NCBI GenBank assembly: GCA_030528025.1
Contig: JAUMZP010000001.1
Span: forward strand, 372,001 to 436,000
Length of the DNA stretch: 64,000 nt
Reading direction: 5' to 3'
DNA from: Candidatus Saccharimonadota bacterium
GTDB taxonomy: Bacteria > Patescibacteriota > Saccharimonadia > Saccharimonadales > Saccharimonadaceae
Of this stretch, positions 1 to 64,000 are shown piece by piece. A model generated the notes under the pieces. That model searched no databases. It was not told the origin of the DNA and was given only the letters and a program-made list of their open reading frames with translations. Position 1 is the first letter of the stretch, and each line of letters begins with the position of its first letter. The translations under genes and the position numbers were made by a program.

Positions 1-2
1 CT

Positions 3-1184
3 GGTAACCGCTATGTTGCGAGCAAGGACATCTACGAGACGGCGCACATTATGGAGCATATGGCCTTTGGTGCTAATGCTCAGTTTGCGAGCGAGCACGA
101 GTACGAGGCGGAGTTTATTAAAAACGGTGCCTACCACAATGCCTGGACGAGCGACCTGTCTATGGTGTATGTGGCGGACTGTGCAGACTTTGAGTGGGAG
201 CGTATTTTGCAGTTGCAGCAAGTGGCTATTACTCAGCCAAAGTTTAACCAGATGGAGCTCGAAGCTGAGAAGGGCAATGTGCGCAGCGAGCTTGTCGGTT
301 ATCTTAACAATCATAACCGAGTGCTTTGGCCCAAGATCCAGCAGCTATTAGGGGATGACATATACACCTACCACCAGCGAGTACGTACCATTGCACGAGT
401 GCAGCTGAGCGATATTCAGGAGCACTACCGACGTACCCACACTAGCGACAACCTTCGCTTTGTCATTGCTGGCAAAATGGCGGGGCGCAAGGCGCAGATC
501 AAGCGTATGCTCGAGAGCTGGCAGCTGCCGCGTGGTGAGCGCTTTGCGGTGCCGCACGACGAACTTCACAGTGGTAAGCCTACCCTCATCCGTCGCAAAG
601 AGGCCAGTAATCTCACCTTTGGCTGGTCAATGGAAATCCCGCGTGAGCTCAGCGACAAAGAAGACGCCGCACTAGACTGTCTCAACCATATTCTCACTGG
701 CACTATGCATTCGCGCATCTTTGGCAAAGCCCGCAAGCAGGGCATGGCCTATGGGATGTTTAGTGATGGCTCAGTGGGTAAGTATGAGAGTAGCTGGGAC
801 TTTGGTGGCGAGGTAGAGTGTGATAAGGCAGAGCGACTCTTTGCTTTGATTGTCAGTGAGCTCCAAGCGGTGCTGCGTGGTGAGATTACCGAGGCAGAGC
901 TTGAGGCAGCCAAATCCTATGGCCTGGGACGTTACCAAATGGGGGCGCAAACAGTAGCACAGATTAGTGGATTCTACACCAGCCGCTTCTTCTGGGATGG
1001 CTATGTGAAGGACTACGCCAAGGTGCCGCAAGAAATCAAAGGTACGACTCTCGAGCAGATGAACGCCGTAGCACGTGAATTCATTGCCGCCAATACCTGG
1101 GCACTCGCTGGCGTAAGCAGTGGTGAGCGCAGCGATATTGTGCGGCTGGGTGAGCAGCTGGAAGGGCTGTTTACACAGGGCTAG
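3..1184 (+). CDS. M16 family zinc metallopeptidase (5' end outside window)
   Basis: The reading frame is already open at base 3, so the N-terminus lies upstream of the window. The inverted zinc motif HIMEH (HxxEH) is encoded at 45-59, and a glutamate in the NVRSEL segment about 77 residues later sits at the distance expected for the third zinc ligand of M16 (insulinase/pitrilysin) peptidases. The ATG at 51 lies inside the zinc motif and cannot be the true start. What is visible is about one active M16 half plus the following inactive-type half. No secretion signal can be judged because the start is missing. M16 proteins degrade peptides or process proteins; the substrate cannot be deduced. 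Family assignment is secure, specific role unknown. Confidence 0.9.
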   Translation, partial: GNRYVASKDIYETAHIMEHMAFGANAQFASEHEYEAEFIKNGAYHNAWTSDLSMVYVADCADFEWERILQLQQVAITQPKFNQMELEAEKGNVRSELVGYLNNHNRVLWPKIQQLLGDDIYTYHQRVRTIARVQLSDIQEHYRRTHTSDNLRFVIAGKMAGRKAQIKRMLESWQLPRGERFAVPHDELHSGKPTLIRRKEASNLTFGWSMEIPRELSDKEDAALDCLNHILTGTMHSRIFGKARKQGMAYGMFSDGSVGKYESSWDFGGEVECDKAERLFALIVSELQAVLRGEITEAELEAAKSYGLGRYQMGAQTVAQISGFYTSRFFWDGYVKDYAKVPQEIKGTTLEQMNAVAREFIAANTWALAGVSSGERSDIVRLGEQLEGLFTQG

Positions 1185-1390
1185 AAGCACCTCAGCTTAG
1201 TATACTTGCTTGTTTTACGCCATGAGAGTCGAAGTTTTTGGCAGCGATGCTCCGCCAATAGGCTAATAAATTTGATCAAATTATTTTTACTATTTTTAGT
1301 GAAGGTATGGGATGCGAAGGCAGGCAGAGAAGCACTTGCATTTATCAGGCTGCATTGTATTATTGAAGTAATAGCAAAGGAGGACAACAC

Positions 1391-1660
1391 ATGAGTGACG
1401 TCAATCCAACCAACAGTAAAAGTTACCGCCCGGGCGACGAAAAGCGAGGGTACAACGAGCTGATCACGCTCACGTTGACCGACAGAGAGTGCGCAGACCT
1501 CATGAATACAATCACCGAATTTACGATGGGCGCATTCTCCCCTTCCGCCGACGAATGGGAGTGGTTGGAAAATGTCATGAATATGCCGACACGAGACAGT
1601 CTAAGAAAGCTTGGTCACAAAATTGGCAGATTTCGCGGCTGTTACGATTACGACGATTAA
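1391..1660 (+). CDS. Small hypothetical acidic protein (89 aa)
   Basis: A strong Shine-Dalgarno AAAGGAGG lies a few bases before the ATG, which supports the start. The product is short, soluble, without signal peptide or membrane segment. It holds the sequence YNELITLTLTDREC near residues 22-35 and ends in an Asp/Tyr-rich tail (CYDYDD). No family recognised. A second short ORF about 140 bp downstream (1804-1947) shares a YxPxD plus LITLT pattern and may be a truncated copy. The gene stands alone between the M16 peptidase and a convergent gene. Confidence 0.6.
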   Translation: MSDVNPTNSKSYRPGDEKRGYNELITLTLTDRECADLMNTITEFTMGAFSPSADEWEWLENVMNMPTRDSLRKLGHKIGRFRGCYDYDD

Positions 1661-1803
1661 TGCACTCAAGAAGAGCAGGCTGCGCAAGTCACAACGCTGT
1701 TTGTGAGCGATATAACTACTGGAGCAAGCACAGCGATACTGCACGACTAATTATTTTGGGCGTTCCTCCGCGCCCGTGTTTCACTTGCGTGTGAGGAGAA
1801 TTT

Positions 1804-1947
1804 GTGAGCGAACAAGCACAGGCGGATATTCAGAAATATGGCTACAACCCTAAGGATATGCCCGATTGTTTCCTCCTGATAACTTTGACGAAGTTTTTCA
1901 GCGTATCGAGATCCATAGCACAAGACTACACCGCACTGGTTGTTTAG
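1804..1947 (+). CDS. Possible short paralogue or remnant of the 1391 gene (47 aa, GTG start)
   Basis: GTG start preceded by GAGGAG at 5-nt spacing. The predicted peptide begins MSEQAQADIQKYGYNPKDMP and continues with LLITLTK; the upstream neighbour has SYRPGD followed by LITLTLT at a similar distance. After this point the two differ and this ORF stops early, as expected if a duplicated copy lost its reading frame. Evidence is limited to the ribosome site and the short resemblance, so it could also be chance. Confidence 0.35.
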   Translation: MSEQAQADIQKYGYNPKDMPDCFLLITLTKFFSVSRSIAQDYTALVV

Positions 1948-1969
1948 TCTATTTTTTCTGCCTACTACT

Positions 1970-1997
1970 ATATAGCCGACCAAGCGGTCGGCTATAT
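1970..1997. terminator. 12-bp perfect hairpin between convergent genes
   Basis: A 12-bp inverted repeat (1970-1981 with 1986-1997) around an AAGC loop lies between the rightward 1391/1804 genes and the leftward 2021-2983 gene. No proper U-run follows on either strand, so it may be a weak bidirectional terminator or an mRNA 3'-end stabiliser. Confidence 0.45.
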
Positions 1998-2020
1998 GCG
2001 TTGGTCTTATATTTGTGCTC

Positions 2021-2983
2021 TTAGGCTGCGCGGTACACTCGGTACACTGCCATCTTCGAGTTGAGTAGCTTATTCATCTCGGTGAGGCTACCATCCTTCT
2101 TGTGGAGGATGCCGTCGTCGATGACGTATGTCTTAGCCTTGCTATCTCTGTTGTCGGGCATCTTGGGCGCAGTGTTTTGCCCGCTGTACTTGCTGCGGCT
2201 TGTTAGGTCGCTGTGTGTGCGGTAGTATTGAGCTGCTTTGAGGCGGTGGTCTTTGACCTTTTGGTAATACGTAACGTATTCGGCGCCAAGCTTGCGTGCG
2301 TTGTCATTTTCACTGATGTTTTGCACTTTTTTGGCTTGCTCGATGCACGAGCCATAGGTCTTGCTTGCTTCCTTTTCGATCTCGCTATCGGTCAATGCAG
2401 GAGCACTCGTAAGCGCTGCACTGCCACCCTTGCGGAAGTCAAAGTTCAGAATTTGGCGGTTCAGCGTGTTGGTATCGGCGCACTCTTTGATAAAGGTGGC
2501 GACGGTGGAGTAGTAGCTAGGCAGCTTGCCCAGTGCAGTGACGGCTTCGTCCGTCTCGTGCTTGTACTGCTCGTACGCACGCTTGATATCTTCGTCGTGC
2601 ACAGCGCGTGAACTACCAAGCTTGCTTATGAGTTCTTTGCGGTTGTCTGCAAATGCCTTGGTGTCGATCGTCTCACCACGAGAAAGTGGCTGCAGCAGGC
2701 GATCCTCAGTGCGACTATGAGTACGAATGAGCGCCTGAGCGTCTTGCAAGTCTTTGCGGCTTGGTGGTGCTGACTGAACAGCTACAACGATGATAATGAC
2801 GATGACTAGCACAATGCCTACCGCACCGGCAATCAGCTCATACAGCAGTTTCTTGTTTGCTAGCAATGGGTTACCTGAATGGGGCGGTGGTGTATTGCCA
2901 GGCTGCGATGCATTTATATTCATGGTGTTCGTTGGCGAGGTCATAGATGGTTGGTTGTGGCCAGGAGTGGGCTGAGTGTCCAT
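2021..2983 (-). CDS. Single-pass membrane protein of unknown function (320 aa)
   Basis: The first about 45 residues are rich in Pro, Asn, Gln and Ser; one strongly hydrophobic helix follows at about residues 50-73, then a charged, mostly helical domain of about 245 residues that should lie outside the membrane. On the minus strand a TATAAT box (3037-3042) and an AAAGGA ribosome site precede the ATG. No catalytic motif was recognised. A disordered Pro-rich cytoplasmic head plus one TM helix plus extracytoplasmic domain is a plausible envelope-protein layout, but the function is unknown. Confidence 0.7.
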   Translation of the reverse strand: MDTQPTPGHNQPSMTSPTNTMNINASQPGNTPPPHSGNPLLANKKLLYELIAGAVGIVLVIVIIIVVAVQSAPPSRKDLQDAQALIRTHSRTEDRLLQPLSRGETIDTKAFADNRKELISKLGSSRAVHDEDIKRAYEQYKHETDEAVTALGKLPSYYSTVATFIKECADTNTLNRQILNFDFRKGGSAALTSAPALTDSEIEKEASKTYGSCIEQAKKVQNISENDNARKLGAEYVTYYQKVKDHRLKAAQYYRTHSDLTSRSKYSGQNTAPKMPDNRDSKAKTYVIDDGILHKKDGSLTEMNKLLNSKMAVYRVYRAA

Positions 2984-3265
2984 TGCTTGTGTCCTTTATC
3001 TTCGTTGTAGATACTCAAATTAACTATAGACTATATATTATAGCAATAGTTGCAGTGAGCGCAAATTGACGGAGGAAGAGCTGTTGCGGTCTGTTGCATA
3101 TAGTGATGTGCTAATGCGCGTGGTATACAAGAAACAAGCGAAAAAGCAATAATACCGCTCGAGAGATAGCAATCATAATGAGGAGATGATGAGAGCGCGC
3201 CAAGAACAAGGGCGGTATAGTACACTATCTGACCTCTGTATATTCTGTGTTTTGGGTGCTGTGTA

Positions 3266-3274
3266 TGCTATAAT
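3266..3274 (+). promoter_or_regulatory. Extended -10 (TGC-TATAAT) of murD, leaderless spacing
   Basis: TATAAT at 3269-3274 is preceded by TGC. The murD ATG begins exactly 7 nt after the last base of the box, which is where transcription is expected to begin, so the mRNA probably has no 5' untranslated region. Confidence 0.7.
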
Positions 3275-3280
3275 GGCGGC

Positions 3281-4627
3281 ATGAAAGTTGCGATTGCTGG
3301 GTACGACGTTGAGGGTCGTGCAACATATGATTATGCGCGGCAGGTGTGGCCTGCGGCGGAGATTGTGATAGCCGATGAGCGGCGCATTGCTGATGTGCCG
3401 CCTGGGGTGGTGGATGTATTGACAGGCCCAGATGCCTTTGCTCAGCTGGGTGATGCCGATATCGTCATGCGCACCCCTGGATTGGCACCGTGGCGGATCG
3501 AGACAGATGGGACGGTGTGGTCGGCTACGAATGAGTTCTTCGCACGCTGCCCCGCGCCGATCATTGGCGTGACAGGTACAAAGGGCAAGGGTACAACGGT
3601 GAGCCTCATCGCTGCTATGCTGCAAGCCCTTGGTCGCACTGTCCATGTGGTGGGCAATATTGGCCGGCCAGCTCTGGCTCAGCTGGCGCAGATTGGCCCA
3701 GATGATGTAGTCGTGTATGAGCTGAGTAGTTTTCAGCTGTGGGACGCCGAACGTTCACCGCAGATCGCAGTAGTGCTAATGATTGAGCCCGACCATCTCG
3801 ACAAACATGTCAACTTCGCTGAATACGTCGATGCCAAGGCTAACATTCGGCGGCACCAGCGGCCAGGTGATGTGTGTATTTATCATCCGAGCAATCCATA
3901 TGCCGCGCAGATTGCTGAGTCGCTTGACACGGACGTTGCGCGTGGCAGCCTGGGTACACCACCACCAGCGTATCGCTATGGCACGCCAGACGATGGGCTG
4001 GTGTATGTGAAAGATGGCGCCTTTTGGCAGGGTGAGCGGCGGCTTTGCGCAACGGACCGCCTGCAACTGCCAGGTGTACACAATATTGAGAATGCCTGTG
4101 CAGCGCTGAGCGCAGTGCTCGCCTTCGATCCACAGGCTGTGCCGCAGCGCCTAGCGGAAGGACTGGCGAGCTTTACTGGTTTGCCACATCGCTTAGCCTT
4201 CGTAGCAGAGCAGGATGAGGTACGGTATTATGACGACAGTATTGCTACCACACCGGGCAGTGCCATTGCAGCGCTGCGCGCCTTTGCGGAGCCCAAAGTT
4301 CTCATCGTTGGTGGGGCAGACAAAGGTGGTGATTACGAGCAACTCGCACAAGAGGTGTATGATCAGGGTGAGTCTGTCCGCGCTATCATTACTATGGGAG
4401 CGAATGCTTCGGCGATTGCAGCGGTATTACAAAACTATGATGTTGCTGCACCTATCATAACGCTTGGTAGTGTGCCTATGACAGAGGTCGTGGATGCCGC
4501 TAAGCAGCAGGCTAAGTCTGGTGATGTCGTCATCCTAAGCCCCGCTGCCGCGAGCTTCGACCAATACCGTAGCTATGCCGACCGTGGTGAGCAGTTTATT
4601 GCAGCGGTGCAGGGCAGTCAAGCATAA
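3281..4627 (+). CDS. murD: UDP-N-acetylmuramoyl-L-alanine--D-glutamate ligase
   Basis: Adds D-glutamate to UDP-MurNAc-L-Ala in the cytoplasmic stage of peptidoglycan precursor synthesis, using ATP. The Mur ligase P-loop GVTGTKGKGTT is at about residues 96-106; the N-terminal part begins with a Rossmann-like segment (VAIAGYDVEG), and the central domain carries ELSSFQLW and EPDHLDKH motifs typical of MurD. The C-terminal domain shows SIATTPGS and LSPAAASFDQ, also typical. Length (448 aa) is normal. The start is fixed by the -10 box directly upstream. It lies about 50 kb from the dcw cluster that holds mraY, ftsW and murG, so the wall genes are split over two loci. Confidence 0.95.
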   Translation: MKVAIAGYDVEGRATYDYARQVWPAAEIVIADERRIADVPPGVVDVLTGPDAFAQLGDADIVMRTPGLAPWRIETDGTVWSATNEFFARCPAPIIGVTGTKGKGTTVSLIAAMLQALGRTVHVVGNIGRPALAQLAQIGPDDVVVYELSSFQLWDAERSPQIAVVLMIEPDHLDKHVNFAEYVDAKANIRRHQRPGDVCIYHPSNPYAAQIAESLDTDVARGSLGTPPPAYRYGTPDDGLVYVKDGAFWQGERRLCATDRLQLPGVHNIENACAALSAVLAFDPQAVPQRLAEGLASFTGLPHRLAFVAEQDEVRYYDDSIATTPGSAIAALRAFAEPKVLIVGGADKGGDYEQLAQEVYDQGESVRAIITMGANASAIAAVLQNYDVAAPIITLGSVPMTEVVDAAKQQAKSGDVVILSPAAASFDQYRSYADRGEQFIAAVQGSQA

Positions 4628-4663
4628 GCCGCTTTATCCTCGCGCTTTCCATAGCCAAATCGG

Positions 4664-4707
4664 TATAAGGGCAAATATCTCTCCAGTATGTTCATTTCTT
4701 GCACAGG
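4664..4707 (+). repeat. Copy A of a recurring intergenic element (5' half only)
   Basis: These 44 bases match 50527-50570 at 35 of 44 positions without gaps, including TATAAGGG, ATGTTCA and TCTTGC. The element lies about 180 bp before the start of the next gene, the same position as the other two copies. The 3' hairpin half found in copies B and C is not recognisable here. Confidence 0.6.
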
Positions 4708-4844
4708 AATCGTTCGCAGCTATGATGAGTAGTTTCCGTTATGGAACTGGCGAAGTAAAGTGCTATTTTGCGATTGAGCAGAATATACTATAATAGATTA
4801 CAAACAATTGTGTAAGCAATACAAGATAAGGAATCGATAATCCA

Positions 4845-5807
4845 ATGGATCAACAACCGCACACCAACCCACCACAGCATGCCGCAGCGCCGCAGTATAG
4901 CAAGGGGCAGCTCGCCGTGGCCCGCGCCAATATGCCCAGTGATAACACTGTACTGGCAGTCACCTTTATTAGCTTCTTTTTTATGACGTCGGCGTATTTT
5001 ATTTTTACGGCACTGGCTGATCACTTCCATGCAGAAGAAACTAGCGTGATGACAGAGCAAGTCCCACTTTGGCTGAGGCTTATTATTGCTTTGTTTAGCG
5101 GTGCTATCCTCTTTGGTGTCATCCTCCTTGTTGGGATGTTTTTCATCCGGATGGAGCGGCAGAAGATGCTGGGCAATGCTATGCAAGTAGAGTATAGCGA
5201 TTATGCTTGGCTGCGCGACTGGGCCAACGTCACAGCAGCTGACCTCGGTTTGCCACGGGTAGAGATTTTCGTCACGCAGAACCCGGTCATCAATGCCTAT
5301 GCCTTTGGCTTTATGAATCCATACTGTATTGTGCTGCACTCTGGCTCGATTCGCTACCTCACGCCCAATGAGCTTAAGACGGTCGTCATTCATGAGATGG
5401 GGCATATTAAGTACAAGCACACCATAGCTATGCTGTATCTGCAGCCGTTCTTGGCACTGCCGTTTGTTTCCTCGGTATCTGGCTGGCTGGCGGGCTTTTG
5501 GCAGCGCCGCACTGAGTATACGGCCGACCGCTTGGCGCTTACCTATACTGAAGATCCAGAGCTCGTCAAGAATGCGCTCGTTAAGGTGCATGTTGGCCCT
5601 GATGTAGCGGAGGGTATGAATGAGACTGCTCGCCAGTGGCAGCGCTACACCGCCAACCGCCCAATGAACCGCTTTGCTCAGACCTTAAGCGACCACCCAT
5701 ACCTTGTGCGCCGGCTTGATCACATTGATGAGATGACTGTCAAACTCCTCACACCCCAAGCACCAGCTATGCCCACTCAGCCCACAACACCAGTCCAACC
5801 ACAGTAG
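4845..5807 (+). CDS. Membrane M48-family (HtpX-like) zinc metallopeptidase
   Basis: Zinc motif HEMGH at residues 183-187 and the downstream EYTAD (Glu224) give the full M48 gluzincin ligand set. Two hydrophobic helices precede the catalytic domain (about 37-57 and 78-100) and another hydrophobic stretch (about 198-218) lies between the zinc motif and the third ligand, as in HtpX. The N-terminal 20 residues are Gln/Pro/His-rich and the C-terminus is Pro/Gln/Thr-rich. HtpX-type enzymes cut misfolded membrane proteins at the cytoplasmic face. A promoter-like TATACTATAAT sequence lies at about 4787-4796; the gene ends before a clear terminator, so it is probably monocistronic. Confidence 0.85.
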   Translation: MDQQPHTNPPQHAAAPQYSKGQLAVARANMPSDNTVLAVTFISFFFMTSAYFIFTALADHFHAEETSVMTEQVPLWLRLIIALFSGAILFGVILLVGMFFIRMERQKMLGNAMQVEYSDYAWLRDWANVTAADLGLPRVEIFVTQNPVINAYAFGFMNPYCIVLHSGSIRYLTPNELKTVVIHEMGHIKYKHTIAMLYLQPFLALPFVSSVSGWLAGFWQRRTEYTADRLALTYTEDPELVKNALVKVHVGPDVAEGMNETARQWQRYTANRPMNRFAQTLSDHPYLVRRLDHIDEMTVKLLTPQAPAMPTQPTTPVQPQ

Positions 5808-5842
5808 GGGGAAGCCGCGAGGCGACACAATGCTGCTTACAT

Positions 5843-5883
5843 GAGAAGCCACTATCTATGCGATGGTGGCTTCTCGGTTTTGC
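5843..5883 (+). terminator. Rho-independent terminator after the M48 peptidase
   Basis: Ten-bp stem GAGAAGCCAC / GTGGCTTCTC (5843-5852 with 5866-5875) followed by GGTTTTGC. Confidence 0.65.
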
Positions 5884-6033
5884 TCGATGTATTGCGATAG
5901 TGTAATAACAACGAGACTCTACACTTTACTTAAACAAAGGTAACGGAGCAAGTGAGCGTGCAGCAATACGCTGTGATATGTGTGGCCAGCAATGCTTTGC
6001 GCCGTATAGTAGAGCCAGCACTCCAGAGTGCGG

Positions 6034-6039
6034 TATAAT
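6034..6039 (+). promoter_or_regulatory. -10 box (TATAAT) of prfB, leaderless spacing
   Basis: TATAAT ends 6 nt before the ATG at 6046. The longer ORF beginning with GTG at 6028 would overlap the promoter, so 6046 is preferred as start. Confidence 0.65.
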
Positions 6040-6045
6040 AGACGT

Positions 6046-7131
6046 ATGCAACCACTCAAAAAGCGCGCCGCACAGCTCCTCGCCGATATCCTCGATGCGA
6101 TCCATCGTTTACAGATTACTGACAAAGCCACTCAGCTTGCTCAGCTTGAGGCGCAGCTGGCCGACTCGCAAATTTGGGCCAATCCAGCCCACGCTCAGCA
6201 GGTTTCGCGCCAGGCAGCAGCACTGCGAGGGCAGATAGAACCGTGGCAGGTGCTGCAGGCTCAGGCGAGCGACATTGTGGAGCTCATGGATCTTGGCGAT
6301 GATTCGATGATACCAGAGTTCGAGCAGCAGCTTGCCGCCCTCGAGCACGACTACCAAGCACGCCACCGCGACCTCCTCTACAGTGGTGAACATGACGACC
6401 AACCGGCTATTATCAAGATTAGCGCTGGGGCTGGTGGTACCGATGCACAGGATTGGGCAGCGATGCTCGAGCGGATGTATCTGCGCTTTGCCGAGCAGCA
6501 TAGCCTCCAAGCAGAGCTCCTCGAGCGCTCGACGGGCGAAGAAGCTGGCATTAAGAGTGCAACATACAGCCTCCATGGTGCGTATGCCTATGGCCAACTG
6601 CGCAGCGAGCATGGCGTGCACCGCCTGGTCCGGCTGAGCCCATTTAATGCTGATCATTTGCGCCAGACAAGCTTCGCTTTGGTGGAGGTGATGCCAGAGA
6701 TCGCTGAGCCCGAGCAGGTGCAGCTTGAGGACAAAGACCTCCGGATCGACGTCTACCGCAGTGGTGGCAAGGGTGGGCAGGGCGTTAATACGACCGACTC
6801 GGCAGTACGCGTTACCCATTTGCCGACTGGTATCGTCGTTGCGATTCAGAACGAACGCAGCCAAATTCAAAACCGTGAGACAGCTCTCACTATCCTGCGC
6901 TCGCGCCTTGCTCAGCTCCAGCACGAGCAGCAAGCCGCTAGCTTGGCTGACCTCCGCACTGGTGAGTCCGCTAGCTGGGGTGCGCAGATCCGCAACTATG
7001 TACTCCATCCCTATACCCTCGTCAAAGACACCCGCACCAAACACGAAGCCCACGATGCCCAAGCCGTCCTCGACGGTGCCATCGACGGCTTTATTGAGGC
7101 GTATTTGGCGATGGGAGTGGGAGAGAAGTAG
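6046..7131 (+). CDS. prfB: Peptide chain release factor 2
   Basis: Recognises UAA and UGA stop codons and triggers peptide release. Seen: the GGQ catalytic motif (residues 243-245, inside GGKGGQGVNTT), the SPF anticodon-like tripeptide (198-200) that distinguishes RF2 from RF1, and GAGGTDAQDWA typical of RF2. Length is 361 aa. There is no sign of the programmed +1 frameshift found in many prfB genes: the frame is open from the ATG. Its presence together with genes that end in TGA shows that UGA is a stop codon in this organism. Downstream are ftsE and ftsX, with a separate promoter between. Confidence 0.95.
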   Translation: MQPLKKRAAQLLADILDAIHRLQITDKATQLAQLEAQLADSQIWANPAHAQQVSRQAAALRGQIEPWQVLQAQASDIVELMDLGDDSMIPEFEQQLAALEHDYQARHRDLLYSGEHDDQPAIIKISAGAGGTDAQDWAAMLERMYLRFAEQHSLQAELLERSTGEEAGIKSATYSLHGAYAYGQLRSEHGVHRLVRLSPFNADHLRQTSFALVEVMPEIAEPEQVQLEDKDLRIDVYRSGGKGGQGVNTTDSAVRVTHLPTGIVVAIQNERSQIQNRETALTILRSRLAQLQHEQQAASLADLRTGESASWGAQIRNYVLHPYTLVKDTRTKHEAHDAQAVLDGAIDGFIEAYLAMGVGEK

Positions 7132-7175
7132 CAGCTTTCTCGCCCCATCCCTCAGCCATATGCTATACTGGTATA

Positions 7176-7859
7176 GTGATATTGTTAGACAGAGTAACCA
7201 AACGGTATGATAAGGATGCCAAGCCAGCGCTTGATCGGGTAAGCCTACATGTCGAGCCTAATGAGTTCGTCGTTATTATTGGCACGAGCGGGGCGGGTAA
7301 GAGCACGCTGCTCAAGCTCCTTACCCGCGAAGAAAAGCCCACAACGGGTAAGATTGTGGTCGGTGGTATCGACTACGACACCCTCAAGGATAAGCATATT
7401 CCACTGCTGCGCCGCAAGATTGGTGTGGTGTTTCAGGATTTTAAGCTATTGCCGCAGCGCACCGTTTTTGAGAACGTCGCTTTTGCGCTGGAGATTGCAG
7501 GTATGAGCAATCGCGAGATCAAGAACACAGTACCTAAGGTGATCGACCTCGTCGGCCTCCGGGGTAAAGAGAAGCAATTTCCGCACCAGCTCAGTGGTGG
7601 TGAACGCCAGCGCGTGGCAATTGCCCGTGCCGTTGTGCGCCAGCCCAAGATTCTTATCGCTGATGAGCCTACTGGTAACCTTGACCCTAAGCACAGCTGG
7701 GATATCGTCCGTTTGCTCGAGAAGATTAATAAATATGGCACGACCGTGCTCCTGACAACCCATAATGTCGAGATCGTTAACCGACTCAAGCGCCGCGTTA
7801 TTACCATTGAGCATGGCAAGATTACGCACGACCAAGCCAGAGGGAGTTACCGTCAATGA
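7176..7859 (+). CDS. ftsE: Cell-division ABC transporter ATP-binding protein FtsE
   Basis: ATPase subunit of FtsEX, which gates extracellular wall hydrolases at the division site. Walker A GTSGAGKST (residues 36-44), Q-loop VVFQDFKLLP, ABC signature LSGGERQR and Walker B ILIADEP are all present; 227 aa is normal. The GTG start sits 7 nt after a TGC-TATACT box (7164-7169), so the transcript is probably leaderless. The stop codon overlaps the ftsX start (ATGA), indicating translational coupling. Confidence 0.95.
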   Translation: MILLDRVTKRYDKDAKPALDRVSLHVEPNEFVVIIGTSGAGKSTLLKLLTREEKPTTGKIVVGGIDYDTLKDKHIPLLRRKIGVVFQDFKLLPQRTVFENVAFALEIAGMSNREIKNTVPKVIDLVGLRGKEKQFPHQLSGGERQRVAIARAVVRQPKILIADEPTGNLDPKHSWDIVRLLEKINKYGTTVLLTTHNVEIVNRLKRRVITIEHGKITHDQARGSYRQ

Positions 7860-8836
7860 GCCGCCGCAAAGATACCGCCCGTGCCCTGATGCAGCAAAAG
7901 CGCCGCCGTCGCCAGTGGCTGACGTTTGTCCGGATTTGCCGCTATGGCGTTAATAACTTTAGCCGCAACGCGTGGCTGACGGTTGCTGCGACGCTGGTGA
8001 TGACGATTACGCTCTTGATTGTCTTTACAACCTTCGTTGCGCAGCGTTCACTGGCCGACACCGCTCAGGCTATCAACAAGGATATTGATCGCTCGATCTA
8101 CCTCCGCCCTGATGTCTCGGAGGAGCGCGCTCAGCCGGTGCTGGTGAGTTTGCGCCGCCTCAGCAACGTCGAGTCAGTACGCTTTATTAGTACCGAGGAA
8201 GCCAAGGAGCAATTTGCCAAGGCCAACAAGGACGACGAGGCCAAATTGCACGCCCTCAATGAGGCGACGAACTTACTACCCGCAACGATCCGTATCACGC
8301 TGCACGACAACAACGACACATCGCAGCTGATAGGCTTCGTCAATACTAATTCTGCGCTCAAACCGCTGATTAGTGCCACCCAAACGCCGACCTTTATGAG
8401 CCAGCGGCGCAACGGTACGACGCGCATTGCAGAGTGGACGCATATGTCGCAAAAGGCTGGTGTAGCGGCCAGCGTGCTCTTTATCGCTATCTCGTTCTTG
8501 ATTATCTTCAACACCATCCGTATGGCGATCTTCAACCGACGCGATGAGATCGAGATGATGAAGTTGATTGGTGCTGACCGTGGCTTTATTCGTGGGCCGT
8601 TTTTGGTGGAGGCAGTGGTATACGGGGTGATTGCCGCAGTGATCGCAACTACTCTGGGTATCATCACGCTCTTCCTCTCGGGCGACTCGCTCAAGAAGTG
8701 GGGGGTCGCTCTCCAGCCTATAATTAATATAGCAGCATCCTATTGGTGGCTTATCGCCCTGGCAATGATGGCACTGGGCGCGTGCATTGGCGTCATCTCA
8801 TCGCTAGTAGCCACCCGCCGTTACCTAAAGATTTAG
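7856..8836 (+). CDS. ftsX: Cell-division protein FtsX (permease-like)
   Basis: Membrane partner of FtsE. One TM helix near residues 38-60, a large extracytoplasmic loop (about 65-200) and three more TM helices in the C-terminal half (about 205-225, 257-280 and 300-320) give the usual FtsX topology. The conserved RRDEIEMMKLIGADRGFIRGPF segment before the third helix is typical of the family. A coiled-coil CHAP hydrolase follows directly, the expected FtsEX partner, and its promoter starts just after this stop codon. Confidence 0.92.
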   Translation: MSRRKDTARALMQQKRRRRQWLTFVRICRYGVNNFSRNAWLTVAATLVMTITLLIVFTTFVAQRSLADTAQAINKDIDRSIYLRPDVSEERAQPVLVSLRRLSNVESVRFISTEEAKEQFAKANKDDEAKLHALNEATNLLPATIRITLHDNNDTSQLIGFVNTNSALKPLISATQTPTFMSQRRNGTTRIAEWTHMSQKAGVAASVLFIAISFLIIFNTIRMAIFNRRDEIEMMKLIGADRGFIRGPFLVEAVVYGVIAAVIATTLGIITLFLSGDSLKKWGVALQPIINIAASYWWLIALAMMALGACIGVISSLVATRRYLKI

Positions 8837-8846
8837 CATTGATACA

Positions 8847-8895
8847 AAGGAGGCCCGTGTTGACAAAGCACACACCGCTTGTTACCATAAGAAAT
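8847..8895 (+). promoter_or_regulatory. Internal promoter plus alternative ribosome site before the CHAP hydrolase
   Basis: TTGACA (8860-8865), a 17-bp spacer and TACCAT (8883-8888, preceded by TGT) form a near-consensus sigma-70 promoter whose transcript would begin at or next to the ATG at 8896. The same stretch also holds AAAGGAGG (8846-8853) ahead of in-frame GTG 8857 and TTG 8860 codons, which could serve read-through mRNA from ftsEX. Confidence 0.7.
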
Positions 8896-10149
8896 ATGAA
8901 ACAATCCACCACATCTGTTTCGCGTGCCCACACTGCTGTGGCCGCACCCAAAAAAACCAAGGGGCTTGCCACCAAATCAGTTATTGTGGCAGCTGCCGTG
9001 ATTATGGCGCTGAGTACACCAGTCAGCACCTACCTTGGTGTTACCACCGGGACTGCCTCGGCCGTGTCGCAGGAGGAATACCAGCGGCAGATTGATGCGC
9101 TCAATAAGGAGATTGGGCAGTATCAGTCGCAGGCCAAGGAGTTGAACGAGAAGGCAAAGAGCCTGCAGAATGAGCTCGAAGTACTGTCGAAGCAGAAAGC
9201 GATGATCCAAGCACAGATCGACATCAGCCAGAAGAAGCATGACCAACTGCAAGAGAAGATTGCCCAGACCAAGCGCGACATCAAGGCTAACCAAGATGCC
9301 TTGGGCGACACGCTGGCCGACATGTATGTCGACCGCACCATCAGCCCGCTGGAGATGCTGGCCAGTAGCCGGAGCCTTGGCGACTATGTGGTGGAGCAAG
9401 ATCGCCGCGATAGCATCCAGACCACGCTGAGCGAGACGATCACGCGGGTCAACAAGCTCAAGAAGCAGCTGGAAGAGCAAAAGAAGGAAGTTGAGCGTGT
9501 CTTGGCAGACCAAAAGAACGCCCGCGAAGCCCTCGCTGCCAAAGAGCGCGAGCAAGCTGACCTCCTTGCTCGTACGCAAAATGAAGAAGCAAACTACCAA
9601 AAGCTCACCGCTGACCGCGAGAGTGAGAAAGCCCGCGTCCAGAAGGCGCAGCAGGATGCCATCCAAGCAGCCATCCGCAACGCTGGTGGCGGTGGCTCGC
9701 TCGGTATTACCTCCGGTGATGGCTCGATGGGTGGCTACCCTTGGGCTGGTGGCTGTACCGTTGATGCCAATGCGTTGTCGCATGGTGGCGCATCTGGTGG
9801 TGGTGAAGACCCACTGGGCTATGGCTGCCGCCAGTGTGTAAGCTACACCGCCTGGAAGACCTACCAAAAGACCGGCTATGCACCACGCTACTGGGGTAAT
9901 GCCAACATGTGGCCGGCTGCCGCTCGCAACGCTGGTTTCTCAACCGGCCGCACTCCACGAGCCAATGCCCTTGGCGTTATCTCAGCAGGGCAGTATGGGC
10001 ACATCGTCTACATCGAAGGCTACGATGCTGGTAGCAACACAGTCCATATTAGCCAGTTCAATTACTTCAACGCCGGTGGCCCTGGCTGGGGTCACTACAG
10101 CGAAATGACGGTACCCGCCAGTACGTACGATACGTATATCTATCTGTAG
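8896..10149 (+). CDS. Secreted coiled-coil CHAP-domain peptidoglycan hydrolase (PcsB-like FtsEX partner)
   Basis: Cleaves peptidoglycan peptides during septation, inferred from domain type and neighbours. Layout: long positively charged N-region, hydrophobic signal segment at about 35-56 ending near TASA, a long coiled coil rich in Gln/Lys/Glu at about 57-255, a Gly-rich linker, then a CHAP domain at about 290-417. The catalytic Cys is probably the second in CRQCVSYTAW and the His that in YGHIVYIEG. Streptococcal PcsB and other FtsEX-activated hydrolases share this layout. Longer forms starting at GTG 8857 or TTG 8860 are possible from read-through mRNA. A clear terminator follows. Confidence 0.9.
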   Translation: MKQSTTSVSRAHTAVAAPKKTKGLATKSVIVAAAVIMALSTPVSTYLGVTTGTASAVSQEEYQRQIDALNKEIGQYQSQAKELNEKAKSLQNELEVLSKQKAMIQAQIDISQKKHDQLQEKIAQTKRDIKANQDALGDTLADMYVDRTISPLEMLASSRSLGDYVVEQDRRDSIQTTLSETITRVNKLKKQLEEQKKEVERVLADQKNAREALAAKEREQADLLARTQNEEANYQKLTADRESEKARVQKAQQDAIQAAIRNAGGGGSLGITSGDGSMGGYPWAGGCTVDANALSHGGASGGGEDPLGYGCRQCVSYTAWKTYQKTGYAPRYWGNANMWPAAARNAGFSTGRTPRANALGVISAGQYGHIVYIEGYDAGSNTVHISQFNYFNAGGPGWGHYSEMTVPASTYDTYIYL

Positions 10150-10166
10150 GAGAGAATATATAGCGC

Positions 10167-10201
10167 AAACGACCACCCAAATAGCGGTGGTCGTTTTTTT
10201 G
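10167..10201 (+). terminator. Strong Rho-independent terminator after the CHAP hydrolase
   Basis: Nine-bp stem ACGACCACC / GGTGGTCGT (10169-10177 with 10186-10194) followed by a run of T. Confidence 0.9.
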
Positions 10202-10220
10202 GTGGGTGGAACTCTCGAGC

Positions 10221-10934
10221 CTATGCTGCAGATAGGGTAGGCTGGTGTGGGGTGTTGGCCTGGGCGATGCCTATATCAGTGGTATTGTTCGTCTCGGGTG
10301 GGCTAACTCGGTAACCATACTGGTTGTACTCTGTACCAATTGGATCATCGCTCTCGCAACCCCGGAGGGGTTCAATATCAGTGGGCAGCTGGGCGATGTA
10401 GCTGTTGCTAAAGGCGGCGCGTGTATCGGCCTGGGCCATATGGGCCAGTAGGACAAAGAGCTCTTTGACGTTGCTGACTGCCTCGCTTGTGCTGGGTGGC
10501 TTCTCATCACCGTAAGTAAAGCCATGCTGTTCCTGCGCTAAGAGGTCTTGATCAAAACCGTGGCCGCAATCGCGGCAGTCTAGACAGTGCTCATAGAAAT
10601 AATACACCGCGTAGGTAATCTCGCTATGTGTGATGGTGATGGGCGGCTGGTCACCACGGGCGCTACCTTTCATCTTGGCAATGATGCGTGTGAGGCTATC
10701 GATGACGCTGTGGAGGGCTTGCTCGCGCTGGTGGCATTCGTTGTCGATAATGCGCATCGTATCAAGCTCCTTATTGCTACAGCACGGAGCAGTCGGTAAT
10801 TCAGCAACAAGTGCAAGACGCCCGACCTGGCAAATCTGATAGGTAGGCTTAGTAAGCAGCTGTGAGCTACCTTCAACAGTGGATGGTAATGAGCAAACAG
10901 GCGCTGCTTCTGAGCTAACAACGGCAAGAGACAT
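10221..10934 (-). CDS. Hypothetical Cys-containing soluble protein (237 aa)
   Basis: No family recognised. Starts at an ATG preceded at about 45 bp by TATAAT (10978-10983 on the minus strand). Several cysteines are grouped: CC near residues 51-52 and a CLDCRDCGHGFD cluster near the middle that could bind a metal. There is no convincing signal peptide or TM helix, and the C-terminus is Pro/Thr-rich. It ends close to the terminator of the convergent CHAP gene. Confidence 0.55.
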   Translation of the reverse strand: MSLAVVSSEAAPVCSLPSTVEGSSQLLTKPTYQICQVGRLALVAELPTAPCCSNKELDTMRIIDNECHQREQALHSVIDSLTRIIAKMKGSARGDQPPITITHSEITYAVYYFYEHCLDCRDCGHGFDQDLLAQEQHGFTYGDEKPPSTSEAVSNVKELFVLLAHMAQADTRAAFSNSYIAQLPTDIEPLRGCESDDPIGTEYNQYGYRVSPPETNNTTDIGIAQANTPHQPTLSAA

Positions 10935-11039
10935 TAGGTAACCTCACTCGTTTTTATTAAGAGAATAGTAGTTGTCTATTATACGAGGATGAGGTAAAAA
11001 TGCAAGGGGTTCGAAGCACTGCTATCATTACCAACAAAA

Positions 11040-11460
11040 GCATAAATTCTTTTGTTTATTGTTAGTTCTATTGCCTTATCTCACCTCATCCTCCCCTCTA
11101 TTTCTCTCATTTTCTTCCTTCAAAAAGGCGAATTTCGAAATTCGCCTTTTTTACCCTGTTTTTTCTCTGTTAGCGTGGGTTCTCTTTTCTCTTCTTTTAT
11201 ATATTTATATATAATAGGAGAGAAATCGATATAGATGTATAGATGTATATAGAGATATAAGTAAAGATAGATAAATAGATATAGAGGTAAGTAGAAATAT
11301 AGATAAGGATATAGATAGAGAAATAGATGAATAGAGAGATATGAGTATAGAAATAGATAGATAAATAGTAAAGAAAGAGAGTTATAGAGATAGAAAAGGA
11401 GAATATATGAAGATAGATATAAAAGAAATAATTGAACGTGAAGGGTGAAATAGAGAGCGA
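11040..11460 (+). repeat. Strand-asymmetric low-complexity tract (pyrimidine-rich, then C-poor GATA-like repeats)
   Basis: About 11040-11200 is T/C-rich on the + strand. From about 11215 to 11440 the + strand is almost free of C and consists of degenerate GATA, GATAGA and AAATAGATA units. ORFs across it encode only repetitive Tyr/Leu/Ile strings and are not credible genes. The rest of the 10935-11531 gap holds only the promoter of each flanking gene. Confidence 0.7.
11122..11152. terminator. Perfect 30-bp palindrome with T-tail (orphan terminator)
   Basis: Bases 11122-11136 are the exact reverse complement of 11137-11151 (AAAAAGGCGAATTTC arm) and a T run ends the element, so it would work as an intrinsic terminator in both directions. 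It lies in a 600-bp gap between two divergent genes, so it ends no recognised gene. Confidence 0.6.
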
Positions 11461-11531
11461 TAGAGCACGAAGGCAGATGGTTATCTTCGTGCTCTTTTGC
11501 CGCGCTGCCTGGCGTAGTATAATACCATAGT

Positions 11532-12764
11532 ATGGTACGGAGTGACACGGCGAGCGCGAGCCGCTCGAAATATGACTATGATGAACCAAAAAAGCTGACT
11601 ATCTCGCAGCTAACGGCTTTGCTCGTGGCGGTGCTGCTACTGGGGGCTGGCTTTGTGGCAGGGATGTACGCCGACAAGCTCTATGCGGCGATTGCGCCAG
11701 TCTTTGGCCTCAAAGTGTCAGCCGATAGCATTGACCTGAGTAGTGTCCAGCAGACCTATCGCAAGCTCAAAGCAGAATATGATGGTAAATTGGATGACAC
11801 CAAGCTGATCGATGGTGCTAATCGTGGCCTAGCTGCGGCCACTGGCGACCCTTACACTACCTACATGGACAAGCAAGAGACCGAGCAGTTCGACCGCAGC
11901 CTCAATGGTGAGGTGAGCGGTATTGGCGTGGAGATTGCATCACGGGGCAACCACGCAACAGTGGTGCGCGTCGTCGATGACTCACCAGCAGCCAAAGCAG
12001 GCCTGCGGGCCGGCGATATCTTCCGCAGTATTAATGGCCAACCGGTAGAAGGGCAGAATTCTGAGGTAGTGGCCAGCAAAGTGCGGGGCGAGGCTGGCAC
12101 AACTGTCAAGCTCGTGATGCAGCGTGAGGAATCGACTGAGGAATACACTATTGTCCGGGCCAAGGTAAATGATGCCAGTGTGCGTAGCCAGATTCGCGAT
12201 GGCATAGGGATTCTCACCATTACCCGATTCGACGACCAAACTGGCCGACTTGCGCGCCAAGCGGCAGAGCAGTTCGTTCAGCAGGGGGTGCGGGCCGTGG
12301 TACTCGACCTACGCGACAACGGCGGCGGCTATGTAACGGCTGCTCGCGAGGTCGCAAGCCTGTGGCTTGAGAACAAAGTCGTGGTAGTGGAGAAGTCTGG
12401 CGACGTCGTGAGTGACACCGTGCACAGTAGCGGCCAGGCACTACTCAAGGGAATGAAGACGACTGTCCTCGTCAACGGCGATAGCGCCAGTGCCAGCGAG
12501 ATCGTAGCAGGGGCACTACACGATCACAAAGCGGCGACATTACTCGGCGAAAAGACCTTCGGTAAGGGCACCGTGCAGAAGCTATTTGACCTACCCGACG
12601 GCCGTAAGCTCAAAATCACCGTGGCGCGTTGGTATACCCCGAGTGGTCGCAATATCTCACAGGGCGGCATTGCGCCAGATACTGAGGTCAAAATGAGCAC
12701 CGATGATCGCAACGCTGGCCGCGACCCACAGCTCGATAGCGCACTGCGGAAGTTTGCAGAGTAG
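11532..12764 (+). CDS. S41-family carboxyl-terminal processing protease (CtpA-like)
   Basis: One N-terminal TM helix (about 27-47) anchors the protein, with the protease outside. A PDZ domain spans about 115-200 (GVEIASRGN, GLRAGDIFRSING). In the tail-specific protease domain Ser320 (in DSASASE) and Lys345 (in KTFGKG) form the Ser/Lys dyad, 25 residues apart as in plant D1 processing protease. Length 410 aa is usual for bacterial Ctp. Such proteases trim envelope proteins and wall hydrolases. TATAAT at 11518-11523 lies 8 nt before the ATG, so the leader is absent or very short. Confidence 0.93.
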   Translation: MVRSDTASASRSKYDYDEPKKLTISQLTALLVAVLLLGAGFVAGMYADKLYAAIAPVFGLKVSADSIDLSSVQQTYRKLKAEYDGKLDDTKLIDGANRGLAAATGDPYTTYMDKQETEQFDRSLNGEVSGIGVEIASRGNHATVVRVVDDSPAAKAGLRAGDIFRSINGQPVEGQNSEVVASKVRGEAGTTVKLVMQREESTEEYTIVRAKVNDASVRSQIRDGIGILTITRFDDQTGRLARQAAEQFVQQGVRAVVLDLRDNGGGYVTAAREVASLWLENKVVVVEKSGDVVSDTVHSSGQALLKGMKTTVLVNGDSASASEIVAGALHDHKAATLLGEKTFGKGTVQKLFDLPDGRKLKITVARWYTPSGRNISQGGIAPDTEVKMSTDDRNAGRDPQLDSALRKFAE

Positions 12765-12843
12765 ACATATATCCAACAAAATGCAAACAAATGTTCGCCA
12801 AAAGTATTGTATTTGCCTCGTATCTACGCTACCATAAAGGCAT

Positions 12844-13230
12844 ATGGACAAACGAAAGAAAATTCTCTTAGTAGAAGACGACACCGCGCTACTGGCAGTG
12901 TATCGCTCGCGGCTAGAACTGGAGGGCTTTGCAGTGAGCGAAGTGCACAATGGCGAAGATGCACTCTCGGCGGTGGTCGATGTTCGGCCTGATCTGATCT
13001 TGCTTGATGTGATGATCCCTAAGATCAGCGGCTTCGACGTACTCGATATCTTGCGTAACACCCCAGACACGACCAACGTCCGTGTTATCATGCTGACAGC
13101 ACTGAGTCAGCCCAAAGACAAAGAGCGAGCTAAGCAGCTAGGGGTGGATGACTACCTCGTCAAGTCGCAAGTGATGATCGGTGACGTAGTGGCCCGTATT
13201 AAATATCACCTGGGAATAAGCCAAGAATAA
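12844..13230 (+). CDS. Single-domain response regulator (CheY-like), orphan
   Basis: 128 aa, only a receiver domain: acidic pocket EDD (11-13), phosphoacceptor Asp55 in LILLDVMIPK, Thr in MLTALSQPKD followed by the conserved Lys. No output domain and no kinase gene adjoin it. TACCAT at 12830-12835 lies 8 nt before the ATG. It may act by protein-protein contact; partner unknown. A second single-domain regulator at 22368 is paired with a kinase, which could also serve this one. Confidence 0.9.
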   Translation: MDKRKKILLVEDDTALLAVYRSRLELEGFAVSEVHNGEDALSAVVDVRPDLILLDVMIPKISGFDVLDILRNTPDTTNVRVIMLTALSQPKDKERAKQLGVDDYLVKSQVMIGDVVARIKYHLGISQE

Positions 13231-13320
13231 CAGAGGCTAGAGGACTGTCAAACAAAGCGTGCAGCAAGCCCTTGTTTCTGAGCGATTTCTCCTTAGCATA
13301 TTTCATGGTATCATGAAAAA

Positions 13321-13896
13321 ATGACGGAAAAACATTCGGCATCACTTCCACCACGACAGGATCATCTCTTGACGCAGCCAATTACGACGGACGGCGCACC
13401 AGAAAAGCGTACAACTCATTCCGATGCATACATCATTTCCAAGCACGAAAATGTGCCGCAGTATCTGTGGAATGTGCTGCGCAGCAGTGGTCAGCTCGAT
13501 GAAGGGTGGATTGATACAGAGATTATCGACGAGGATGGCGCGGTACTGGTGCGGATGGCTAAGCCAGTCCACCGAAGCAATATTGACAAGCTCGAGAAAT
13601 GTGTACCGCTCGCAGTGCTCCAAGAGCAAAACATCGACTTCACTAATGCATATCTGCAAAAAGCCTATGGCGTGATGATAAAGGATGGTAGGCTGCAGCC
13701 CGTTGCTGATACCACCCACGCTACTCACCAGAATGACTCAACTGAGCAAGAAACAGAGGTATTGCCAGCTCAAGGAGGCGATACATATGAGCATCTCGGT
13801 GGGGATAGTGCGCGCCAATTAGTTGGGAGTGTGGCAGCAAAAGCGAGTGATACAGAGGTGGATAATAGCCTCCTAGTGGAGCGGGTACTTGGATGA
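13321..13896 (+). CDS. Hypothetical protein (191 aa)
   Basis: No family recognised. Residues about 38-125 look like a compact alpha/beta domain (YLWNVLRSSGQLDEGWID, AVLVRMAKPV); the C-terminal 60 residues are rich in Thr, Glu, Gln and Asp and probably disordered. No signal or TM segment. TGG-TATCAT (13306-13314) lies exactly 6 nt before the ATG, consistent with a leaderless mRNA. A separate promoter means it need not form an operon with the response regulator upstream. Confidence 0.6.
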   Translation: MTEKHSASLPPRQDHLLTQPITTDGAPEKRTTHSDAYIISKHENVPQYLWNVLRSSGQLDEGWIDTEIIDEDGAVLVRMAKPVHRSNIDKLEKCVPLAVLQEQNIDFTNAYLQKAYGVMIKDGRLQPVADTTHATHQNDSTEQETEVLPAQGGDTYEHLGGDSARQLVGSVAAKASDTEVDNSLLVERVLG

Positions 13897-14021
13897 GTAG
13901 AGTAGTAATAAGAGCTGGTTTGGTTATCTCTTAGAACAGAGGTGTTATTGCTGAATAGCACGAGCATAGATACTTATTAGTAGTACGCACCAAGCGTGCT
14001 GGGCTTATTATCAAAAACAAG

Positions 14022-14049
14022 AAAACCACCTCGGCTATGAGGTGGTTTT
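14022..14049. terminator. Bidirectional terminator after rpmA
   Basis: Ten-bp stem AAAACCACCT / AGGTGGTTTT (14022-14031 with 14040-14049); the A/T ends give a U-run on both strands. It serves rpmA on the minus strand and the 13321 gene on the plus strand. Confidence 0.85.
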
Positions 14050-14069
14050 GCATGTGCGCTATAAAACAC

Positions 14070-14348
14070 TTACGCTGCGCTGACACACACCTGAGTGCGT
14101 GGCTGGGTCTTGCCGGTGAAGGTAGACTTCTTAACCTCCTTGAAGCTGACGACACCACTGTGAGCGGCGTGGATGGTGTAGTTGCGGCTCATGTACGTGC
14201 CAGGGCCGGCGATCTTCGTAGCGCCTGTCTGGCGGACGAGGACCTCACCAGCGTTGACCTGCTGGCCACCGAAGCGCTTGACGCCAAGGCGCGCCCCAGC
14301 GTTATTGTGGACGTTCTTGCTTGAGCCACCTGCTTTGACTTTTGACAT
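14070..14348 (-). CDS. rpmA: 50S ribosomal protein L27
   Basis: 92 aa; the core KAGGSSKN...RLGVKRFGGQQVNAGEVLVRQ pattern is that of bL27, whose N-terminus reaches the peptidyl-transferase centre. The N-terminus begins MSKVKAGGSS, with no cleavable extension of the Firmicutes type. Minus-strand TATAAT (14383-14388) and TAAAGGAGTG (14351-14360) precede the ATG, so this gene has a leader and a strong ribosome site. The usual neighbour rplU is not next to it. Confidence 0.95.
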   Translation of the reverse strand: MSKVKAGGSSKNVHNNAGARLGVKRFGGQQVNAGEVLVRQTGATKIAGPGTYMSRNYTIHAAHSGVVSFKEVKKSTFTGKTQPRTQVCVSAA

Positions 14349-14652
14349 ATCACTCCTTTAGCTAATATAAACAATCTATACGATTATACGTGAGGGCGTG
14401 GGCGAAGTCAAGCGGTGTGGATTGAAAGTAGCCGTAAGAAGGCCAACTATTATAACACGAGAGAAGAGAACGGCAAGAGGAGTGCACAAGCGAGCAAGAC
14501 ATTGAGCTATAGGCATGACAAAAAGGGGATAAAACATAGACAGTGACGCAGATGTGTTGCAGTATTGGCCGAGCAGAGATTGGATAGTTGGCACTATGGT
14601 GGTATAATTAGCTACGCTACAGATACAATAAATGATATGAAAAGGGGTGATG

Positions 14653-15239
14653 ATGGCAGGATGTGAAGGGTCAGGAGGATTTGGACCGCAGGGTGAGTGG
14701 CCGTATCCAGGCAGTGGACTGCGTGGCAGTTCGGAGACTAAAGCAGGTTTGGCACGGCTTGCAGCGCTTGGGAATATTGATGAGAGTGATTTGCTGTTGA
14801 GGCAAGGGGAGGAGGGTACTCCTGTGCCACTGCAGCTGAGCTTCAAGAGAGCTTAAGAGAAATTGCTGAGGCTCATGAACCAACAGCGCCTGCCGCGCTA
14901 CCAACTTCAGAGGATATACGTGCAGCGCTTCATGGCAGTATGAAGGCTCACGAAGCACCAGCTCCTCAGACAGTAAAAGAAATTAAAGACGAAGAGAGAA
15001 GACAAGCCCTTTGGCGTACAGAAGAGACACTTCGCAACGCTCCAGAGGCGTTGGTTACTGCAGCAAATCAGTTAGAGAGTATCATTGCAGGCGGCAACGT
15101 ACCAGCAAGTGTTGTACGTCGTTTAGATTCTGTGGTACAGTCTCTATGCGGCATTAACCTTCATGATCTTGGTATTGCACAATTGTACGTAGGAACTCAA
15201 GCCCATGAAATGGACAAGGAGGCGAATAATCGCCAATAA
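14653..15239 (+). pseudogene. Hypothetical gene split by a frameshift
   Basis: Two open segments in different frames form one plausible protein of about 195 aa. The first (from ATG 14653 after AAAGGGG; TATAAT at about 14605) runs Gly/Glu-rich to a stop at 14856. The second frame is protein-like from about 14815, reading ATAAELQESLREIAEAHE, and continues to 15239 with Ala/Glu-rich helices. The change of frame (equivalent to -1) falls in the purine run at about 14805-14820 (GGGGAGGAGGG). No family recognised. Mutation, programmed shift or sequencing error are all possible. Confidence 0.6.
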
Positions 15240-15262
15240 TTCCACGTTACCAGAGTGATACA

Positions 15263-15297
15263 AAGAACCTCAGCTATGTCATGCTGAGGTTCTTGCT
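15263..15297 (+). terminator. Terminator-like hairpin
   Basis: Twelve-bp stem AAGAACCTCAGC / GCTGAGGTTCTT (15263-15274 with 15283-15294) between the 14653 gene and the convergent methylase; the T-run is poor. Confidence 0.6.
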
Positions 15298-15369
15298 TAT
15301 TGAAACTGCTAGCACGTAGAAGTAAGTATGTGCATTACTCGATGACTAGAATGAGATTTTATCCCAAGG

Positions 15370-16581
15370 TTATTTCACTACTTCCATCACCAACAACTCC
15401 CGCGCGACTACCTGGTTCTCGCGGTAATAACAGAGGTCGGCAGGGCGAACGTGCTGAAGTGGGCGGCGCTGGTAGCCCAGTCGCTCTAGCTGGGTGATGA
15501 GTGGCAGGTGAGTAAACTGCCCATCGCTGCCGCGCCAAGCGGGCACCGCAATAACCAGTGGTGTGCTAGGGCGTAGCTGGGGGCGAAGATTAGTGAGAAA
15601 ATGGCTGATGATATGGTTGCACGTAGTACGCACAGTGCTGAGCTTGGCAGGAGCAGGTGGGGCAGAGAAGGGCTGGCCAAGGTATGTCTCGCAGACGACG
15701 GCGCTGAGCTGCTGGGCGTCTGGCCACTGGTAAGTAGTGGCATCAGCCTGAGTAACGTCCTGCACCGTGCCAGGAGTAGCCGCAGTAGAGCGGCGCTGCA
15801 GCCAGGCGAGGTTCTCGCTGGTATAGCTGACCATCTTGGGGTTCAGGTCGCTGCCGCACACATCGTAGCCTAGGAGGAGCGCCTCTTGCAAAACAGTGCC
15901 AGTGCCGCAGAAGGGATCAAGCAGCACGGGGCGCGGCGCTGAGTGCTCAGTAGTAGGTGAGGGCTGCACCAGTGGCCCAGTCATATTAACCATCATGCGG
16001 GCGAGCTTGGGTGGTAGCATACCGACGAAAGCATCAGTGCGCGGACGGGCTTGGTCGCGTGCGGCCAGGGCAGAGATGTTTTGCGCGCCAACACTCTCCG
16101 CCACGATAACCCGTCCATCCTGAGCTCGCACTATTAGTAGCTCGATGTGGTAGGGTGAGCGGCCAAGCTTGTTGTGATGGCTCGTAGCAGTATTGAGCAC
16201 TGGAGCGGCATTAGGAATAAGGCGCAGGCTAGTGCCAGTTGCGCGTAATTTTGTCTTGAGAATAAGGCCAGTCTTTTGTACCTCTCGGGCGCTAACAGAG
16301 AATCCATAGGCGCTCATGCCCAGCGTAATCTTGTGCGACGCGCCCTGCCACTGCGCGCTATAGTGGCGGACAATCTGCCGACTCACCGCCAGCCAGTTAC
16401 CGCGCAGCTCTAACATCACCCGGCCTGCCTTTTGGCTGCCACCCAGGCGCTCAAAGGCGAAAGCATCAGAGGTAATAGTAGCGGCCTGGGCTCCAAACCA
16501 ACGCACCACCGCTCCGCCATACAGACACTCCAGCTCCGCCACGCCGAGGGCCGGCTGTCGGCCAAGAATTGCAATATACAT
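15370..16581 (-). CDS. THUMP-containing RNA/DNA methyltransferase (Trm11/RlmL class)
   Basis: Predicted SAM-dependent methylase acting on tRNA or rRNA. The N-terminal about 170 residues look like a THUMP-type RNA-binding region; the C-terminal half has the Rossmann motif LLDPFCGTGTVLQEALLLG followed by GSDLNPKM, characteristic of the UPF0020/Trm11 group. The catalytic motif that would separate N2-guanine from other methylases (NPPY/DPPY) is not obvious. The start MYIAILGRQPALGVAELE is chosen over the longer ORF because TATACT (16588-16593, minus) lies exactly 6 nt before it. Confidence 0.8.
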   Translation of the reverse strand: MYIAILGRQPALGVAELECLYGGAVVRWFGAQAATITSDAFAFERLGGSQKAGRVMLELRGNWLAVSRQIVRHYSAQWQGASHKITLGMSAYGFSVSAREVQKTGLILKTKLRATGTSLRLIPNAAPVLNTATSHHNKLGRSPYHIELLIVRAQDGRVIVAESVGAQNISALAARDQARPRTDAFVGMLPPKLARMMVNMTGPLVQPSPTTEHSAPRPVLLDPFCGTGTVLQEALLLGYDVCGSDLNPKMVSYTSENLAWLQRRSTAATPGTVQDVTQADATTYQWPDAQQLSAVVCETYLGQPFSAPPAPAKLSTVRTTCNHIISHFLTNLRPQLRPSTPLVIAVPAWRGSDGQFTHLPLITQLERLGYQRRPLQHVRPADLCYYRENQVVARELLVMEVVK

Positions 16582-16674
16582 ATGCCTAGTATAGCGCAAA
16601 AGCGGGTAAGAATGGAGAAAATAGGCAACCGGCCGAGCATTGACAGGAGCGACCAGGAGGCATATCATACGCCT

Positions 16675-17223
16675 ATGACATCATATTATACAATAGCTCG
16701 CCTCCTCACTTGAGACTCGTCGCGTTTCGTTGGTAAGGAATGGAAAATCGGTCCAACATGGGTGTACCAACCTGACAACCCAAAGAGCCCCTATCTGTCG
16801 TTTGGTGATGCACGCTGCCCGTGGGCGATTGAGGTTGGTGTCTGTATCGCACCGTGCGATAAGTCAGTCCGTGAGAAGATGGACATCTCCCCTAATCAGG
16901 ATGTTGGTGTTGGCACGACCGAGCCAGGGCGCTATATCCTCACCGTGTGTTCCCAGTCATTCTTGGATGACCCTGCTGGCGCAGAGTATTTTGATGGTGA
17001 CCCAGTTACACCACTAGTCATGCCCCAGCTTGACTTCGTCGAGATAACAGTATTTGTTGAAGCAAAGCTTGCCAAATACCAGCATGTTCCAACAGCCGAT
17101 GATCCGTTCGGTACCGATAGAGAGTTCTATGAAGCAACGAAAGACTGGTTGTACGACACCGAGTACGACGAGTGGACGGCTTATGAGGCGACGATTGCGT
17201 GCCCAGCGAGTATGCTGGAGTAG
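16675..17223 (+). pseudogene. Hypothetical gene with in-frame UGA near its 5' end
   Basis: The main open segment (16762-17223, 153 aa if started at GTG 16762) has no convincing ribosome site. In the same frame, protein-like sequence extends upstream (KEWKIGPTWVYQPDNP) to a TGA at 16711, and beyond it to ATG 16675, which follows AGGAGG (16655-16660) at wide spacing. The simplest reading is a gene with a stop at codon 13 or an unusual start. The product contains SFGDARCPWAIEVGVCIAPC and an acidic Tyr-rich C-terminus; no family recognised. Confidence 0.45.
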
Positions 17224-17258
17224 CTGCAGTTAACCTCGTGGTATAATATACCGTAGCT

Positions 17259-18332
17259 ATGCAGGAATATATCAAAAAAATAAAACAGCTGTCCTTCCGC
17301 ACCTGGCTGAGTATTATGACGTTTGTGCTCATTGCCTTGATTCTATTCTTGTCGCGGCATGAGCTTCTCCAGGCGTGGCATTTGCTGCAGCAGGTCAATA
17401 TATGGGTCTTGATTGCCGTCTTCCCAGTGGCGGCGTTGGGATATTTAGCAGCAGGTGAGATGATCTTCTCATATCTGCGGCAAAAGGGCTTCGTGCGTGA
17501 TGTGAGCCCCTTTGCCCTGATGCGCTTGTCGCTGGAACTAAACTTCGTCAATCACGCCTTCCCCAGTGGTGGCCTGAGCGGTATATCATACGCTAACTGG
17601 TGCTTACGCAGATACGGCGTCTCGACGGGGCGCGCGACGATGGCCCAAATGGTGCGCTATGTCATGGGCTTTGTGGCAGTGGTGCTGTTCCTTGCAGTGG
17701 CGGTGGTAATAGTGACAATCGATAGCGGAGTGAACCGCTGGATTATCCTGATGAGTGGGGGGTTGGTGTTTTGCTTGACGATGATTACACTGCTGGGAGT
17801 GTACTTACTGATGAGCCAGCGGCGACTCCATAAGGCGGCGCATCAGGTCACGCTGACAATCAATGGTTTTGCACGGCGCATCCTGCGGCACACAAAGCCA
17901 GTGATGGACGAAGCTGCGGTGCGGCGCTACTGTGACGACCTCCACACCGACTTCCTCGAGCTGCGGCGGGACAAGAAACTGCTGTGGCAGCCTTTTGTCT
18001 GGAGTATTATCTTTACGATTATGGAGATCTTGCCCTTCTGGATGACCTTCCAATCGCTGGGGGTATCGGTTAATCCTGCATCAATTCTCATCGCCTACGG
18101 CGTGGCCACGACCATGGCAGTGGTGGTTGCTACCCCTGGTGGAGCTGGTGCGTATGAGGCGGTCATGGTGGGGATCTTGGCACTTTCAGGCGTGAGCCAA
18201 GGCCAAGCCATCGCTGGAACGATGCTCTACCGCGTGATTGCCATCGTTACCACACTGGTGTTTGGCTATGCATTTTATCAACTAACCATCATGCGTTATG
18301 GACGCGACAAACCTCCCACCACTGAGCGTTAG
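17259..18332 (+). CDS. Flippase-like integral membrane protein (UPF0104 / MprF-N family)
   Basis: About eight TM helices and the family signatures FPSGGLSGISY and ATPGGAGAYEAVMVGILALSGV near the C-terminus identify the lysylphosphatidylglycerol-synthase TM/UPF0104 family, whose members are implicated in lipid translocation. The aminoacyl-transferase domain of full MprF is absent (357 aa). TGG-TATAAT (17239-17247) lies 11 nt before the ATG. The gene overlaps the start of xseA by 35 bp, so the two are co-transcribed. Confidence 0.8.
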   Translation: MQEYIKKIKQLSFRTWLSIMTFVLIALILFLSRHELLQAWHLLQQVNIWVLIAVFPVAALGYLAAGEMIFSYLRQKGFVRDVSPFALMRLSLELNFVNHAFPSGGLSGISYANWCLRRYGVSTGRATMAQMVRYVMGFVAVVLFLAVAVVIVTIDSGVNRWIILMSGGLVFCLTMITLLGVYLLMSQRRLHKAAHQVTLTINGFARRILRHTKPVMDEAAVRRYCDDLHTDFLELRRDKKLLWQPFVWSIIFTIMEILPFWMTFQSLGVSVNPASILIAYGVATTMAVVVATPGGAGAYEAVMVGILALSGVSQGQAIAGTMLYRVIAIVTTLVFGYAFYQLTIMRYGRDKPPTTER

Positions 18333-19461
18333 CGATTTCCTTGCCTGTGCGAGCCAGGTACTGGAGGGGGCATTTCCGGTGCTAACGGTCGAGGGCGAGG
18401 TGGCTAGTATGGCAGTGCGCCAGGGGAAGTTTGTCTTTTTTGACCTCAAGGACGAGACAGGCAGCGTGAGCTGCTTTATGATGGTGTGGCAGCTCCGGGT
18501 GGCGCTAGAAGATGGCATGCAGGTAGCAGTGCAAGCCGTGCCGAAGCTTACAGCGCGCGGTAAGTTTAGCCTGACAGTGCAACAGGTGCGACCAGTCGGG
18601 CAGGGGAGCATTAAGAAAAGCTTCGAGCTATTGCGCCAGCGCCTGAGTGCAGAAGGACTCTTTGCTCCAGAGCGCAAGCGACCAGTGCCCGAGTGGCCCG
18701 AGCGCATTGCTGTGGTGAGCAGTCCCCAGGCAGCAGGCTATGCCGACTTTATGACGATCATTGGCCAGCGTTGGGGCGGCATGCAGGTCGATGTCTATGC
18801 AGTGCCAGTCCAGGGTGCTGGCGCGGCCGACCGAATCATCCGCGCCATTGAGCGCTGTAACCGCCGTGCAACCGTGCCGCAGGTACTGGCGATTGTACGT
18901 GGTGGCGGCAGCGCCGATGATTTGCAAGTCTTTAACGACGAAGCGCTGGTGCGGGCGATCGCTGCAAGCCGCGTACCAACAGTGGTTGGGGTAGGGCATG
19001 ACACCGATGAAACACTAGCCGATCTCGCCGCTGATGTCCGGGCTGTGACGCCAACTAACGCTGCTCAGCTCATCACGCCTGATGCCACAGCAGTGCAAGC
19101 GCGGCTAGCCGAGCAGCTGCAGGTAATGAAGCGAACGATTATTGCCACAGCAGATGATGAGCAAGTAGCGGTGCAGTATCAGCTGGCCGAAGCTCGGGCG
19201 AAGCTAGCCAGGCGGCAGCAGGTACTCGAGCAGCAATACGCAGCGCTGCAGGCCCGGCTCCGGCTATATAACCCTGTAGCAACTCTAGCGCGTGGCTACG
19301 CGCTGGTGCGTGGCCAGGCCGCCGTCGGTCAGACAATCACCATCGAGCGATATAGCGATATGATAACAGCGGAGGTAACCCATGTCGAACGCAAAACAAC
19401 CAACGAAACAGGCGAAATCCGCCACACCCAGCACTCGTGCCAAGCGTACTACACTGAGTGA
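18298..19461 (+). CDS. xseA: Exodeoxyribonuclease VII large subunit
   Basis: Catalytic subunit of ExoVII, degrading single-stranded DNA in repair. An N-terminal OB-fold (about 25-100; GKFVFFDLKDETGSVSCFM) is followed by the catalytic domain with RIAVVSSPQAAGYADF, RGGGSADDLQVFNDE, VVGVGHDTDETLADLAAD and VRAVTPTNAAQL, all recognisable XseA motifs, then a coiled coil. At 387 aa it is somewhat shorter than typical (about 400-450). It begins inside the preceding gene and overlaps xseB by 80 bp. Confidence 0.95.
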   Translation: MDATNLPPLSVSDFLACASQVLEGAFPVLTVEGEVASMAVRQGKFVFFDLKDETGSVSCFMMVWQLRVALEDGMQVAVQAVPKLTARGKFSLTVQQVRPVGQGSIKKSFELLRQRLSAEGLFAPERKRPVPEWPERIAVVSSPQAAGYADFMTIIGQRWGGMQVDVYAVPVQGAGAADRIIRAIERCNRRATVPQVLAIVRGGGSADDLQVFNDEALVRAIAASRVPTVVGVGHDTDETLADLAADVRAVTPTNAAQLITPDATAVQARLAEQLQVMKRTIIATADDEQVAVQYQLAEARAKLARRQQVLEQQYAALQARLRLYNPVATLARGYALVRGQAAVGQTITIERYSDMITAEVTHVERKTTNETGEIRHTQHSCQAYYTE

Positions 19462-19774
19462 TGACGACCAACTGGCAATGGCTCTTGCAGCAGAAGGAAT
19501 CACGCAGGATTATAGCCAGCCCAATAATACACCAGCAAGCCCGTCAGCGCCCCAGCAGCCTGACCAGCAGAGCAATGCAGATAACCGTTCACTGCGTGAG
19601 CAAATGGAGCAGCTAGAAGAAATCTTAGCCTGGTTTGACAGTGATGAGTTTGAGCTCGAAGCGGCAGTAGAGCGCTACCAGCAGGCAGCACGCGTTGCCG
19701 AGCAGATCGACCAGCGCTTGAGAGAGATCAAAAATAAGGTAACTATTATCACAGAGGACGCAGCTACCTCATGA
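19382..19774 (+). CDS. xseB: Exodeoxyribonuclease VII small subunit
   Basis: The C-terminal about 65 residues (REQMEQLEEILAWFDS through a helical LEAAVERYQQAARVAEQIDQRL stretch) match XseB, the coiled-coil partner of XseA. The first about 60 residues are a Lys/Thr/Pro/Gln-rich extension not usual in XseB (typically 70-80 aa) and largely coincide with the overlap on xseA. The start could lie further in; ATG 19382 gives the maximum length. Confidence 0.85.
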   Translation: MSNAKQPTKQAKSATPSTRAKRTTLSDDDQLAMALAAEGITQDYSQPNNTPASPSAPQQPDQQSNADNRSLREQMEQLEEILAWFDSDEFELEAAVERYQQAARVAEQIDQRLREIKNKVTIITEDAATS

Positions 19775-20277
19775 TGTGGTGGGCACTCCTGGTCATCATC
19801 CTGCTGTTTTGCGTGACAGCGCTAACGGGGGCACCCTATGTGCCGTCGCACCGCCGAGATGTGCAGCGGGCGCTGACCCAGCTCTATAGCCTCGGGCCAG
19901 AGGATTGCTTGGTGGACATGGGCTCGGGCGATGGCATCGTCTTAAAGATTGCCCGCCGGAAGGGGGCACGAGCCTTTGGCGTGGAGCTCAACCCGCTCCT
20001 CGTCTTGCTCTCGCGCTGGCGTTTGCGTGGTGATACCAAAGCGATGGTGGTATGTGGTAACCTCTACCGCACGAACTTTCCAACTGGTACCACAGTGGTC
20101 TACACCTTTGGTGACTCACGCGACATCGCTCGGATGGCCGCCCATGTGCAACAGCAAGCCACCCGCCTCGGCACAGACCTGTGGTTTATCTCCTACGCCT
20201 TTGCCGTGCCTGGCTGGACATCAGTGCGCGAGCAAGGCGCACATAAGCTATATCAAGTGCGAGCAGAGCGTGATTAA
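19771..20277 (+). CDS. Membrane-anchored class I SAM-dependent methyltransferase
   Basis: Starts with an ATGA overlap on xseB. One TM helix (about 2-22) is followed by a short Rossmann methylase: motif I VDMGSGDGIVLKIARRKG with acidic GVELNP at the end of strand 2. It is small (168 aa) and probably lacks an elaborate substrate domain. Substrate unknown; its position in the flippase-xseA-xseB run may be only transcriptional. Confidence 0.75.
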   Translation: MMWWALLVIILLFCVTALTGAPYVPSHRRDVQRALTQLYSLGPEDCLVDMGSGDGIVLKIARRKGARAFGVELNPLLVLLSRWRLRGDTKAMVVCGNLYRTNFPTGTTVVYTFGDSRDIARMAAHVQQQATRLGTDLWFISYAFAVPGWTSVREQGAHKLYQVRAERD

Positions 20278-20284
20278 GGCGCCG

Positions 20285-20840
20285 CTAATCATTGCTTGAT
20301 GAATGCCCCACAGGCAGCCATAGGGTGCTGGCTGGCTTGAGTGAGTCGATCATCGTGGTAATAGCTGCTTGCTCAACGCGATGAGAGAAGGAGAGCTCCA
20401 GGTAAGTAGTGCCTCGATTGAGCTCAACATACGTAGTCATCATATCTTCATCATATCTTCAGCATAGCGATAGCACAGGCGGTAGGATTGCTTATGCGGG
20501 GTCTCGACCCAGTTGTAAGAGGCGACGCGCGGGTCCTTTGTAAGACCACCACCCGCCGATGCGTGCTGGCCTGACAACTGCGTGATGGTATAGTACCAGC
20601 TATCTTTTGCCTGGAAGCGCTGCCTTGTATGAATGAACGTGCCGTTATTACGCTCGTCCTTGATAAGACGCCGCTGGGCAAACGTTGCGCTGGCTGGCAA
20701 GGAAGATGGCTCGAAGTAGGTAAAGTCGATCCGCGTCGCTCGCCAGCGATATACCCCATAGCCAAGTATACCCAAGAGGAGTACGGCGATAATGGTGAGA
20801 CTATACTGCGTGGTGTTGTCTGGAGGTAGAGTCGTTTCAT
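20285..20840 (-). pseudogene. Decayed membrane protein gene with two frameshifts
   Basis: Three minus-strand segments in different frames join into one about 185-aa protein. ATG 20840 opens MKRL; the next frame gives a TM helix (SLTIIAVLLLGILGYGVY) and a domain ending RLCYRYAEDM at a stop near 20440; the third resumes as TTYVELNRGTTYLELSFSHR and ends at TAG 20285-20287. The second break is an exact tandem duplication of an 11-bp unit (20437-20458); removing one unit restores the frame. The downstream + strand gene at 20927 also encodes a single-pass TM protein. Function unknown. Confidence 0.65.
20437..20458 (+). repeat. 11-bp tandem duplication inside the 20285-20840 gene
   Basis: TCATCATATCT occurs twice head to tail (20437-20447 and 20448-20458). 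Because 11 is not a multiple of 3 it shifts the reading frame of the minus-strand gene. Confidence 0.9.
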
Positions 20841-20926
20841 ATATTTATGAATAGCACATAGTACTAGTAATGGAAAATCATCATCCCGGTCTTGTCTATC
20901 GCCCCAGGCATAAGTATAATAGAGAT

Positions 20927-21592
20927 ATGACGAAGCAATCTTACAAACGACGAAGTTTTCTTAGTGGCAGCACCTTTGCCATTGTTGGGCTGGCCCTGCT
21001 GGTGGTGCTCTTTGGTGGGTTTTCGGCCTGGGCCTATACCAACTATACTGAAGCCAAGAGCAACCTCGATAGCAAGATTACCGCAGCGCAAGCTGAGGCC
21101 AAGAAGACGCAAGCAGACGAAGACGAAAAGAAATTTGCCGAGCGCGAAAAGCAGCCGATGCTGCAATTCGTTGGGCCAGATGACTATGGCCGCCTGACCT
21201 TTGATTATCCCAAGACCTGGAGTGCCTACCAAGCCACCGATGTGAGTGAGGGTGGTGGAAAGACATACGAGGCATACCTCAACCCCCGCGTCGTGCCACC
21301 AGTGACAGACACGCAGAAGATTGCCATTCGGATTAGCATTGAGCAGAAGATCTACGACAAAGCAGTGGCCGACTACGACAGCCAGATCAAAAAAGGTGAG
21401 CTGAAGTCGAGTGCCTGGAGCAATGACAAAGGCCTGACAGGCACGCGTCTGGAGGGAAACTTTAGCAAAGACATTCGCGGCACCGCAGTAGTGATCAAGA
21501 TGCGCGACCGAACGCTCACGGTGCGAACAGATGCCGACGTATTTAATAACGACTACGAAGCCCTGATAAAAACCATTAAATTTAACGAATAA
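20927..21592 (+). CDS. Single-pass membrane protein with extracytoplasmic domain (221 aa)
   Basis: Basic N-terminus (MTKQSYKRRSF), TM helix at about 14-37, a Lys/Glu/Ala-rich helical stalk to about 85, then a globular domain (FVGPDDYGRLTFDYPKTWSAY ... YEALIKTIKFNE) that resembles the PsbP/LpqN-like folds of surface proteins, though this is a weak impression. TATAAT at 20915-20920 ends exactly 6 nt before the ATG, which fixes the start against a longer ORF and implies a leaderless mRNA. Confidence 0.7.
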   Translation: MTKQSYKRRSFLSGSTFAIVGLALLVVLFGGFSAWAYTNYTEAKSNLDSKITAAQAEAKKTQADEDEKKFAEREKQPMLQFVGPDDYGRLTFDYPKTWSAYQATDVSEGGGKTYEAYLNPRVVPPVTDTQKIAIRISIEQKIYDKAVADYDSQIKKGELKSSAWSNDKGLTGTRLEGNFSKDIRGTAVVIKMRDRTLTVRTDADVFNNDYEALIKTIKFNE

Positions 21593-21633
21593 ATATAGAA
21601 CATTGCGACGATCTGTGCTACAATGCAGCTGGT

Positions 21634-22371
21634 ATGAGCACGGAGGGGAATGCGGTTATGATGAGCGGCGCTTACTGGGGGGAGGCGTCGCTCTTTGTTG
21701 CGGCGGCACACGACCTCAAGTCGCCACTGGCGCTGCTACGGCAATTGGCACTGAGCTTGGAGGCTGGGGGGCTATCGCCCGTCGAGGTGGCCGAGCTAGC
21801 TCGGCGGATGGCGCTAACCAGCGAGCGAGCCTTGCGCCTTACCACCGACTTGACGCAATCCACCCGTCTCCACGAGGAGTTATTTGGCATCGAGCCGCTC
21901 AACTTGGCGTTGGTGGCGCGCGACGTCGTGGCCGAGCTCCAGCCACTCTACACAGCCAAGGGGCGTCGCCTGACGGTACGCGTGCCGCGGCGGGCAGTGG
22001 TAGGTCTCGGCAACCGCGACCTCTTGCGGCGCGTTCTGTGCAACTTCGCCGACAACGCACTTCACTACAGTGGCAAAGGCGATGCGCCCGTGGTGGTGCG
22101 ACTCTCTCGGCGAGCTGGCGGCCAGATAATCCGCCTAGCGGTGCGCGACTATGGTCCAGCTATTCCTCCATCGCTCTGGCAGCAATTGGAGCAACGCCTT
22201 GGCGTCAGCGCGCAGCCATTGCACAGCCGACCAGGCAGCAGTGGCCTAGGGCTCTACATTGCGGGGCAATTTGCCAGCGCGATGGAGGCGCAAATTGGAG
22301 CAGTTCGGCACCACGATGGTGCGACCTTTTACATCGATCTTCAGGCGGTGTATCAACAGAGGTTATTATGA
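21634..22371 (+). CDS. Minimal soluble sensor histidine kinase
   Basis: 245 aa with no TM helix or recognisable sensor domain before the catalytic core. The H-box AAHDLKSPLALL puts the phosphorylated His at residue 26; the HATPase domain shows the N-box NFADNALHY, DYGPAIPP and the glycine-rich GSSGLGLYIAGQF. Input must come from a partner or from the short N-terminus. TACAAT (21619-21624, preceded by TGC) lies 9 nt before the ATG. The stop overlaps the next response-regulator start. Confidence 0.88.
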   Translation: MSTEGNAVMMSGAYWGEASLFVAAAHDLKSPLALLRQLALSLEAGGLSPVEVAELARRMALTSERALRLTTDLTQSTRLHEELFGIEPLNLALVARDVVAELQPLYTAKGRRLTVRVPRRAVVGLGNRDLLRRVLCNFADNALHYSGKGDAPVVVRLSRRAGGQIIRLAVRDYGPAIPPSLWQQLEQRLGVSAQPLHSRPGSSGLGLYIAGQFASAMEAQIGAVRHHDGATFYIDLQAVYQQRLL

Positions 22372-22760
22372 CGCAATCACCGCCACGGGTGTTGGTCATC
22401 GACGATGACCAATGGTTTGCTGAGCTGCAGCTTGCGGCGGTGCGGCGGGCTGGTATGGTGCCCGTCTATGCGGCCGATGTGCTGGCTGGCATGGCAGCGC
22501 TCGAGGAGGCACTCCCAGCAGTGATCATCCTCGATATGTTCATGCCCGGGGGCAACGGCCTGGTGCTGCTCCACGAGCTGCAATCGTATAGCGATACAGC
22601 ACGTATCCCCATCATCATCTGTAGTAATAATGCGAGCGACATGACGCTAGCCGATCTCGCGCCCTACGGTGTGGTGGCCCTACTGGACAAAACAACGATG
22701 CGCCCAAGCGACGTGACGAACGTACTATGCAGGTACATCCCAAGCGAGGTAGTGACATGA
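22368..22760 (+). CDS. Single-domain response regulator, cognate of the upstream kinase
   Basis: 130 aa receiver domain: VLVIDDDQ acidic pocket, phosphoacceptor Asp56 in VIILDMFMP, then IIICSNNAS and LLDKTTM with the conserved Lys. There is no DNA-binding domain. ATGA overlap with the kinase upstream and with recO downstream shows tight coupling; AACAGAGG before the ATG may be the ribosome site. Confidence 0.9.
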   Translation: MTQSPPRVLVIDDDQWFAELQLAAVRRAGMVPVYAADVLAGMAALEEALPAVIILDMFMPGGNGLVLLHELQSYSDTARIPIIICSNNASDMTLADLAPYGVVALLDKTTMRPSDVTNVLCRYIPSEVVT

Positions 22761-23431
22761 GTATGCAGCGCACCACAGCGATCGTCCTGCGCCGCACCAA
22801 TTATGGCGAGGCTGACCGCGTACTGCAATTGCTCACACCAGAAGGGCAGCGGGCGGTAATTGCTAAGGGTGTCCGGCGCGAAAAGAGCCGGCTATCTGGG
22901 GCAGTTGAACTCTTTGCGATCAGCGATGTCGTCATCCGCCAGGGACGCAGTGAGCTGGGCGTGCTAACACAGGCTCGCCTGACGAAGTATTATCAGACAA
23001 TCGTGGCCGATTATGATCGCCTACAAGCTGGCTATGCCGCCATCCAACTGGTGACACAAGCTAGCCGCATGCTGGACGAGCCAGCGTGGTATGAGGTGTT
23101 GCGCTTGGTATATGAGGGGCTCGATCAGCCTAGCGTACCTGCCATGCTCACCCAAGCCTGGCTAGCTATCCACTATGCGGCGCTGCAGGGCTACGAGCTT
23201 AACCTGCTGCGCGATGTCGTAGGTCAGCCCCTCCAGCCTGAGCGGCGGTATATGTACGATGGGTCAGAGCGTGGCCTGCGCCTCAGTGACCAAGGCGACA
23301 TCACCGCGGCGCACATCAAGCTGCTCCGCCTGCTCGCCACGCGCCCACCCACAGTAGTAGCACAGGTTGGTGGCGTGCTAGCCATCCTACCCGAATGCTG
23401 GCTGGTGGCACGGCAGCATGCTGGGGTGTAA
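22757..23431 (+). CDS. recO: DNA repair protein RecO
   Basis: Recombination mediator that helps load RecA with RecR. The N-terminal OB-fold begins QRTTAIVLRRTNYGEADRVLQLLT, typical of RecO, followed by an all-helical C-terminal domain; no zinc-binding cysteines. 224 aa is within range. The start overlaps the response regulator stop; an in-frame ATG 22763 is an alternative. Coupling to a two-component pair is unusual and may only reflect compact gene packing. Confidence 0.88.
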   Translation: MSMQRTTAIVLRRTNYGEADRVLQLLTPEGQRAVIAKGVRREKSRLSGAVELFAISDVVIRQGRSELGVLTQARLTKYYQTIVADYDRLQAGYAAIQLVTQASRMLDEPAWYEVLRLVYEGLDQPSVPAMLTQAWLAIHYAALQGYELNLLRDVVGQPLQPERRYMYDGSERGLRLSDQGDITAAHIKLLRLLATRPPTVVAQVGGVLAILPECWLVARQHAGV

Positions 23432-23565
23432 TGCTATAGCTTGAGCTACTGACCTCCATATATTTTCTTGTTCGGTGAATTGCTTGGGGTAGCGCGTGAG
23501 ATTATTGAGATGGCGGTATCAATGCCATGTTTGGCCATAAGACATACTCCACTTTAGGAAAATGC

Positions 23566-23628
23566 TATAATAATACCAAAGAACCAATCATGAAGCTGCC
23601 GCGTTGCCAACGCGGAGAAAGGACGCGT
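23566..23628 (+). promoter_or_regulatory. glyS promoter and hairpin leader
   Basis: TGC-TATAAT (-10 at 23566-23571) is followed by a short leader containing a 7-bp hairpin CCGCGTT-GCC-AACGCGG (23599-23615) and AGAAAGGA just before GTG 23629. Specifier-loop and antiterminator features of a glycine T-box were not seen. The 23432-23565 gap holds nothing else recognisable. Confidence 0.6.
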
Positions 23629-24984
23629 GTGAGTAGCACAACGAGTAATGTAACAATGGAAGCAATTATTAGCCTGTGCAAGCGCCGCGGCTTTATATAC
23701 CAGGGGTCGGATGTGTATGGTGGCCTGAGTGGTACATGGGACTATGGCCCGCTAGGCGTGCAGCTCAAGCGTAATATTATGAACCTATGGTGGCGCAGAT
23801 TCGTCGACGAGCGCGACGACATGTACGGCGTCGATGCGGCGATTTTGATGAATCAGAAGGTGTGGAAGGCGAGTGGACATGTCGATACCTTCGTCGATCC
23901 GCTATGTGAAGATACAGTTAATCACCGCCGCTACCGCACCGATCATATTCTTAAAGACAATGGCGTTGATGCGGACGGCATGACCATGGAGCAGATGGAC
24001 GCGGCGATTGTAGAACAAGGCATCAAAAGCCCGGATGGTAATCCACTGAGCAAATCACGGACGTTTAATATGATGTTCAAAACGCACGTTGGTGCGACCG
24101 AAAGTGAGGATAGTATCTCTTATCTTCGTCCGGAAACCGCTCAAGGTATCTTCACTAATTTTAAAAACATCGTCGATAGTTTCTACCCTAATTTGCCGTT
24201 TGGTATTGCTCAGCAGGGCAAGGCCTTCCGCAATGAAATTGCGCCGCGCGACTTCGTCTTCCGCAGCCGCGAGTTTGAGCAGATGGAGATTGAATATTTC
24301 GTCAACCCTGAGCATTGGCAAGAGGCGTTTGATGAGCTGCTCGCGAGTACGCATGCGTTCTTGGCAGAACTAGGCCTGAAACAAGAGCACATTCACGAGC
24401 TCGATGTGCCGGCAGAGGATCGGGCGCACTACAGCAAAAAGACGATCGACATCGAATACGACTATCCGATCGGTCGCGAGGAGCTGATGGGCATCGCTTA
24501 CCGCACTGATTTTGACCTGATGAATATCCAGCGGGTCAGCGGCAAGAGTATGGAGTACACCATCAAGGGAACGAACACGAAATTTGTGCCGCACGTCATT
24601 GAGCCCAGCTTCGGCGTTGAGCGGGCGCTGATGGCAGTGCTGGCCAGTAGCTACCGCGAGGACGAGCAAAATGGCGAAAAGCGGGTGTACCTGGCACTGC
24701 CAGAGCACTTAGCACCAGTCAAATTTGCTGTTTCGCCGCTGCTGAAGAATAAGCCAGAATTGGTAGAAAAAGCCCGCGACGTCTACGCGAGCCTCGCCAA
24801 AGCCAACCCTGGCCGAGTAATGTGGGACGACAACGGCAACATTGGCAAACGCTACCGCCGCCAAGACGAAATCGGCACACCCTACTGCGTCGTGATCGAC
24901 TTCCAGACGCTGGAGGACGGCACGGTGACGGTGCGCGAGCGAGATACGACGGAGCAGTGGCGGGTGAGTGTTAAAGAATTGTAA
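23629..24984 (+). CDS. glyS: Glycyl-tRNA synthetase (dimeric alpha2 type)
   Basis: Charges tRNA-Gly. Class II signatures are present: motif 2 AFRNEIAPRDFVFRSREFEQME and motif 3 IEPSFGVERALMAVL; the N-terminus MEAIISLCKRRGFIYQGSDVYGG is that of the eukaryote-like single-chain GlyRS, not the alpha2beta2 bacterial type. The GTG at 23629 is preferred because it has a ribosome site 6 nt upstream; ATG 23656 is an alternative. Confidence 0.95.
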   Translation: MSSTTSNVTMEAIISLCKRRGFIYQGSDVYGGLSGTWDYGPLGVQLKRNIMNLWWRRFVDERDDMYGVDAAILMNQKVWKASGHVDTFVDPLCEDTVNHRRYRTDHILKDNGVDADGMTMEQMDAAIVEQGIKSPDGNPLSKSRTFNMMFKTHVGATESEDSISYLRPETAQGIFTNFKNIVDSFYPNLPFGIAQQGKAFRNEIAPRDFVFRSREFEQMEIEYFVNPEHWQEAFDELLASTHAFLAELGLKQEHIHELDVPAEDRAHYSKKTIDIEYDYPIGREELMGIAYRTDFDLMNIQRVSGKSMEYTIKGTNTKFVPHVIEPSFGVERALMAVLASSYREDEQNGEKRVYLALPEHLAPVKFAVSPLLKNKPELVEKARDVYASLAKANPGRVMWDDNGNIGKRYRRQDEIGTPYCVVIDFQTLEDGTVTVRERDTTEQWRVSVKEL

Positions 24985-24989
24985 GAAGA

Positions 24990-25747
24990 ATGACTAAGCA
25001 TGCAGCAGAGAAGAGCCTTGATATACAAAATCGTCTCTTTCAAGAATATCAAGATGCCTATTATAAAACAAAGGACCTTCCTCTAGCTCTAAAAAAGCTA
25101 GAAGAGCTACTAGAAATAACTAGCTTAAAGCAGTTTGTCTCATATCTTATAGTCGACGTATATACCCAAATGGGCAAACCTGCCGAGGAGGCGTACGAAA
25201 TTGCAAATAAGGGCATCCAGTATCCATATCCCTTTTCTGGGCTATATAAGCAGCATGCTGAGTTGGTCCTTGAAAATGGTAGCAGTAAAAATGATCTTGA
25301 AACAGCACTCTCGTCTATAAACGAGGCTATTCGTCTATATAACCAGGAAAGTAGTAATGAGAACATTGATGACATAGTGCGTAATGCCGATTCATTAAAA
25401 TATTGGTTTGAGAATAAAACAAAGACTCGTATGGAGATGGCTAATTTGCAGAGTGATATCAAGATCTTATATATAGCCGAACTCTGTATGATGGAGTGCA
25501 ACAGGCTTATAGCAAAATGGAAAAAGATATACAGCAGATAAAGCGTGATATGATCCAGGAGAAACAGAGAACGATTGAATTAATGGCACTGTTTGCGGCA
25601 ATAATCGCGCTCATCCTTTCGAATGTTCAAGCTGTGTCGCAAGAGAAAGAGTGGTGGCATATTTTTATAGTCAATGGCTCACTATTGATCGCATTAACGT
25701 GGATTATGTGTTTAGTGTGGATAATCGGTCGTAGCAAAAATAAGTAG
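24990..25747 (+). pseudogene. TPR-like protein with C-terminal coiled coil and two TM helices, split by a frameshift
   Basis: The first frame (24990-25541) encodes helical repeats resembling TPRs (LALKKLEELLEI, LETALSSINEAIRLYN). A second frame is protein-like from about 25457 (YSRTLYDGVQQAYSKMEKDI) and ends at 25747 with a coiled coil, ELMALFAAIIALILSNVQ and a second TM helix. Both read naturally as one about 250-aa protein interrupted near 25450. An overlapping second gene starting at GTG 25496 is the alternative. The stretch is clearly AT-richer than glyS before it, suggesting acquisition. Function unknown. Confidence 0.6.
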
Positions 25748-25772
25748 AGTGATGATTTGCTATAATAGTGCC

Positions 25773-26303
25773 ATGAGTCAATATAAAACGGGTAATTATG
25801 CTTTTATTGATGGACAGAATTTGTATCGTGGCACGGCAAAAACCCAGCCGGTATGGCAGATTGATTTAACACGCTTTCGCATTTATTTGCACGAAAAATA
25901 TCATGTCGAAAAAGCATTTTACTATCTTGGCTATACCATAGATGGTCCGCAAGCAGAAAAATTATATGAAGAGATTCAGTCAGCTGGATTTATTCTTGTG
26001 TTTCGTCAGCATAATTCTGCAATGTTGAGTCACAAAAAGGGTAATGTTGATTCAGATATCATTTTTAGTATCATGAAGCGGCTCTATAAAGGTGAGCCGT
26101 TCGAAAAGATTATACTTATCTCTGGTGACGGTGATTATAAGATGTTGGTTGATTTTCTGATTGAGCAAGGGAGGTTTGCTAAAATATTATTCCCGAATGC
26201 GCGATACCGCTCATCACTATACAAGGATATTTCGGCAAACTACTACGCAAGTTTGGGTGAACCAGCTGTCAGGCGCAAAATAGAAAAAGAAAAGGGTCCT
26301 TAG
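25773..26303 (+). CDS. NYN (LabA/DUF88-like) PIN-fold nuclease
   Basis: Predicted RNase. The N-terminus NYAFIDGQNLYRG carries the first conserved Asp and the family FIDGxN signature; VDSDIIFSIMKRL and IILISGDGDYKMLVDFL carry the other metal-binding acidic residues. TGC-TATAAT (25761-25766) ends exactly 6 nt before the ATG, so the longer ORF starting at 25749 is rejected and the mRNA is probably leaderless. AT-rich like its upstream neighbour. Confidence 0.85.
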   Translation: MSQYKTGNYAFIDGQNLYRGTAKTQPVWQIDLTRFRIYLHEKYHVEKAFYYLGYTIDGPQAEKLYEEIQSAGFILVFRQHNSAMLSHKKGNVDSDIIFSIMKRLYKGEPFEKIILISGDGDYKMLVDFLIEQGRFAKILFPNARYRSSLYKDISANYYASLGEPAVRRKIEKEKGP

Positions 26304-26331
26304 GCAATTAACCGTTCGGAACCTTTTCGTC
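26289..26331 (+). terminator. Terminator-like hairpin after the NYN gene
   Basis: Eleven-bp stem with one mismatch (26289-26299 with 26318-26328) overlapping the stop codon; the T-run is weak. The following 100 bp to the Nudix gene contain only its promoter. Confidence 0.5.
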
Positions 26332-26429
26332 TTAATAGCTCTATTGTAACAAAAAGATAGAAAGAAGACAAATAAACTGATTAAAGAAGCAAATAGCGAG
26401 AAAGAAATAAGGATGCTATAATTACTCTC

Positions 26430-26906
26430 ATGTCAAAAAATACCAACGGACACCTCATCACGCAAAATGCAGACGGAATAGTCCGCCACGATTATCTCTA
26501 TCGCATCTCCCTCAAAGCATTAATATATAACGACGCTGGGCAGATCTTGGTCGTCAAAGAGATCGATCGGCCGTTTTGGGATTTGCCTGGTGGCGGGATG
26601 GATTATGATGAGACGATTGAGTCATCGCTAAAGCGCGAGCTGTATGAAGAGGTCGGCTACCAGGGTGATGTGCGCTATCAAATCTTTGACGCATCAGACC
26701 AGATATATATTGAGCGGCTTGATGCGTATCAAATCTGTTTTTATTGCCGTGTTTGGCCCGAGAACTTCGACTTTGCGCCAGGAGAGGAGGGTGATGATGT
26801 GATGTTCATCAGCCCTGATAATCTACAAGGCACTGGCTACAACGCGACCGATCGAGCATATGCGGCGCACAAGAAATGGCAACAACTTGCTACCCCTAAG
26901 TTTTGA
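26430..26906 (+). CDS. Nudix hydrolase
   Basis: The complete Nudix box GX5EX7REUXEEXGU is present, from GGGMDYDETIE to RELYEEVGY (residues about 53-76). 158 aa, soluble. Hydrolyses a nucleoside diphosphate linked to another group; substrate not deducible. TGC-TATAAT (26417-26422) ends 7 nt before the ATG. A second Nudix gene of a different subtype is at 35828. Confidence 0.88.
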   Translation: MSKNTNGHLITQNADGIVRHDYLYRISLKALIYNDAGQILVVKEIDRPFWDLPGGGMDYDETIESSLKRELYEEVGYQGDVRYQIFDASDQIYIERLDAYQICFYCRVWPENFDFAPGEEGDDVMFISPDNLQGTGYNATDRAYAAHKKWQQLATPKF

Positions 26907-27033
26907 GATATCACGCGAGATACACCACCAATCATCGCCCAACATACCTCTTGTTACCATAAGCACAATAGTGTTATAATGCGAACGTTATATTTAAGGT
27001 GTTGTGTTTCACAACAAAAAGGAGGGTTATTGC

Positions 27034-28437
27034 ATGAGGGAACTCAGGCAAGCAAAACATACTAGATGGAGAACACTCACGCGTGTGTCTCAGGCTGGGT
27101 GCCTGGTAGCGGTAGCCGCTATGGTGGCATTGTTTGCCCAGCCTACACGGGCTGCCCAAGAGGTGGCCTGGAAGGACCAAGCTGGCTCTGGCACAAAGAA
27201 CTGGTCGGCAATGGCTGGCTCGGCAGATGGCACCAAGCTCGTCGCAGCAGTGAATGTCGGGAATGTCTACACCTCGACAGACAGCGGTGTCACCTGGATG
27301 GAACGACCAATAACTGGCCTTACCACTCCGCAAAAGTGGACGGCTCTTGCCAGCTCGGCCGATGGTAGCAAGATTGCTGCCTTTTACCAATGGGGTGGCT
27401 ACATGTACACCTCGAATGACTCAGGTGCTACCTGGATGAAAAATGGTCTCCCAGGAGCTGCTGGAGACTGGGTGTCTGTGACGAGCTCGGCAGACGGCAC
27501 CAAGCTTGCCGCTGTAGCAACCAACCGTGGGGTATTTACCTCCACCAACTCTGGCGCAAGCTGGAAAGAGCAAGCCAACCCAGGAGCGAAGAAGTGGACA
27601 TCAATCGCTGGCTCAGCAGACGGCACCAAGCTTGCTGCAACTGTTGCTGACGGTGTTGTCTACACTTCGACAGACAGTGGCGTCACCTGGACAGAGCAAG
27701 CAGCCGCTGGCACTCAGAAGTGGACATCGATCGCGAGCTCAGCCGATGGCATGAAGCTTGCCGCTACAGTCAACGGTGGCAAGATTCACACCTCGACAGA
27801 CGGTGGCGTCACCTGGAAAGAGCAAGCTGCATCAACCCCACAGAAGTGGACATCGATCGCTAGCTCGACAGACGGCATGAAGCTCGCTGCTACAGTCAAT
27901 GATGGTAAGATCTACACCTCAGACGATGGTGGTGTCACCTGGATGGAAAATGACAGCGCTGCTACCGGTGCGTGGTCGGCTGTTGTTATGTCAGACGACG
28001 GTGCACGCCTTGCTGCAGCGCTCAACGGTGGCAACATCAACACAGCAACAGCTAAGGACAAGCCAGTTGTGCAGCCTACACCTGCTGCACCAGCTCCAGT
28101 GACTCCAGCGCCCGCAACTCCGGCGCCCGCTACACCTGCTCCTGCCACGCCCGCACCTGCGACACCTGCCCCAGCAACTCCGGCCCCGGCAAATCCTGCA
28201 CCAGCTACACCTGCCGCACCAGCACCCGCAACTCCAGCTGCTCCAGCACCTGTAGCAGAACCTGCACAGGCAAATCCGGCACCGGCAGCTGCACCCGCAG
28301 CACAGCCTGCCGCTCCTGCTAAGCACGAAGAGCCAGCTCTCGCCGACACCGGTGACAGCGTATGGCTCGTCGCTGCCCTCGCAGCTAGCGGTCTTGGCGC
28401 CGGGAGCTTCTGGTTCGTCAAGAGCCGCAAGAACTAG
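27034..28437 (+). CDS. Surface protein: BNR-like repeats, Pro/Ala stalk, LxxTG-like anchor
   Basis: Signal segment at about 18-40 (ending near RAAQ). About seven tandem 40-45-residue repeats follow, each with a WxSxAxSADGxKLxA core and a YTSTDSGVTW end, as in BNR/sialidase beta-propeller repeats; no sialidase catalytic residues were recognised. A Pro-Ala-Thr stalk spans about 350-430, then LADTGDS, a TM helix and KSRKN, the layout of a sortase substrate. AAAAAGGAGGG before ATG 27034 and a TATAAT further upstream give an ordinary leadered mRNA. The GH16 protein at 29094-31781 carries the same repeats. Likely a cell-surface binding protein. Confidence 0.85.
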   Translation: MRELRQAKHTRWRTLTRVSQAGCLVAVAAMVALFAQPTRAAQEVAWKDQAGSGTKNWSAMAGSADGTKLVAAVNVGNVYTSTDSGVTWMERPITGLTTPQKWTALASSADGSKIAAFYQWGGYMYTSNDSGATWMKNGLPGAAGDWVSVTSSADGTKLAAVATNRGVFTSTNSGASWKEQANPGAKKWTSIAGSADGTKLAATVADGVVYTSTDSGVTWTEQAAAGTQKWTSIASSADGMKLAATVNGGKIHTSTDGGVTWKEQAASTPQKWTSIASSTDGMKLAATVNDGKIYTSDDGGVTWMENDSAATGAWSAVVMSDDGARLAAALNGGNINTATAKDKPVVQPTPAAPAPVTPAPATPAPATPAPATPAPATPAPATPAPANPAPATPAAPAPATPAAPAPVAEPAQANPAPAAAPAAQPAAPAKHEEPALADTGDSVWLVAALAASGLGAGSFWFVKSRKN

Positions 28438-28465
28438 AGCACTGCACTGCAGCGTCTCTATACCC

Positions 28466-28500
28466 AAGAGAAAGGCATATGGTATGCCTTTCTCTTTTTT
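28466..28500 (+). terminator. Strong terminator after the BNR surface protein
   Basis: Fourteen-bp stem AAGAGAAAGGCATA / TATGCCTTTCTCTT (28466-28479 with 28483-28496) followed by T residues. Confidence 0.9.
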
Positions 28501-28649
28501 GGTTGGTAGGGTAGGGTGCTGGGTCATCATAGAGCAATTGCATTATATTAAAGCAGCTTGGGCACTCAATGTAGTAGCAATACGCTGTTGCAGTGTAAGC
28601 ACAAGCAGCGAGGAAACACCCTACGCAGGTAGAACGCCAGCACTAGCGC

Positions 28650-28935
28650 GCTGCTAGGGTCTCTTGGGTGAGAATAGGTGGGCCACAACCGTGTTGGTGA
28701 GGCCTTTGCGTTGCACGGTGATGCTAGGTGCTAGAGATGATGGCAACCGATGGAGCTTGCTTTCTGTGTGATGTACCGTTTGTAACGATCACTAATGCAT
28801 CGGCCTTGTAGGCTACATCAACGGTAGCGTGAGCGATCATATTGAGCCAACGAATAGCCTTCCGCCGATGAGGGCAGCTTGTACTTTTTTTGGGGGGACA
28901 CGTATAGCGTGCCCTTATTCTTGCCCAAAGCAGCG
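28650..28935 (-). pseudogene. Possible decayed gene in the 28.5-29.0 kb gap
   Basis: No intact ORF fills this 650-bp gap, but the minus strand holds short protein-like pieces in successive frames: KGTLYVSPQKKYKLPSSAEGY, then VDVAYKADALVIVTNGTSHR, then SITVQRKGLTNTVVAHLFSP. Their order and orientation suggest one gene broken by several indels. No family recognised. The rest of the gap (28501-28650 and 28936-29038) shows nothing. Confidence 0.35.
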
Positions 28936-29038
28936 TGGGAGGTGGCTAGAGCGCCAACCCCACACTGCTAATACGTGTAATCTCGCTCTTACCAGCAAGC
29001 TTTACACACCAATACACGCGATGAGGCAAAAGAAAGTG

Positions 29039-29062
29039 GCTTGGATAGCATAGTATCCAAGC
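29039..29062 (-). terminator. Terminator of the GH16 surface protein
   Basis: Nine-bp stem GCTTGGATA / TATCCAAGC (29039-29047 with 29054-29062) followed on the minus strand by CACTTTCTTTT. Confidence 0.7.
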
Positions 29063-29093
29063 TAAGATAGAGCTGTGTGGGGCAGGAGTACGG

Positions 29094-31781
29094 CTACGAT
29101 CGCCGCTTACGGAGTATCCACACCCCGCTACCGCCTAGGGTAATTGCACCGAGGGCAGTGGGGAGGATGCTATCGCCAGTGTTGGCAAGGAGTCCGCTGC
29201 GGTGGGATGAGCTGCCCGCAGAGTCGGCGTGCGACGTGTCTTCGTAAATGGCGATGGGGTCGAGGATTGTGCCATTGGCAGTGCCGTCTTCGTCACCAAA
29301 GCCACCGTCGGTTACGTCGTAAGCGATTGTTGTACGTGTACCGCTGGGGTTTGTGCCAAAGTTGATCCGGCTTGTGATATCTTCGATGACTGAGCCACCT
29401 TTGGCAAGTTTGAACACGGTGAGGCGGCTTGGGTCGCGATAGCGCGTGCTGAGTGTGAGCGCTACATGAGTGGTGTAGCCAGTGTGCGCTGTGCGCCCAG
29501 CACAGGTGATGGTGAAGCGAACACTATTGCGCAGAACTCGGCCTTGGTACTGCTGGGGAGCAGCTGCTTGCTCGGCAGAAGCAATGTGGCTGCAGGGTGT
29601 ACCGGCTGTAGCGAGCGATACCGCACCGCCGAGTGGCTGGGGTATGGTAGTCGAGTTGGTCGGCTGTGTGGGCTGCTTGGGTGTTGTTATAGATGGAGCT
29701 GATGTAATGGCGTTTAGCCGAGCTTGGAGAGCAGCTTTTTTGCGTGTGTCCTTGACGGCGGCAATGCGGGCTTGAGCAGCAGCGATGTCTGCAGGGCTCT
29801 TGCTGGCTTCGGCTCGAGCTACAGCAGTCTTGGCAGCGGCCAGTGTGCCGTCCTCTATCTGCTGGGTAGTGGTGTATACCATGCCACCATAGGCAGCGGC
29901 CGCGAGTTTACTCCCATCGGCCGAGCTAGCAAGAGCAGACCAGTTGGGTGTGCCAGCCGATGTCTGGGCGGTCCACGTTGCACCGCCATCGGTTGAAGTA
30001 TAGATGTAGCCACCGCCGCCTGCTGTTGCGGTTAGGGTGTTGCCATCGGCCGAGATGGTTGCAGCTGTCCAGTTGTGTCGGCCATCGGCACTGCGCTCCG
30101 TCCACGTCGCACCGCTGTCGGTCGAAGTATAGATATAGCCACCAGCAGCTGTTGCCACCAGCTTTGTACCATCGGGTGAGCTGGCAATTGATGTCCAGGT
30201 GCGGCTGCCAGCTTGGGTGCGCTCTGTCCACGTCGCACCACCGTTCGAAGAGGTGTAGATGGCACCGCCTTCGACGACTGCAGCTAGTTTATTGCCATCA
30301 GCCGAGCTTGTGACGGCGCGCCATTTGCGGCTGCCCGACTTTGGTTGCTCCGTCCACGTTGCACCGCCATCGCGCGAGGTATAGATAGTGTGATCTTTGG
30401 CGACGGCTACGAGTTTGCTCCCATCAGCTGAGCTCGCGATCGACATCCAGTTGATCGTCCCGCTCATCGCATGCTTATGCCACGTTGCACCGCCGTCTTG
30501 CGATGTCATGATGTAGCCACCCCAATCGTAGAGTGCCGCGAGTTTGCTCCCATCAGCCGAGCTTGCGATGCTTACCCAGTTGCGCACCTCCGACTTTGGC
30601 TGCTCCGTCCACGTTACACCACCGTCTTGCGAGGTGTGGATTGTGCCACCCCAGGCAGCGGCAGCAAGCTTACTGCCATCGGCTGAGCTAGTGAGGGCAG
30701 ACCATTTGCGGTCACTGGCGGCATTCTGCTTGGTCCATTTTGTACCGGTTGCTGGCACTGGTGTCTCGGGTGGCTGCGTACCCGCACCCTTTTGGAAGAC
30801 GCGCACATAGTCGATCAGCATCGTCTGCGTGGGGAATGGCTCAGATGGGTCGATAGGGCTGAGATTTTTGCTAATCTCGACGTAGTCGTTGAGGATGAAT
30901 TGCCAGCCACGGTGGAATGCACCATTGATATTCTCTTGGCTGGCGACCTTCGTCAGTGGCTCGGCATCCTTTCTAGGGAAGATGTTGCCATCGTCGGTAG
31001 GGCTCACATGGTAGCGATATACCTTGATGGGCTCGTCGTCTACAAAGTACTTGACCGTCGTACCATCATATTCAACCGCCCAGGTGTGCCACTCGTACGC
31101 AAACGAGCCTGGCCGCGCACCAGCATAGTGCTCGCCACTGTGCGATAGGGCACGCGTCCGCCAGCCAGTCTTCCATTTGGCATCGGTGCCGTGGTGGTAG
31201 CACGACATGTGTGTGGTAGACCACGCGTAATTTGGTGTCGATGAGTACCACTCGATGATGTCTAGCTCGCCGTATGGGTCGTTGGCCTTGGGGTTGTCGT
31301 TGCAGTTTTGCAGGGTATTGCCACTTACCATCCACAGCGACGGCCGTGTGCCACGCTTGCCATTCCAATTAAACTTTGCCCGAATTTCTGCTCGGAATGG
31401 CTTGGTACCATCGACAACCTTGGCCTTGTTCTTGACCCGCCCACTGAGGTAGCGAGTCGTGGTGCCGCTCGGACATGGCTGCTCGCTCATGTTGGCGCTC
31501 GTGAGTGGCTCACTGAGGTTGCTCACGCAGTGGCGCTGCGTGGTGATCTCGAGATGACTGTTGGCGACCTTGAGATTGTTTGGGCTGTAGGCGAGGTGCG
31601 TATTGCGCAGATTATCAGTATTTTGCTTGAGTATATCCCACTCGCCAGACACGGCCGAGCCAGTAAACTCGTCGTGCCACACCATACCCCACTGGTCGGC
31701 ATGCGTCGTGCCATGATAGAGAAGTGCAAGCAGCGCAGCACTACTCAGTACCACAAGCACAATGATTGCTTTTTTTACCAC
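29094..31781 (-). CDS. Surface-anchored GH16 glycoside hydrolase with BNR-like repeats
   Basis: 895 aa: signal segment (1-28), GH16 domain (about 30-335) with the catalytic GELDIIEW motif (nucleophile Glu172, Asp174, acid/base Glu177), about seven BNR-like repeats (about 345-650; DGSKLAA...GGAIYTSxDGGxTW), a short Ala/Lys-rich helical segment, a beta-rich domain with two Cys, then LLANTGDS, a TM helix and RKRRS as sortase-type anchor. GH16 enzymes cut beta-1,3/1,4-glucans or related galactans, so a wall or extracellular polysaccharide of the host or community is a plausible target. GTG start with GAGGGGAT upstream; minus-strand TATAAT at 31825-31830. Confidence 0.88.
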   Translation of the reverse strand: MVKKAIIVLVVLSSAALLALLYHGTTHADQWGMVWHDEFTGSAVSGEWDILKQNTDNLRNTHLAYSPNNLKVANSHLEITTQRHCVSNLSEPLTSANMSEQPCPSGTTTRYLSGRVKNKAKVVDGTKPFRAEIRAKFNWNGKRGTRPSLWMVSGNTLQNCNDNPKANDPYGELDIIEWYSSTPNYAWSTTHMSCYHHGTDAKWKTGWRTRALSHSGEHYAGARPGSFAYEWHTWAVEYDGTTVKYFVDDEPIKVYRYHVSPTDDGNIFPRKDAEPLTKVASQENINGAFHRGWQFILNDYVEISKNLSPIDPSEPFPTQTMLIDYVRVFQKGAGTQPPETPVPATGTKWTKQNAASDRKWSALTSSADGSKLAAAAWGGTIHTSQDGGVTWTEQPKSEVRNWVSIASSADGSKLAALYDWGGYIMTSQDGGATWHKHAMSGTINWMSIASSADGSKLVAVAKDHTIYTSRDGGATWTEQPKSGSRKWRAVTSSADGNKLAAVVEGGAIYTSSNGGATWTERTQAGSRTWTSIASSPDGTKLVATAAGGYIYTSTDSGATWTERSADGRHNWTAATISADGNTLTATAGGGGYIYTSTDGGATWTAQTSAGTPNWSALASSADGSKLAAAAYGGMVYTTTQQIEDGTLAAAKTAVARAEASKSPADIAAAQARIAAVKDTRKKAALQARLNAITSAPSITTPKQPTQPTNSTTIPQPLGGAVSLATAGTPCSHIASAEQAAAPQQYQGRVLRNSVRFTITCAGRTAHTGYTTHVALTLSTRYRDPSRLTVFKLAKGGSVIEDITSRINFGTNPSGTRTTIAYDVTDGGFGDEDGTANGTILDPIAIYEDTSHADSAGSSSHRSGLLANTGDSILPTALGAITLGGSGVWILRKRRS

Positions 31782-31935
31782 CGTATTATCCCCTCTGTTT
31801 TTGTCTAAAAACGTTATGGCTATGATTATAACGCTTATGGTTAGCTTTTGGCAAGGGGTGGGGTTGTAATCGTATGATGCTCACCGCTAGCTGTCAATAT
31901 TTGCCCAGTAAGAGGGAAGTGCTGCCTCCGTGGCA

Positions 31936-31970
31936 TCAGTAGTTATCCACGCGATTTCCACAGCACGGTG
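31936..31970. other. DnaA-box-like pair in a divergent intergenic region
   Basis: The 300-bp gap between the GH16 and B-lectin genes holds both promoters (minus TATAAT 31825-31830; plus TATACT about 32045) and a TTATCCACG plus TTTCCACAG pair (31943-31963) resembling the sites upstream of mraZ. Significance uncertain. Confidence 0.3.
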
Positions 31971-32083
31971 TGGTTTTTACACTGCTACAGAGATAGGCTC
32001 GTAAGAGGCGATATTTTGGGCTATTACAACAGAAGGCAGTGGGGTATACTAGAGGCACAACAACCTAACACGAAGGAGGGTGT

Positions 32084-32944
32084 ATGACGAAGTTAATTAA
32101 CTATTCGCTGGCTGGTGTGGCGGTAGCAGCGGCCATGGTGTGCCTGGGTGGTGCACCAGCCCATGCGACCGAGCAAGAGCTGAGTACAGCACGTGCAGCG
32201 TGTAGTACAGTGGTAGGCCAAGTCAAGGCGGCCAATGCATATGCCTACTGGAAGATGCCGGAGGGCTACCCAGAGGATCATAGCGCCGATGCAACCAACA
32301 GCTTTCGCCAGCAGCATGGCTGGGTGGTGGCCGGCACAGAGGTGTACGACTGGGCCTCCAACGAATCATTTGCCAACAGCGGGCGCTTTGTCTGGGGGAG
32401 TAAGACAGTCAACTTTGCGCCAGGGAACTTCTGCTTGAGCAGTGGCAAGACGACGGGTGGTCGCGAGCTCATCCTCACCTTCCAAAAGGACGGCAACTTA
32501 GTGCTCTACAGCCACACTGGTACGGCTCAGTGGGCGTCTAATACTCAGGGCAAGGGTGCACGCCTGGCCTTCCAGGGCGATCGCAACATCGTTGTATACG
32601 ACAAGAACAACAAAGCCATCTGGGCATCGAGCTGGCAGTGGAGCACGCCACGCCGCGGCGCCAAGATTGCTCAGCCTGGCCAGCGCTGGTGGCACGGCTA
32701 TGCCAAGGCGCAGCAAACACCAGAGTGGTTCCACGCAACACGCCGCGCCACAAACAAGCCGCAAAGCACTGGTGTGCTCACCCTGCGGGCGACTGATCGC
32801 ACCATCGAGGGCATCCCCGAGACCAACTGGGCTTCACCACAGTACCCACACAGTGCAACCTATGGCTCGTTCACAGTCACCAACGAAGCACAAGGCGATG
32901 GCATACGAAACCACGTCAACATCGTTGGGACGTTCGATAACTAA
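32084..32944 (+). CDS. Secreted bulb-type (B-) lectin domain protein
   Basis: Signal peptide ends at about residue 29 (AHAT). A monocot mannose-binding-lectin-type domain is indicated by two QxDxNxVxY-type motifs, FQKDGNLVLY and FQGDRNIVVY, each followed by WAS repeats (about 125-190). No anchor motif, so it should be released. A C-terminal about 90-residue domain is unrecognised. Lectin-like bacteriocins (LlpA type) and adhesins share the module; either would suit a host-attached lifestyle. TATACT and GAAGGAGGG precede the ATG, a normal leadered mRNA. A terminator follows. Confidence 0.82.
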   Translation: MTKLINYSLAGVAVAAAMVCLGGAPAHATEQELSTARAACSTVVGQVKAANAYAYWKMPEGYPEDHSADATNSFRQQHGWVVAGTEVYDWASNESFANSGRFVWGSKTVNFAPGNFCLSSGKTTGGRELILTFQKDGNLVLYSHTGTAQWASNTQGKGARLAFQGDRNIVVYDKNNKAIWASSWQWSTPRRGAKIAQPGQRWWHGYAKAQQTPEWFHATRRATNKPQSTGVLTLRATDRTIEGIPETNWASPQYPHSATYGSFTVTNEAQGDGIRNHVNIVGTFDN

Positions 32945-32983
32945 GCGACGTATATAGCCTTGTATTACGTTCTGCTCACTATG

Positions 32984-33013
32984 CCCCGCATCACACTGAT
33001 GCGGGGTGTTTGG
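32984..33013 (+). terminator. Terminator after the B-lectin gene
   Basis: Ten-bp stem CCCCGCATCA / TGATGCGGGG (32984-32993 with 32997-33006) followed by TGTTTGGTTTT. Confidence 0.85.
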
Positions 33014-33155
33014 TTTTCTGTGGAGTAGTGTAAAAGCTGTTTTAAATTTGGTGCAATAGCCTTGATCTAAGATAGCACCTATTGTCGCTATGCTTGCCCA
33101 TAGAGCAGGGTTATACTATTATATCTAGTATCACAAGGTAAGTAAGGATTAACCT

Positions 33156-33684
33156 ATGAACAAAAAAAGAAGGATTGCAAACAGAGATAAACTGGTACGG
33201 CCGATCAGCGAAGATTGTTGGCTCAGTGGCGGCACTAGCGGTTGCCACAGGGGGCGCGGCTGGCTGTGCAAGCTTGGAAAAAGATGTGGGTGTGACGATA
33301 GAAAGGCAATGCACAACACACGACGGTGGTCTCGTTGGCTGGGAGAATGTTTCGTATAAAGATAACCCACCTTCCTTTACCGGGTACGAAGCCGATAAGG
33401 CAACGCTTCATTGCCCAAAGGGGTCAACCGTTACACCGGAACACAGTGTGAGCTATACATTATTTGACCCAACTGACTCCACACAGCTTAATCATGCACG
33501 ATGGGATCAGATGAAAGGCGGTAGTGTCTCGTACATTGTCAAAGAAACAAATCGCGACGATCCAGTCCTGACGACAGAAAGCGACGGCACCGGCACAGAA
33601 GTGACAATACGTACAGTGGAGCAGAGTAGGCTTGCTGTGCATCTGGAGCGATACGAGCCAAAGAAACCATCACACGATAAGTAA
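33156..33684 (+). pseudogene. Lipoprotein gene out of frame with its start (A7 tract)
   Basis: ATG 33156 has AAGGA and TATACT upstream but its frame closes at 33359 without sense. The frame that continues to 33684 carries a clear lipoprotein signal (VGSVAALAVATGGAAGC, Cys as lipid site) and a beta-rich domain of about 140 residues, yet offers only a TTG (33175) as start. The frames differ by one base, and seven A (33162-33168) follow the ATG; losing one A joins ATG to the lipobox (MNKKEGLQTEINWYG...). Phase variation, slippage-dependent expression, a mutation or a sequencing error could explain this. Function of the lipoprotein unknown. Confidence 0.6.
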
Positions 33685-33740
33685 AAAGATAATCCCGTCT
33701 GCCTTGCTAGGTTATATAACGGGGAAGGAATTTGAAATAG

Positions 33741-34421
33741 ATGAAAACGATCTGTATTGACGAATCTGGTACGCTGGGATTTTATTGCCGTGAGCCGTAC
33801 TTCGTCATGACAGCGCTAATGATTGACGACGAGAAAGCACTCAAACGGATGAAGAATCTTATCCGGCGGGTGAACGGCCACGTTTTGCGACGATACAAAC
33901 CTCAGTCATTTCTTGTCGATTGGTATGTCAAAGAACATATTGAGCAGTATATTACGAAAAGCCTACCAACTCGGGATGATCACTCTATCACTTATGTTGT
34001 AATGGAGCGCGACAAAAAAGAGACGCGAATGCGCAATAAAGCAGCACGTATCCATATGCGGCAGGTGCTGCTGCGTCGATTGCTGCTCGATACACTGGTG
34101 CAGTGTCATGAGGATGTGCGTATCGTTGTGAGCAATAAGACGATCAAGGCGGCAACGGCGCGTCAGATGCAGCGCTATATACAGCAGCAGGCGCGTGAGC
34201 ATGGGTACCAGCATACGCTTGTGATCGACACGGTTGAGCCACAAACTAACTATGGATTACGCATGGTACATTTCATCACTCATCTTGTTTTTGTGACGTA
34301 TATGAGGCCAGTGTATCTTGGTCGGGTGCTGCACAATCTCCCATTGGCGCGACTCCGCATTGCAAAAGGTGAATTCATTCACGAGAGCCATACCGACTGG
34401 TTGATTGATCAACTTACTTGA
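33741..34421 (+). CDS. DUF3800 domain protein
   Basis: The N-terminus ICIDESGTLGF is the DUF3800 signature (IDESG with conserved acidic residues), and SNKTIKAATAR, VIDTVEPQTNYGLRMVHFITHLVFV fit the remainder. The family has an RNase H-like fold pattern of acidic residues and is often found with mobile or defence genes; activity is unproven. GGGGAAGGAA lies 14 nt before the ATG. Two hairpins follow the gene. Confidence 0.8.
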   Translation: MKTICIDESGTLGFYCREPYFVMTALMIDDEKALKRMKNLIRRVNGHVLRRYKPQSFLVDWYVKEHIEQYITKSLPTRDDHSITYVVMERDKKETRMRNKAARIHMRQVLLRRLLLDTLVQCHEDVRIVVSNKTIKAATARQMQRYIQQQAREHGYQHTLVIDTVEPQTNYGLRMVHFITHLVFVTYMRPVYLGRVLHNLPLARLRIAKGEFIHESHTDWLIDQLT

Positions 34422-34489
34422 TATATACTAAGTGGGCACCACGTGTGGTGTCTGTGGAGTCAGTCTTATGTCTTGCTCATGCGTAGTAA

Positions 34490-34517
34490 GTGACGTACAT
34501 CACGTGGTGTACGTCAC
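34490..34517. other. 10-bp inverted repeat downstream of the DUF3800 gene
   Basis: GTGACGTACA / TGTACGTCAC (34490-34499 with 34508-34517) around TCACGTGG; no T-run. Could be a protein-binding palindrome or an upstream terminator stem. Confidence 0.5.
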
Positions 34518-34533
34518 CGAGATATAAGCATCC

Positions 34534-34568
34534 ATGGCGCGTTTGCAGAACGCGCCATTTTTGTTTTA
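34534..34568 (+). terminator. Strong terminator of the DUF3800 transcript
   Basis: Ten-bp stem ATGGCGCGTT / AACGCGCCAT (34534-34543 with 34549-34558) followed by TTTTTGTTTT. Confidence 0.9.
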
Positions 34569-34624
34569 TCTATAAACACTCACTTGTTCGCATACACTAC
34601 CACCTTGTGGTATAATCTATCTCC

Positions 34625-35179
34625 ATGACAGAGAAGTTCCAAACATCAGCACACCCATCACCTGAAGAACCCAACGTGCAGATACATCTGCGCAATTTGC
34701 GAGCAAACGATGATGCGAATAAGCCACGTCTTGGTGTGTGGTATGGTCTACACCGAAGTGCGGGTGATGTCTATGTGGCAGATATCGGGGTAGGAAACCA
34801 GCCGCATCATAAGGATTTGCGGGCTGAGATTGGCTTTGAATCTAAGGATTCATACCTAATATTACCAGAGGATTTTGCCTATACACTTGGGTTTGCGTTT
34901 GGGCGCTACAATCCAGACAAGGCCGAGCAGGATGCTTATGGCGCTTCTTACGACTTGCAGGCAGAGCGCTTCCGGCCGACAGAGGTATCTGCCGCAACAA
35001 CTGACGCCATTGTCCGTACAGCAATGCTTGGGATGAAGTATGCGCTTGTGATTGACGCAAAGCAGCTAGCAGATCTGCCACCGACTGCGCAGTATCCTGA
35101 TGCACAGCTTCTTATACCTGAAGACTGGCAGGGCAAGGTCGACACGACAGGCATCGACCGTAGTGGCCGCCCAATATAA
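34625..35179 (+). CDS. Hypothetical soluble protein (184 aa)
   Basis: No family recognised. Sequence such as PRLGVWYGLHRSAGDVYVADIGVGN and RTAMLGMKYALVIDAKQLADL suggests an alpha/beta fold; no TM or signal. TGG-TATAAT (-10 at 34611-34616) lies 8 nt before the ATG. It is convergent with hpt, 12 bp apart. The protein at 39611 has a similar length and a similar helical EV...A...AQYLLLD segment near its C-terminus; a distant relationship is only a guess. Confidence 0.6.
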   Translation: MTEKFQTSAHPSPEEPNVQIHLRNLRANDDANKPRLGVWYGLHRSAGDVYVADIGVGNQPHHKDLRAEIGFESKDSYLILPEDFAYTLGFAFGRYNPDKAEQDAYGASYDLQAERFRPTEVSAATTDAIVRTAMLGMKYALVIDAKQLADLPPTAQYPDAQLLIPEDWQGKVDTTGIDRSGRPI

Positions 35180-35191
35180 CGAAGAGCACTC

Positions 35192-35728
35192 TTACTGATA
35201 CACCTCAGGCTTCAGCACACCAATATACGGCAGATTACGATATTGCTGGCGGTAGTCTAGGCCGTAGCCCACCACGAATTCATTAGGGGTGGGGATGCCG
35301 ATATAGTCTGCCTGCACATCCACCGTACGGCGCTCGGGCTTATCTAGCAGGGTGCAGAGCTTAGTACTGGCTGTCTGGCGCTTTGCAAATAAATCAAACA
35401 GCGCCTGGGCAGTGTGGCCTGTATCCACAATGTCTTCCACTAGCAGCACATGCCGACCAGCCACGTCCGTATCGAGGTCCTTTAAGATGCGCACATTGCC
35501 GGTGGAGGTAAGCTCATCGCCATAGCTCGAAACGTCCATAAAGTCGATTTCTAGCATGCAATCCATCGCCCGCACCAGGTCGATCATAAAGGGCGCTGCC
35601 CCGCGCAGAATACCCACCACCAGCGGGTTTTTCTCGGCATATTCCTGGCTAAGCTGCTCGCTCAGGCGCGCTACAGCACGCGCAATGTCATCTTTGGTAA
35701 AGAGAATTGTTTCGATATCATTATGCAT
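35192..35728 (-). CDS. hpt: Hypoxanthine phosphoribosyltransferase
   Basis: Purine salvage: converts hypoxanthine or guanine plus PRPP to IMP or GMP. The PRPP-binding motif [24 protein letters not shown] loop and DFMDVSSYG segment are typical; 178 aa is normal. Start at 35728 (MHNDIETI) is chosen over the longer ORF because TGC-TACAAT (35736-35741, minus) lies 7 nt before it. Salvage fits a host-dependent organism with poor de novo synthesis. Confidence 0.93.
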
Positions 35729-35827
35729 AAGGATTATTGTAGCAGATATGCAAGGCGGGGGCGAATTTTTTAGAAGATGGGTGCAGTGAGACATGAGTGG
35801 AGACGTGAACAATGCTACAATACTATC

Positions 35828-36397
35828 ATGACACAACGTACCATTCCGCCCCATGCTCAGATGATTCCGCCTGAGGCACAGTGTGTCTTTGTGGGCGAGA
35901 TATTTCGCGTCTACCAGTGGCCGCAGCGGCTGTATGATGGCTCAGTAGCAACCTTCGAGATGGTGCGCCGACCTGACACAGTATTCATCATTGCGGTCGA
36001 TGATGCGGGCAAGGTGCTGGTGAATGATGAAGAGCAGCCAGGCGGCATCGTGCGGCATGGCCACCTGCCAGCAGGGCGGGTCGACCCTGAGGATACAACC
36101 ATCATCGCGGCGGCACAGCGCGAACTGCGCGAGGAGACAGGCTGGGAATTTGCCGACTGGCAGCTGCTGGAGGTAGTGCAGCCCGAGCCGAAGATGGAGT
36201 GGTTCATCCACCTTGTGTTGGCCCAGCAACCCGTACGCCACATGCCACCGCGCTGCGATGCAGGTGAGCGGATTACCACTCGCGCAATCTCCTGGCAAGA
36301 ACTTGTGCAATCAGCGGTGCTACAGAAGCATTTCCCGTGGCTGCGCGATGTTGCCTCGGTAGAGGAACTTGCTCCGCGTTATAGGGGTGACCTATGA
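35828..36397 (+). CDS. Nudix hydrolase, ADP-ribose pyrophosphatase-like
   Basis: Nudix box in [26 protein letters not shown]; the preceding [17 protein letters not shown] and large N-terminal beta domain resemble ADP-ribose pyrophosphatases. 189 aa. TGC-TACAAT (-10 at 35816-35821) ends exactly 6 nt before the ATG, so the mRNA is probably leaderless; the promoter is back to back with that of hpt. Confidence 0.85.
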
Positions 36398-36520
36398 GGG
36401 TAGTAGGGGTGTGGGTATATCATATTTCTTATCCAGCGGTATAGCTAAGCCTAGTCGATATTGCATACACAACAGGGTAAAATAATTCTTCTGCGCTTCA
36501 TACGGTATAATAGAAAAATT

Positions 36521-37321
36521 ATGAATCAACCTATAAAGCAGATAAAATAGATCAAACAGCAGGGCAAATTCCTGCGGATTTTTTGGCAGGCGCTGGCAGT
36601 AGCGACAGTGGTGGTGAGCGTGAAGTTCGTTCTGTATCGCCTGGGGTGGGAGCCGATCGAGCAGAGCTCATTGCATAATAGCGTCATATCCAGCGTGACC
36701 TTTGTGATTGGTTTTTTGCTCTCGGCTACGATTGCCGATTACAAAGAGTCGGAGCGGATCCCAGCGGAGTTTGCGGCGCTACTAGAGGATATGTATGATG
36801 ATGCCGCGGCGATTCATCAGAGCTATCCGGTGTTTGATATCGATGGCTTTTGGCACCAGCTACACACTGTAGCCCAAGGGTTTTCGAGCGATGTGCGTCA
36901 TTTGGCCTACGATGCCCGGCAGGACATCCGGGGCTTAACGCCGTATTTTGCCACGATGGAGCAGGGCAATGTGCCACCCAACTTCATCGTCAAGCTCAAG
37001 CAGCAGACGGTGCTGCTCCGCCACCGCCATTGGGTCGACTACATTCAGCGGATTCGCTTTATTCCCTCAGCATCTATCTTGGCGCGCTCTATTGTGGTGG
37101 CGCTGCTTGGCCTCTTGCTTATTACCAACATCGACCCATTTGTCGCCAGCCTGACGGTCGTGGGGCTGATTAGCTTCGTCTTGGTGTATATGATCATCCT
37201 TATCCATGTTATCAGCACGCCCTTCCATAAAGCTGGCAAAACCCGCGACGACGTCAGCCTCTTCTTTATTTGCGATGCAGAGGAATACCTGAGCAGCCCA
37301 AGCGACACGGCGAGTAAATAG
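36521..37321 (+). pseudogene. Membrane protein gene with an in-frame UAG at codon 10
   Basis: TATAAT (36506-36511) precedes ATG 36521, which opens MNQPIKQIK and then TAG at 36548-36550. The same frame continues at once as IKQQGKFLRIFWQALAVATVVV and stays open to 37321. The downstream part encodes two or three N-terminal hydrophobic segments, a helical middle domain (about 60-160), two further TM helices and an acidic tail, reminiscent of bestrophin-like or DUF4239-like membrane proteins, but no family is assigned. Re-initiation at GTG 36608 would remove the first hydrophobic segment. Mutation or read-through are possible. Confidence 0.6.
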
Positions 37322-37479
37322 ATTACCACGATAGCGAACCCCTGTGCTTACAGGGGTATTACCCATAGAATGGAGGTATACGGCTATAGCAGCTCCCTTT
37401 TCGCTAGTAGGTGGCTTGCTATTATTACCCAACATTACTATAATAAAACAGTATCAACACTAACCATGGAGGATCTCAC

Positions 37480-37674
37480 ATGGGACTACCTGATGACATC
37501 AAAGCCAAAGCTCAAAAAGTAGCTGATGATGTACAAGACAAAGCCGAAGAAGTAGCCGAGAAGGCCAAAGATGCTGCGCAAAACGCCGTTGACACCGTAA
37601 AGGGCAAGGCGAACGACATCGAAAACAAAGCTCACGAGACTAAGGGCTACGTAAAAGGAAAGATGGATCAATAA
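37480..37674 (+). CDS. LEA/CsbD-like small amphipathic helical protein (64 aa)
   Basis: Almost entirely Ala, Lys, Asp, Glu with an 11-residue periodicity (AKAQKVADDVQ, DKAEEVAEKAK, DAAQNAVDTVK), as in late-embryogenesis-abundant and CsbD-type stress proteins. A GGAGG site lies just before the ATG and a terminator follows, so it is a well-defined small gene. Probably a desiccation or osmotic-stress or membrane-associated protein; function inferred only from composition. Confidence 0.8.
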   Translation: MGLPDDIKAKAQKVADDVQDKAEEVAEKAKDAAQNAVDTVKGKANDIENKAHETKGYVKGKMDQ

Positions 37675-37701
37675 TCGATCCTCCATCTCTTGATGGCTAC
37701 G

Positions 37702-37733
37702 AGAGCTGCTCTGCATATTGGAGCAGCTCTTTT
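37702..37733 (+). terminator. Terminator after the LEA-like gene
   Basis: Ten-bp stem AGAGCTGCTC / GAGCAGCTCT (37702-37711 with 37721-37730) followed by TTTTGG. Confidence 0.8.
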
Positions 37734-37803
37734 GGTGTGAGCACACATTTGCGAGGCAGCACTATACATGGTACGATGAGAAAAACACAAGGAGGAACTA
37801 ACT

Positions 37804-38377
37804 ATGCCCATCTGTAACCCTGCCGACTATCCCGCCATCATCGCGCGCCTCAAAGCCAAGCTAGCCGAAAAGGGCGTCGTGATGGGGCCCAACACTGAGC
37901 GAGGCGGACATCACTGCCTTCGAAACTGCCTGCAACACGCGCCTGCCCGAGGCCTATCGACTCTTCCTCCAGCAGGTGGGTGATGGCTGTCAAGATATTC
38001 GGCAGCCCAGTGGCATCGTTATCTATGGCCTTAAACGACTGGCTGATACCGAGGTGAAGGACCTCTCGCGCAGTGTGACGATCGACGACTACTGGCTTTG
38101 GGAGGAAGAAGAGGATGAGGCATTGCTCACGGACGAAGCATTTGAGGAGCGGCTGGGCAATGAAGGCGTGCTGCTCCTCGACCAAGGCTGTGGCGATACC
38201 TACCAGCTTATTACCTCTGGCAAATGGGCTGGCGAAGTGTGGAACTTCTGCGACGTAGGGGCTGGCCCATGCTGCGAGCGCCAGGACTTCCTTGGCTGGC
38301 TGGAGCTGTGGGCCGATAGTGACTTTGACGCAGACTTCTTCAAGGATTATGTCTATCCAGGTGATACCGCACAGTAA
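37804..38377 (+). pseudogene. SUKH (SMI1/KNR4) family protein gene with one frameshift
   Basis: AAGGAGGAA precedes ATG 37804, which reads MPICNPADYPAIIARLKAKLAEKGVVMGP. The next frame then gives LSEADITAFETACNTRLPEAYRLFLQQVGDGC, the SUKH-1 core, through to an acidic Trp-rich C-terminus at 38377. Removing one G from GGGG at about 37883-37886 joins the two into a normal-length about 190-aa SUKH protein. SUKH proteins are commonly immunity proteins against polymorphic toxins; no toxin gene adjoins. Either a disabled gene or a base-call error. Confidence 0.7.
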
Positions 38378-38447
38378 TACCTCATGCCCCATAGCACGTG
38401 TCTGCAGAGGGTATTATCTACCGCCAGGCCATGCTACACTAAAGAGT

Positions 38448-39187
38448 ATGACGAAACCATTTGTACTACTGCAGTCGCGCCCCGAGGATGAGGCGTTGGA
38501 TAACCGAATATCAGGCATTTTTGCATTTTGGTGGCCTTGCACTAACCGACCTCGAGCGAGTGCGCATTGAGGCAGGGCAGCGCCCCGCGCAGTCGCTTGC
38601 TGCCTATAGTGGTGTGCTGATGGGTGGTGGCCCGGCCAACTTTGCCTACACTCCGGCCGAGAAACCTACCGAGCAGCGCGAGTTCGAAGCCGTGATGATG
38701 CCACTACTGCGCGAGATTATTGCTCGCGACATCACATTTCTTAGTGCCTGTCTGGGGGGTTGGTGCGCTGGTGTCGGCACTGGGTGTGGGTGGTACGCCT
38801 AGCTTTGCGTATAGTGAGGCAATTGGTGCTGTGCCAATCACCCTTACGCCAGCAGCTAGGGATGACCCACTCCTCGCTGACTTACCCACTACCTTCGACG
38901 GCTTCGTTGGGCACAAAGAAGGGGTGCTTGAGCCACCAGCTGCCTGCACTGTCTTAGCGCGCTCGCGCAAGTGCGCGCAGATGCTGCGCGTGGGGCGCAA
39001 CGTGTATGCTACGCAGTTCCATCCCGAGCTCGATCCGGAGAGCCGTGCCTTGCGTATTGATATCTATCGTCACGCTAGCTACTGTGCTCCAGACGAAGCC
39101 GATACTCTCATTGCTAATGCCTGCCAGCAAACCGTCACCGAGCCAGTCAAGATTCTGCGCCAGTTTGTGCAGCGCTATCAGCGATAA
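38448..39187 (+). pseudogene. Class I glutamine amidotransferase-like gene with two frameshifts
   Basis: TACACT lies 8 nt before ATG 38448. Three frames in order read MTKPFVLLQSRPEDEALDN, then EYQAFLHFGGLALTDLERV ... RDITFLSACLG, then GVGALVSALGVGG ... ATQFHPELD. The joined protein (about 245 aa) has the nucleophile Cys in SACLGGVG and the His in QFHPE of GATase1 domains. The second break lies in GGGGGG (about 38754-38759); the first near 38500. Both shifts equal one extra base. It resembles the stand-alone glutaminase domain of GuaA-like proteins. Start, catalytic residues and end are all kept, so a recent event or sequencing error is likely. Confidence 0.7.
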
Positions 39188-39463
39188 GAGCTATAGGCTC
39201 GATTTTACTCATCTTCCGCTTGCTATACTTCCATCAAGCTATGAATGGCCGATACGTGTGCTGTATCGATTGCTGAGAGTTGGAAAAGCTAGCTATTGTA
39301 ACATACCCTACTATTTTCGAATAGAGCAGTAGAGAAAGGGTTCGCACAGGCAGAAGTGGTCTTAATGTAAGAACGTGTACTGTCTGTCTACTTCTTGTGC
39401 AACACATACCCCGTAGCCTACATAGGCAGTAGGCTATAGCGCATAGCTTTGAGCAATAGTTGT

Positions 39464-39488
39464 AGCTAGATACTAGCTGTATCTAGCT
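39464..39488. other. Perfect 10-bp hairpin in a 420-bp gap
   Basis: AGCTAGATAC-TAGCT-GTATCTAGCT. A second, 8-bp inverted repeat (TAGCCTAC / GTAGGCTA) lies at about 39411-39434. No T-runs follow. The rest of 39188-39610 shows no gene or recognisable RNA. Confidence 0.5.
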
Positions 39489-39610
39489 TGAGTGTAATCC
39501 TATTAAATCCAACTATGAACCTATATAGGGTATGGCCTATAGGGTATTTATGAGAACAGAGGTAATGTGACTTGCAAATTATCAATATATCATATATGAT
39601 AAGGAACATT

Positions 39611-40159
39611 ATGAAATTATTTGAAAAAAGTTCAATACCGAATCACGTACGGATTCATACTGATTCTGTTATTCCACCATCGATCAAGCGCTACGACGGT
39701 GCACATACTGCACCAGTTAGCCTGGCAACTGACATACGTCTAGAAGGTGAGGGGCGCGAGCAGTACCTAGTGGTGGATACCGTCCATACGACGCAGGGGA
39801 GTCACAAGGATTTTCTTGATCGAGGTATCGTATCAGACTATGGATTTACAACAGCAGCGCTACCTGGCATAACGGGTGAGATGCGTGGCTGGATGGGCGA
39901 AGGCGAAGATGATGGAGTAGTGAATGTCCTCGCACCTTTTCGGCCGGATGATGCTACAGAGAGAGGTGTAGCCAACGAGCGACACAGCTCAGAGGTAATG
40001 CGCGCACGGCGCATTGGTGAGCTCGCTGCCTGGGCAATGGCCCAGTACCTGCTCCTTGACAAGCAGGCCAATGCAGATATGACCTTTAACGTGAAGACAC
40101 TGCAAAAAACTATGAACAAGCATAAAAAGCGTGGTAACGTAGCAATACTCCTGCCATAA
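39611..40159 (+). CDS. Hypothetical soluble protein (182 aa)
   Basis: No family recognised. AAGGAAC lies just before ATG 39611 (MKLFEKSSIPNH), preferred over the longer ORF at 39572. The middle is beta-rich (YLVVDTVHTTQGSHKDFLD), the C-terminal third helical (RRIGELAAWAMAQYLLLDK) with a Lys-rich end. No TM or signal. A terminator at 40215-40250 follows. Confidence 0.55.
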   Translation: MKLFEKSSIPNHVRIHTDSVIPPSIKRYDGAHTAPVSLATDIRLEGEGREQYLVVDTVHTTQGSHKDFLDRGIVSDYGFTTAALPGITGEMRGWMGEGEDDGVVNVLAPFRPDDATERGVANERHSSEVMRARRIGELAAWAMAQYLLLDKQANADMTFNVKTLQKTMNKHKKRGNVAILLP

Positions 40160-40214
40160 GCTCATACCTCGCAAGGGGTATAGTTACGCTATATTATAAG
40201 CCTGTGGAAACATA

Positions 40215-40250
40215 AGAAGCTCGGTCGTTTATACGAGCTTCTTTGCTTTT
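40215..40250 (+). terminator. Terminator of the 39611 gene
   Basis: Nine-bp stem AGAAGCTCG / CGAGCTTCT (40215-40223 with 40234-40242) followed by TTGCTTTT. Confidence 0.8.
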
Positions 40251-40370
40251 GGCGGTGGCCGAAGCATCGCTCCTCGCGGAGAGATCAAACTGTTGTGCTT
40301 AACTACTATTGATTAAGAAAATGACCTTCGCATAGATACCTCATCACCCACCAATAGGGTAGGGGTGTCC

Positions 40371-40745
40371 CTATGCAGCAGTGTGGCACACTGCCTCAAT
40401 ATTATGCCCGTTTGGGTCGATGAGGAAGGCACCATAATAGTCTGGATGATAGATCGCTCGTACGCCTGGTGCGCCATTGTCCTGCGCTCCTGCTGCTAGG
40501 CCAGCTGTATAGAATGCATCAACTGCTGCCCGCGATGGTGCAGCAAAAGCAAAGTGTAGCGGCGATGATGGCTCGCCTCGCCCAAGCCAAAATATCCCAG
40601 TATGCTGCGTCCGGTCTGGATTGCTAAAGCCCGCGCCATATGATTCGTCAATTGTCTTGACATAGCCCAGGGGTGCCAATACCGCCTCATAAAAGGCCTT
40701 GCTTGCTTCAATATTGTTAACGATAATGCCAAAATGATCGATCAT
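40371..40745 (-). CDS. VOC-superfamily (glyoxalase/bleomycin-resistance-like) protein
   Basis: 124 aa with two beta-alpha-beta-beta-beta modules: MIDHFGIIVNNIEASKAFYEAVLAPLGY at the N-terminus and FLIDPNGHNIEAVCH at the C-terminus, with His3 and the C-terminal Glu as likely metal ligands. Strong AAGGAGGT ribosome site. It follows the WYL regulator on the same strand (about 100 bp gap) and may be its target or co-transcribed. Confidence 0.85.
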   Translation of the reverse strand: MIDHFGIIVNNIEASKAFYEAVLAPLGYVKTIDESYGAGFSNPDRTQHTGIFWLGRGEPSSPLHFAFAAPSRAAVDAFYTAGLAAGAQDNGAPGVRAIYHPDYYGAFLIDPNGHNIEAVCHTAA

Positions 40746-40849
40746 GAGGTACCTCCTTGTGATATACCGTTAGTGTATTGTCTCTCAAGTATATGCCGCA
40801 AATGATGACAGCAGTGTGTCAGTATTGATTGTTTTTGTGTTTTTTGATC

Positions 40850-41755
40850 TCACCCTGCGCTTCGGCGCTGCGCTACCATCGCGCGGAGCTGCGCTGGCTC
40901 ATCGACGATGACACTGGGCGGGAGGTGGCAGATTGCTTCGCAAGCGATTGCGAGCTGCGGCGTATAGAAGGTAGCACGAGCATGGTCGACATCAAGAAAT
41001 GATCCGTCAAGCACCTCCGCTACCGCCAGCGCATCGTGCGCAGCATAGCGGAGCTCTACACGTGTGTAGCCAGCGATTGGCTGGCGCGAGAAGACAACGC
41101 TGCTCGAGTAGTTGTCACCAGTAGAGGCGTCTGGGTAAGGCCTGGGTGAGAAGCTCTCCTCTCGCGGTGAGAGGCGAATGATGTGCCGCAACTTGAAGAG
41201 ACGAAAATCCTGGCGCAGCTGGCAAAACGCCCACACATACCAACTCGCTTGCCGAAACACCAGCTGATGCGGCTCGATCACCCGCTCCGTCTGGCCATCA
41301 TAGCCAATGTAGTGTATCTGCATGCAGTATTGTTCCTCGATCGCCTGCTGCAATTGCTCAATCTTGTGCTGAACTGGGTGCTCCGCTGCCCAGGGTGCAA
41401 AGTTGATAGCATACATCGGCATTGCAGATTGGTCGTCTTCGGGGAGAAGCTTGGCGTGCAAGGTAGTGATTGATGATTGACGGGCGACACTCTGGAGGCC
41501 TGTCAGCGCACTTGCTAGATGCTGCTTGTCGGTAGTGGAGAGAATGCGCCGGTCAAGCGTGTAGTGTGGCATGAGGGCGAGCCCACCATCGCGGCCAGCC
41601 CGAGTGATGATAGGAATACCTGCTTGGTTCAGCGTCTCGATATCGCGCAAAATAGTACGCTTCGACACCTCAAAGCGATCGGCTAGTTCCTGAGCAGTGG
41701 CTTTGTCTCGCTCGCAGAGGAGCGATAGAATGGCGAACAGGCGCTGGAGTTTCAT
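40850..41755 (-). CDS. HTH + WYL-domain transcriptional regulator (YafY-like)
   Basis: An N-terminal winged helix (about 1-60; LFAILSLLCERDKATAQELADRFEVSKRTILRDIETL) is followed by a linker and a WYL domain (about 140-225; MQIHYIGYDGQTERVIEPHQLVFRQASWYVWAFCQLRQDFRLFKLRHI), then a WCX-like extension. 301 aa, normal. The start MKLQRLF at 41755 is preferred, with AAGGTT upstream; the longer ORF adds nothing conserved. WYL regulators sense a ligand, often nucleic-acid fragments. The VOC gene downstream is the probable target. Confidence 0.88.
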   Translation of the reverse strand: MKLQRLFAILSLLCERDKATAQELADRFEVSKRTILRDIETLNQAGIPIITRAGRDGGLALMPHYTLDRRILSTTDKQHLASALTGLQSVARQSSITTLHAKLLPEDDQSAMPMYAINFAPWAAEHPVQHKIEQLQQAIEEQYCMQIHYIGYDGQTERVIEPHQLVFRQASWYVWAFCQLRQDFRLFKLRHIIRLSPREESFSPRPYPDASTGDNYSSSVVFSRQPIAGYTRVELRYAAHDALAVAEVLDGSFLDVDHARATFYTPQLAIACEAICHLPPSVIVDEPAQLRAMVAQRRSAG

Positions 41756-42326
41756 AATAACCTTACCAGATAATTCGTATAGCAATTATATACCACTATT
41801 GTAGCAACGTATGGCTCGTCATGACAAAGAAAGATGTTTGTGAGAACAGATTATAAATAGGCTAGTAGTATATAGACAGTAGGGGTATAGGTATTATTGC
41901 AGGATATACAGTCACGTGTGCTGTGTGACTGCCTGGTAAGATAGCGGCATCTAAATATGTGAATACGGTATCGCGAGGCTTATAAAATGTTTGCTTTGCG
42001 TGAAGGGTACTACCTTGTTTTCACTTCCTATCGTCACTCGGGGTGAAAGACATAGTGGATTTGGATAGCTATATAGCAGTGTAAAAGCAAAAAAATGACT
42101 ACCGAATAGTGGTCTAGTGTCGGTAAAAAATCTCCACGACTTTTCCACATAGTCCAAGACACTAGATATGGGCACACTACATATAGCGTAGGTAAGGGTA
42201 GAGCCCTTGATCATAACAGAGGTAGTGATGGTACGCAGCATCAACCTAATAGCTGTATTTAGCAAGCACTCCACGCACCATATGGTATAATTACCTCGAT
42301 AACCCCATAAACAAGGAGACAAGCAG
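41756..42326. other. 570-bp intergenic region
   Basis: No supported gene. It holds the minus-strand WYL promoter (TATAAT near 41785-41795), a short inverted repeat CAGTCAC/GTGTGACTG (about 41910-41933) and, at the right end, TGG-TATAATT (about 42282-42291) with an AAGGAGA site for the next gene. A 182-aa minus-strand ORF across it overlaps the 42327 gene and has unlikely composition. Confidence 0.5.
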
Positions 42327-42704
42327 ATGAGTAATTTTCCGGTAGTGCGCGTAGAGCGTGTTGATGTGCGGAATGAGAGTGTGTCGAAAATAGATGTATG
42401 GGCACGCATTAAGAATGATTCCGACCGGCAGGTGAAGGTTGTGAGTTGGGAGTATCTAGGGAATATGCGCAACGAGTCGCATACGCTTAACCCGGGCAAT
42501 ACAGTAGATGTGATGCTCTACAGCGGCGCACCCAAGAATTATCCAGACCAAATGTATATTCGCTACGAAGCCGAGCACGATGGTGGAAGGCATTACTTCT
42601 TGGCGCGGCACCAGGCGAAGTTTGACGAGCGCTATAACAATGACACCAAGTGGTATCGGCCATCAGATTGGATGGAGTTCCAGCGCGTGGATCGCGGTAA
42701 CTAG
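42327..42704 (+). CDS. Hypothetical protein (125 aa), in operon with RNase H
   Basis: Ribosome site AAGGAGAC before the ATG. Charged, soluble, beta-rich: VRVERVDVRNESVSKIDVWARIKNDSDRQVKVVSWEYL looks like an immunoglobulin-like beta sandwich; the C-terminal half is Tyr/Trp/Asp-rich. No family recognised. The rnhA start lies one base after its stop, so the pair is probably co-translated. Confidence 0.6.
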   Translation: MSNFPVVRVERVDVRNESVSKIDVWARIKNDSDRQVKVVSWEYLGNMRNESHTLNPGNTVDVMLYSGAPKNYPDQMYIRYEAEHDGGRHYFLARHQAKFDERYNNDTKWYRPSDWMEFQRVDRGN

Positions 42705-42705
42705 C

Positions 42706-43146
42706 ATGGCAGCCACTCCACGCATCTTCTACACCGATGGTAGTGCCAGCCCCAACCCCGGCCCGGGCGGCTATGCCGTCATCGAGCAGGGCAAGCCCGT
42801 GGCGCTGGGCAGCGAGCCAGGCAACACGACGAACATTCGCATGGAGGGGATGGCCCTTATCGCAGCCATGCAGTTGGTTGGGGCTGAGGGGTGTGAGATC
42901 CATACCGATAGCGAATTTTGGGTTAATGTCCTCACTAAGTGGGCACCTGGCTGGGCAGCCAAGGGCTGGCGCAAGAGCAGCGGGCCGATCAAGAACCTTG
43001 AGCTCGTCCAAGAAGCCTATACGCTTTATACTACTGTGCGGCCGAAGCTTATCTGGGTGCGCGGCCACAACGGTCATGAGCAAAATGAGCTCGCTGACCA
43101 ATGGGCTAACCGAGCACGAGCCGGGGAGCGGCTAGAGGAAAAATAA
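42706..43146 (+). CDS. rnhA: Ribonuclease HI
   Basis: Cuts RNA in RNA-DNA hybrids (R-loops, primer removal). All four catalytic acids are in place: Asp11 (YTDGSA), Glu47 (RMEGMA), Asp68 (HTDSEF) and Asp131 (ELADQWA); the basic WAAKGWRKSSG handle and WVRGHNGHEQNE are typical. 146 aa is normal. The start MAATPRIFYTDG follows immediately after the preceding gene. A terminator lies just downstream. Confidence 0.95.
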   Translation: MAATPRIFYTDGSASPNPGPGGYAVIEQGKPVALGSEPGNTTNIRMEGMALIAAMQLVGAEGCEIHTDSEFWVNVLTKWAPGWAAKGWRKSSGPIKNLELVQEAYTLYTTVRPKLIWVRGHNGHEQNELADQWANRARAGERLEEK

Positions 43147-43154
43147 GTAGCAAG

Positions 43155-43180
43155 AAACCGGTCATAGCGACCGGTTTTTT
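43155..43180 (+). terminator. Terminator after rnhA
   Basis: Nine-bp stem AAACCGGTC / GACCGGTTT (43155-43163 with 43169-43177) followed by TTT. Confidence 0.9.
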
Positions 43181-43234
43181 AGTTATGGGGGATCTGGCTA
43201 CGGGGTGTTTGCTATGTATAAAAGAATGTATATC

Positions 43235-44134
43235 CTACATATCAGGTTCAAGCTCGTTGAACAGCCTTGGATCGTAGCCAAGCAGCTGAATAGCTTGTTC
43301 TTCCTCCAACTTAGAGCTGGCTGCTGCTTGAGCGGCAGCTTGGGCAGCTGCATCTTTCTTGTCACGTTGTGCTGCATCGACAAGGTAGGTATTTTTGGCA
43401 TAAACGCTAGCCAGTACAGGCTCAAAAGCTTGTGTAATGTCATCGCGAAGTGCGTCACCAACCGACTCGGGCAGCCCGTGATCGTATGATGCGCGCGCAT
43501 CCTTCTCAAACGCAGCGATCACCTCAGATTTCTCGGGAACAACTTGATCAAGAATAGGTGCAAGCGTTGTCGTGCTATCCTCAAGATGATAGAGTGGGTC
43601 GAGCTTCCGGTTATGTTCAGCAATGAGACTCCTAAGCTCGTAGGTAGTGGCGGTCGCGGCTTGATGCCGATCGCCGATGAGTTGTTTGACATGCTTTGTT
43701 TGTTGGTGGGCACGCCAACGAGAAAGTGGGCCATAGATCTCAAACTCATCAGCTAGTATATTGCTAGCTATGACAATGTTGGCATGAATACCACTTGCAG
43801 TTACGCCAATACCAAGGCTGACAGCTGCTTCTGTGAGATTACTTTCTGGCATGTCAAAATTATACATGACACCTGCTGCAACACAGAGACCAAGAGCAGC
43901 TGAGCCTAGCGCAAGCTTTCTCCCACTATCCAGAAATGTGCTGCGTTCGGCATACTTCAGGGGAATCTTACCATCGGCCAAATAACTCTTGATGACTGGC
44001 AAGCTCAGTTTATCAAGCTCTTCTTGTGGGCAGTCAACCCAGCGTGTTTCGGTTTTGTCTAAATATGCAGGGTGCTTTGGCAGACCGGGAGGATTAAAGA
44101 GAGGGTGCTCGTGAGGTATTGATAATAACGCCAT
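43235..44134 (-). CDS. Membrane protein paralogous to 45566-46309 (299 aa)
   Basis: Starts MALLSIPHEHP with AAGGAA upstream. Domain of about 90 residues, two hydrophobic segments (about 75-93 and 103-127), then a helical region with YGPLSRWRAHQQTKHVKQLIGDRHQ and a Glu/Ala-rich C-terminus. The gene at 45566 has the same start (MALLS), the same CPQ...LD segment, paired hydrophobic segments and YGPFAHWRAHQKTRQLRKLIGEQYQ at the corresponding place. Together they define a family of unknown function; the metK transcription unit lies between them on the opposite strand. Confidence 0.7.
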   Translation of the reverse strand: MALLSIPHEHPLFNPPGLPKHPAYLDKTETRWVDCPQEELDKLSLPVIKSYLADGKIPLKYAERSTFLDSGRKLALGSAALGLCVAAGVMYNFDMPESNLTEAAVSLGIGVTASGIHANIVIASNILADEFEIYGPLSRWRAHQQTKHVKQLIGDRHQAATATTYELRSLIAEHNRKLDPLYHLEDSTTTLAPILDQVVPEKSEVIAAFEKDARASYDHGLPESVGDALRDDITQAFEPVLASVYAKNTYLVDAAQRDKKDAAAQAAAQAAASSKLEEEQAIQLLGYDPRLFNELEPDM

Positions 44135-44252
44135 GCTATTCCTTAAGTAAGTGCTTGTAAGTTGATATGAATGTGTATTTATTGTAAGAAGAGGTTGTAG
44201 TAGTGTCAAGATGTCTGTTGCAGATATAGCACATGCAGACGCCGCTTTATGC

Positions 44253-44258
44253 TATACT
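44253..44258 (+). promoter_or_regulatory. -10 box of the metK leader
   Basis: TGC-TATACT; transcription would begin near 44265, just before the riboswitch aptamer. Confidence 0.65.
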
Positions 44259-44269
44259 ATTACCAATAT

Positions 44270-44376
44270 CACTAATATCCAGAGTGCGACGAGGGACTGG
44301 CCCGATGACTCGCCAGCAACCTGCTCGAGAAGCGAGTAAGGTGCTAATTCCAGCCTGTGCGCAGGAAAGATATGAG
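44270..44376 (+). ncRNA. SAM riboswitch aptamer (SAM-I superfamily)
   Basis: The core GAGGGACTGGCCCGATGA, GCAACC, a CTCG/CGAG hairpin and AAGGTGCTAATTCC occur in the order of the SAM-I/SAM-IV superfamily. ATATC (44275-44279) and GATAT (44369-44373) can close P1. It senses S-adenosylmethionine and sits directly upstream of metK with an intrinsic terminator between, so high SAM should stop metK transcription. Assignment to SAM-I versus SAM-IV or SAM-I/IV needs a covariance search. Confidence 0.9.
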
Positions 44377-44390
44377 ACGCGTAAGAAGGC

Positions 44391-44437
44391 AACTCCTTTC
44401 TCGCCTGGCAGCGCAGGATAAGAGAAGGGAGTTTTTT
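44391..44437 (+). terminator. Riboswitch-controlled terminator before metK
   Basis: Twelve-bp stem AACTCCTTTCTC / GAGAAGGGAGTT (44391-44402 with 44422-44433, one G-T pair) ending in six T (44432-44437) that run straight into the metK ATG. Confidence 0.85.
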
Positions 44438-45448
44438 ATGACAGCAACTACTATAGCATCAGCACAATTTCGCACCGCCGAGAGCGTGAGCCCAGGCCAC
44501 CCCGACAAGCTGTGCGACCAAATGAGCGACGCCATCCTTGATGCCTATCTGGCCCGTGACCCACAGGCACGCGTGGCGGTGGAAGTGTGCGGCGGCCATG
44601 GCATGGTGTTTGTGACAGGCGAAGTGACGTCGCAGGCGACGGTGGCAGTGGCACCGATTGTGCAGCGTTTGGCTGGGAGTGAGGTAGAGATAATTGAGCA
44701 CATTACTCAGCAGAGCCCAGAGATTGCTCGTGGTGTGGATGATGGCGGGGCAGGTGACCAAGGCGTGATGATCGGCTATGCTTGCAACGAAACGCCTGAG
44801 CTGCTCCCGCTAGAAACAGTGCTGGCGCGGCGATTGAATCAATTTTTGTATCAACGTTGGCCCTACGATGGCAAAACGCAAGTAACACTGCGTGGTGGGC
44901 AGATAACGGCAATTGTTGCAAGCTTCCAACACGCACCAAAAGACGAATTAACAGAGGTAGTCAAGGAGTGGCTTCAGCAGCAGACGTATGTGAACACATT
45001 TTTTAAGGATAAGCAATATGATGCGCCAGTGCTGCACTGTAACCCAGCAGGGGACTGGCAGATTGGTGGCTTTGCGGCTGATGCTGGCCTGACGGGACGC
45101 AAGCTCATCGTTGACAATTATGGGCCGCGCGTGCCGATTGGTGGTGGGGCCTTTAGTGGTAAGGATGCCACCAAGGTGGATCGCTCGGCAGCATATATGG
45201 CGCGGCGCATTGCGGTGGATTATCTGCGACAGCACCACGCACAGGAGGTGCTGGTGCGCCTGGCGTATGCAATCGGCCACGACCAGCCCGTCGAGGCGAC
45301 TGCCATCATCGATGGGGTAGAGCAGTCCATCACAGGCTACGATCTCAGCCCGCATGGCATTATCACCACGCTCCAGCTCGCCCAGCCCATCTACGAGCCA
45401 ACCGCCCGCTGGGGGCACTTTGGCGAGGGGTTTGTGTGGGATCGGTAG
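44438..45448 (+). CDS. metK: S-adenosylmethionine synthetase
   Basis: Makes SAM from methionine and ATP. GHPDKLCDQ (residues 20-28), GAGDQGVMIGYAC (105-117) and the phosphate-binding GGGAFSGKDATKVDRSAAYMAR loop are intact. At 336 aa it is shorter than the typical 380-400. The ATG at 44438 is preferred to upstream in-frame starts, which lie inside the riboswitch. The ribosome site must be the GAGAAGGGAG of the terminator stem, so the hairpin could also block translation. Confidence 0.95.
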   Translation: MTATTIASAQFRTAESVSPGHPDKLCDQMSDAILDAYLARDPQARVAVEVCGGHGMVFVTGEVTSQATVAVAPIVQRLAGSEVEIIEHITQQSPEIARGVDDGGAGDQGVMIGYACNETPELLPLETVLARRLNQFLYQRWPYDGKTQVTLRGGQITAIVASFQHAPKDELTEVVKEWLQQQTYVNTFFKDKQYDAPVLHCNPAGDWQIGGFAADAGLTGRKLIVDNYGPRVPIGGGAFSGKDATKVDRSAAYMARRIAVDYLRQHHAQEVLVRLAYAIGHDQPVEATAIIDGVEQSITGYDLSPHGIITTLQLAQPIYEPTARWGHFGEGFVWDR

Positions 45449-45515
45449 AATGCTGACATTGAGCTTTTATTGATAGAATGCGAGTATATAAATTTCTTAT
45501 ACTATTCTTTCTACT

Positions 45516-45529
45516 TTCACCTCTTGCGC
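45516..45529 (+). repeat. 14-nt fragment matching the recurring element
   Basis: TTCACCTCTTGCGC is identical to bases 50554-50567 of copy B; nothing else of the element is recognisable around it. The 45449-45565 gap holds no other feature. Confidence 0.35.
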
Positions 45530-45565
45530 CTATTTAGAAGCCACCTCCATAATTTTTAAGCGAGG

Positions 45566-46309
45566 CTACCAAGCTGTGCTATGAGTAGCATCGTGCTGCT
45601 CGTAGCTCTTGTATACAGCGTCGAGATGAGGAGAGAGTGTTTCGTGCACGTCGTGCCGTAGCGCGCTATAGCCTGATGGGTCACGCAGCGCATCACTCAT
45701 TTCATACTGGGCAAGGAGGGTAGACTGGTCTGACATAACACGGTCCACGACTTGCGCCAGTACAGCTGTGTTGAATGGGTTGATTAGGACAGATGAGTCT
45801 TGCTCGCTATTACGCTCGTTTATCATATGTTGCAAGTCTCGTACTGTGCTGGTGACAGGCTGGTATTGCTCACCGATGAGCTTGCGCAACTGCCGCGTCT
45901 TTTGGTGGGCGCGCCAATGAGCAAATGGGCCATAATGGCCATGATCGACCAACATAGCTCGGCCGCAAACAGCAGCAGGAGTGCCAATCAGTGATGTAGC
46001 AGACCCAATCGTAAAACCTGTTGCCAGTTCTTGCATTGGTGTGCCGTCAAATCCATACGCGTAGGTTGCCGCAGCCATTGCACATGCACCGAGCGTAGCA
46101 ATGCTTAGGCCAGCCTCTGCGTATTCTTCAAGCAATGTCACATCTCGTTCGCCAAACTGTGGTGGTACCTTGTGGTTGCGAGTGCGAGTGTAGGCGATGG
46201 CAGCGTCTGGATCGACAGCGTCGAGCAGGGGCTGTGGGCAATCGGCCCATAGATGCACTCCATCATTTATATCCTCGGGGGCGTAGTTGTATCGAGATAG
46301 CAGTGCCAT
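45566..46309 (-). CDS. Membrane protein paralogous to 43235-44134 (247 aa)
   Basis: GAGGAGAGA precedes the ATG. MALLSRYNYAP start, WADCPQPLLD segment, two hydrophobic segments (about 68-87 and 93-115), then YGPFAHWRAHQKTRQLRKLIGEQYQ and a helical C-terminus. It lacks the Ala/Glu-rich tail of the longer paralogue. Both copies point leftward and flank metK, suggesting duplication with metK in between or two independent insertions. Function unknown. Confidence 0.7.
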   Translation of the reverse strand: MALLSRYNYAPEDINDGVHLWADCPQPLLDAVDPDAAIAYTRTRNHKVPPQFGERDVTLLEEYAEAGLSIATLGACAMAAATYAYGFDGTPMQELATGFTIGSATSLIGTPAAVCGRAMLVDHGHYGPFAHWRAHQKTRQLRKLIGEQYQPVTSTVRDLQHMINERNSEQDSSVLINPFNTAVLAQVVDRVMSDQSTLLAQYEMSDALRDPSGYSALRHDVHETLSPHLDAVYKSYEQHDATHSTAW

Positions 46310-46492
46310 ATGTCTCTCCTCTCGCTTAAATAAGTAATGTATCTATGGTAGAAGGGTGTTGCTGCTATGTCAAGGTTGTGGATTTGTGAGTGAAGTAGGT
46401 ATTGGTGTGTTTTTGTTAATGATGAGTTGCCTATATATAGAGAACATACCCATACTTTGCCTCTCACCCCACAACCTTGTATACTAGAGCCT

Positions 46493-48025
46493 ATGGATCA
46501 GACACTTGCACAGGAGATTTTGCGTAGTGGTCAGAGTGCGCTGTTGACAGGGCCAGCGGGTACGGGCAAGACGTATGTGTTGGGGCAGTTCATCTGCCAG
46601 TGTAAAGCGGATGGCAAGTATGTGTCCGTCACTGCTACGACGGGGCTTGCAGCGACTCACCTGGGCGGCAGCACCATCCACGCATGGGCGGGGATTGGTA
46701 TCCACGATAGCTTGCCGAACAATTTTTTTGATCACCTGTCGAAGACACGGCGTGATATTATTGCTAAGACAGATGTGCTGATCATCGATGAGATTAGCAT
46801 GCTACACGACTACCGCCTGGATATGATCGACGAAGTGTGCCGCCGCGTGCGCGAAGTGCCAAGCCAGCCCTTTGGTGGACTGCAGGTAGTGATGAGTGGG
46901 GACTTCTTTCAGCTGCCGCCTGTTAATCGCGATGGCGGGCGGCAGGGGAGCTTTGTGGTGCAGTCGCAAGCCTGGCGACAGCTTGACCCAGCCATTCTGT
47001 ACCTCGACCAGCAATACCGCCAGCAGGAGGGTGACGCTCTGCTTGATATCCTGACTGCCATGCGGGCTGGTGATCTGCGCCGACGCCACGCTGAGCAGCT
47101 ACTGGCTCGCACAGAGGTAGAGCCACCTCACGAGAGCGACCTAACCGAGCTCCATACTGTCAATATCGATGTCGATCGGATCAACCAAGCTCGCCTCGCT
47201 GAGCTGCCTGGCGACGAAGTATCGTACCAACGCAGCAGCACTGGTGGGCAAAATTATGTTGATACGCTCCAGCGGAGCATTCTTGCGTCAGAAGTGCTAG
47301 TGCTCAAGCGAGGGGCACTGGTGATGGCCATCAAGAACGACCAAGCGCGGCGCTTTGCCAATGGGAGCATTGGCCTGGTAGCAGACTTCGAGCCAGGCAC
47401 AGACTACCCCGTGGTGGAGTTTCGTAATGGCCATGTGGTGACAATGCAGCCCGATACCTGGGAACTGCGCGATGGTACGCGCAAACGGGCCAGCATCTCG
47501 CAGCTGCCACTGCGCCTGGCTTGGGCGATTACTGTGCACAAGAGCCAGGGGATGACGCTCGATAGCGCACGCATCGACCTACGCAAAGCCTTTGTTCCGG
47601 GTATGGGTTATGTAGCACTGAGCCGCGTCAAAAGTCTCGATAATATATATCTCACTGGTATCAATCGGATGGCGCTTACCATGAGTGATGAAGCGTATAT
47701 CATCGACACGCAGCTGCGCACTCGTGCCGCCCAAGATGCCGAGCGCTTTGCACATCTGCGCGAACAGGCTGCCCAGCGTGCCGCGATGCCGCAGAAGAAG
47801 CCGACGAGTAAAACTGGCAGCACCAGCTGGGCGGCCAAGATCGCCACAATGCGCCAGACCCACCCCAATGCCTACAAACCATGGACAAAAGTTGACGATG
47901 AGACGCTCAAGCAGGCCTTCGTCCAAGGTGTGAGCATCCGCCAGCTCAGCCGCACTCTTGGTCGGCATGAAGGCTCGATAAAAATGCGACTGCAAAAGCA
48001 TTTTGGCGAGGATGCAGTGCAGTAG
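46493..48025 (+). CDS. PIF1-like SF1B DNA helicase with C-terminal HTH-like domain
   Basis: Walker A GPAGTGKTYVLGQF, TATTGLAATHLGGSTIHAWAGIG, DVLIIDEISML (Walker B) and LAWAITVHKSQGMTLD with YVALSRVKS mark the PIF1/RecD family of 5'-3' helicases. The last about 60 residues (WTKVDDETLKQAFVQGVSIRQLSRTLGRHEGSIKMRL) form a Myb/HTH-like module, as seen in bacterial PIF1 relatives. TATACT (46480-46485) lies 7 nt before the ATG. Probably a genome-maintenance helicase acting on G-quadruplexes or stalled forks. Confidence 0.88.
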   Translation: MDQTLAQEILRSGQSALLTGPAGTGKTYVLGQFICQCKADGKYVSVTATTGLAATHLGGSTIHAWAGIGIHDSLPNNFFDHLSKTRRDIIAKTDVLIIDEISMLHDYRLDMIDEVCRRVREVPSQPFGGLQVVMSGDFFQLPPVNRDGGRQGSFVVQSQAWRQLDPAILYLDQQYRQQEGDALLDILTAMRAGDLRRRHAEQLLARTEVEPPHESDLTELHTVNIDVDRINQARLAELPGDEVSYQRSSTGGQNYVDTLQRSILASEVLVLKRGALVMAIKNDQARRFANGSIGLVADFEPGTDYPVVEFRNGHVVTMQPDTWELRDGTRKRASISQLPLRLAWAITVHKSQGMTLDSARIDLRKAFVPGMGYVALSRVKSLDNIYLTGINRMALTMSDEAYIIDTQLRTRAAQDAERFAHLREQAAQRAAMPQKKPTSKTGSTSWAAKIATMRQTHPNAYKPWTKVDDETLKQAFVQGVSIRQLSRTLGRHEGSIKMRLQKHFGEDAVQ

Positions 48026-48383
48026 TGCATTGCTATCCCCAAAGTCTGGGGTCGTCTCATGCTTCTCGGTGATTATAGCAAACAAAAATGAATGTATTGA
48101 CCAAGGTGAGGGGCTCGATCTTAGGAGCGATGATGACATGCAGCGCTTTGCCCAAAAAGTGGTTGACCGCACACTGGAGACGCTGGGGTATGGGCCAGTA
48201 GACAGAGAACACTAATTAGGTTTTTTGAGGCGCGCTATCCTTACGATATTGTTTGCTGCGCGTAGTAATTCTTGTGCAGTGAGTGTGATGCACCTAGCGG
48301 GCGTGCCTGTGGGTTATTTGACAGTGCAGAGAGATGTGATGTATTATGAGTTCCTACCTAATTAATAACAATGGAGCCGAGAT
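48026..48383. other. 360-bp gap after the helicase gene
   Basis: No confident gene. An in-frame segment ending at 48215 reads MQRFAQKVVDRTLETLGYGPVD from ATG 48138 and could be a tiny gene or a remnant, but has no ribosome site. The start region of the 48384 gene follows. Confidence 0.4.
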
Positions 48384-49283
48384 ATGAGTGAGAAAGTACG
48401 GCAAGACCACAACCGAGCACGCAGTGCTGAGCAAACGCCGGGTGCGACGAAACAGGGGCGATATAGAGAAAGTTGGCAGGAGCGAAAATCTGGGTTGCTT
48501 GTACCGGGCCTTGGTGTGGTTGCAACAATGGGTGGTGATGGTGATTTTATCGTCGTTGACAGACGCCGCAGAGCTGACAGGTATCAATCAGCAGAAACGC
48601 CTAACCTTGATGATGATTTATCACAGCATGATGAGGGCGGTAGCCATAATCTAGGCGAAGAAGAGCAGCAGCCACAGAATCCTGAGCAGCTCGATGACAG
48701 TGAGTGGTTTACGCCGCCGGGGGATGTGGAATTTGGCGCCCCTGAATTCAGGCTAATAGAGCGTAGTCTTAAAGATGCTATCGAGTGGGGTGATGATTTG
48801 TTGCTTGCGAGACTGAATGCAGATTGTTTCAGCTCACTACTTAAGGCGCTTTGCTGGCAACTTGATCAACATGCGTATATTTTGGACAATGTACACCAGA
48901 CATCACTCTTGAGAGGTGCTATAGATAGTTGTCTTAATGAAGGTGAAGGTAGTGATCGTGCAATAAAACTATCTGAGATTACTGATAAGATAACAGAGAC
49001 TGATATAACTAAGGGTTGTGGTGATGACGCTGTATATAGAGAAATGCTCAGGCCGCAATGGCTGATGGATCCTGAATGTGACGAAAGGTTGAGAGATAAA
49101 GTAGAAGAACGTATAAAAGATGTCCAAACACTCCTCGGCGATGAGCCTCCCACGAGTAGGGAGATTGTAGACTATGCCGTTCAATTTGAGCAGATTCATG
49201 GTTTCGTCCCGAGTTGCTTTACGCTCTACAATTGGCTGAGCCAGCATCCCGATGTAGGTGAAAAGCACGCTACTGAGCAATAG
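48384..49283 (+). CDS. Hypothetical acidic protein (299 aa) upstream of the KwaB-like gene
   Basis: The first about 110 residues are charged, low-complexity and probably disordered (Glu/Gln/Arg/Asp-rich). Residues about 125-295 form a helical domain (RLIERSLKDAIEWGDDLLLARL, DKVEERIKDVQTLLGDEPPTSREIVDYAVQFEQIHGFVPSCFTLYNWL). The last part resembles a small DNA-binding or adaptor domain, but no family is assigned. It ends 33 bp before the KwaB-like gene on the same strand, so a functional link is possible. No TM helices, so it is not KwaA. Confidence 0.55.
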   Translation: MSEKVRQDHNRARSAEQTPGATKQGRYRESWQERKSGLLVPGLGVVATMGGDGDFIVVDRRRRADRYQSAETPNLDDDLSQHDEGGSHNLGEEEQQPQNPEQLDDSEWFTPPGDVEFGAPEFRLIERSLKDAIEWGDDLLLARLNADCFSSLLKALCWQLDQHAYILDNVHQTSLLRGAIDSCLNEGEGSDRAIKLSEITDKITETDITKGCGDDAVYREMLRPQWLMDPECDERLRDKVEERIKDVQTLLGDEPPTSREIVDYAVQFEQIHGFVPSCFTLYNWLSQHPDVGEKHATEQ

Positions 49284-49316
49284 GTTTTACACCCCAAATA
49301 TAGTACACTAGAAACC

Positions 49317-50432
49317 ATGCATAACGAACCAAACACACAAACCCCCACTACCGATACTACCCCGGTAACGCCACCAGAGTCAGCTGCTGTGCCGCAGAGT
49401 GATGCGAGCGCGGCCGCTCATGCCGAGACTCGGCCGGCAAGCACTGCCGCTCAGCCCGCTGCAGACGCGGCTGCCAGCGCCACTGATATATTCCTCTGGG
49501 CCAACCAAGCCGATCGCGATAAAGACCAGCTAGAGGTGGATCTCTTCCTCTTTACCAAGGGCTATACGGTGTATGCCACCAACTATGCAGCTGAGCTCAA
49601 GGCACAGCTCAAGGTGCTCTTCCTCTACGATATGATCACAGCGGTGCAGACGGGTGCAGCGACTGGCCTGATGGTGCGTGACTTTGAGGCGGCCAAGGCT
49701 GAGGAGAATGTCCTTGAGCGCACCACGCTCGATCGAGTAGTGCATGCTCAGGAAGTGATCGAGCAGATCACCTACAGCGAGGCAGATCTCGAGACCTTTA
49801 ACGAGGGTGACCATGAATTCAAGAAGGTTAAGGGTATCATTGCGCGCTTCCGGATGGGTACAGATAGCGAGCCATTCTTCGTGGCCAAGCTGTTGCCCCA
49901 GTCGCAGGTGCTCAAGGGAGCAACCGCCTGGATGTACAGCGGTGGGTCATTCCAGCCATTTGTGGCTGATGCTGGCCTGCGCATCACGCCGGATAATCAG
50001 GTGTTGATTGTCGGCAACGATATCTTTGCCTTTAGCGAGAGCAAATTCGTCCGGCTCTTTGGCTACGATGCCAAAAAGCACGCTGTGGCGGAGGAGAAGA
50101 TCGCTGCTATCACTCAGCAGTTCAAACTTACCTTGCCTGAGGGGCTCACGCTCGACCGCCTGGTGCGCGACACGCCAGCGCTGGTGACTAAACTGCAAAA
50201 GCTCGATCCTGCCCAAGTGACACAAGACCAACTCATCGACCACGCTGACGAAATGGGTCTGGGCCTGATGACGGACGATGCGGCAGGGAGCATCATTATC
50301 ATGGATGCCAAGGATGCGGCTGTTTTTGTCAATCTCCTCAACGACGACTACGTCACGAGCGACCTGACCGGCGTCAAATACGAAATGCGCGGCAAGAAAA
50401 TCCTGCGCGAGAATGAGCAATTGCCGGAGTAG
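49317..50432 (+). CDS. DUF4868 / KwaB-like protein
   Basis: After a disordered Thr/Pro/Ala-rich N-terminus (about 1-60), the protein shows the pattern I recognise from DUF4868: an alpha/beta region ending IARFRMGTDSEPFFVAKLL, then GLRITPDNQVLIVGNDIFAFSESKFVRLFGYDAKK and a helical C-terminus. DUF4868 includes KwaB, the effector-side subunit of the Kiwa anti-phage system. The membrane partner KwaA is not next to it, so this may be a solitary homologue with another role. TACACT lies shortly before the ATG. Confidence 0.6.
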   Translation: MHNEPNTQTPTTDTTPVTPPESAAVPQSDASAAAHAETRPASTAAQPAADAAASATDIFLWANQADRDKDQLEVDLFLFTKGYTVYATNYAAELKAQLKVLFLYDMITAVQTGAATGLMVRDFEAAKAEENVLERTTLDRVVHAQEVIEQITYSEADLETFNEGDHEFKKVKGIIARFRMGTDSEPFFVAKLLPQSQVLKGATAWMYSGGSFQPFVADAGLRITPDNQVLIVGNDIFAFSESKFVRLFGYDAKKHAVAEEKIAAITQQFKLTLPEGLTLDRLVRDTPALVTKLQKLDPAQVTQDQLIDHADEMGLGLMTDDAAGSIIIMDAKDAAVFVNLLNDDYVTSDLTGVKYEMRGKKILRENEQLPE

Positions 50433-50526
50433 GGAAGAGTACTGTATTTTTGTCAGAACAAAGCGTTGATCTCGAGGCTATCACTATTCTCACGCTCCAC
50501 CCCCCACACCCCTTCTGACAGAACAC

Positions 50527-50612
50527 TATAAGGGTAACTATTTCTCTAGAATGTTCACCTCTTGCGCTGGGCTGAAAACATATTATTGCAATCTGTTTTC
50601 ACACTCCATCAG
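50527..50612 (+). ncRNA. Copy B of a candidate structured RNA element
   Basis: Order of parts: TATAAGGG, first helix (GGTaAC with GTTcACC), conserved CCTCTTGCGCTGGGC, second helix TGAAAACA / TGTTTTCA (50573-50580 with 50594-50601), conserved CACTCC-N-TCAG. Copy C has the same conserved blocks with different but still complementary helices. It lies about 185 bp before the GH1 start, upstream of that gene's -10 box. The remaining part of this gap shows nothing else. Confidence 0.55.
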
Positions 50613-50713
50613 ACGAAGTATGGGAAGGGAGAGCGTGCGCGAAGAAAGAGAGACGATGCATCCACTCAATGTTCTATTTTTCTTAATCCTCTGCTGATGG
50701 TACAATAAGCATT

Positions 50714-52258
50714 ATGGCTAAGCAACAATCTACGGTGCAATTTCCAAAACATTTCCTCTGGGGCGCTGCGACGAGCGCGCATCAGGTCGAGGGTGGTATG
50801 CACAACCAGTGGTCGGAGTGGGAAAAAGCTCAGGCCAAGACCCTCGCTGCTCAGAGCCAATATCAATATGGCGACTTGCCTAACTGGCCGCACATTGCCA
50901 GTGCCGCCAAAGATCCAAATAATTATATCTCGGGCAAAGCTGCCAACCATGCCGAGCTCTACACGCAAGACTTCGCTCTGGCCAAGAAGATGGGCTTAAC
51001 CTCGTGGCGCTTTAGTGTGGAGTGGTCGCGCATCGAGCCAGAAGAGGGCGCGTGGAATGCCGAGGCGATCAAATATTACAAGGCGTACTTGGCCGCGCTG
51101 GCCGATGCTGGGCTAGAGCCAGTCGTGACGCTGTTTCACTTCACACTGCCAGTATGGTTTGCTGCCCGTGGGGGCTTTGCGAAGCGCGATAATGTGAAGT
51201 ATTTTGTGCGCTTTGTCGATAAACTAATGGATGAGATTGGTGCAATGGTACGCTATGTCGTTACCATTAATGAGCCCTGCGTCTACGTGACTGAGAGCTA
51301 CGACAACGGCACTTGGCCACCCAACGTCCGCAGCAAGTGGCAGACCTACCGCGTGCTGAGCAACCTTGCCTACGCACACAACCAGGTAGCCAAAGTCCTC
51401 CACGCCAAGAGCCGACGCTTCAAGGTGGCGGTGGCCAAGAATTCGGCCTACACCTACCCGGGCGATGACGCCTGGCTCAGCCGAGCGACGGCGCGGGTGG
51501 TGCAGTTCTTCCAGGATGATTATTTCTTGCGCAAGGTGGTGCGGCAGAGTGATTACATTGCCGTTAATTATTACTTTAGCAATCGTATCTATGGCTATCG
51601 CATGCACAACCCCGAGACAACGCCAAATGATCTCGGCTGGACAATGCAGCCCGATCATCTCGAGCTTGCACTGGAGCGTCTCTGGAGCCGCTACAAGCTG
51701 CCTCTGCTCGTGACAGAGAACGGTGTGGCCGACGAGCGCGACCAGTTCCGCAAGCAATGGCTCACCCAGTCTATCCTTGCTATGCAGCGCGCCCTTGGCA
51801 ATGGGGTAGAGCTGCTGGGGTATATGCACTGGAGTTTCCTTGATAACTTCGAGTGGGATAAAGGGTTTTGGCCGCGCTTTGGCCTCTTTGCGGTTGACTA
51901 CAAGACGTATAAGCGGACACCACGCCCGAGTGCAGTGTGGTTTGCTCGCGTATTGCAACAGCAGAAGAAACGGGCAGAGCAGCCCATTGAGCCACTGCCG
52001 TCTGTACCAGCGCGCAAGAAGCCAAGTGCTAAGCCAGCTACCGCGCAGGCACAAGCTACATCATCATCGCCTCGCTCTGCTCGCTCTACGCCAGCAGTGC
52101 CGCCTAAACCTACTCCGCCAACGCCACCTCAAACGCCCCAAATGCCACCATCTACACCAGGGTCAGCGGCACGTTCGAGTGGGGTGATTACACCGCCGCG
52201 CCGACCAGCAGTCGCATCACGCAGTCGTTCACGTAGTCATAATAATCGGGAGGAATAA
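50714..52258 (+). CDS. GH1 family beta-glucosidase/6-phospho-beta-glucosidase
   Basis: FLWGAATSAHQVEGG at the N-terminus, the acid/base Glu in VVTINEPCVY and the nucleophile Glu in LLVTENGVAD define GH1, with HWSFLDNFEWDKGFWPRFGL at the aglycone end. There is no signal peptide, so it acts in the cytoplasm on imported sugars. After the barrel (about residue 415) comes a Pro/Ser/Thr-rich tail of about 100 residues (PPKPTPPTPPQTPQ) ending in a basic SRSRSRS stretch, unusual for the family. TGG-TACAAT (-10 at 50701-50706) ends 7 nt before the ATG. Confidence 0.92.
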   Translation: MAKQQSTVQFPKHFLWGAATSAHQVEGGMHNQWSEWEKAQAKTLAAQSQYQYGDLPNWPHIASAAKDPNNYISGKAANHAELYTQDFALAKKMGLTSWRFSVEWSRIEPEEGAWNAEAIKYYKAYLAALADAGLEPVVTLFHFTLPVWFAARGGFAKRDNVKYFVRFVDKLMDEIGAMVRYVVTINEPCVYVTESYDNGTWPPNVRSKWQTYRVLSNLAYAHNQVAKVLHAKSRRFKVAVAKNSAYTYPGDDAWLSRATARVVQFFQDDYFLRKVVRQSDYIAVNYYFSNRIYGYRMHNPETTPNDLGWTMQPDHLELALERLWSRYKLPLLVTENGVADERDQFRKQWLTQSILAMQRALGNGVELLGYMHWSFLDNFEWDKGFWPRFGLFAVDYKTYKRTPRPSAVWFARVLQQQKKRAEQPIEPLPSVPARKKPSAKPATAQAQATSSSPRSARSTPAVPPKPTPPTPPQTPQMPPSTPGSAARSSGVITPPRRPAVASRSRSRSHNNREE

Positions 52259-52261
52259 TAC

Positions 52262-53260
52262 ATGGCACAGAGCAATGGTGGAGCACGCGTCGTCGTCATC
52301 GGCGGCGGGACGGGGAGCTTTACGCTCCTGACAGGCCTGAGGCAGTATGCCTCGCAGGTCACAGCGCTCGTCAATATGGCAGATGATGGCGGTTCGACGG
52401 GTCAACTGCGCGATGAGCTCGGTGTCTTGCCACCTGGCGATGTGCGCCAGTGCCTCGTGGCGCTGAGCAATAGCCCTAAGGTGCGCGACCTCTTTAATTA
52501 TCGCTTTGATGAGGGGAGTTTTAAGGGGCATGCCTTTGGTAATCTCTTCCTTACAGCGCTTGAGAAAATGACCGGCAGCTTTGCCGAGGCGGTGGCACTA
52601 GCCAGCCAGGTGCTTAATATCGATGGGTGCGTTGTGCCCGCGACACTTAGCAATGTAACGCTTTGCGCAGAGGGTGAGGATGGTCAGCCCATCAAGGGTG
52701 AATATGTCATCTCACAGCAGGCACTAGCGCGTCGGCCTAAGATTTGGCTCGAGCCAGAAGCTCAGGCTAACCCCGCCGCGGTCGCGGCGATTCGCGCGGC
52801 CGATATGGTCGTTGTGGCTCCTGGCAACCTCTACGGTAGCTTGGCACCTGTCTTGGTCATTCGCGAGATCCAAGAGGCGCTTGCTGCCACTAAGGCACGC
52901 TGCGTCTTTGTCTGCAACCTCGTCACCAAACCTGGCCCAACGGACGGCTTTTCGGTGAGCGACTTCGCGAGTGAAATTGAGCGCCTAGCAGGCAGTCAAT
53001 TCCTCGACTATGTCGTCTTCAACAACACGCGTCCCAGCCCTGAGCTGATGGACAAGTACGCTCACGATGGCGAGCTGATGGTAGAGTACGACATGGACGA
53101 GATGCATCGCCAACACTACCGCTATCGCGCTGCACCAGTCCTCGCACAAGACGTGTGGGATGGTGCCCAGGCTAGTGACCCACTGGCTAGCACGCGCAGC
53201 TTCATCCGGCACGACCCCGATGTCGTGGCGCGCCAGCTGATGCGGATATACTTTGCATAA
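52262..53260 (+). CDS. yvcK: YvcK/GlmR (CofD-like) family protein
   Basis: VVVIGGGTGSFTLLTGLRQY, NMADDGGSTGQLRDELGVLPPGDVRQCLVALS, and VVAPGNLYGSLAPVLV are characteristic of the YvcK/CofD fold. In Bacillus and relatives GlmR binds UDP-GlcNAc and controls carbon flow into wall precursors, and affects cell shape. It begins 4 bp after the GH1 gene with GGGAGGA inside that gene's end, so the two are an operon linking sugar use to wall synthesis. Confidence 0.93.
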   Translation: MAQSNGGARVVVIGGGTGSFTLLTGLRQYASQVTALVNMADDGGSTGQLRDELGVLPPGDVRQCLVALSNSPKVRDLFNYRFDEGSFKGHAFGNLFLTALEKMTGSFAEAVALASQVLNIDGCVVPATLSNVTLCAEGEDGQPIKGEYVISQQALARRPKIWLEPEAQANPAAVAAIRAADMVVVAPGNLYGSLAPVLVIREIQEALAATKARCVFVCNLVTKPGPTDGFSVSDFASEIERLAGSQFLDYVVFNNTRPSPELMDKYAHDGELMVEYDMDEMHRQHYRYRAAPVLAQDVWDGAQASDPLASTRSFIRHDPDVVARQLMRIYFA

Positions 53261-53290
53261 ATATCAAGGACTGGCTATACTGTAAAGATC

Positions 53291-54079
53291 ATGGAGTATA
53301 TAACGGGCCACTATCACATTTACATCGACCTCGATCGGACGATTATCAACACCACGCAGTGGTTGCGTGAGATAGCGGAAACACTAGCCCAGCTCTACCC
53401 AACACAGGTGACTGCCGAGGAATTCTTGGCAGCGCAGCCTCGCTATATGCTCCGGCCAAGGACCAATCCTACCGCCCCAACCTACGTCCTGGCGGCGCAG
53501 CTTGCAGCGCTCGGCCTGGATGCGGCGTCTGTTATAGAGCAGCTCGAGCAGACGGCTCTGGGTGATGGTCACCTCCAATACCCGGGCGTGGCATCGATGC
53601 TGCGTGTGCTGAGTTACTATGGTACGGTGCAGATACTGACCTATGGCGATCCCATCACCCCGCACTGCAAAGCCCGTCTGTGCCCAGCAGTGCGTGCGCT
53701 CGTGGCTCAGCAGGGTGGGCAGGTGATTATTACTACCTTGCAAGATAAAGCCCAGTGGCTGCGCCGTGCTGCCGCTGCAAGCCCCAGCCAAACAATCTAT
53801 CTGATCGACGATAAGCCCGTTGCCGTCGCTTTTGCGCCCGAGTCAGACCCGCCTATCCGCTGCGTGCAGATCGACCACACTGGCCAGCTTACGCCGCGTT
53901 CCATCAATTGGCGCTCGGGAGATTGGCCCATTTGTCATACGTTAGCTCAAGCAACTAATATCATACAAGGAGACATCGAGTATGCAATGCACCAAAGCAA
54001 TCATCCCCGTAGCAGGCTGGGGGACACGGCGCCTGCCCGTCACCAAGACGATCGAAAAATGCATGCTGCCGCTGGGTAA
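53291..54079 (+). CDS. HAD-like protein
   Basis: The N-terminal IDLDRTIINTTQ corresponds to HAD motif I (DxDxT), with QILTYGD (motif II-like Thr) and TIYLIDDKPVAV (motif IV Asp pair) later, so a HAD-type phosphatase fold is likely; the helical cap lies at about 30-100. 262 aa. TATACT (53276-53281) lies 9 nt before the ATG. Its 3' end overlaps galU by 98 bp; the last about 30 residues are basic and may be dispensable. Confidence 0.7.
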   Translation: MEYITGHYHIYIDLDRTIINTTQWLREIAETLAQLYPTQVTAEEFLAAQPRYMLRPRTNPTAPTYVLAAQLAALGLDAASVIEQLEQTALGDGHLQYPGVASMLRVLSYYGTVQILTYGDPITPHCKARLCPAVRALVAQQGGQVIITTLQDKAQWLRRAAAASPSQTIYLIDDKPVAVAFAPESDPPIRCVQIDHTGQLTPRSINWRSGDWPICHTLAQATNIIQGDIEYAMHQSNHPRSRLGDTAPARHQDDRKMHAAAG

Positions 54080-54803
54080 CCGCCCGGTAGTAGACTACGC
54101 CGTGCAAGACTGCATCGCGGCGGGCATCCGTGATATCTACTTCGTGGTGAGCGAGCAGAGCACGCAGATTCGCGATTTCTACCGCTCTAACGTCGATCTC
54201 AACAACTATCTGCGACGCAATGGCAAGGCAGATCTCTTGCCTCTCATCGCTCCACCGAAGGTTAGTCTGCACTACATGGTGCAATCGAGCTATGGTAAGT
54301 ATGGTACAGCCATCCCGGTCAGCCTCGTGGTGCCGCAGCTCGACCCTGGTGAGCCAGTGGTCGTGCTGATGGGTGATGACTGTGTGTATAACGCCGATGG
54401 CACATCAGAGGTGGCGCGTCTCATCGAGGCGGCAGGGGAGGACCGCTCAGCTATCCTGGGCGTGCACATGCCGCCCGACCAGCTGAGCCACTACGGCGTG
54501 CTGGATGTTGCCGATGATGGCCGCCTGCGCGGCGTGGTAGAGAAGCCAGCGCCGGGTGAGGCACCGAGCGAGATGATCAATGTCAGCAAATACGTCCTCA
54601 GCCACGACCTCCTGCAGCGCATTGCTGCCCACGCCGACCGCGACGACGTAGCGGGCGAATATTACATCACCGATCCCTTCAACGACTACCTCGCCGCTGG
54701 TGGCCACATGGCCGTCGTCCCCACTAAGGGGCACTACCTCGACACTGGCACGCTCGAGACCTGGGTGGCAGCCAACAACTGGCTCCTCGAGCATCAGGGG
54801 TAG
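53982..54803 (+). CDS. galU: UTP--glucose-1-phosphate uridylyltransferase-like nucleotidyltransferase
   Basis: Makes UDP-glucose for glycan or glycolipid synthesis. The N-terminal AIIPVAGWGTRRLPVTKTIEKCMLPLGNRPVVDYAV has the GalU-type variant of the GxGTRxxPxTK signature; later FVVSEQSTQI, VLMGDDCVYN, GVVEKP and VPTKGHYLDTGTLETWV are typical. 273 aa is slightly short. AAGGAGACA lies upstream of the ATG inside the HAD-like gene. Confidence 0.88.
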   Translation: MQCTKAIIPVAGWGTRRLPVTKTIEKCMLPLGNRPVVDYAVQDCIAAGIRDIYFVVSEQSTQIRDFYRSNVDLNNYLRRNGKADLLPLIAPPKVSLHYMVQSSYGKYGTAIPVSLVVPQLDPGEPVVVLMGDDCVYNADGTSEVARLIEAAGEDRSAILGVHMPPDQLSHYGVLDVADDGRLRGVVEKPAPGEAPSEMINVSKYVLSHDLLQRIAAHADRDDVAGEYYITDPFNDYLAAGGHMAVVPTKGHYLDTGTLETWVAANNWLLEHQG

Positions 54804-54818
54804 AGGAGAGAAATAATG

Positions 54819-54847
54819 AAAACCGGCTCCATATCAGCCGGTTTTTT
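54819..54847. terminator. Bidirectional terminator after galU
   Basis: Ten-bp stem AAAACCGGCT / AGCCGGTTTT (54819-54828 with 54836-54845) with T-rich ends on both strands; also placed to end the minus-strand 54965 gene. Confidence 0.85.
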
Positions 54848-54964
54848 CTTGGCAAAAAACACAGCCCACCAACTGCAACAGCCAAATCGGGTTTCCAGGC
54901 CCGAGAATACTCGTATAGAGTACTCAATCAGGCGTGGCGATATGGTGAGCTGTGTTGGTGGGCT

Positions 54965-55180
54965 TTACTTGGCCTCGATTTGCCGTTCACGGCATGTGAA
55001 TGACGCTACGACTCTTGCGCTGATGTAGGAACCGCAGATTGTGGGGAGAAAATCCCCACGCTCTGCTGCTGCTTGCAAAAAAGAAGCAGCAGAACGCGGA
55101 CTCCTGAAGGTCTCTTCGAGTTGATAAGACCTATCGGTTGTTGTTTCAACTTCAGCCGTGTATCGTATTATGGTTGTCAT
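54965..55180 (-). CDS. Small hypothetical protein (71 aa)
   Basis: AAAGGGGAT before the ATG supports it. The peptide MTTIIRYTAEVETTTDRSYQ continues with an Arg/Ser/Ala-rich helix (SPRSAASFLQAAAERGDF) and ICGSYISARVVASF; balanced composition, no TM. The leader (55202-55244) can fold into a two-part hairpin. No family recognised. Confidence 0.55.
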   Translation of the reverse strand: MTTIIRYTAEVETTTDRSYQLEETFRSPRSAASFLQAAAERGDFLPTICGSYISARVVASFTCRERQIEAK

Positions 55181-55201
55181 GATGATCCCCTTTCGGATCA
55201 G

Positions 55202-55244
55202 CAGAGGCCAAAGAGCTGCTTTTTGCTCTTTGAGACAACCTCTG
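55202..55244 (-). promoter_or_regulatory. Structured 5' leader of the 54965 gene
   Basis: On the minus strand CAGAGG pairs with CCTCTG (55239-55244 with 55202-55207) and, inside it, CAAAGAG with CTCTTTG (55226-55232 with 55209-55215). The hairpin lies 15-20 nt before the ribosome site. AT-rich TATATTATATT just upstream (about 55258-55270) could be the promoter. Confidence 0.45.
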
Positions 55245-55416
55245 AGCTAAAAAGCTAATATAATATATATCAATATATGAGAGCCACGTCAAGCTATTTT
55301 GCCTATAATGCCATAAAATCAGCATACTTTCTATTTTTGTGCGTATAAAATAGTAAGATATGCCTACCGTAAATGCGCCTAGAGCAGAATAAAACACTCA
55401 CCAATATCGCTTATTC

Positions 55417-55492
55417 TTATCCACATTGTGCAGAGTGGGGAAAACTGCTGACCCCTGATACTGGTTGAGCTTTTCCACAGATTTGTGGATAA
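55417..55492. promoter_or_regulatory. DnaA-box-like cluster upstream of mraZ
   Basis: TTATCCACA (55417-55425, consensus DnaA box), TTTTCCACA (55471-55479) and TGTGGATAA (55484-55492, consensus on the other strand) lie within 76 bp; the last two form an inverted repeat around GATT. dnaA and other origin genes are not in the window, so control of the dcw cluster by DnaA is as likely as an origin. Confidence 0.55.
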
Positions 55493-55516
55493 GCGCCAGC
55501 GCGGCGGGGAACGCCG

Positions 55517-55581
55517 TGGGTAAAAGGGGTTGCGTGTGGGTGAGAGTGGGTAGTATAGTGGGAGTAGTGGAAGAAAGTGGG
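55517..55581 (+). promoter_or_regulatory. MraZ operator repeats overlapping the mraZ promoter
   Basis: TGGG or TGGA units start at 55517, 55537, 55547, 55559, 55568 and 55578, that is, mostly at about 10-bp steps, matching the direct repeats that MraZ binds in its own promoter in other bacteria. A possible promoter TTGCGT (55530-55535)-18 bp-TATAGT (55554-55559) is covered by them, so MraZ should repress its own cluster. Confidence 0.75.
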
Positions 55582-55650
55582 TAACCACGAGAAAAACAAA
55601 CACCACTGCACAAAAACAAAATAATTCATCTGTAAGGATCGCCACACCCC

Positions 55651-56013
55651 ATGGATTACTTCGAACGCAAGCTGGATGACAAGCGTCGGCTCACCATACC
55701 GACGGAGCTTCGGGCGGAGTTCGCCAGTGGCGTGGTCCTGACGCGCGGCTTTGGCAGCTACCTCCACCTGTATGCGCAGGATGTGTGGGATAGCCAGGTA
55801 GAGCCAGCGCTGACAGGCAGTATCCTGGATGAACATGTCGCCGACCTCAACGTCAAGTTCCGGCGCGGTAAGACTGCTGCCACCCTGGACCAGAAGCAGG
55901 GCAGGGTAACGGTAGAGCAGCATCTGCTGGATTATGCTGGGATATCGCGCGAGGTTGTAGCGGTGCGCGCTGGCCAGTATTGGCGCTTGATGGCACCAGA
56001 GCAGGCCGAGTAG
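55651..56013 (+). CDS. mraZ: Transcriptional regulator MraZ
   Basis: First gene of the dcw cluster, an AbrB-fold DNA-binding protein. Two SpoVT/AbrB-type repeats are seen: DDKRRLTIPTELRAEF with LTRGFGSYLHLY, and KQGRVTVEQHLLDYAGI with VVAVRAGQYWRLM. 120 aa is slightly shorter than usual (about 140). The N-terminus MDYFERKLDDKRR is typical except for the usual GxxxxxLDxKGR glycine. It is separated from rsmH by 600 bp, unusual for this pair. Confidence 0.92.
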   Translation: MDYFERKLDDKRRLTIPTELRAEFASGVVLTRGFGSYLHLYAQDVWDSQVEPALTGSILDEHVADLNVKFRRGKTAATLDQKQGRVTVEQHLLDYAGISREVVAVRAGQYWRLMAPEQAE

Positions 56014-56414
56014 CAAGGCGGTTTTTGTGACGCTCTTTAACAAGTACGTGTAACTGATATCCTCGAGATCGACCATCTGGTAGTGAGCCATGTGGGCACC
56101 CGACCCACGCAAAACCTTGTCGGGCGCACCTTCCTCACAAACACCTCCCAAAAAAACTCCACCTCACATAATTGCTGCGGCAATTATACACATAAGTCTC
56201 TCAAACGATCTTTAGCGGGCTCTCTCGGCCTGGTACAAGCAAAGATCGTCAACAAAAAACAAACACATTTTATGCGAAAACAAACAGGTTTCGCTACCAG
56301 GTGGGTGATCTCGAACCCGCATCGGACTATCTCGCAGTAGCCTGAGCGGAGCGTATCTTTTAGAATCAATAGCGTACATTGCTTTGGCGTATCGCCTACT
56401 GCATTCGGGAACTC
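56014..56414. other. Long mraZ-rsmH intergenic region with several hairpins
   Basis: No ORF is convincing. Inverted repeats seen: CCCGAC/GTCGGG (about 56100-56135), ATAATTGC-TGCG-GCAATTAT (56168-56187) and a CTAC/GTAG plus CAGG/CCTG pair enclosing 56287-56344. The TCGAACCC stretch near 56309-56316 is not part of a tRNA, since the flanking arms do not pair. Confidence 0.45.
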
Positions 56415-56513
56415 TGTAAGGGTCGACACTCCCCGAGTATCGACCTCTTGCGTTGGGCTGAGAATCTGTTGGGACAACAACAGATTCTCACACTCCCTCA
56501 GCAGCAGGTCGAT
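56415..56513 (+). ncRNA. Copy C of a candidate structured RNA element
   Basis: TGTAAGGG, first helix GGTCGA / TCGACC (56421-56426 with 56440-56445), conserved CCTCTTGCGTTGGGC, perfect 13-bp second helix TGAGAATCTGTTG / CAACAGATTCTCA (56459-56471 with 56478-56490), conserved CACTCC-N-TCAG. In addition ATCGACCT (56439-56446) is complementary to AGGTCGAT (56506-56513), so the first helix has a mutually exclusive alternative. It lies about 205 bp before the rsmH start. Confidence 0.55.
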
Positions 56514-56619
56514 CCGCCAAAGCGAGAAGCCGTATGCTTTTGCATTGTAGACATGAGCATAATAATAGCATGCCACCAGGCAAGAATATTATTGCGCACT
56601 ATGCTACCATAAGAAACGT

Positions 56620-57510
56620 ATGAGTATCAAAGCACATCCACCACTTCATGTTCCGGTATTGCTGGAGGCAGTGTTGGCCCAGCTCCAGCCACGTCCAGGT
56701 GAGCGCTATCTCGACCTGACGGCGGGGTATGGCGGCCATGCCACAGCGATTCTCGAGCAGACCCAGACGTATACCACGGCGTGTTTGGTCGATCGCGACC
56801 AGTATGCTTTGTCACAGCTTGGTAGCTTGGCAGGGCAGGGCGCACGGCTGATGCATTGTGATTTTTTGCAGGCAGCACAGCAGTTGGTTCGCGAGGGTGA
56901 GCAGTTTGATTTGCTGCTACTGGATTTGGGGGTGTCGTCACCGCAGCTCGATCGAGCTGATCGAGGGTTTTCCTTTACACACACTGGCCCGCTTGATATG
57001 CGGATGGATCAACGCCAGGCGATGACTGCCGAGCAGATTGTTAACCACATGGCAGAGGCAGAGCTTGCCCGACTGATCACTCGCTACGGCGAAGAACCGC
57101 CAGCGATAGCACGGCGCTATGCTGCTGCTATTTGCGCGGCACGGCCACTGTCGAGTACTGGAGAACTCGCGCGCGTCATCGAGCACGCTACCCGTGGCAA
57201 GCGGGGCAAAACCCATCCAGCCACGCGTACCTTTCAGGCAGTCCGCATCGCCGTCAATGATGAATTGACGCAGGTAGAGCAGACGCTCCAGCTGGTGCCA
57301 GCCTTACTGCGCACTGGTGGACGAGTGGGAGTGATTAGCTTCCATAGCCTCGAGGATCGGCTCGTCAAGCGCTTCTTCGCAGAGCAGCGCCAGGCAGGCT
57401 ACGAGGCCGAGCTACGCATCCTCACCAAGAAGCCAATTGAGGGCAGCCATGACGATGCTTACAATCCGCGTGCCCGCAGCGCCAAGCTGCGAGCCGCCGC
57501 AAAAATATAA
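56620..57510 (+). CDS. rsmH: 16S rRNA (cytosine-1402-N4)-methyltransferase
   Basis: Methylates C1402 in the decoding centre. PPLHVPVLLEAVLAQL, YLDLTAGYGGHATAIL (SAM motif), LLLDLGVSSPQLDRADRGFSF, PLDMRMD and the C-terminal RVGVISFHSLEDRLVKRFF are all typical of RsmH/MraW. 296 aa. TGC-TACCAT (56605-56610) lies 9 nt before the ATG, so rsmH has its own promoter apart from mraZ. Confidence 0.95.
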   Translation: MSIKAHPPLHVPVLLEAVLAQLQPRPGERYLDLTAGYGGHATAILEQTQTYTTACLVDRDQYALSQLGSLAGQGARLMHCDFLQAAQQLVREGEQFDLLLLDLGVSSPQLDRADRGFSFTHTGPLDMRMDQRQAMTAEQIVNHMAEAELARLITRYGEEPPAIARRYAAAICAARPLSSTGELARVIEHATRGKRGKTHPATRTFQAVRIAVNDELTQVEQTLQLVPALLRTGGRVGVISFHSLEDRLVKRFFAEQRQAGYEAELRILTKKPIEGSHDDAYNPRARSAKLRAAAKI

Positions 57511-57532
57511 AAAACAAAAAAGGAGTAGGGAC

Positions 57533-57601
57533 ATGCCAGTTCGTATCCCCGTACAAAATCAATCAATTACGACAACCGTATTGGTCCGCCACGGCAAATA
57601 G
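57533..57601 (+). CDS. 22-aa ORF with strong ribosome site between rsmH and ftsL
   Basis: AAAAAGGAG at 7-nt spacing precedes ATG 57533; the peptide is MPVRIPVQNQSITTTVLVRH followed by GK and TAG. Too short for family assignment. The strong site in a cluster where many starts lack one suggests real translation, as a small protein or a leader peptide that sets translation of the ftsL-like gene, whose own start has no ribosome site. Confidence 0.45.
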   Translation: MPVRIPVQNQSITTTVLVRHGK

Positions 57602-57693
57602 CCCTTGGCTCAAGACCTCGCGCTGGGGTGGCGCGTTATCCGCCCCACCCTAGAAACGACCCCATACCAACGTTAAACACAAACACCACCACA

Positions 57694-58047
57694 ATGACAA
57701 CCTACACACGGACAATGCAATTTAATAGTCGACGCCAGAGCACCTGGAAGCGCAACCGTAACACCGTTGCTTTTGCTTCGGCTATCAAACTTGGGCCAAT
57801 CACCCACACAGTGCTGATTGCCCTCCTTATCACCATCCTTGGCTTAATATATCTAGCGCAGGCGACACACACAGTCAGCTATGGCTACGAGGCTAGCAAG
57901 ATTGACGACAAGATCTCCTCTCTCAGTGAGCAAAAGAAGGATCTGGAGGTTGATAACGCCCGTCTGACCGCCCTTAAGGAAGTGCAGGGTAGTAGTGTGG
58001 CCAAAACGATGACAACACCAGCCAATACAGCGTACGCCAGCGAGTAG
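57694..58047 (+). CDS. ftsL: FtsL-like cell-division protein
   Basis: Assigned by layout and place between rsmH and ftsI: a short basic cytoplasmic part (FNSRRQSTWKRNRN), one TM helix (about 40-60, HTVLIALLITILGLIYL) and an extracytoplasmic leucine/heptad coiled coil (ISSLSEQKKDLEVDNARLTALKEVQ). Sequence conservation in FtsL is low, so the name rests on topology and synteny. Start ATG 57694 is chosen; 57715 is possible, and the longer GTG start at 57628 is not supported. Confidence 0.75.
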   Translation: MTTYTRTMQFNSRRQSTWKRNRNTVAFASAIKLGPITHTVLIALLITILGLIYLAQATHTVSYGYEASKIDDKISSLSEQKKDLEVDNARLTALKEVQGSSVAKTMTTPANTAYASE

Positions 58048-58050
58048 CCC

Positions 58051-59805
58051 ATGCTGCAGCGCCATCTTGCTACGCCACGCGCTCAGGCGCTCGCCGCTGT
58101 GCTCGGCGGGCTACTTGTGGTGTTTGTACTGCGCCTGGGGTATGTGCAGGTGCTGCAACATGATTACTATGTATCGCAGGCCGATAGCGAGCAAGTCAAG
58201 CAATTTCGTCTGCGCGCCCAGCGCGGTGAGATATACACCATGGATGGTACTACTCCCGCCAAGCTCGTCATGAATGAGACGGTCTATACCGTATGGGCCG
58301 ACCCGATGGCCGTGACAGATGTAGATAAGATCGTGACGGTGCTCAACCAGGTGGCTGGTGGTAATGTGCGTGAGAATTTTCGCCAATACGTCACGCGTAA
58401 GCCAAGCCGCTACCAAGTGCTTGCTACCAAAGTGAGCCGCAAGCAGGCTGAACTTATTAAGAAGGAGAATCTCGCTGGGGTGGGATTTGATGCAATGAGC
58501 CAGCGCGTCTACCCAGAAGGGCAATTGGCCAGCCAAGTGCTGGGCTTTGTCGATGCCGAGGGTAAGGGGAAGTACGGCTTCGAACAGGCCAATGATGATA
58601 AGCTGCGCGGCACAGATGGGGTGCTTAAGACAGTGACAGATATCCGCTCAGTACCACTGACCATTGGCCGGACAAATATCAACCAGCCTGCTAAGAATGG
58701 GACCAATATGGTACTGACGATCGATCGCAACATCCAGACGAGGGTCGAGCAAGCGCTTGTCGATGGGGCCAAGCGCAGCGGTGCTACTGATGTCAGTGCT
58801 GTCGTAATGAATCCGCAGAACGGCCAGGTCTTAGCCATGGCCAACCTCCCTACCTATGACCCGTCCAACCTGAAGACGATCAAAAGCGTCGCTGCACTCA
58901 ACAACAACACCATCACTACGCCATACGAACCGGGCTCTGATATCAAGACATTCACAGTAGCAACAGGTATCGACAAAGGGGTCATCACGCCGCAAACGAC
59001 ATACAACAATACTGATAGCATCAAGGTAGACGACATCACTATTGGCAATGCCAGCAAGGGCCAGACGGGCAACATTACCATGCAGCACGCCCTTAATTGG
59101 TCGCTCAACACTGGTATGGTCACCATTGCACAGCGCTTGGGCAATGGCAGCTACATCACTCGCCAGGCGCGTGACACGATGTATGACTACTTCCACAAGC
59201 GCTTTCGCCTTGGGCAGCTGACGGGAGTGGAACTCGCTGGTGAGGCTAAGGGTAATATCGTATCGCCCACCCAGCAGCAGGGCAATGCAGTGCGCTACTC
59301 TAACATGTCCTTTGGCCAGGGGATGGATGCGACGATGCTGCAGGTCTCGGCTGGCTTTAGTGCCATCATTAATGGCGGAACATACCATAGTCCCACCATC
59401 ATCGCAGGAACGATTGACGACAATGGCACCTTTGCCAAGGCTGCGCGCAAAGCTTCGTATACTCATGTTATCAAGCCGCAGTCATCTACTACTGTGCGCG
59501 AAATGGTACACCAAGCGCGCCAGGCCTTTTATGCAGGTGGCGACCGCGCGGGGTTCTACATTGGCGGCAAGACGGGTACATCGCAAACCATCAAGGACGG
59601 TAAGTATATTTCTAACCAAACTATTGGCACCTACCTCGGTTTTGGTGGGGAGGTTGGCAAAACGCCAGCGTATGTTATTATGGTGGAGGTTTCGGGCAAA
59701 GGGCTGAATATGCAGGGGGGTCAAGACGCTCACCCGATTTTCACGGATATATCTAATTGGTTGCTCGACTATATGAAGCTCGAGCCGAAAGGAAACACAC
59801 CATAA
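58051..59805 (+). CDS. ftsI: Septal peptidoglycan transpeptidase (class B PBP, FtsI)
   Basis: Cross-links septal peptidoglycan. One N-terminal TM helix (about 14-32), a PBP dimerisation domain (about 50-215) and the transpeptidase domain with all three motifs: SxxK as SDIK in YEPGSDIKTF, SxN as SLN in NWSLNTG, and KTG in GGKTGTSQ. 584 aa. It begins 4 bp after the ftsL-like gene, and its stop shares a base with the mraY start. Confidence 0.94.
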   Translation: MLQRHLATPRAQALAAVLGGLLVVFVLRLGYVQVLQHDYYVSQADSEQVKQFRLRAQRGEIYTMDGTTPAKLVMNETVYTVWADPMAVTDVDKIVTVLNQVAGGNVRENFRQYVTRKPSRYQVLATKVSRKQAELIKKENLAGVGFDAMSQRVYPEGQLASQVLGFVDAEGKGKYGFEQANDDKLRGTDGVLKTVTDIRSVPLTIGRTNINQPAKNGTNMVLTIDRNIQTRVEQALVDGAKRSGATDVSAVVMNPQNGQVLAMANLPTYDPSNLKTIKSVAALNNNTITTPYEPGSDIKTFTVATGIDKGVITPQTTYNNTDSIKVDDITIGNASKGQTGNITMQHALNWSLNTGMVTIAQRLGNGSYITRQARDTMYDYFHKRFRLGQLTGVELAGEAKGNIVSPTQQQGNAVRYSNMSFGQGMDATMLQVSAGFSAIINGGTYHSPTIIAGTIDDNGTFAKAARKASYTHVIKPQSSTTVREMVHQARQAFYAGGDRAGFYIGGKTGTSQTIKDGKYISNQTIGTYLGFGGEVGKTPAYVIMVEVSGKGLNMQGGQDAHPIFTDISNWLLDYMKLEPKGNTP

Positions 59806-60833
59806 TGAACCTCACCACACTCGTTCGCGAGCTCAACGCGACATTTCTTCTCAGCGTCGCGGCCTTTTTGCTGGCGATGTCCCTCACGCCGCTCTATACT
59901 TACTTTGCGTATCGGTATAAGTTCTGGAAAAAGCAGCGAGCCGCTAGTACAACGGGCGAGGAATTGACGGTCTTTACTAAGCTCCATGCCGATAAATTCA
60001 CGCGCAATATCCCCACTATGGCAGGGATGGTTGGCATTGTGGCCATTGCTGTGGTGACGCTGGGGTTTAATCTCGACCGAGCCCAGACCTGGCTCCCACT
60101 GGCGGCGCTGCTCGGTGGTGGGGCAGTAGGGCTGCTGGATGATGTGATCAATATCAATAGCGATGGTTCGGGCTCGGCGGGTCTGCGTGCTTGGCTGAAG
60201 TTCTCGATGATCGCGGTGATGGCGGCAGTACTGGCTTGGTTCTTCTACGTTAAGCTGGGTTATACCACGGTACATGTGCCGTACGTTGGCGATTGGCAGC
60301 TCGGCCCGTGGATTGTCCCGCTCTTTATCTTTGCGGTGGTAGCAACTGGCAACGCGGTGAATATTAGCGATGGCCTGGATGGTTTGGCTGGTGGGCTGCT
60401 GGCGGTGAGCTATTGCATCTTCGGGGTGATTGCCTTGCTGCAGGGGCATTTGCAACTGGCGGGCTTTTGCTTCACTGTAGTGGGAGTGCTGCTGAGCTAT
60501 CTGTGGTTTAATATCTATCCAGCACGGTTCTTTATGGGCGATGTGGGGAGCTTTGCCTTTGGGACGAGCCTAGGTGTCGTGGCGATGCTGACGAATACGC
60601 TGTTTTTGCTGCCGGTCATTGGTGTATTGTTTGTGGTAGAGGCGGGCTCGAGCCTTATTCAAATCCTCAGTAAGAAGTTCTTTCACCGCAAGGTGTTTAT
60701 CTCGGCACCAATTCACCAGCACTTCCAAGCAGTCGGTTGGCCAGAGGTGAAGGTGACGATGCGTTTCTGGGTGATCTCTTGCGTAACAGGCTTTATTGGC
60801 CTGATGATGGCGCTGGGTGGAGGACACATCTAG
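59805..60833 (+). CDS. mraY: Phospho-N-acetylmuramoyl-pentapeptide transferase
   Basis: Makes lipid I on the cytoplasmic membrane. About ten TM helices; GLLDDVIN with the Asp pair, GNAVNISDGLDGLAGG and FMGDVGSFAFG are the polar catalytic loops of MraY, and the C-terminal APIHQHFQAVGWPEVKVTMRFW includes the family His motif. 342 aa. AAAGGAA precedes the ATG, which overlaps the ftsI stop by one base; longer starts inside ftsI are rejected. Confidence 0.95.
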   Translation: MNLTTLVRELNATFLLSVAAFLLAMSLTPLYTYFAYRYKFWKKQRAASTTGEELTVFTKLHADKFTRNIPTMAGMVGIVAIAVVTLGFNLDRAQTWLPLAALLGGGAVGLLDDVININSDGSGSAGLRAWLKFSMIAVMAAVLAWFFYVKLGYTTVHVPYVGDWQLGPWIVPLFIFAVVATGNAVNISDGLDGLAGGLLAVSYCIFGVIALLQGHLQLAGFCFTVVGVLLSYLWFNIYPARFFMGDVGSFAFGTSLGVVAMLTNTLFLLPVIGVLFVVEAGSSLIQILSKKFFHRKVFISAPIHQHFQAVGWPEVKVTMRFWVISCVTGFIGLMMALGGGHI

Positions 60834-60834
60834 A

Positions 60835-62193
60835 ATGGTTGCTGCTCGCCGCACCCGTGCTGCTCACCGATCGACCTTGGCTCGGTCGGCTCAGCTAGTG
60901 CGCCGCGAGCAACGGAGTACTACCTCCGCTCCATCCACCCCTGTGCCGCGTTTGCACCGACCGGACTATCAGATTATCCTCTGGGTGGGGCTGCTCATGC
61001 TGCTGGGCTTGGTGGTAATGTATGCCATTGGCCCGCAGCGTGCCAATGTGCTCAACTCTGCACACAACACCAACTACTACACCGATGGCTACTTCGCCAT
61101 TAAACAGACGGTGAGCTTGCTGCTGTCAATTAGCGCTTTTGTGGGGTTGTCGCTCGTACCCTTTGCATGGCTACGCCAGAAGGCGGGTACGCTGCTAGCG
61201 AGCGGTTTTGTGCTGTGTGCACTGCTGTTTGTTCTTGGCAATATGCTGCATGTCTCGGCGATTGCTCAGTGTAGCCTTGGGGCGTGCCGCTGGTTCTCGC
61301 TGGGGCCACTGGGGAGCTTCCAGCCAGCCGAGATGCTGAAGTTTGGCATGCTTATCTATATGGCACTCTTCCTTGGCAAACGAATGCGTCAGGGGGTGAT
61401 AAACGACCTCCACCAGACGATCATCCCCATGGTAATTATGATGTGCGCAGCGCTCTTTTTCGTGATATTTTTGCAAAAAGATATGGGCACAGGCCTGGCC
61501 CTCACTGCCATGGTGGCATGCATGGTAGTGATGAGCGGCATGAGCTGGCGCTGGCTGGTTTACCTAGCAGCGGGCTGTGTGGCGCTGGTGCTGCTGCTCA
61601 TCGTCATCGCGCCGCACCGCATGGAGCGGGTGGCGACCTTCTTCCAGGGGGATGACCATACTACTAGTAGCAATGATGATGGCTATCACATCAAGAATGC
61701 GAAGATTGCACTGGGTACAGGCGGGCTATTTGGCCTGGGCATTGGTAACAGTATCCAAGCGACGGGCTACCTCCCTGAGGCGATTAACGATTCAGTCTTT
61801 GCTATTATTGGTGAAACGTTTGGCTTTGTGGGGGCGGTGGTCGTGCTGGCGCTGTTTACAGCGCTGCTGCTGCGCCTGCTGAGGATTGCCGAGCGTTTGC
61901 CTGATACAACAATGCGCCTAGTGGTAGCTGGAGTCTTTGGCTGGCTGGGCGCACATGTTATGCTAAATGTAGCGTCGATGATTGGAGTCTTCCCACTGAC
62001 GGGTATTACACTGCCATTGCTGAGCTTTGGTGGCACCAGTATGGTATTTATTGCCGGTGCGCTTGGTCTGGCCTTCCAATTATCACGCCAGGCAGCTTAC
62101 CAACCAATCAACGAAAAGGAGACCTCTCATGAAGCTACTGGCAGTCGGCGGTGGATCGGGCGGGCACGTTACGCCGGTCGTCGCCGTCATTAA
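60835..62193 (+). CDS. ftsW: SEDS-family peptidoglycan glycosyltransferase FtsW
   Basis: Polymerises septal glycan with FtsI. A basic cytoplasmic N-terminus (about 1-45) precedes about ten TM helices. FQPAEMLKFGMLIYMALFLGKRM, FLQKDMGTGLALTAMV, ALGTGGLFGLGIGNSIQATGYLPEAINDSVFAIIGE and LLSFGGTSM are SEDS signatures, the last ones in the catalytic large loop. It starts one base after mraY. The C-terminal about 25 residues overlap murG by 65 bp and are Arg-rich. Confidence 0.94.
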   Translation: MVAARRTRAAHRSTLARSAQLVRREQRSTTSAPSTPVPRLHRPDYQIILWVGLLMLLGLVVMYAIGPQRANVLNSAHNTNYYTDGYFAIKQTVSLLLSISAFVGLSLVPFAWLRQKAGTLLASGFVLCALLFVLGNMLHVSAIAQCSLGACRWFSLGPLGSFQPAEMLKFGMLIYMALFLGKRMRQGVINDLHQTIIPMVIMMCAALFFVIFLQKDMGTGLALTAMVACMVVMSGMSWRWLVYLAAGCVALVLLLIVIAPHRMERVATFFQGDDHTTSSNDDGYHIKNAKIALGTGGLFGLGIGNSIQATGYLPEAINDSVFAIIGETFGFVGAVVVLALFTALLLRLLRIAERLPDTTMRLVVAGVFGWLGAHVMLNVASMIGVFPLTGITLPLLSFGGTSMVFIAGALGLAFQLSRQAAYQPINEKETSHEATGSRRWIGRARYAGRRRH

Positions 62194-63286
62194 TGAAATC
62201 GCAGCCCTCCAGCCCGATGTGCAGGTGACCTTCGTCTGCGACAAGGCCTTCGCTAGCCAATCGCGTGGGCTCATGCAGCACACCGCAGTACCAGTGCGAG
62301 TGCGGACAATCGCTGCGGGCAAGTTCCGGCGCTACCAGCACCTCAGTGTAGTGCGCCAGTTGCTTATGCCGAGTATTGTCCTAGCTAATATACTAGATAT
62401 CTTTAAGATCCTGGCTGGCGTATGTCAGAGCCTCTGGCTAGTGCTGCACTGGCGGCCAGACGTGATCTTTGCCAAAGGGGGCTTTGTGTGCTTGCCGGTT
62501 GGCATTGCGGCGCGCTGCCTACGCGTACCAGTAGTGATTCACGACTCCGATGCTCGTCCTGGCCTAACCAACCGTGTGATGGCACGTTGGGCAGCAGCGA
62601 TTGCTACGGGCTGGCCACTCAAGCATTATCACTATCCAGCATCGCGTAGCCGCTATGTGGGGGTGCCGATTGGCGCTGATTTTCACCCACTCACTCCGGC
62701 TCAGCGGCAGCAGGCACGGCAGACCTTCTCGCTCGATCCACACAAGCCACTAGTCGTTGCTACCGGCGGTGGTCTTGGCTCGGCTATTATCAATCACGCG
62801 GTGCTGCGCGCTGCTGATGAGCTACTGGCTGCTGGCATACAGGTTTATCTGGTGGCGGGCAAAGGCAATTACGATGCCGCCCAAGCCAAAGCGCCGCAGC
62901 ACCCCGATTTTCACTGTGTACCCTTCGTTTTCGAGCATATGGCGCAATTGCTCGGCGCAGCCGATGTAGTAGTATCACGCGCTAGTGCCACCTTCACACA
63001 AGAGCTCGCTGGCCTCGCGCAGGCAGCTATCTTGGTGCCAGCCCATCACCTGGGTGACCAACGCAAAAATGCTGCCATCTATGCCGAGGCCAAGGCTGCT
63101 CTGGTCTTGCAAGACGACGCCTTGGAGCAGAGAAATGCCCTCAGCCAGGCCATTCTTACCCTCGTGCGCGACCCTGCGCAGCGTCAGCAGCTCGCTCAGC
63201 GCCTCCACACCTATGCACGCCCCCACGCCGCCCACGATGTAGCGCAAATGGTGGTGAAGGTGGCTCAGCATACTAGAAAAGGATAA
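62129..63286 (+). CDS. murG: UDP-GlcNAc:lipid I N-acetylglucosaminyltransferase
   Basis: Converts lipid I to lipid II at the inner membrane face. The N-terminal GGGSGGHVTPVVAV loop, FAKGGFVCLPVGIAA, and the C-terminal VVATGGGLGSAIIN and SRASATFTQELAGLAQAAILVPAH (nucleotide-sugar site) are typical GT28/MurG. 385 aa. The ATG follows AAAAGGAGA inside ftsW, supporting coupled translation. Confidence 0.94.
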   Translation: MKLLAVGGGSGGHVTPVVAVINEIAALQPDVQVTFVCDKAFASQSRGLMQHTAVPVRVRTIAAGKFRRYQHLSVVRQLLMPSIVLANILDIFKILAGVCQSLWLVLHWRPDVIFAKGGFVCLPVGIAARCLRVPVVIHDSDARPGLTNRVMARWAAAIATGWPLKHYHYPASRSRYVGVPIGADFHPLTPAQRQQARQTFSLDPHKPLVVATGGGLGSAIINHAVLRAADELLAAGIQVYLVAGKGNYDAAQAKAPQHPDFHCVPFVFEHMAQLLGAADVVVSRASATFTQELAGLAQAAILVPAHHLGDQRKNAAIYAEAKAALVLQDDALEQRNALSQAILTLVRDPAQRQQLAQRLHTYARPHAAHDVAQMVVKVAQHTRKG

Positions 63287-63367
63287 AAAAGTGACCCGGC
63301 TCTTCTTATAGAAAGGGGAAGAGTAAGAGTAAGAGTGTATCTAAGGTCTCATCATAAAGTACCAGTA

Positions 63368-63407
63368 AATAATGTCGCATGTTAATTCATGCTACATTAT
63401 TTTCATT
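63368..63407 (+). terminator. Terminator at the end of the ftsL-murG run
   Basis: AATAATGT-C-GCATG / CATGC-T-ACATTATT (63368-63381 with 63388-63401), 13 pairs with one mismatch, followed by TTCATT. Confidence 0.75.
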
Positions 63408-63458
63408 AAAAACACTGCGCCAAGATAAGACAAGCCTCACCCTCACTGGTAAAAGCTA

Positions 63459-63737
63459 TTAACTCCCAAACTCAAATGGCCGATAGTGTGCATCGATTTC
63501 CTGCCGCTCTTTAGAGGGAGGTAGTTCGCTGATTGTGATGAGAGTGTCATAAAATTGGTGTAGTATCTCGCCAGACTGCTTGAAAGAGATTGGCATAGCG
63601 ACAGTATTCCAGAGGTGTTCACACTCTTGTCGAAAGGCCCCATGAAACACTTCGGTACCGAGTGCTGCGATCAGACGAATCTCGTATCTTGTGAGCTCGA
63701 TTGTTGCTCCTTCTTTTGTTGCATGGACTGTCTTCAT
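63459..63737 (-). CDS. Hypothetical protein (92 aa), inserted in the dcw cluster
   Basis: Points against the cluster. Start ATG 63737 (MKTVHATKEGATIELTRYEIRLIAALG) is preferred; a TTG start at 63797 would add 20 residues. Helical, charged, no TM: AFRQECEHLWNTVAMPISFKQSGEILHQFYDTL. No family recognised. Confidence 0.55.
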   Translation of the reverse strand: MKTVHATKEGATIELTRYEIRLIAALGTEVFHGAFRQECEHLWNTVAMPISFKQSGEILHQFYDTLITISELPPSKERQEIDAHYRPFEFGS

Positions 63738-63943
63738 ATGTCGATTTATCCGCTTAACTGTATAACTGTAGTGCTCCCAGTATGGAGTGGGGAACAAGAA
63801 ATGTCAAATTATATTGCAGGGAAGGTGTTAATCAGGCAACTACCTAGTGCTGAAGGGAAGGGAATACACCAAGAAGACATCATTAATACCCAGATGCTTT
63901 TGCTAACAACTAGTCATCTACGGTATAATGGCCTGTAGCATCA

Positions 63944-64000
63944 TGGGCTTTCGCACAAAACAAACACCACCACCAGCGCGCCGCCGAGCTGCCAAAAACA
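63944..64000 (+). CDS. Start of a dcw-cluster gene, possibly ftsQ (cut by window end)
   Basis: TATAAT (63925-63930) lies 13 nt before ATG 63944. The 19 visible residues (MGFRTKQTPPPARRRAAKN) are basic and Pro-rich like the cytoplasmic start of FtsQ, and murG-ftsQ is a common order, but the rest is outside the window. Confidence 0.45.

Follow-up and report, generated by a model that had tools for sequence, protein, structure and literature searches.

A palindromic repeat of one Saccharibacteria family, probably a non-autonomous mobile DNA element

The repeat described here is very likely a non-autonomous mobile palindromic DNA element that belongs to one family of Saccharibacteria, as judged from comparisons of its copies. 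The element is dispersed, has been gained in some lineages and is absent from the orthologous sites of relatives. It was first noticed in a 64,000-nucleotide stretch of a Candidatus Saccharimonadota genome (the window), where a sequence-only reading had presented it as a structured RNA in three copies, with a mobile palindromic repeat among the possible explanations.

Architecture and copies in the window

The alignment of the copies from this genome defines a unit that consists of a closing stem (P1), a three-way junction and two hairpins (P2 and P3). The element is about 135–170 bp long and its P1 about 25–35 bp. The unpaired sequence of the junction is conserved (RCACWCU; GCGYTNGGCTG; CACA), and in this genome P2 reads AAG-GGTCGA...TCGACC-T-CTT and P3 TGAAAAC...GTTTTCA. 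The cores are alike across genera (CACWCTTTT, GCGTTCGGCTG, AATCGGTTATTGCAACCGATT and CACA). Two covariance models were built, R1 from eight copies and R2 from 35 copies. The features in the window are the following:

50489..50640, + strand: copy B, whole element (covariance model match 50494-50633; pairing of the outer P1 taken from the DNA fold)
50491..50522, + strand: copy B, 5' arm of P1 (DNA fold; partner at about 50605-50640)
50530..50563, + strand: copy B, P2 hairpin, AAG-GGT...ACC-T-CTT (from the sequence; helix 2 of the covariation count)
50573..50601, + strand: copy B, P3 hairpin, TGAAAACA...TGTTTTCA (from the sequence; helix 3 of the covariation count)
50605..50640, + strand: copy B, 3' arm of P1 (DNA fold)
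56378..56527, + strand: copy C, whole element (covariance model match 56382-56522, 116 bits with R1; fold)
56418..56449, + strand: copy C, P2 hairpin, AAG-GGTCGA...TCGACC-T-CTT (from the sequence)
56459..56490, + strand: copy C, P3 hairpin, TGAGAATC...GATTCTCA (from the sequence)
4664..4707, + strand: copy A, decayed fragment in which only the junction and P2 are recognisable (identity to B; covariance model)

Copy B, which scores 117 bits with R1 and 92.6 bits with R2, has an ORF with a KwaB-like domain on one side and a GH1 gene on the other. Copy C is placed upstream of rsmH, and its fold has a z of about -5 on both strands (DNA parameters). Sequence comparison confirms the blocks and helices that the sequence-only reading described as common to B and C; the spans it reported take in only the inner part of each copy, to which P1 adds about 25–35 nt per side. 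The match that it noted between A and B is also borne out: the two are identical at 35 of 44 positions, compared to 27 for the best match in 40 shuffled windows and 24 for the next-best site of the real window. The covariance model matches copy A at 4631-4762 with 13 bits (E 0.66). Copy A is thus genuine, but it survives as a decayed fragment and not as an intact copy. The alternative pairing that had been proposed as a switch in C uses its own P1 arm and is private to it. Because the P1 arm sequences differ between copies, this pairing is not conserved and the switch is without support.

The KwaB-like ORF (49317-50432; Kiwa defence, PF16162, E 4.9e-11) lies just upstream of copy B and is preceded by a 299-aa ORF (48384-49283) which matches no Pfam family and might be its partner. 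Elsewhere in the window, two ORFs in opposite orientation (27004-28437 and 29094-31781) contain 126-bp (42-aa) BNR/Asp-box-like repeats; the former ends in a Pro/Ala-rich tail built of 15-bp repeats and the latter also has a GH16 match.

Distribution, gene context and spread

The covariance model detects nine strong copies in this genome, on both strands, together with decayed and half copies. Nearly all of them lie within 198-471 kb of one 533-kb contig (G000:C9:198000-471000). A nucleotide search gave no match in 59 relatives, 12 of which are of the same genus, and the covariance model likewise found the element absent from these 12 other genomes of the genus. R1 already matched full-length members in other genera of the family; with R2, 41 of the 394 family genomes yielded full-length relatives, and they represent 15 of its 61 genera. 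Outside the family, the element occurs in a single genome, from another family of the order, and no further family with it was detected in a sample of 380 genomes of the phylum.

Phage and plasmid collections gave no match to the element, nor did 80 viral contigs to which the model was applied; exact-pattern matches in viral and genome contigs appear to be due to chance, among the matches listed. Rfam 15 (4227 families) has no match for the copies of the window or for the others (searched at the gathering threshold for the window and at E values up to 5 for the loci), and no description of Saccharibacteria repeats or RNAs was found in the open-access literature searched. The element is not described in the sources searched, and its description as new stands as far as tested. 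The only Rfam match in the window, away from the element, is a SAM riboswitch (RF00162, 77.6 bits, 44272-44376), immediately followed by a gene for SAM synthetase (44357-45448, whose start is probably further in).

The sequence-only reading had placed all copies on the + strand, 180–205 bp before a start codon and upstream of the -10 box. This arrangement does not hold for the other copies, which occur on both strands and in convergent, divergent and tandem gaps, with no rule of orientation to the neighbouring genes. Inverted doublets are present in five genomes (G076, G117, G398, G019 and G109). The neighbouring genes are unrelated except at a few sites, and none shared by the element loci was found that could be a mobiliser. 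Several copies lie 3–30 bp past a stop codon, seven genomes from two genera have the element between rplU and parA, and it precedes rsmH both in this genome (copy C) and in G175. Long-standing copies may have acquired a role, such as that of transcription barriers. In genus g8 (L247, L249, L250), the rplU-parA gap contains different genes in each species, with elements at the borders, and is possibly a small hot spot of insertion.

The evidence for spread comes from an empty site, from identical copies and from insertions within genes. The copy at C9:470561 separates two genes whose gap is much shorter and free of the element in six genomes of the same genus, whose flanking gene is about 66-73% identical at the nucleotide level. 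In G073, two 144-bp copies are 100% identical and have unrelated flanks: one is in dnaX (L252), the other joins rnhB to yraN, and the same 48 residues are read in frame in both. No target-site duplication is visible by eye around them; the sequence GGCGCC, which stands at either end, is identical to its reverse complement, and a 6-bp duplication is possible. As a result of the second insertion, rnhB and yraN form one ORF through the element (L251 5114-6277), possibly a new fusion protein.

In-frame insertions are also observed in polA and dnaX (L248) of G398, the one in dnaX being an inverted pair, in obgE of G392, in mutM of G122, in mnmA of G117 and in tlyA of G076. At the place of the insertion, MnmA has gained about 44 residues and TlyA about 35-36 relative to solved homologues. 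Comparison with dnaX of relatives of G398 shows that its dnaX insertions fall in a variable linker. In-frame copies are tolerated in linkers or loops of essential proteins. Eight of the nine insertions within genes are in sense orientation, and we infer that such insertions survive only if the element offers a stop-free frame in phase. The dnaX gene has been struck repeatedly in different genera, inside the gene in G073 and G398 and upstream of it in G089 (L208).

Covariation and the P1 arms

The changes between copies largely preserve pairing. Among 8 copies, both partners change in 27 of 49 pairs, compared to a mean of 13.9 after shuffling. Among 35 copies, 90.9% of the cells pair, compared to 57% after shuffling and at most 48% when the partners are slid, and 582 cells show double changes, compared to 168 after shuffling. 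The helix covariation seen by the sequence-only reading is therefore real. Among the observations which that reading had named as speaking against the element were a lack of further copies in related genomes and a lack of significant covariation; both turned out to be false, since the covariance model found copies in relatives and the covariation is strong.

In RNA helices, the passage between Watson-Crick pairs usually occurs via G.U, and a strand tolerates G.U but not A.C. The element has 33 G.U and 55 A.C in 1682 cells (76 and 63, respectively, with the RNAalifold pairs) and 22 one-sided versus 582 double changes. The control, RNase P RNA from the same family, has 279 G.U and 21 A.C, with 151 one-sided versus 448 double changes. 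The ratio of G.U to A.C is thus 0.6-1.2 for the element and 13 for RNase P RNA, the one control RNA on which the comparison rests. As an A.C here is a G.U on the opposite strand, this near-parity indicates that neither strand is favoured. The helices therefore stay complementary without the G.U excess of an RNA from the same genomes, which suggests that pairing is kept up at the DNA level, whether through selection on a strand that folds, through template switching from arm to arm or through both.

These counts bear directly on the headline of the sequence-only reading. A structured RNA (a small RNA, a cis-regulator or an element of mRNA 3' ends) whose copies are dispersed genes or regulators could explain the strong covariation, the conserved unpaired three-way junction, the maintenance between rplU and parA and the copies that closely follow stop codons. 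Such an RNA is very unlikely, however, given the ratio of G.U to A.C, the mixed orientation of the copies at convergent, divergent and tandem sites, their presence in frame within coding genes, the lack of the element in most relatives and the lack of an Rfam match. A regulatory RNA or riboswitch was rejected on the same ground of orientation, as it should have a fixed position and orientation to a class of genes. Of the readings first put forward, it is the mobile palindromic repeat that agrees with the empty sites, the identical copies in unrelated genes and the in-frame insertions. Strong covariation is thus by itself no proof of a functional RNA, and the count of G.U versus A.C is a cheap test which separates pairing at the RNA level from pairing at the DNA level.

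Another possibility, although a doubtful one, is that the palindrome is maintained by mutation: template switching copies one arm onto the other and the stems drift together, whatever first spread the element. This accounts for perfect stems of unrelated sequence, for the scarcity of both G.U and A.C and for compensated changes between copies at the same site in genus g17. It explains neither the conservation of the junction (within-genome identity about 0.7-1.0, compared to about 0.3 for the P1 arms) nor the spread to new sites. Template switching can be combined with the mobile-element explanation.

The identity of the P1 arms within G089, G109 and G076 is 0.27-0.32, which is near random, versus 0.75-0.84 for the cores. 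In the genome of the window, where several copies have related arms, it is 0.49-0.54. A MITE with shared terminal inverted repeats was rejected on these values. The arms have no match beyond chance lengths in 800 kb of this genome, other copies excepted, which rules out guide-like arms as far as these 800 kb are concerned.

The private arms could be explained if P1 were made at each insertion, a target of about 22–28 bp being duplicated in inverted orientation across the element. In G076, the 3' arm of the tlyA copy codes for what looks like a native strand (PDIVL, followed by IDVSFISL), and the 5' arm repeats this 3' arm in inverted form without a mismatch (25/25), which suggests an inverted duplication of the target; the gain of TlyA is also smaller than the 46 residues that a whole element would add. 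The case of obgE, where the 5' arm prolongs a native-looking helix, is suggestive. On the contrary, the arms of the two G073 copies are identical and MnmA has gained the length of the whole element, so that inverted target duplication is not universal; the related arms in the genome of the window also argue against it. Formation of P1 at each insertion is therefore unlikely as a general rule. The corresponding mode of integration, in which a short conserved core inserts, derives the stem that closes it from the neighbouring DNA and persists as a cruciform or hairpin of DNA instead of as an RNA, would be novel and is equally improbable. In genus g17, the compensated stem changes in two same-site pairs indicate that the arms also co-evolve after insertion.

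Mobility and likeness to known repeats

As a mobile element, the repeat would move or be copied as folded single-stranded DNA, either through hairpins at replication forks or through a hairpin-recognising enzyme acting in trans. The conserved junction would be what the mobilising machinery recognises, while any sequence would do in the outer arms of P1, complementarity alone being important. The absence of a Y1 transposase and of a shared neighbour gene points to a trans-acting enzyme or to replication-coupled copying of the folded strand. The following observations count against mobility: no mobilising enzyme was found (Y1_Tnp being the family searched), the identical G073 copies show no target-site duplication by eye, and some old copies persist at orthologous sites (rplU-parA; the g17 pairs), which a purely selfish element would not need.

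REP/REPIN sequences, which are mobilised by a RAYT transposase, are palindromes in alternating orientation (PMC2817692), a trait shared by the element. Its inverted doublets and DNA-level hairpins recall REPINs, so that it might be of the REP/RAYT or IS200/IS605 type, moved by a Y1 (HUH) transposase. However, REPs are 20–40 bp long (PMC3733652), and the element, at 135–170 bp, is several times that length. Y1_Tnp is absent from most carriers, which lack a RAYT-type transposase, and from all the genomes with the highest copy numbers; it is lacking in the genome of the window and in G089, G109, G134, G076 and G073. It is present in some element-free genomes, and its presence is not correlated with that of the element. 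The Y1 (HUH) reading is thus already largely refuted, as far as the Pfam family detects such enzymes, and is very improbable.

MITEs are non-autonomous, under 500 bp, mostly intergenic and bounded by terminal inverted repeats (PMC10969869). The element resembles them in all these respects, but conservation between copies does not extend to its terminal arms, and the G073 copies show no target duplication by eye. No parent insertion sequence was found, Y1_Tnp being the one family searched. The Bacillus cereus repeats bcr1-bcr18 (100–400 bp, dispersed; PMC6542083) are likewise restricted to one bacterial group and have features of mobile DNA. Their mobility is tied to a TTTAT motif (PMC6542083); the element differs from them in that it also inserts in genes.

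The Rickettsia palindromic elements (RPE; Ogata 2000, 2002) insert in frame in many genes (review PMC10969869). Like them, the element is a palindrome of about 150 bp which occurs in small reduced genomes, both between genes and in frame within unrelated coding genes, where it is read as an extra peptide. It differs from RPE, which are selfish elements, by its conserved three-way junction, its private P1 arms, its phylum and its fewer copies per genome. By description, it appears to work like RPE, as it does like the bcr repeats; the likeness to RPE is one of kind, with no homology known. The element would be an apparently independent RPE-like case in an unrelated, reduced and host-dependent lineage, whose targets are genes of replication, repair and translation (polA, dnaX, mutM, obgE, mnmA). 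Such a case would show that small genomes repeatedly gain new protein segments in this way.
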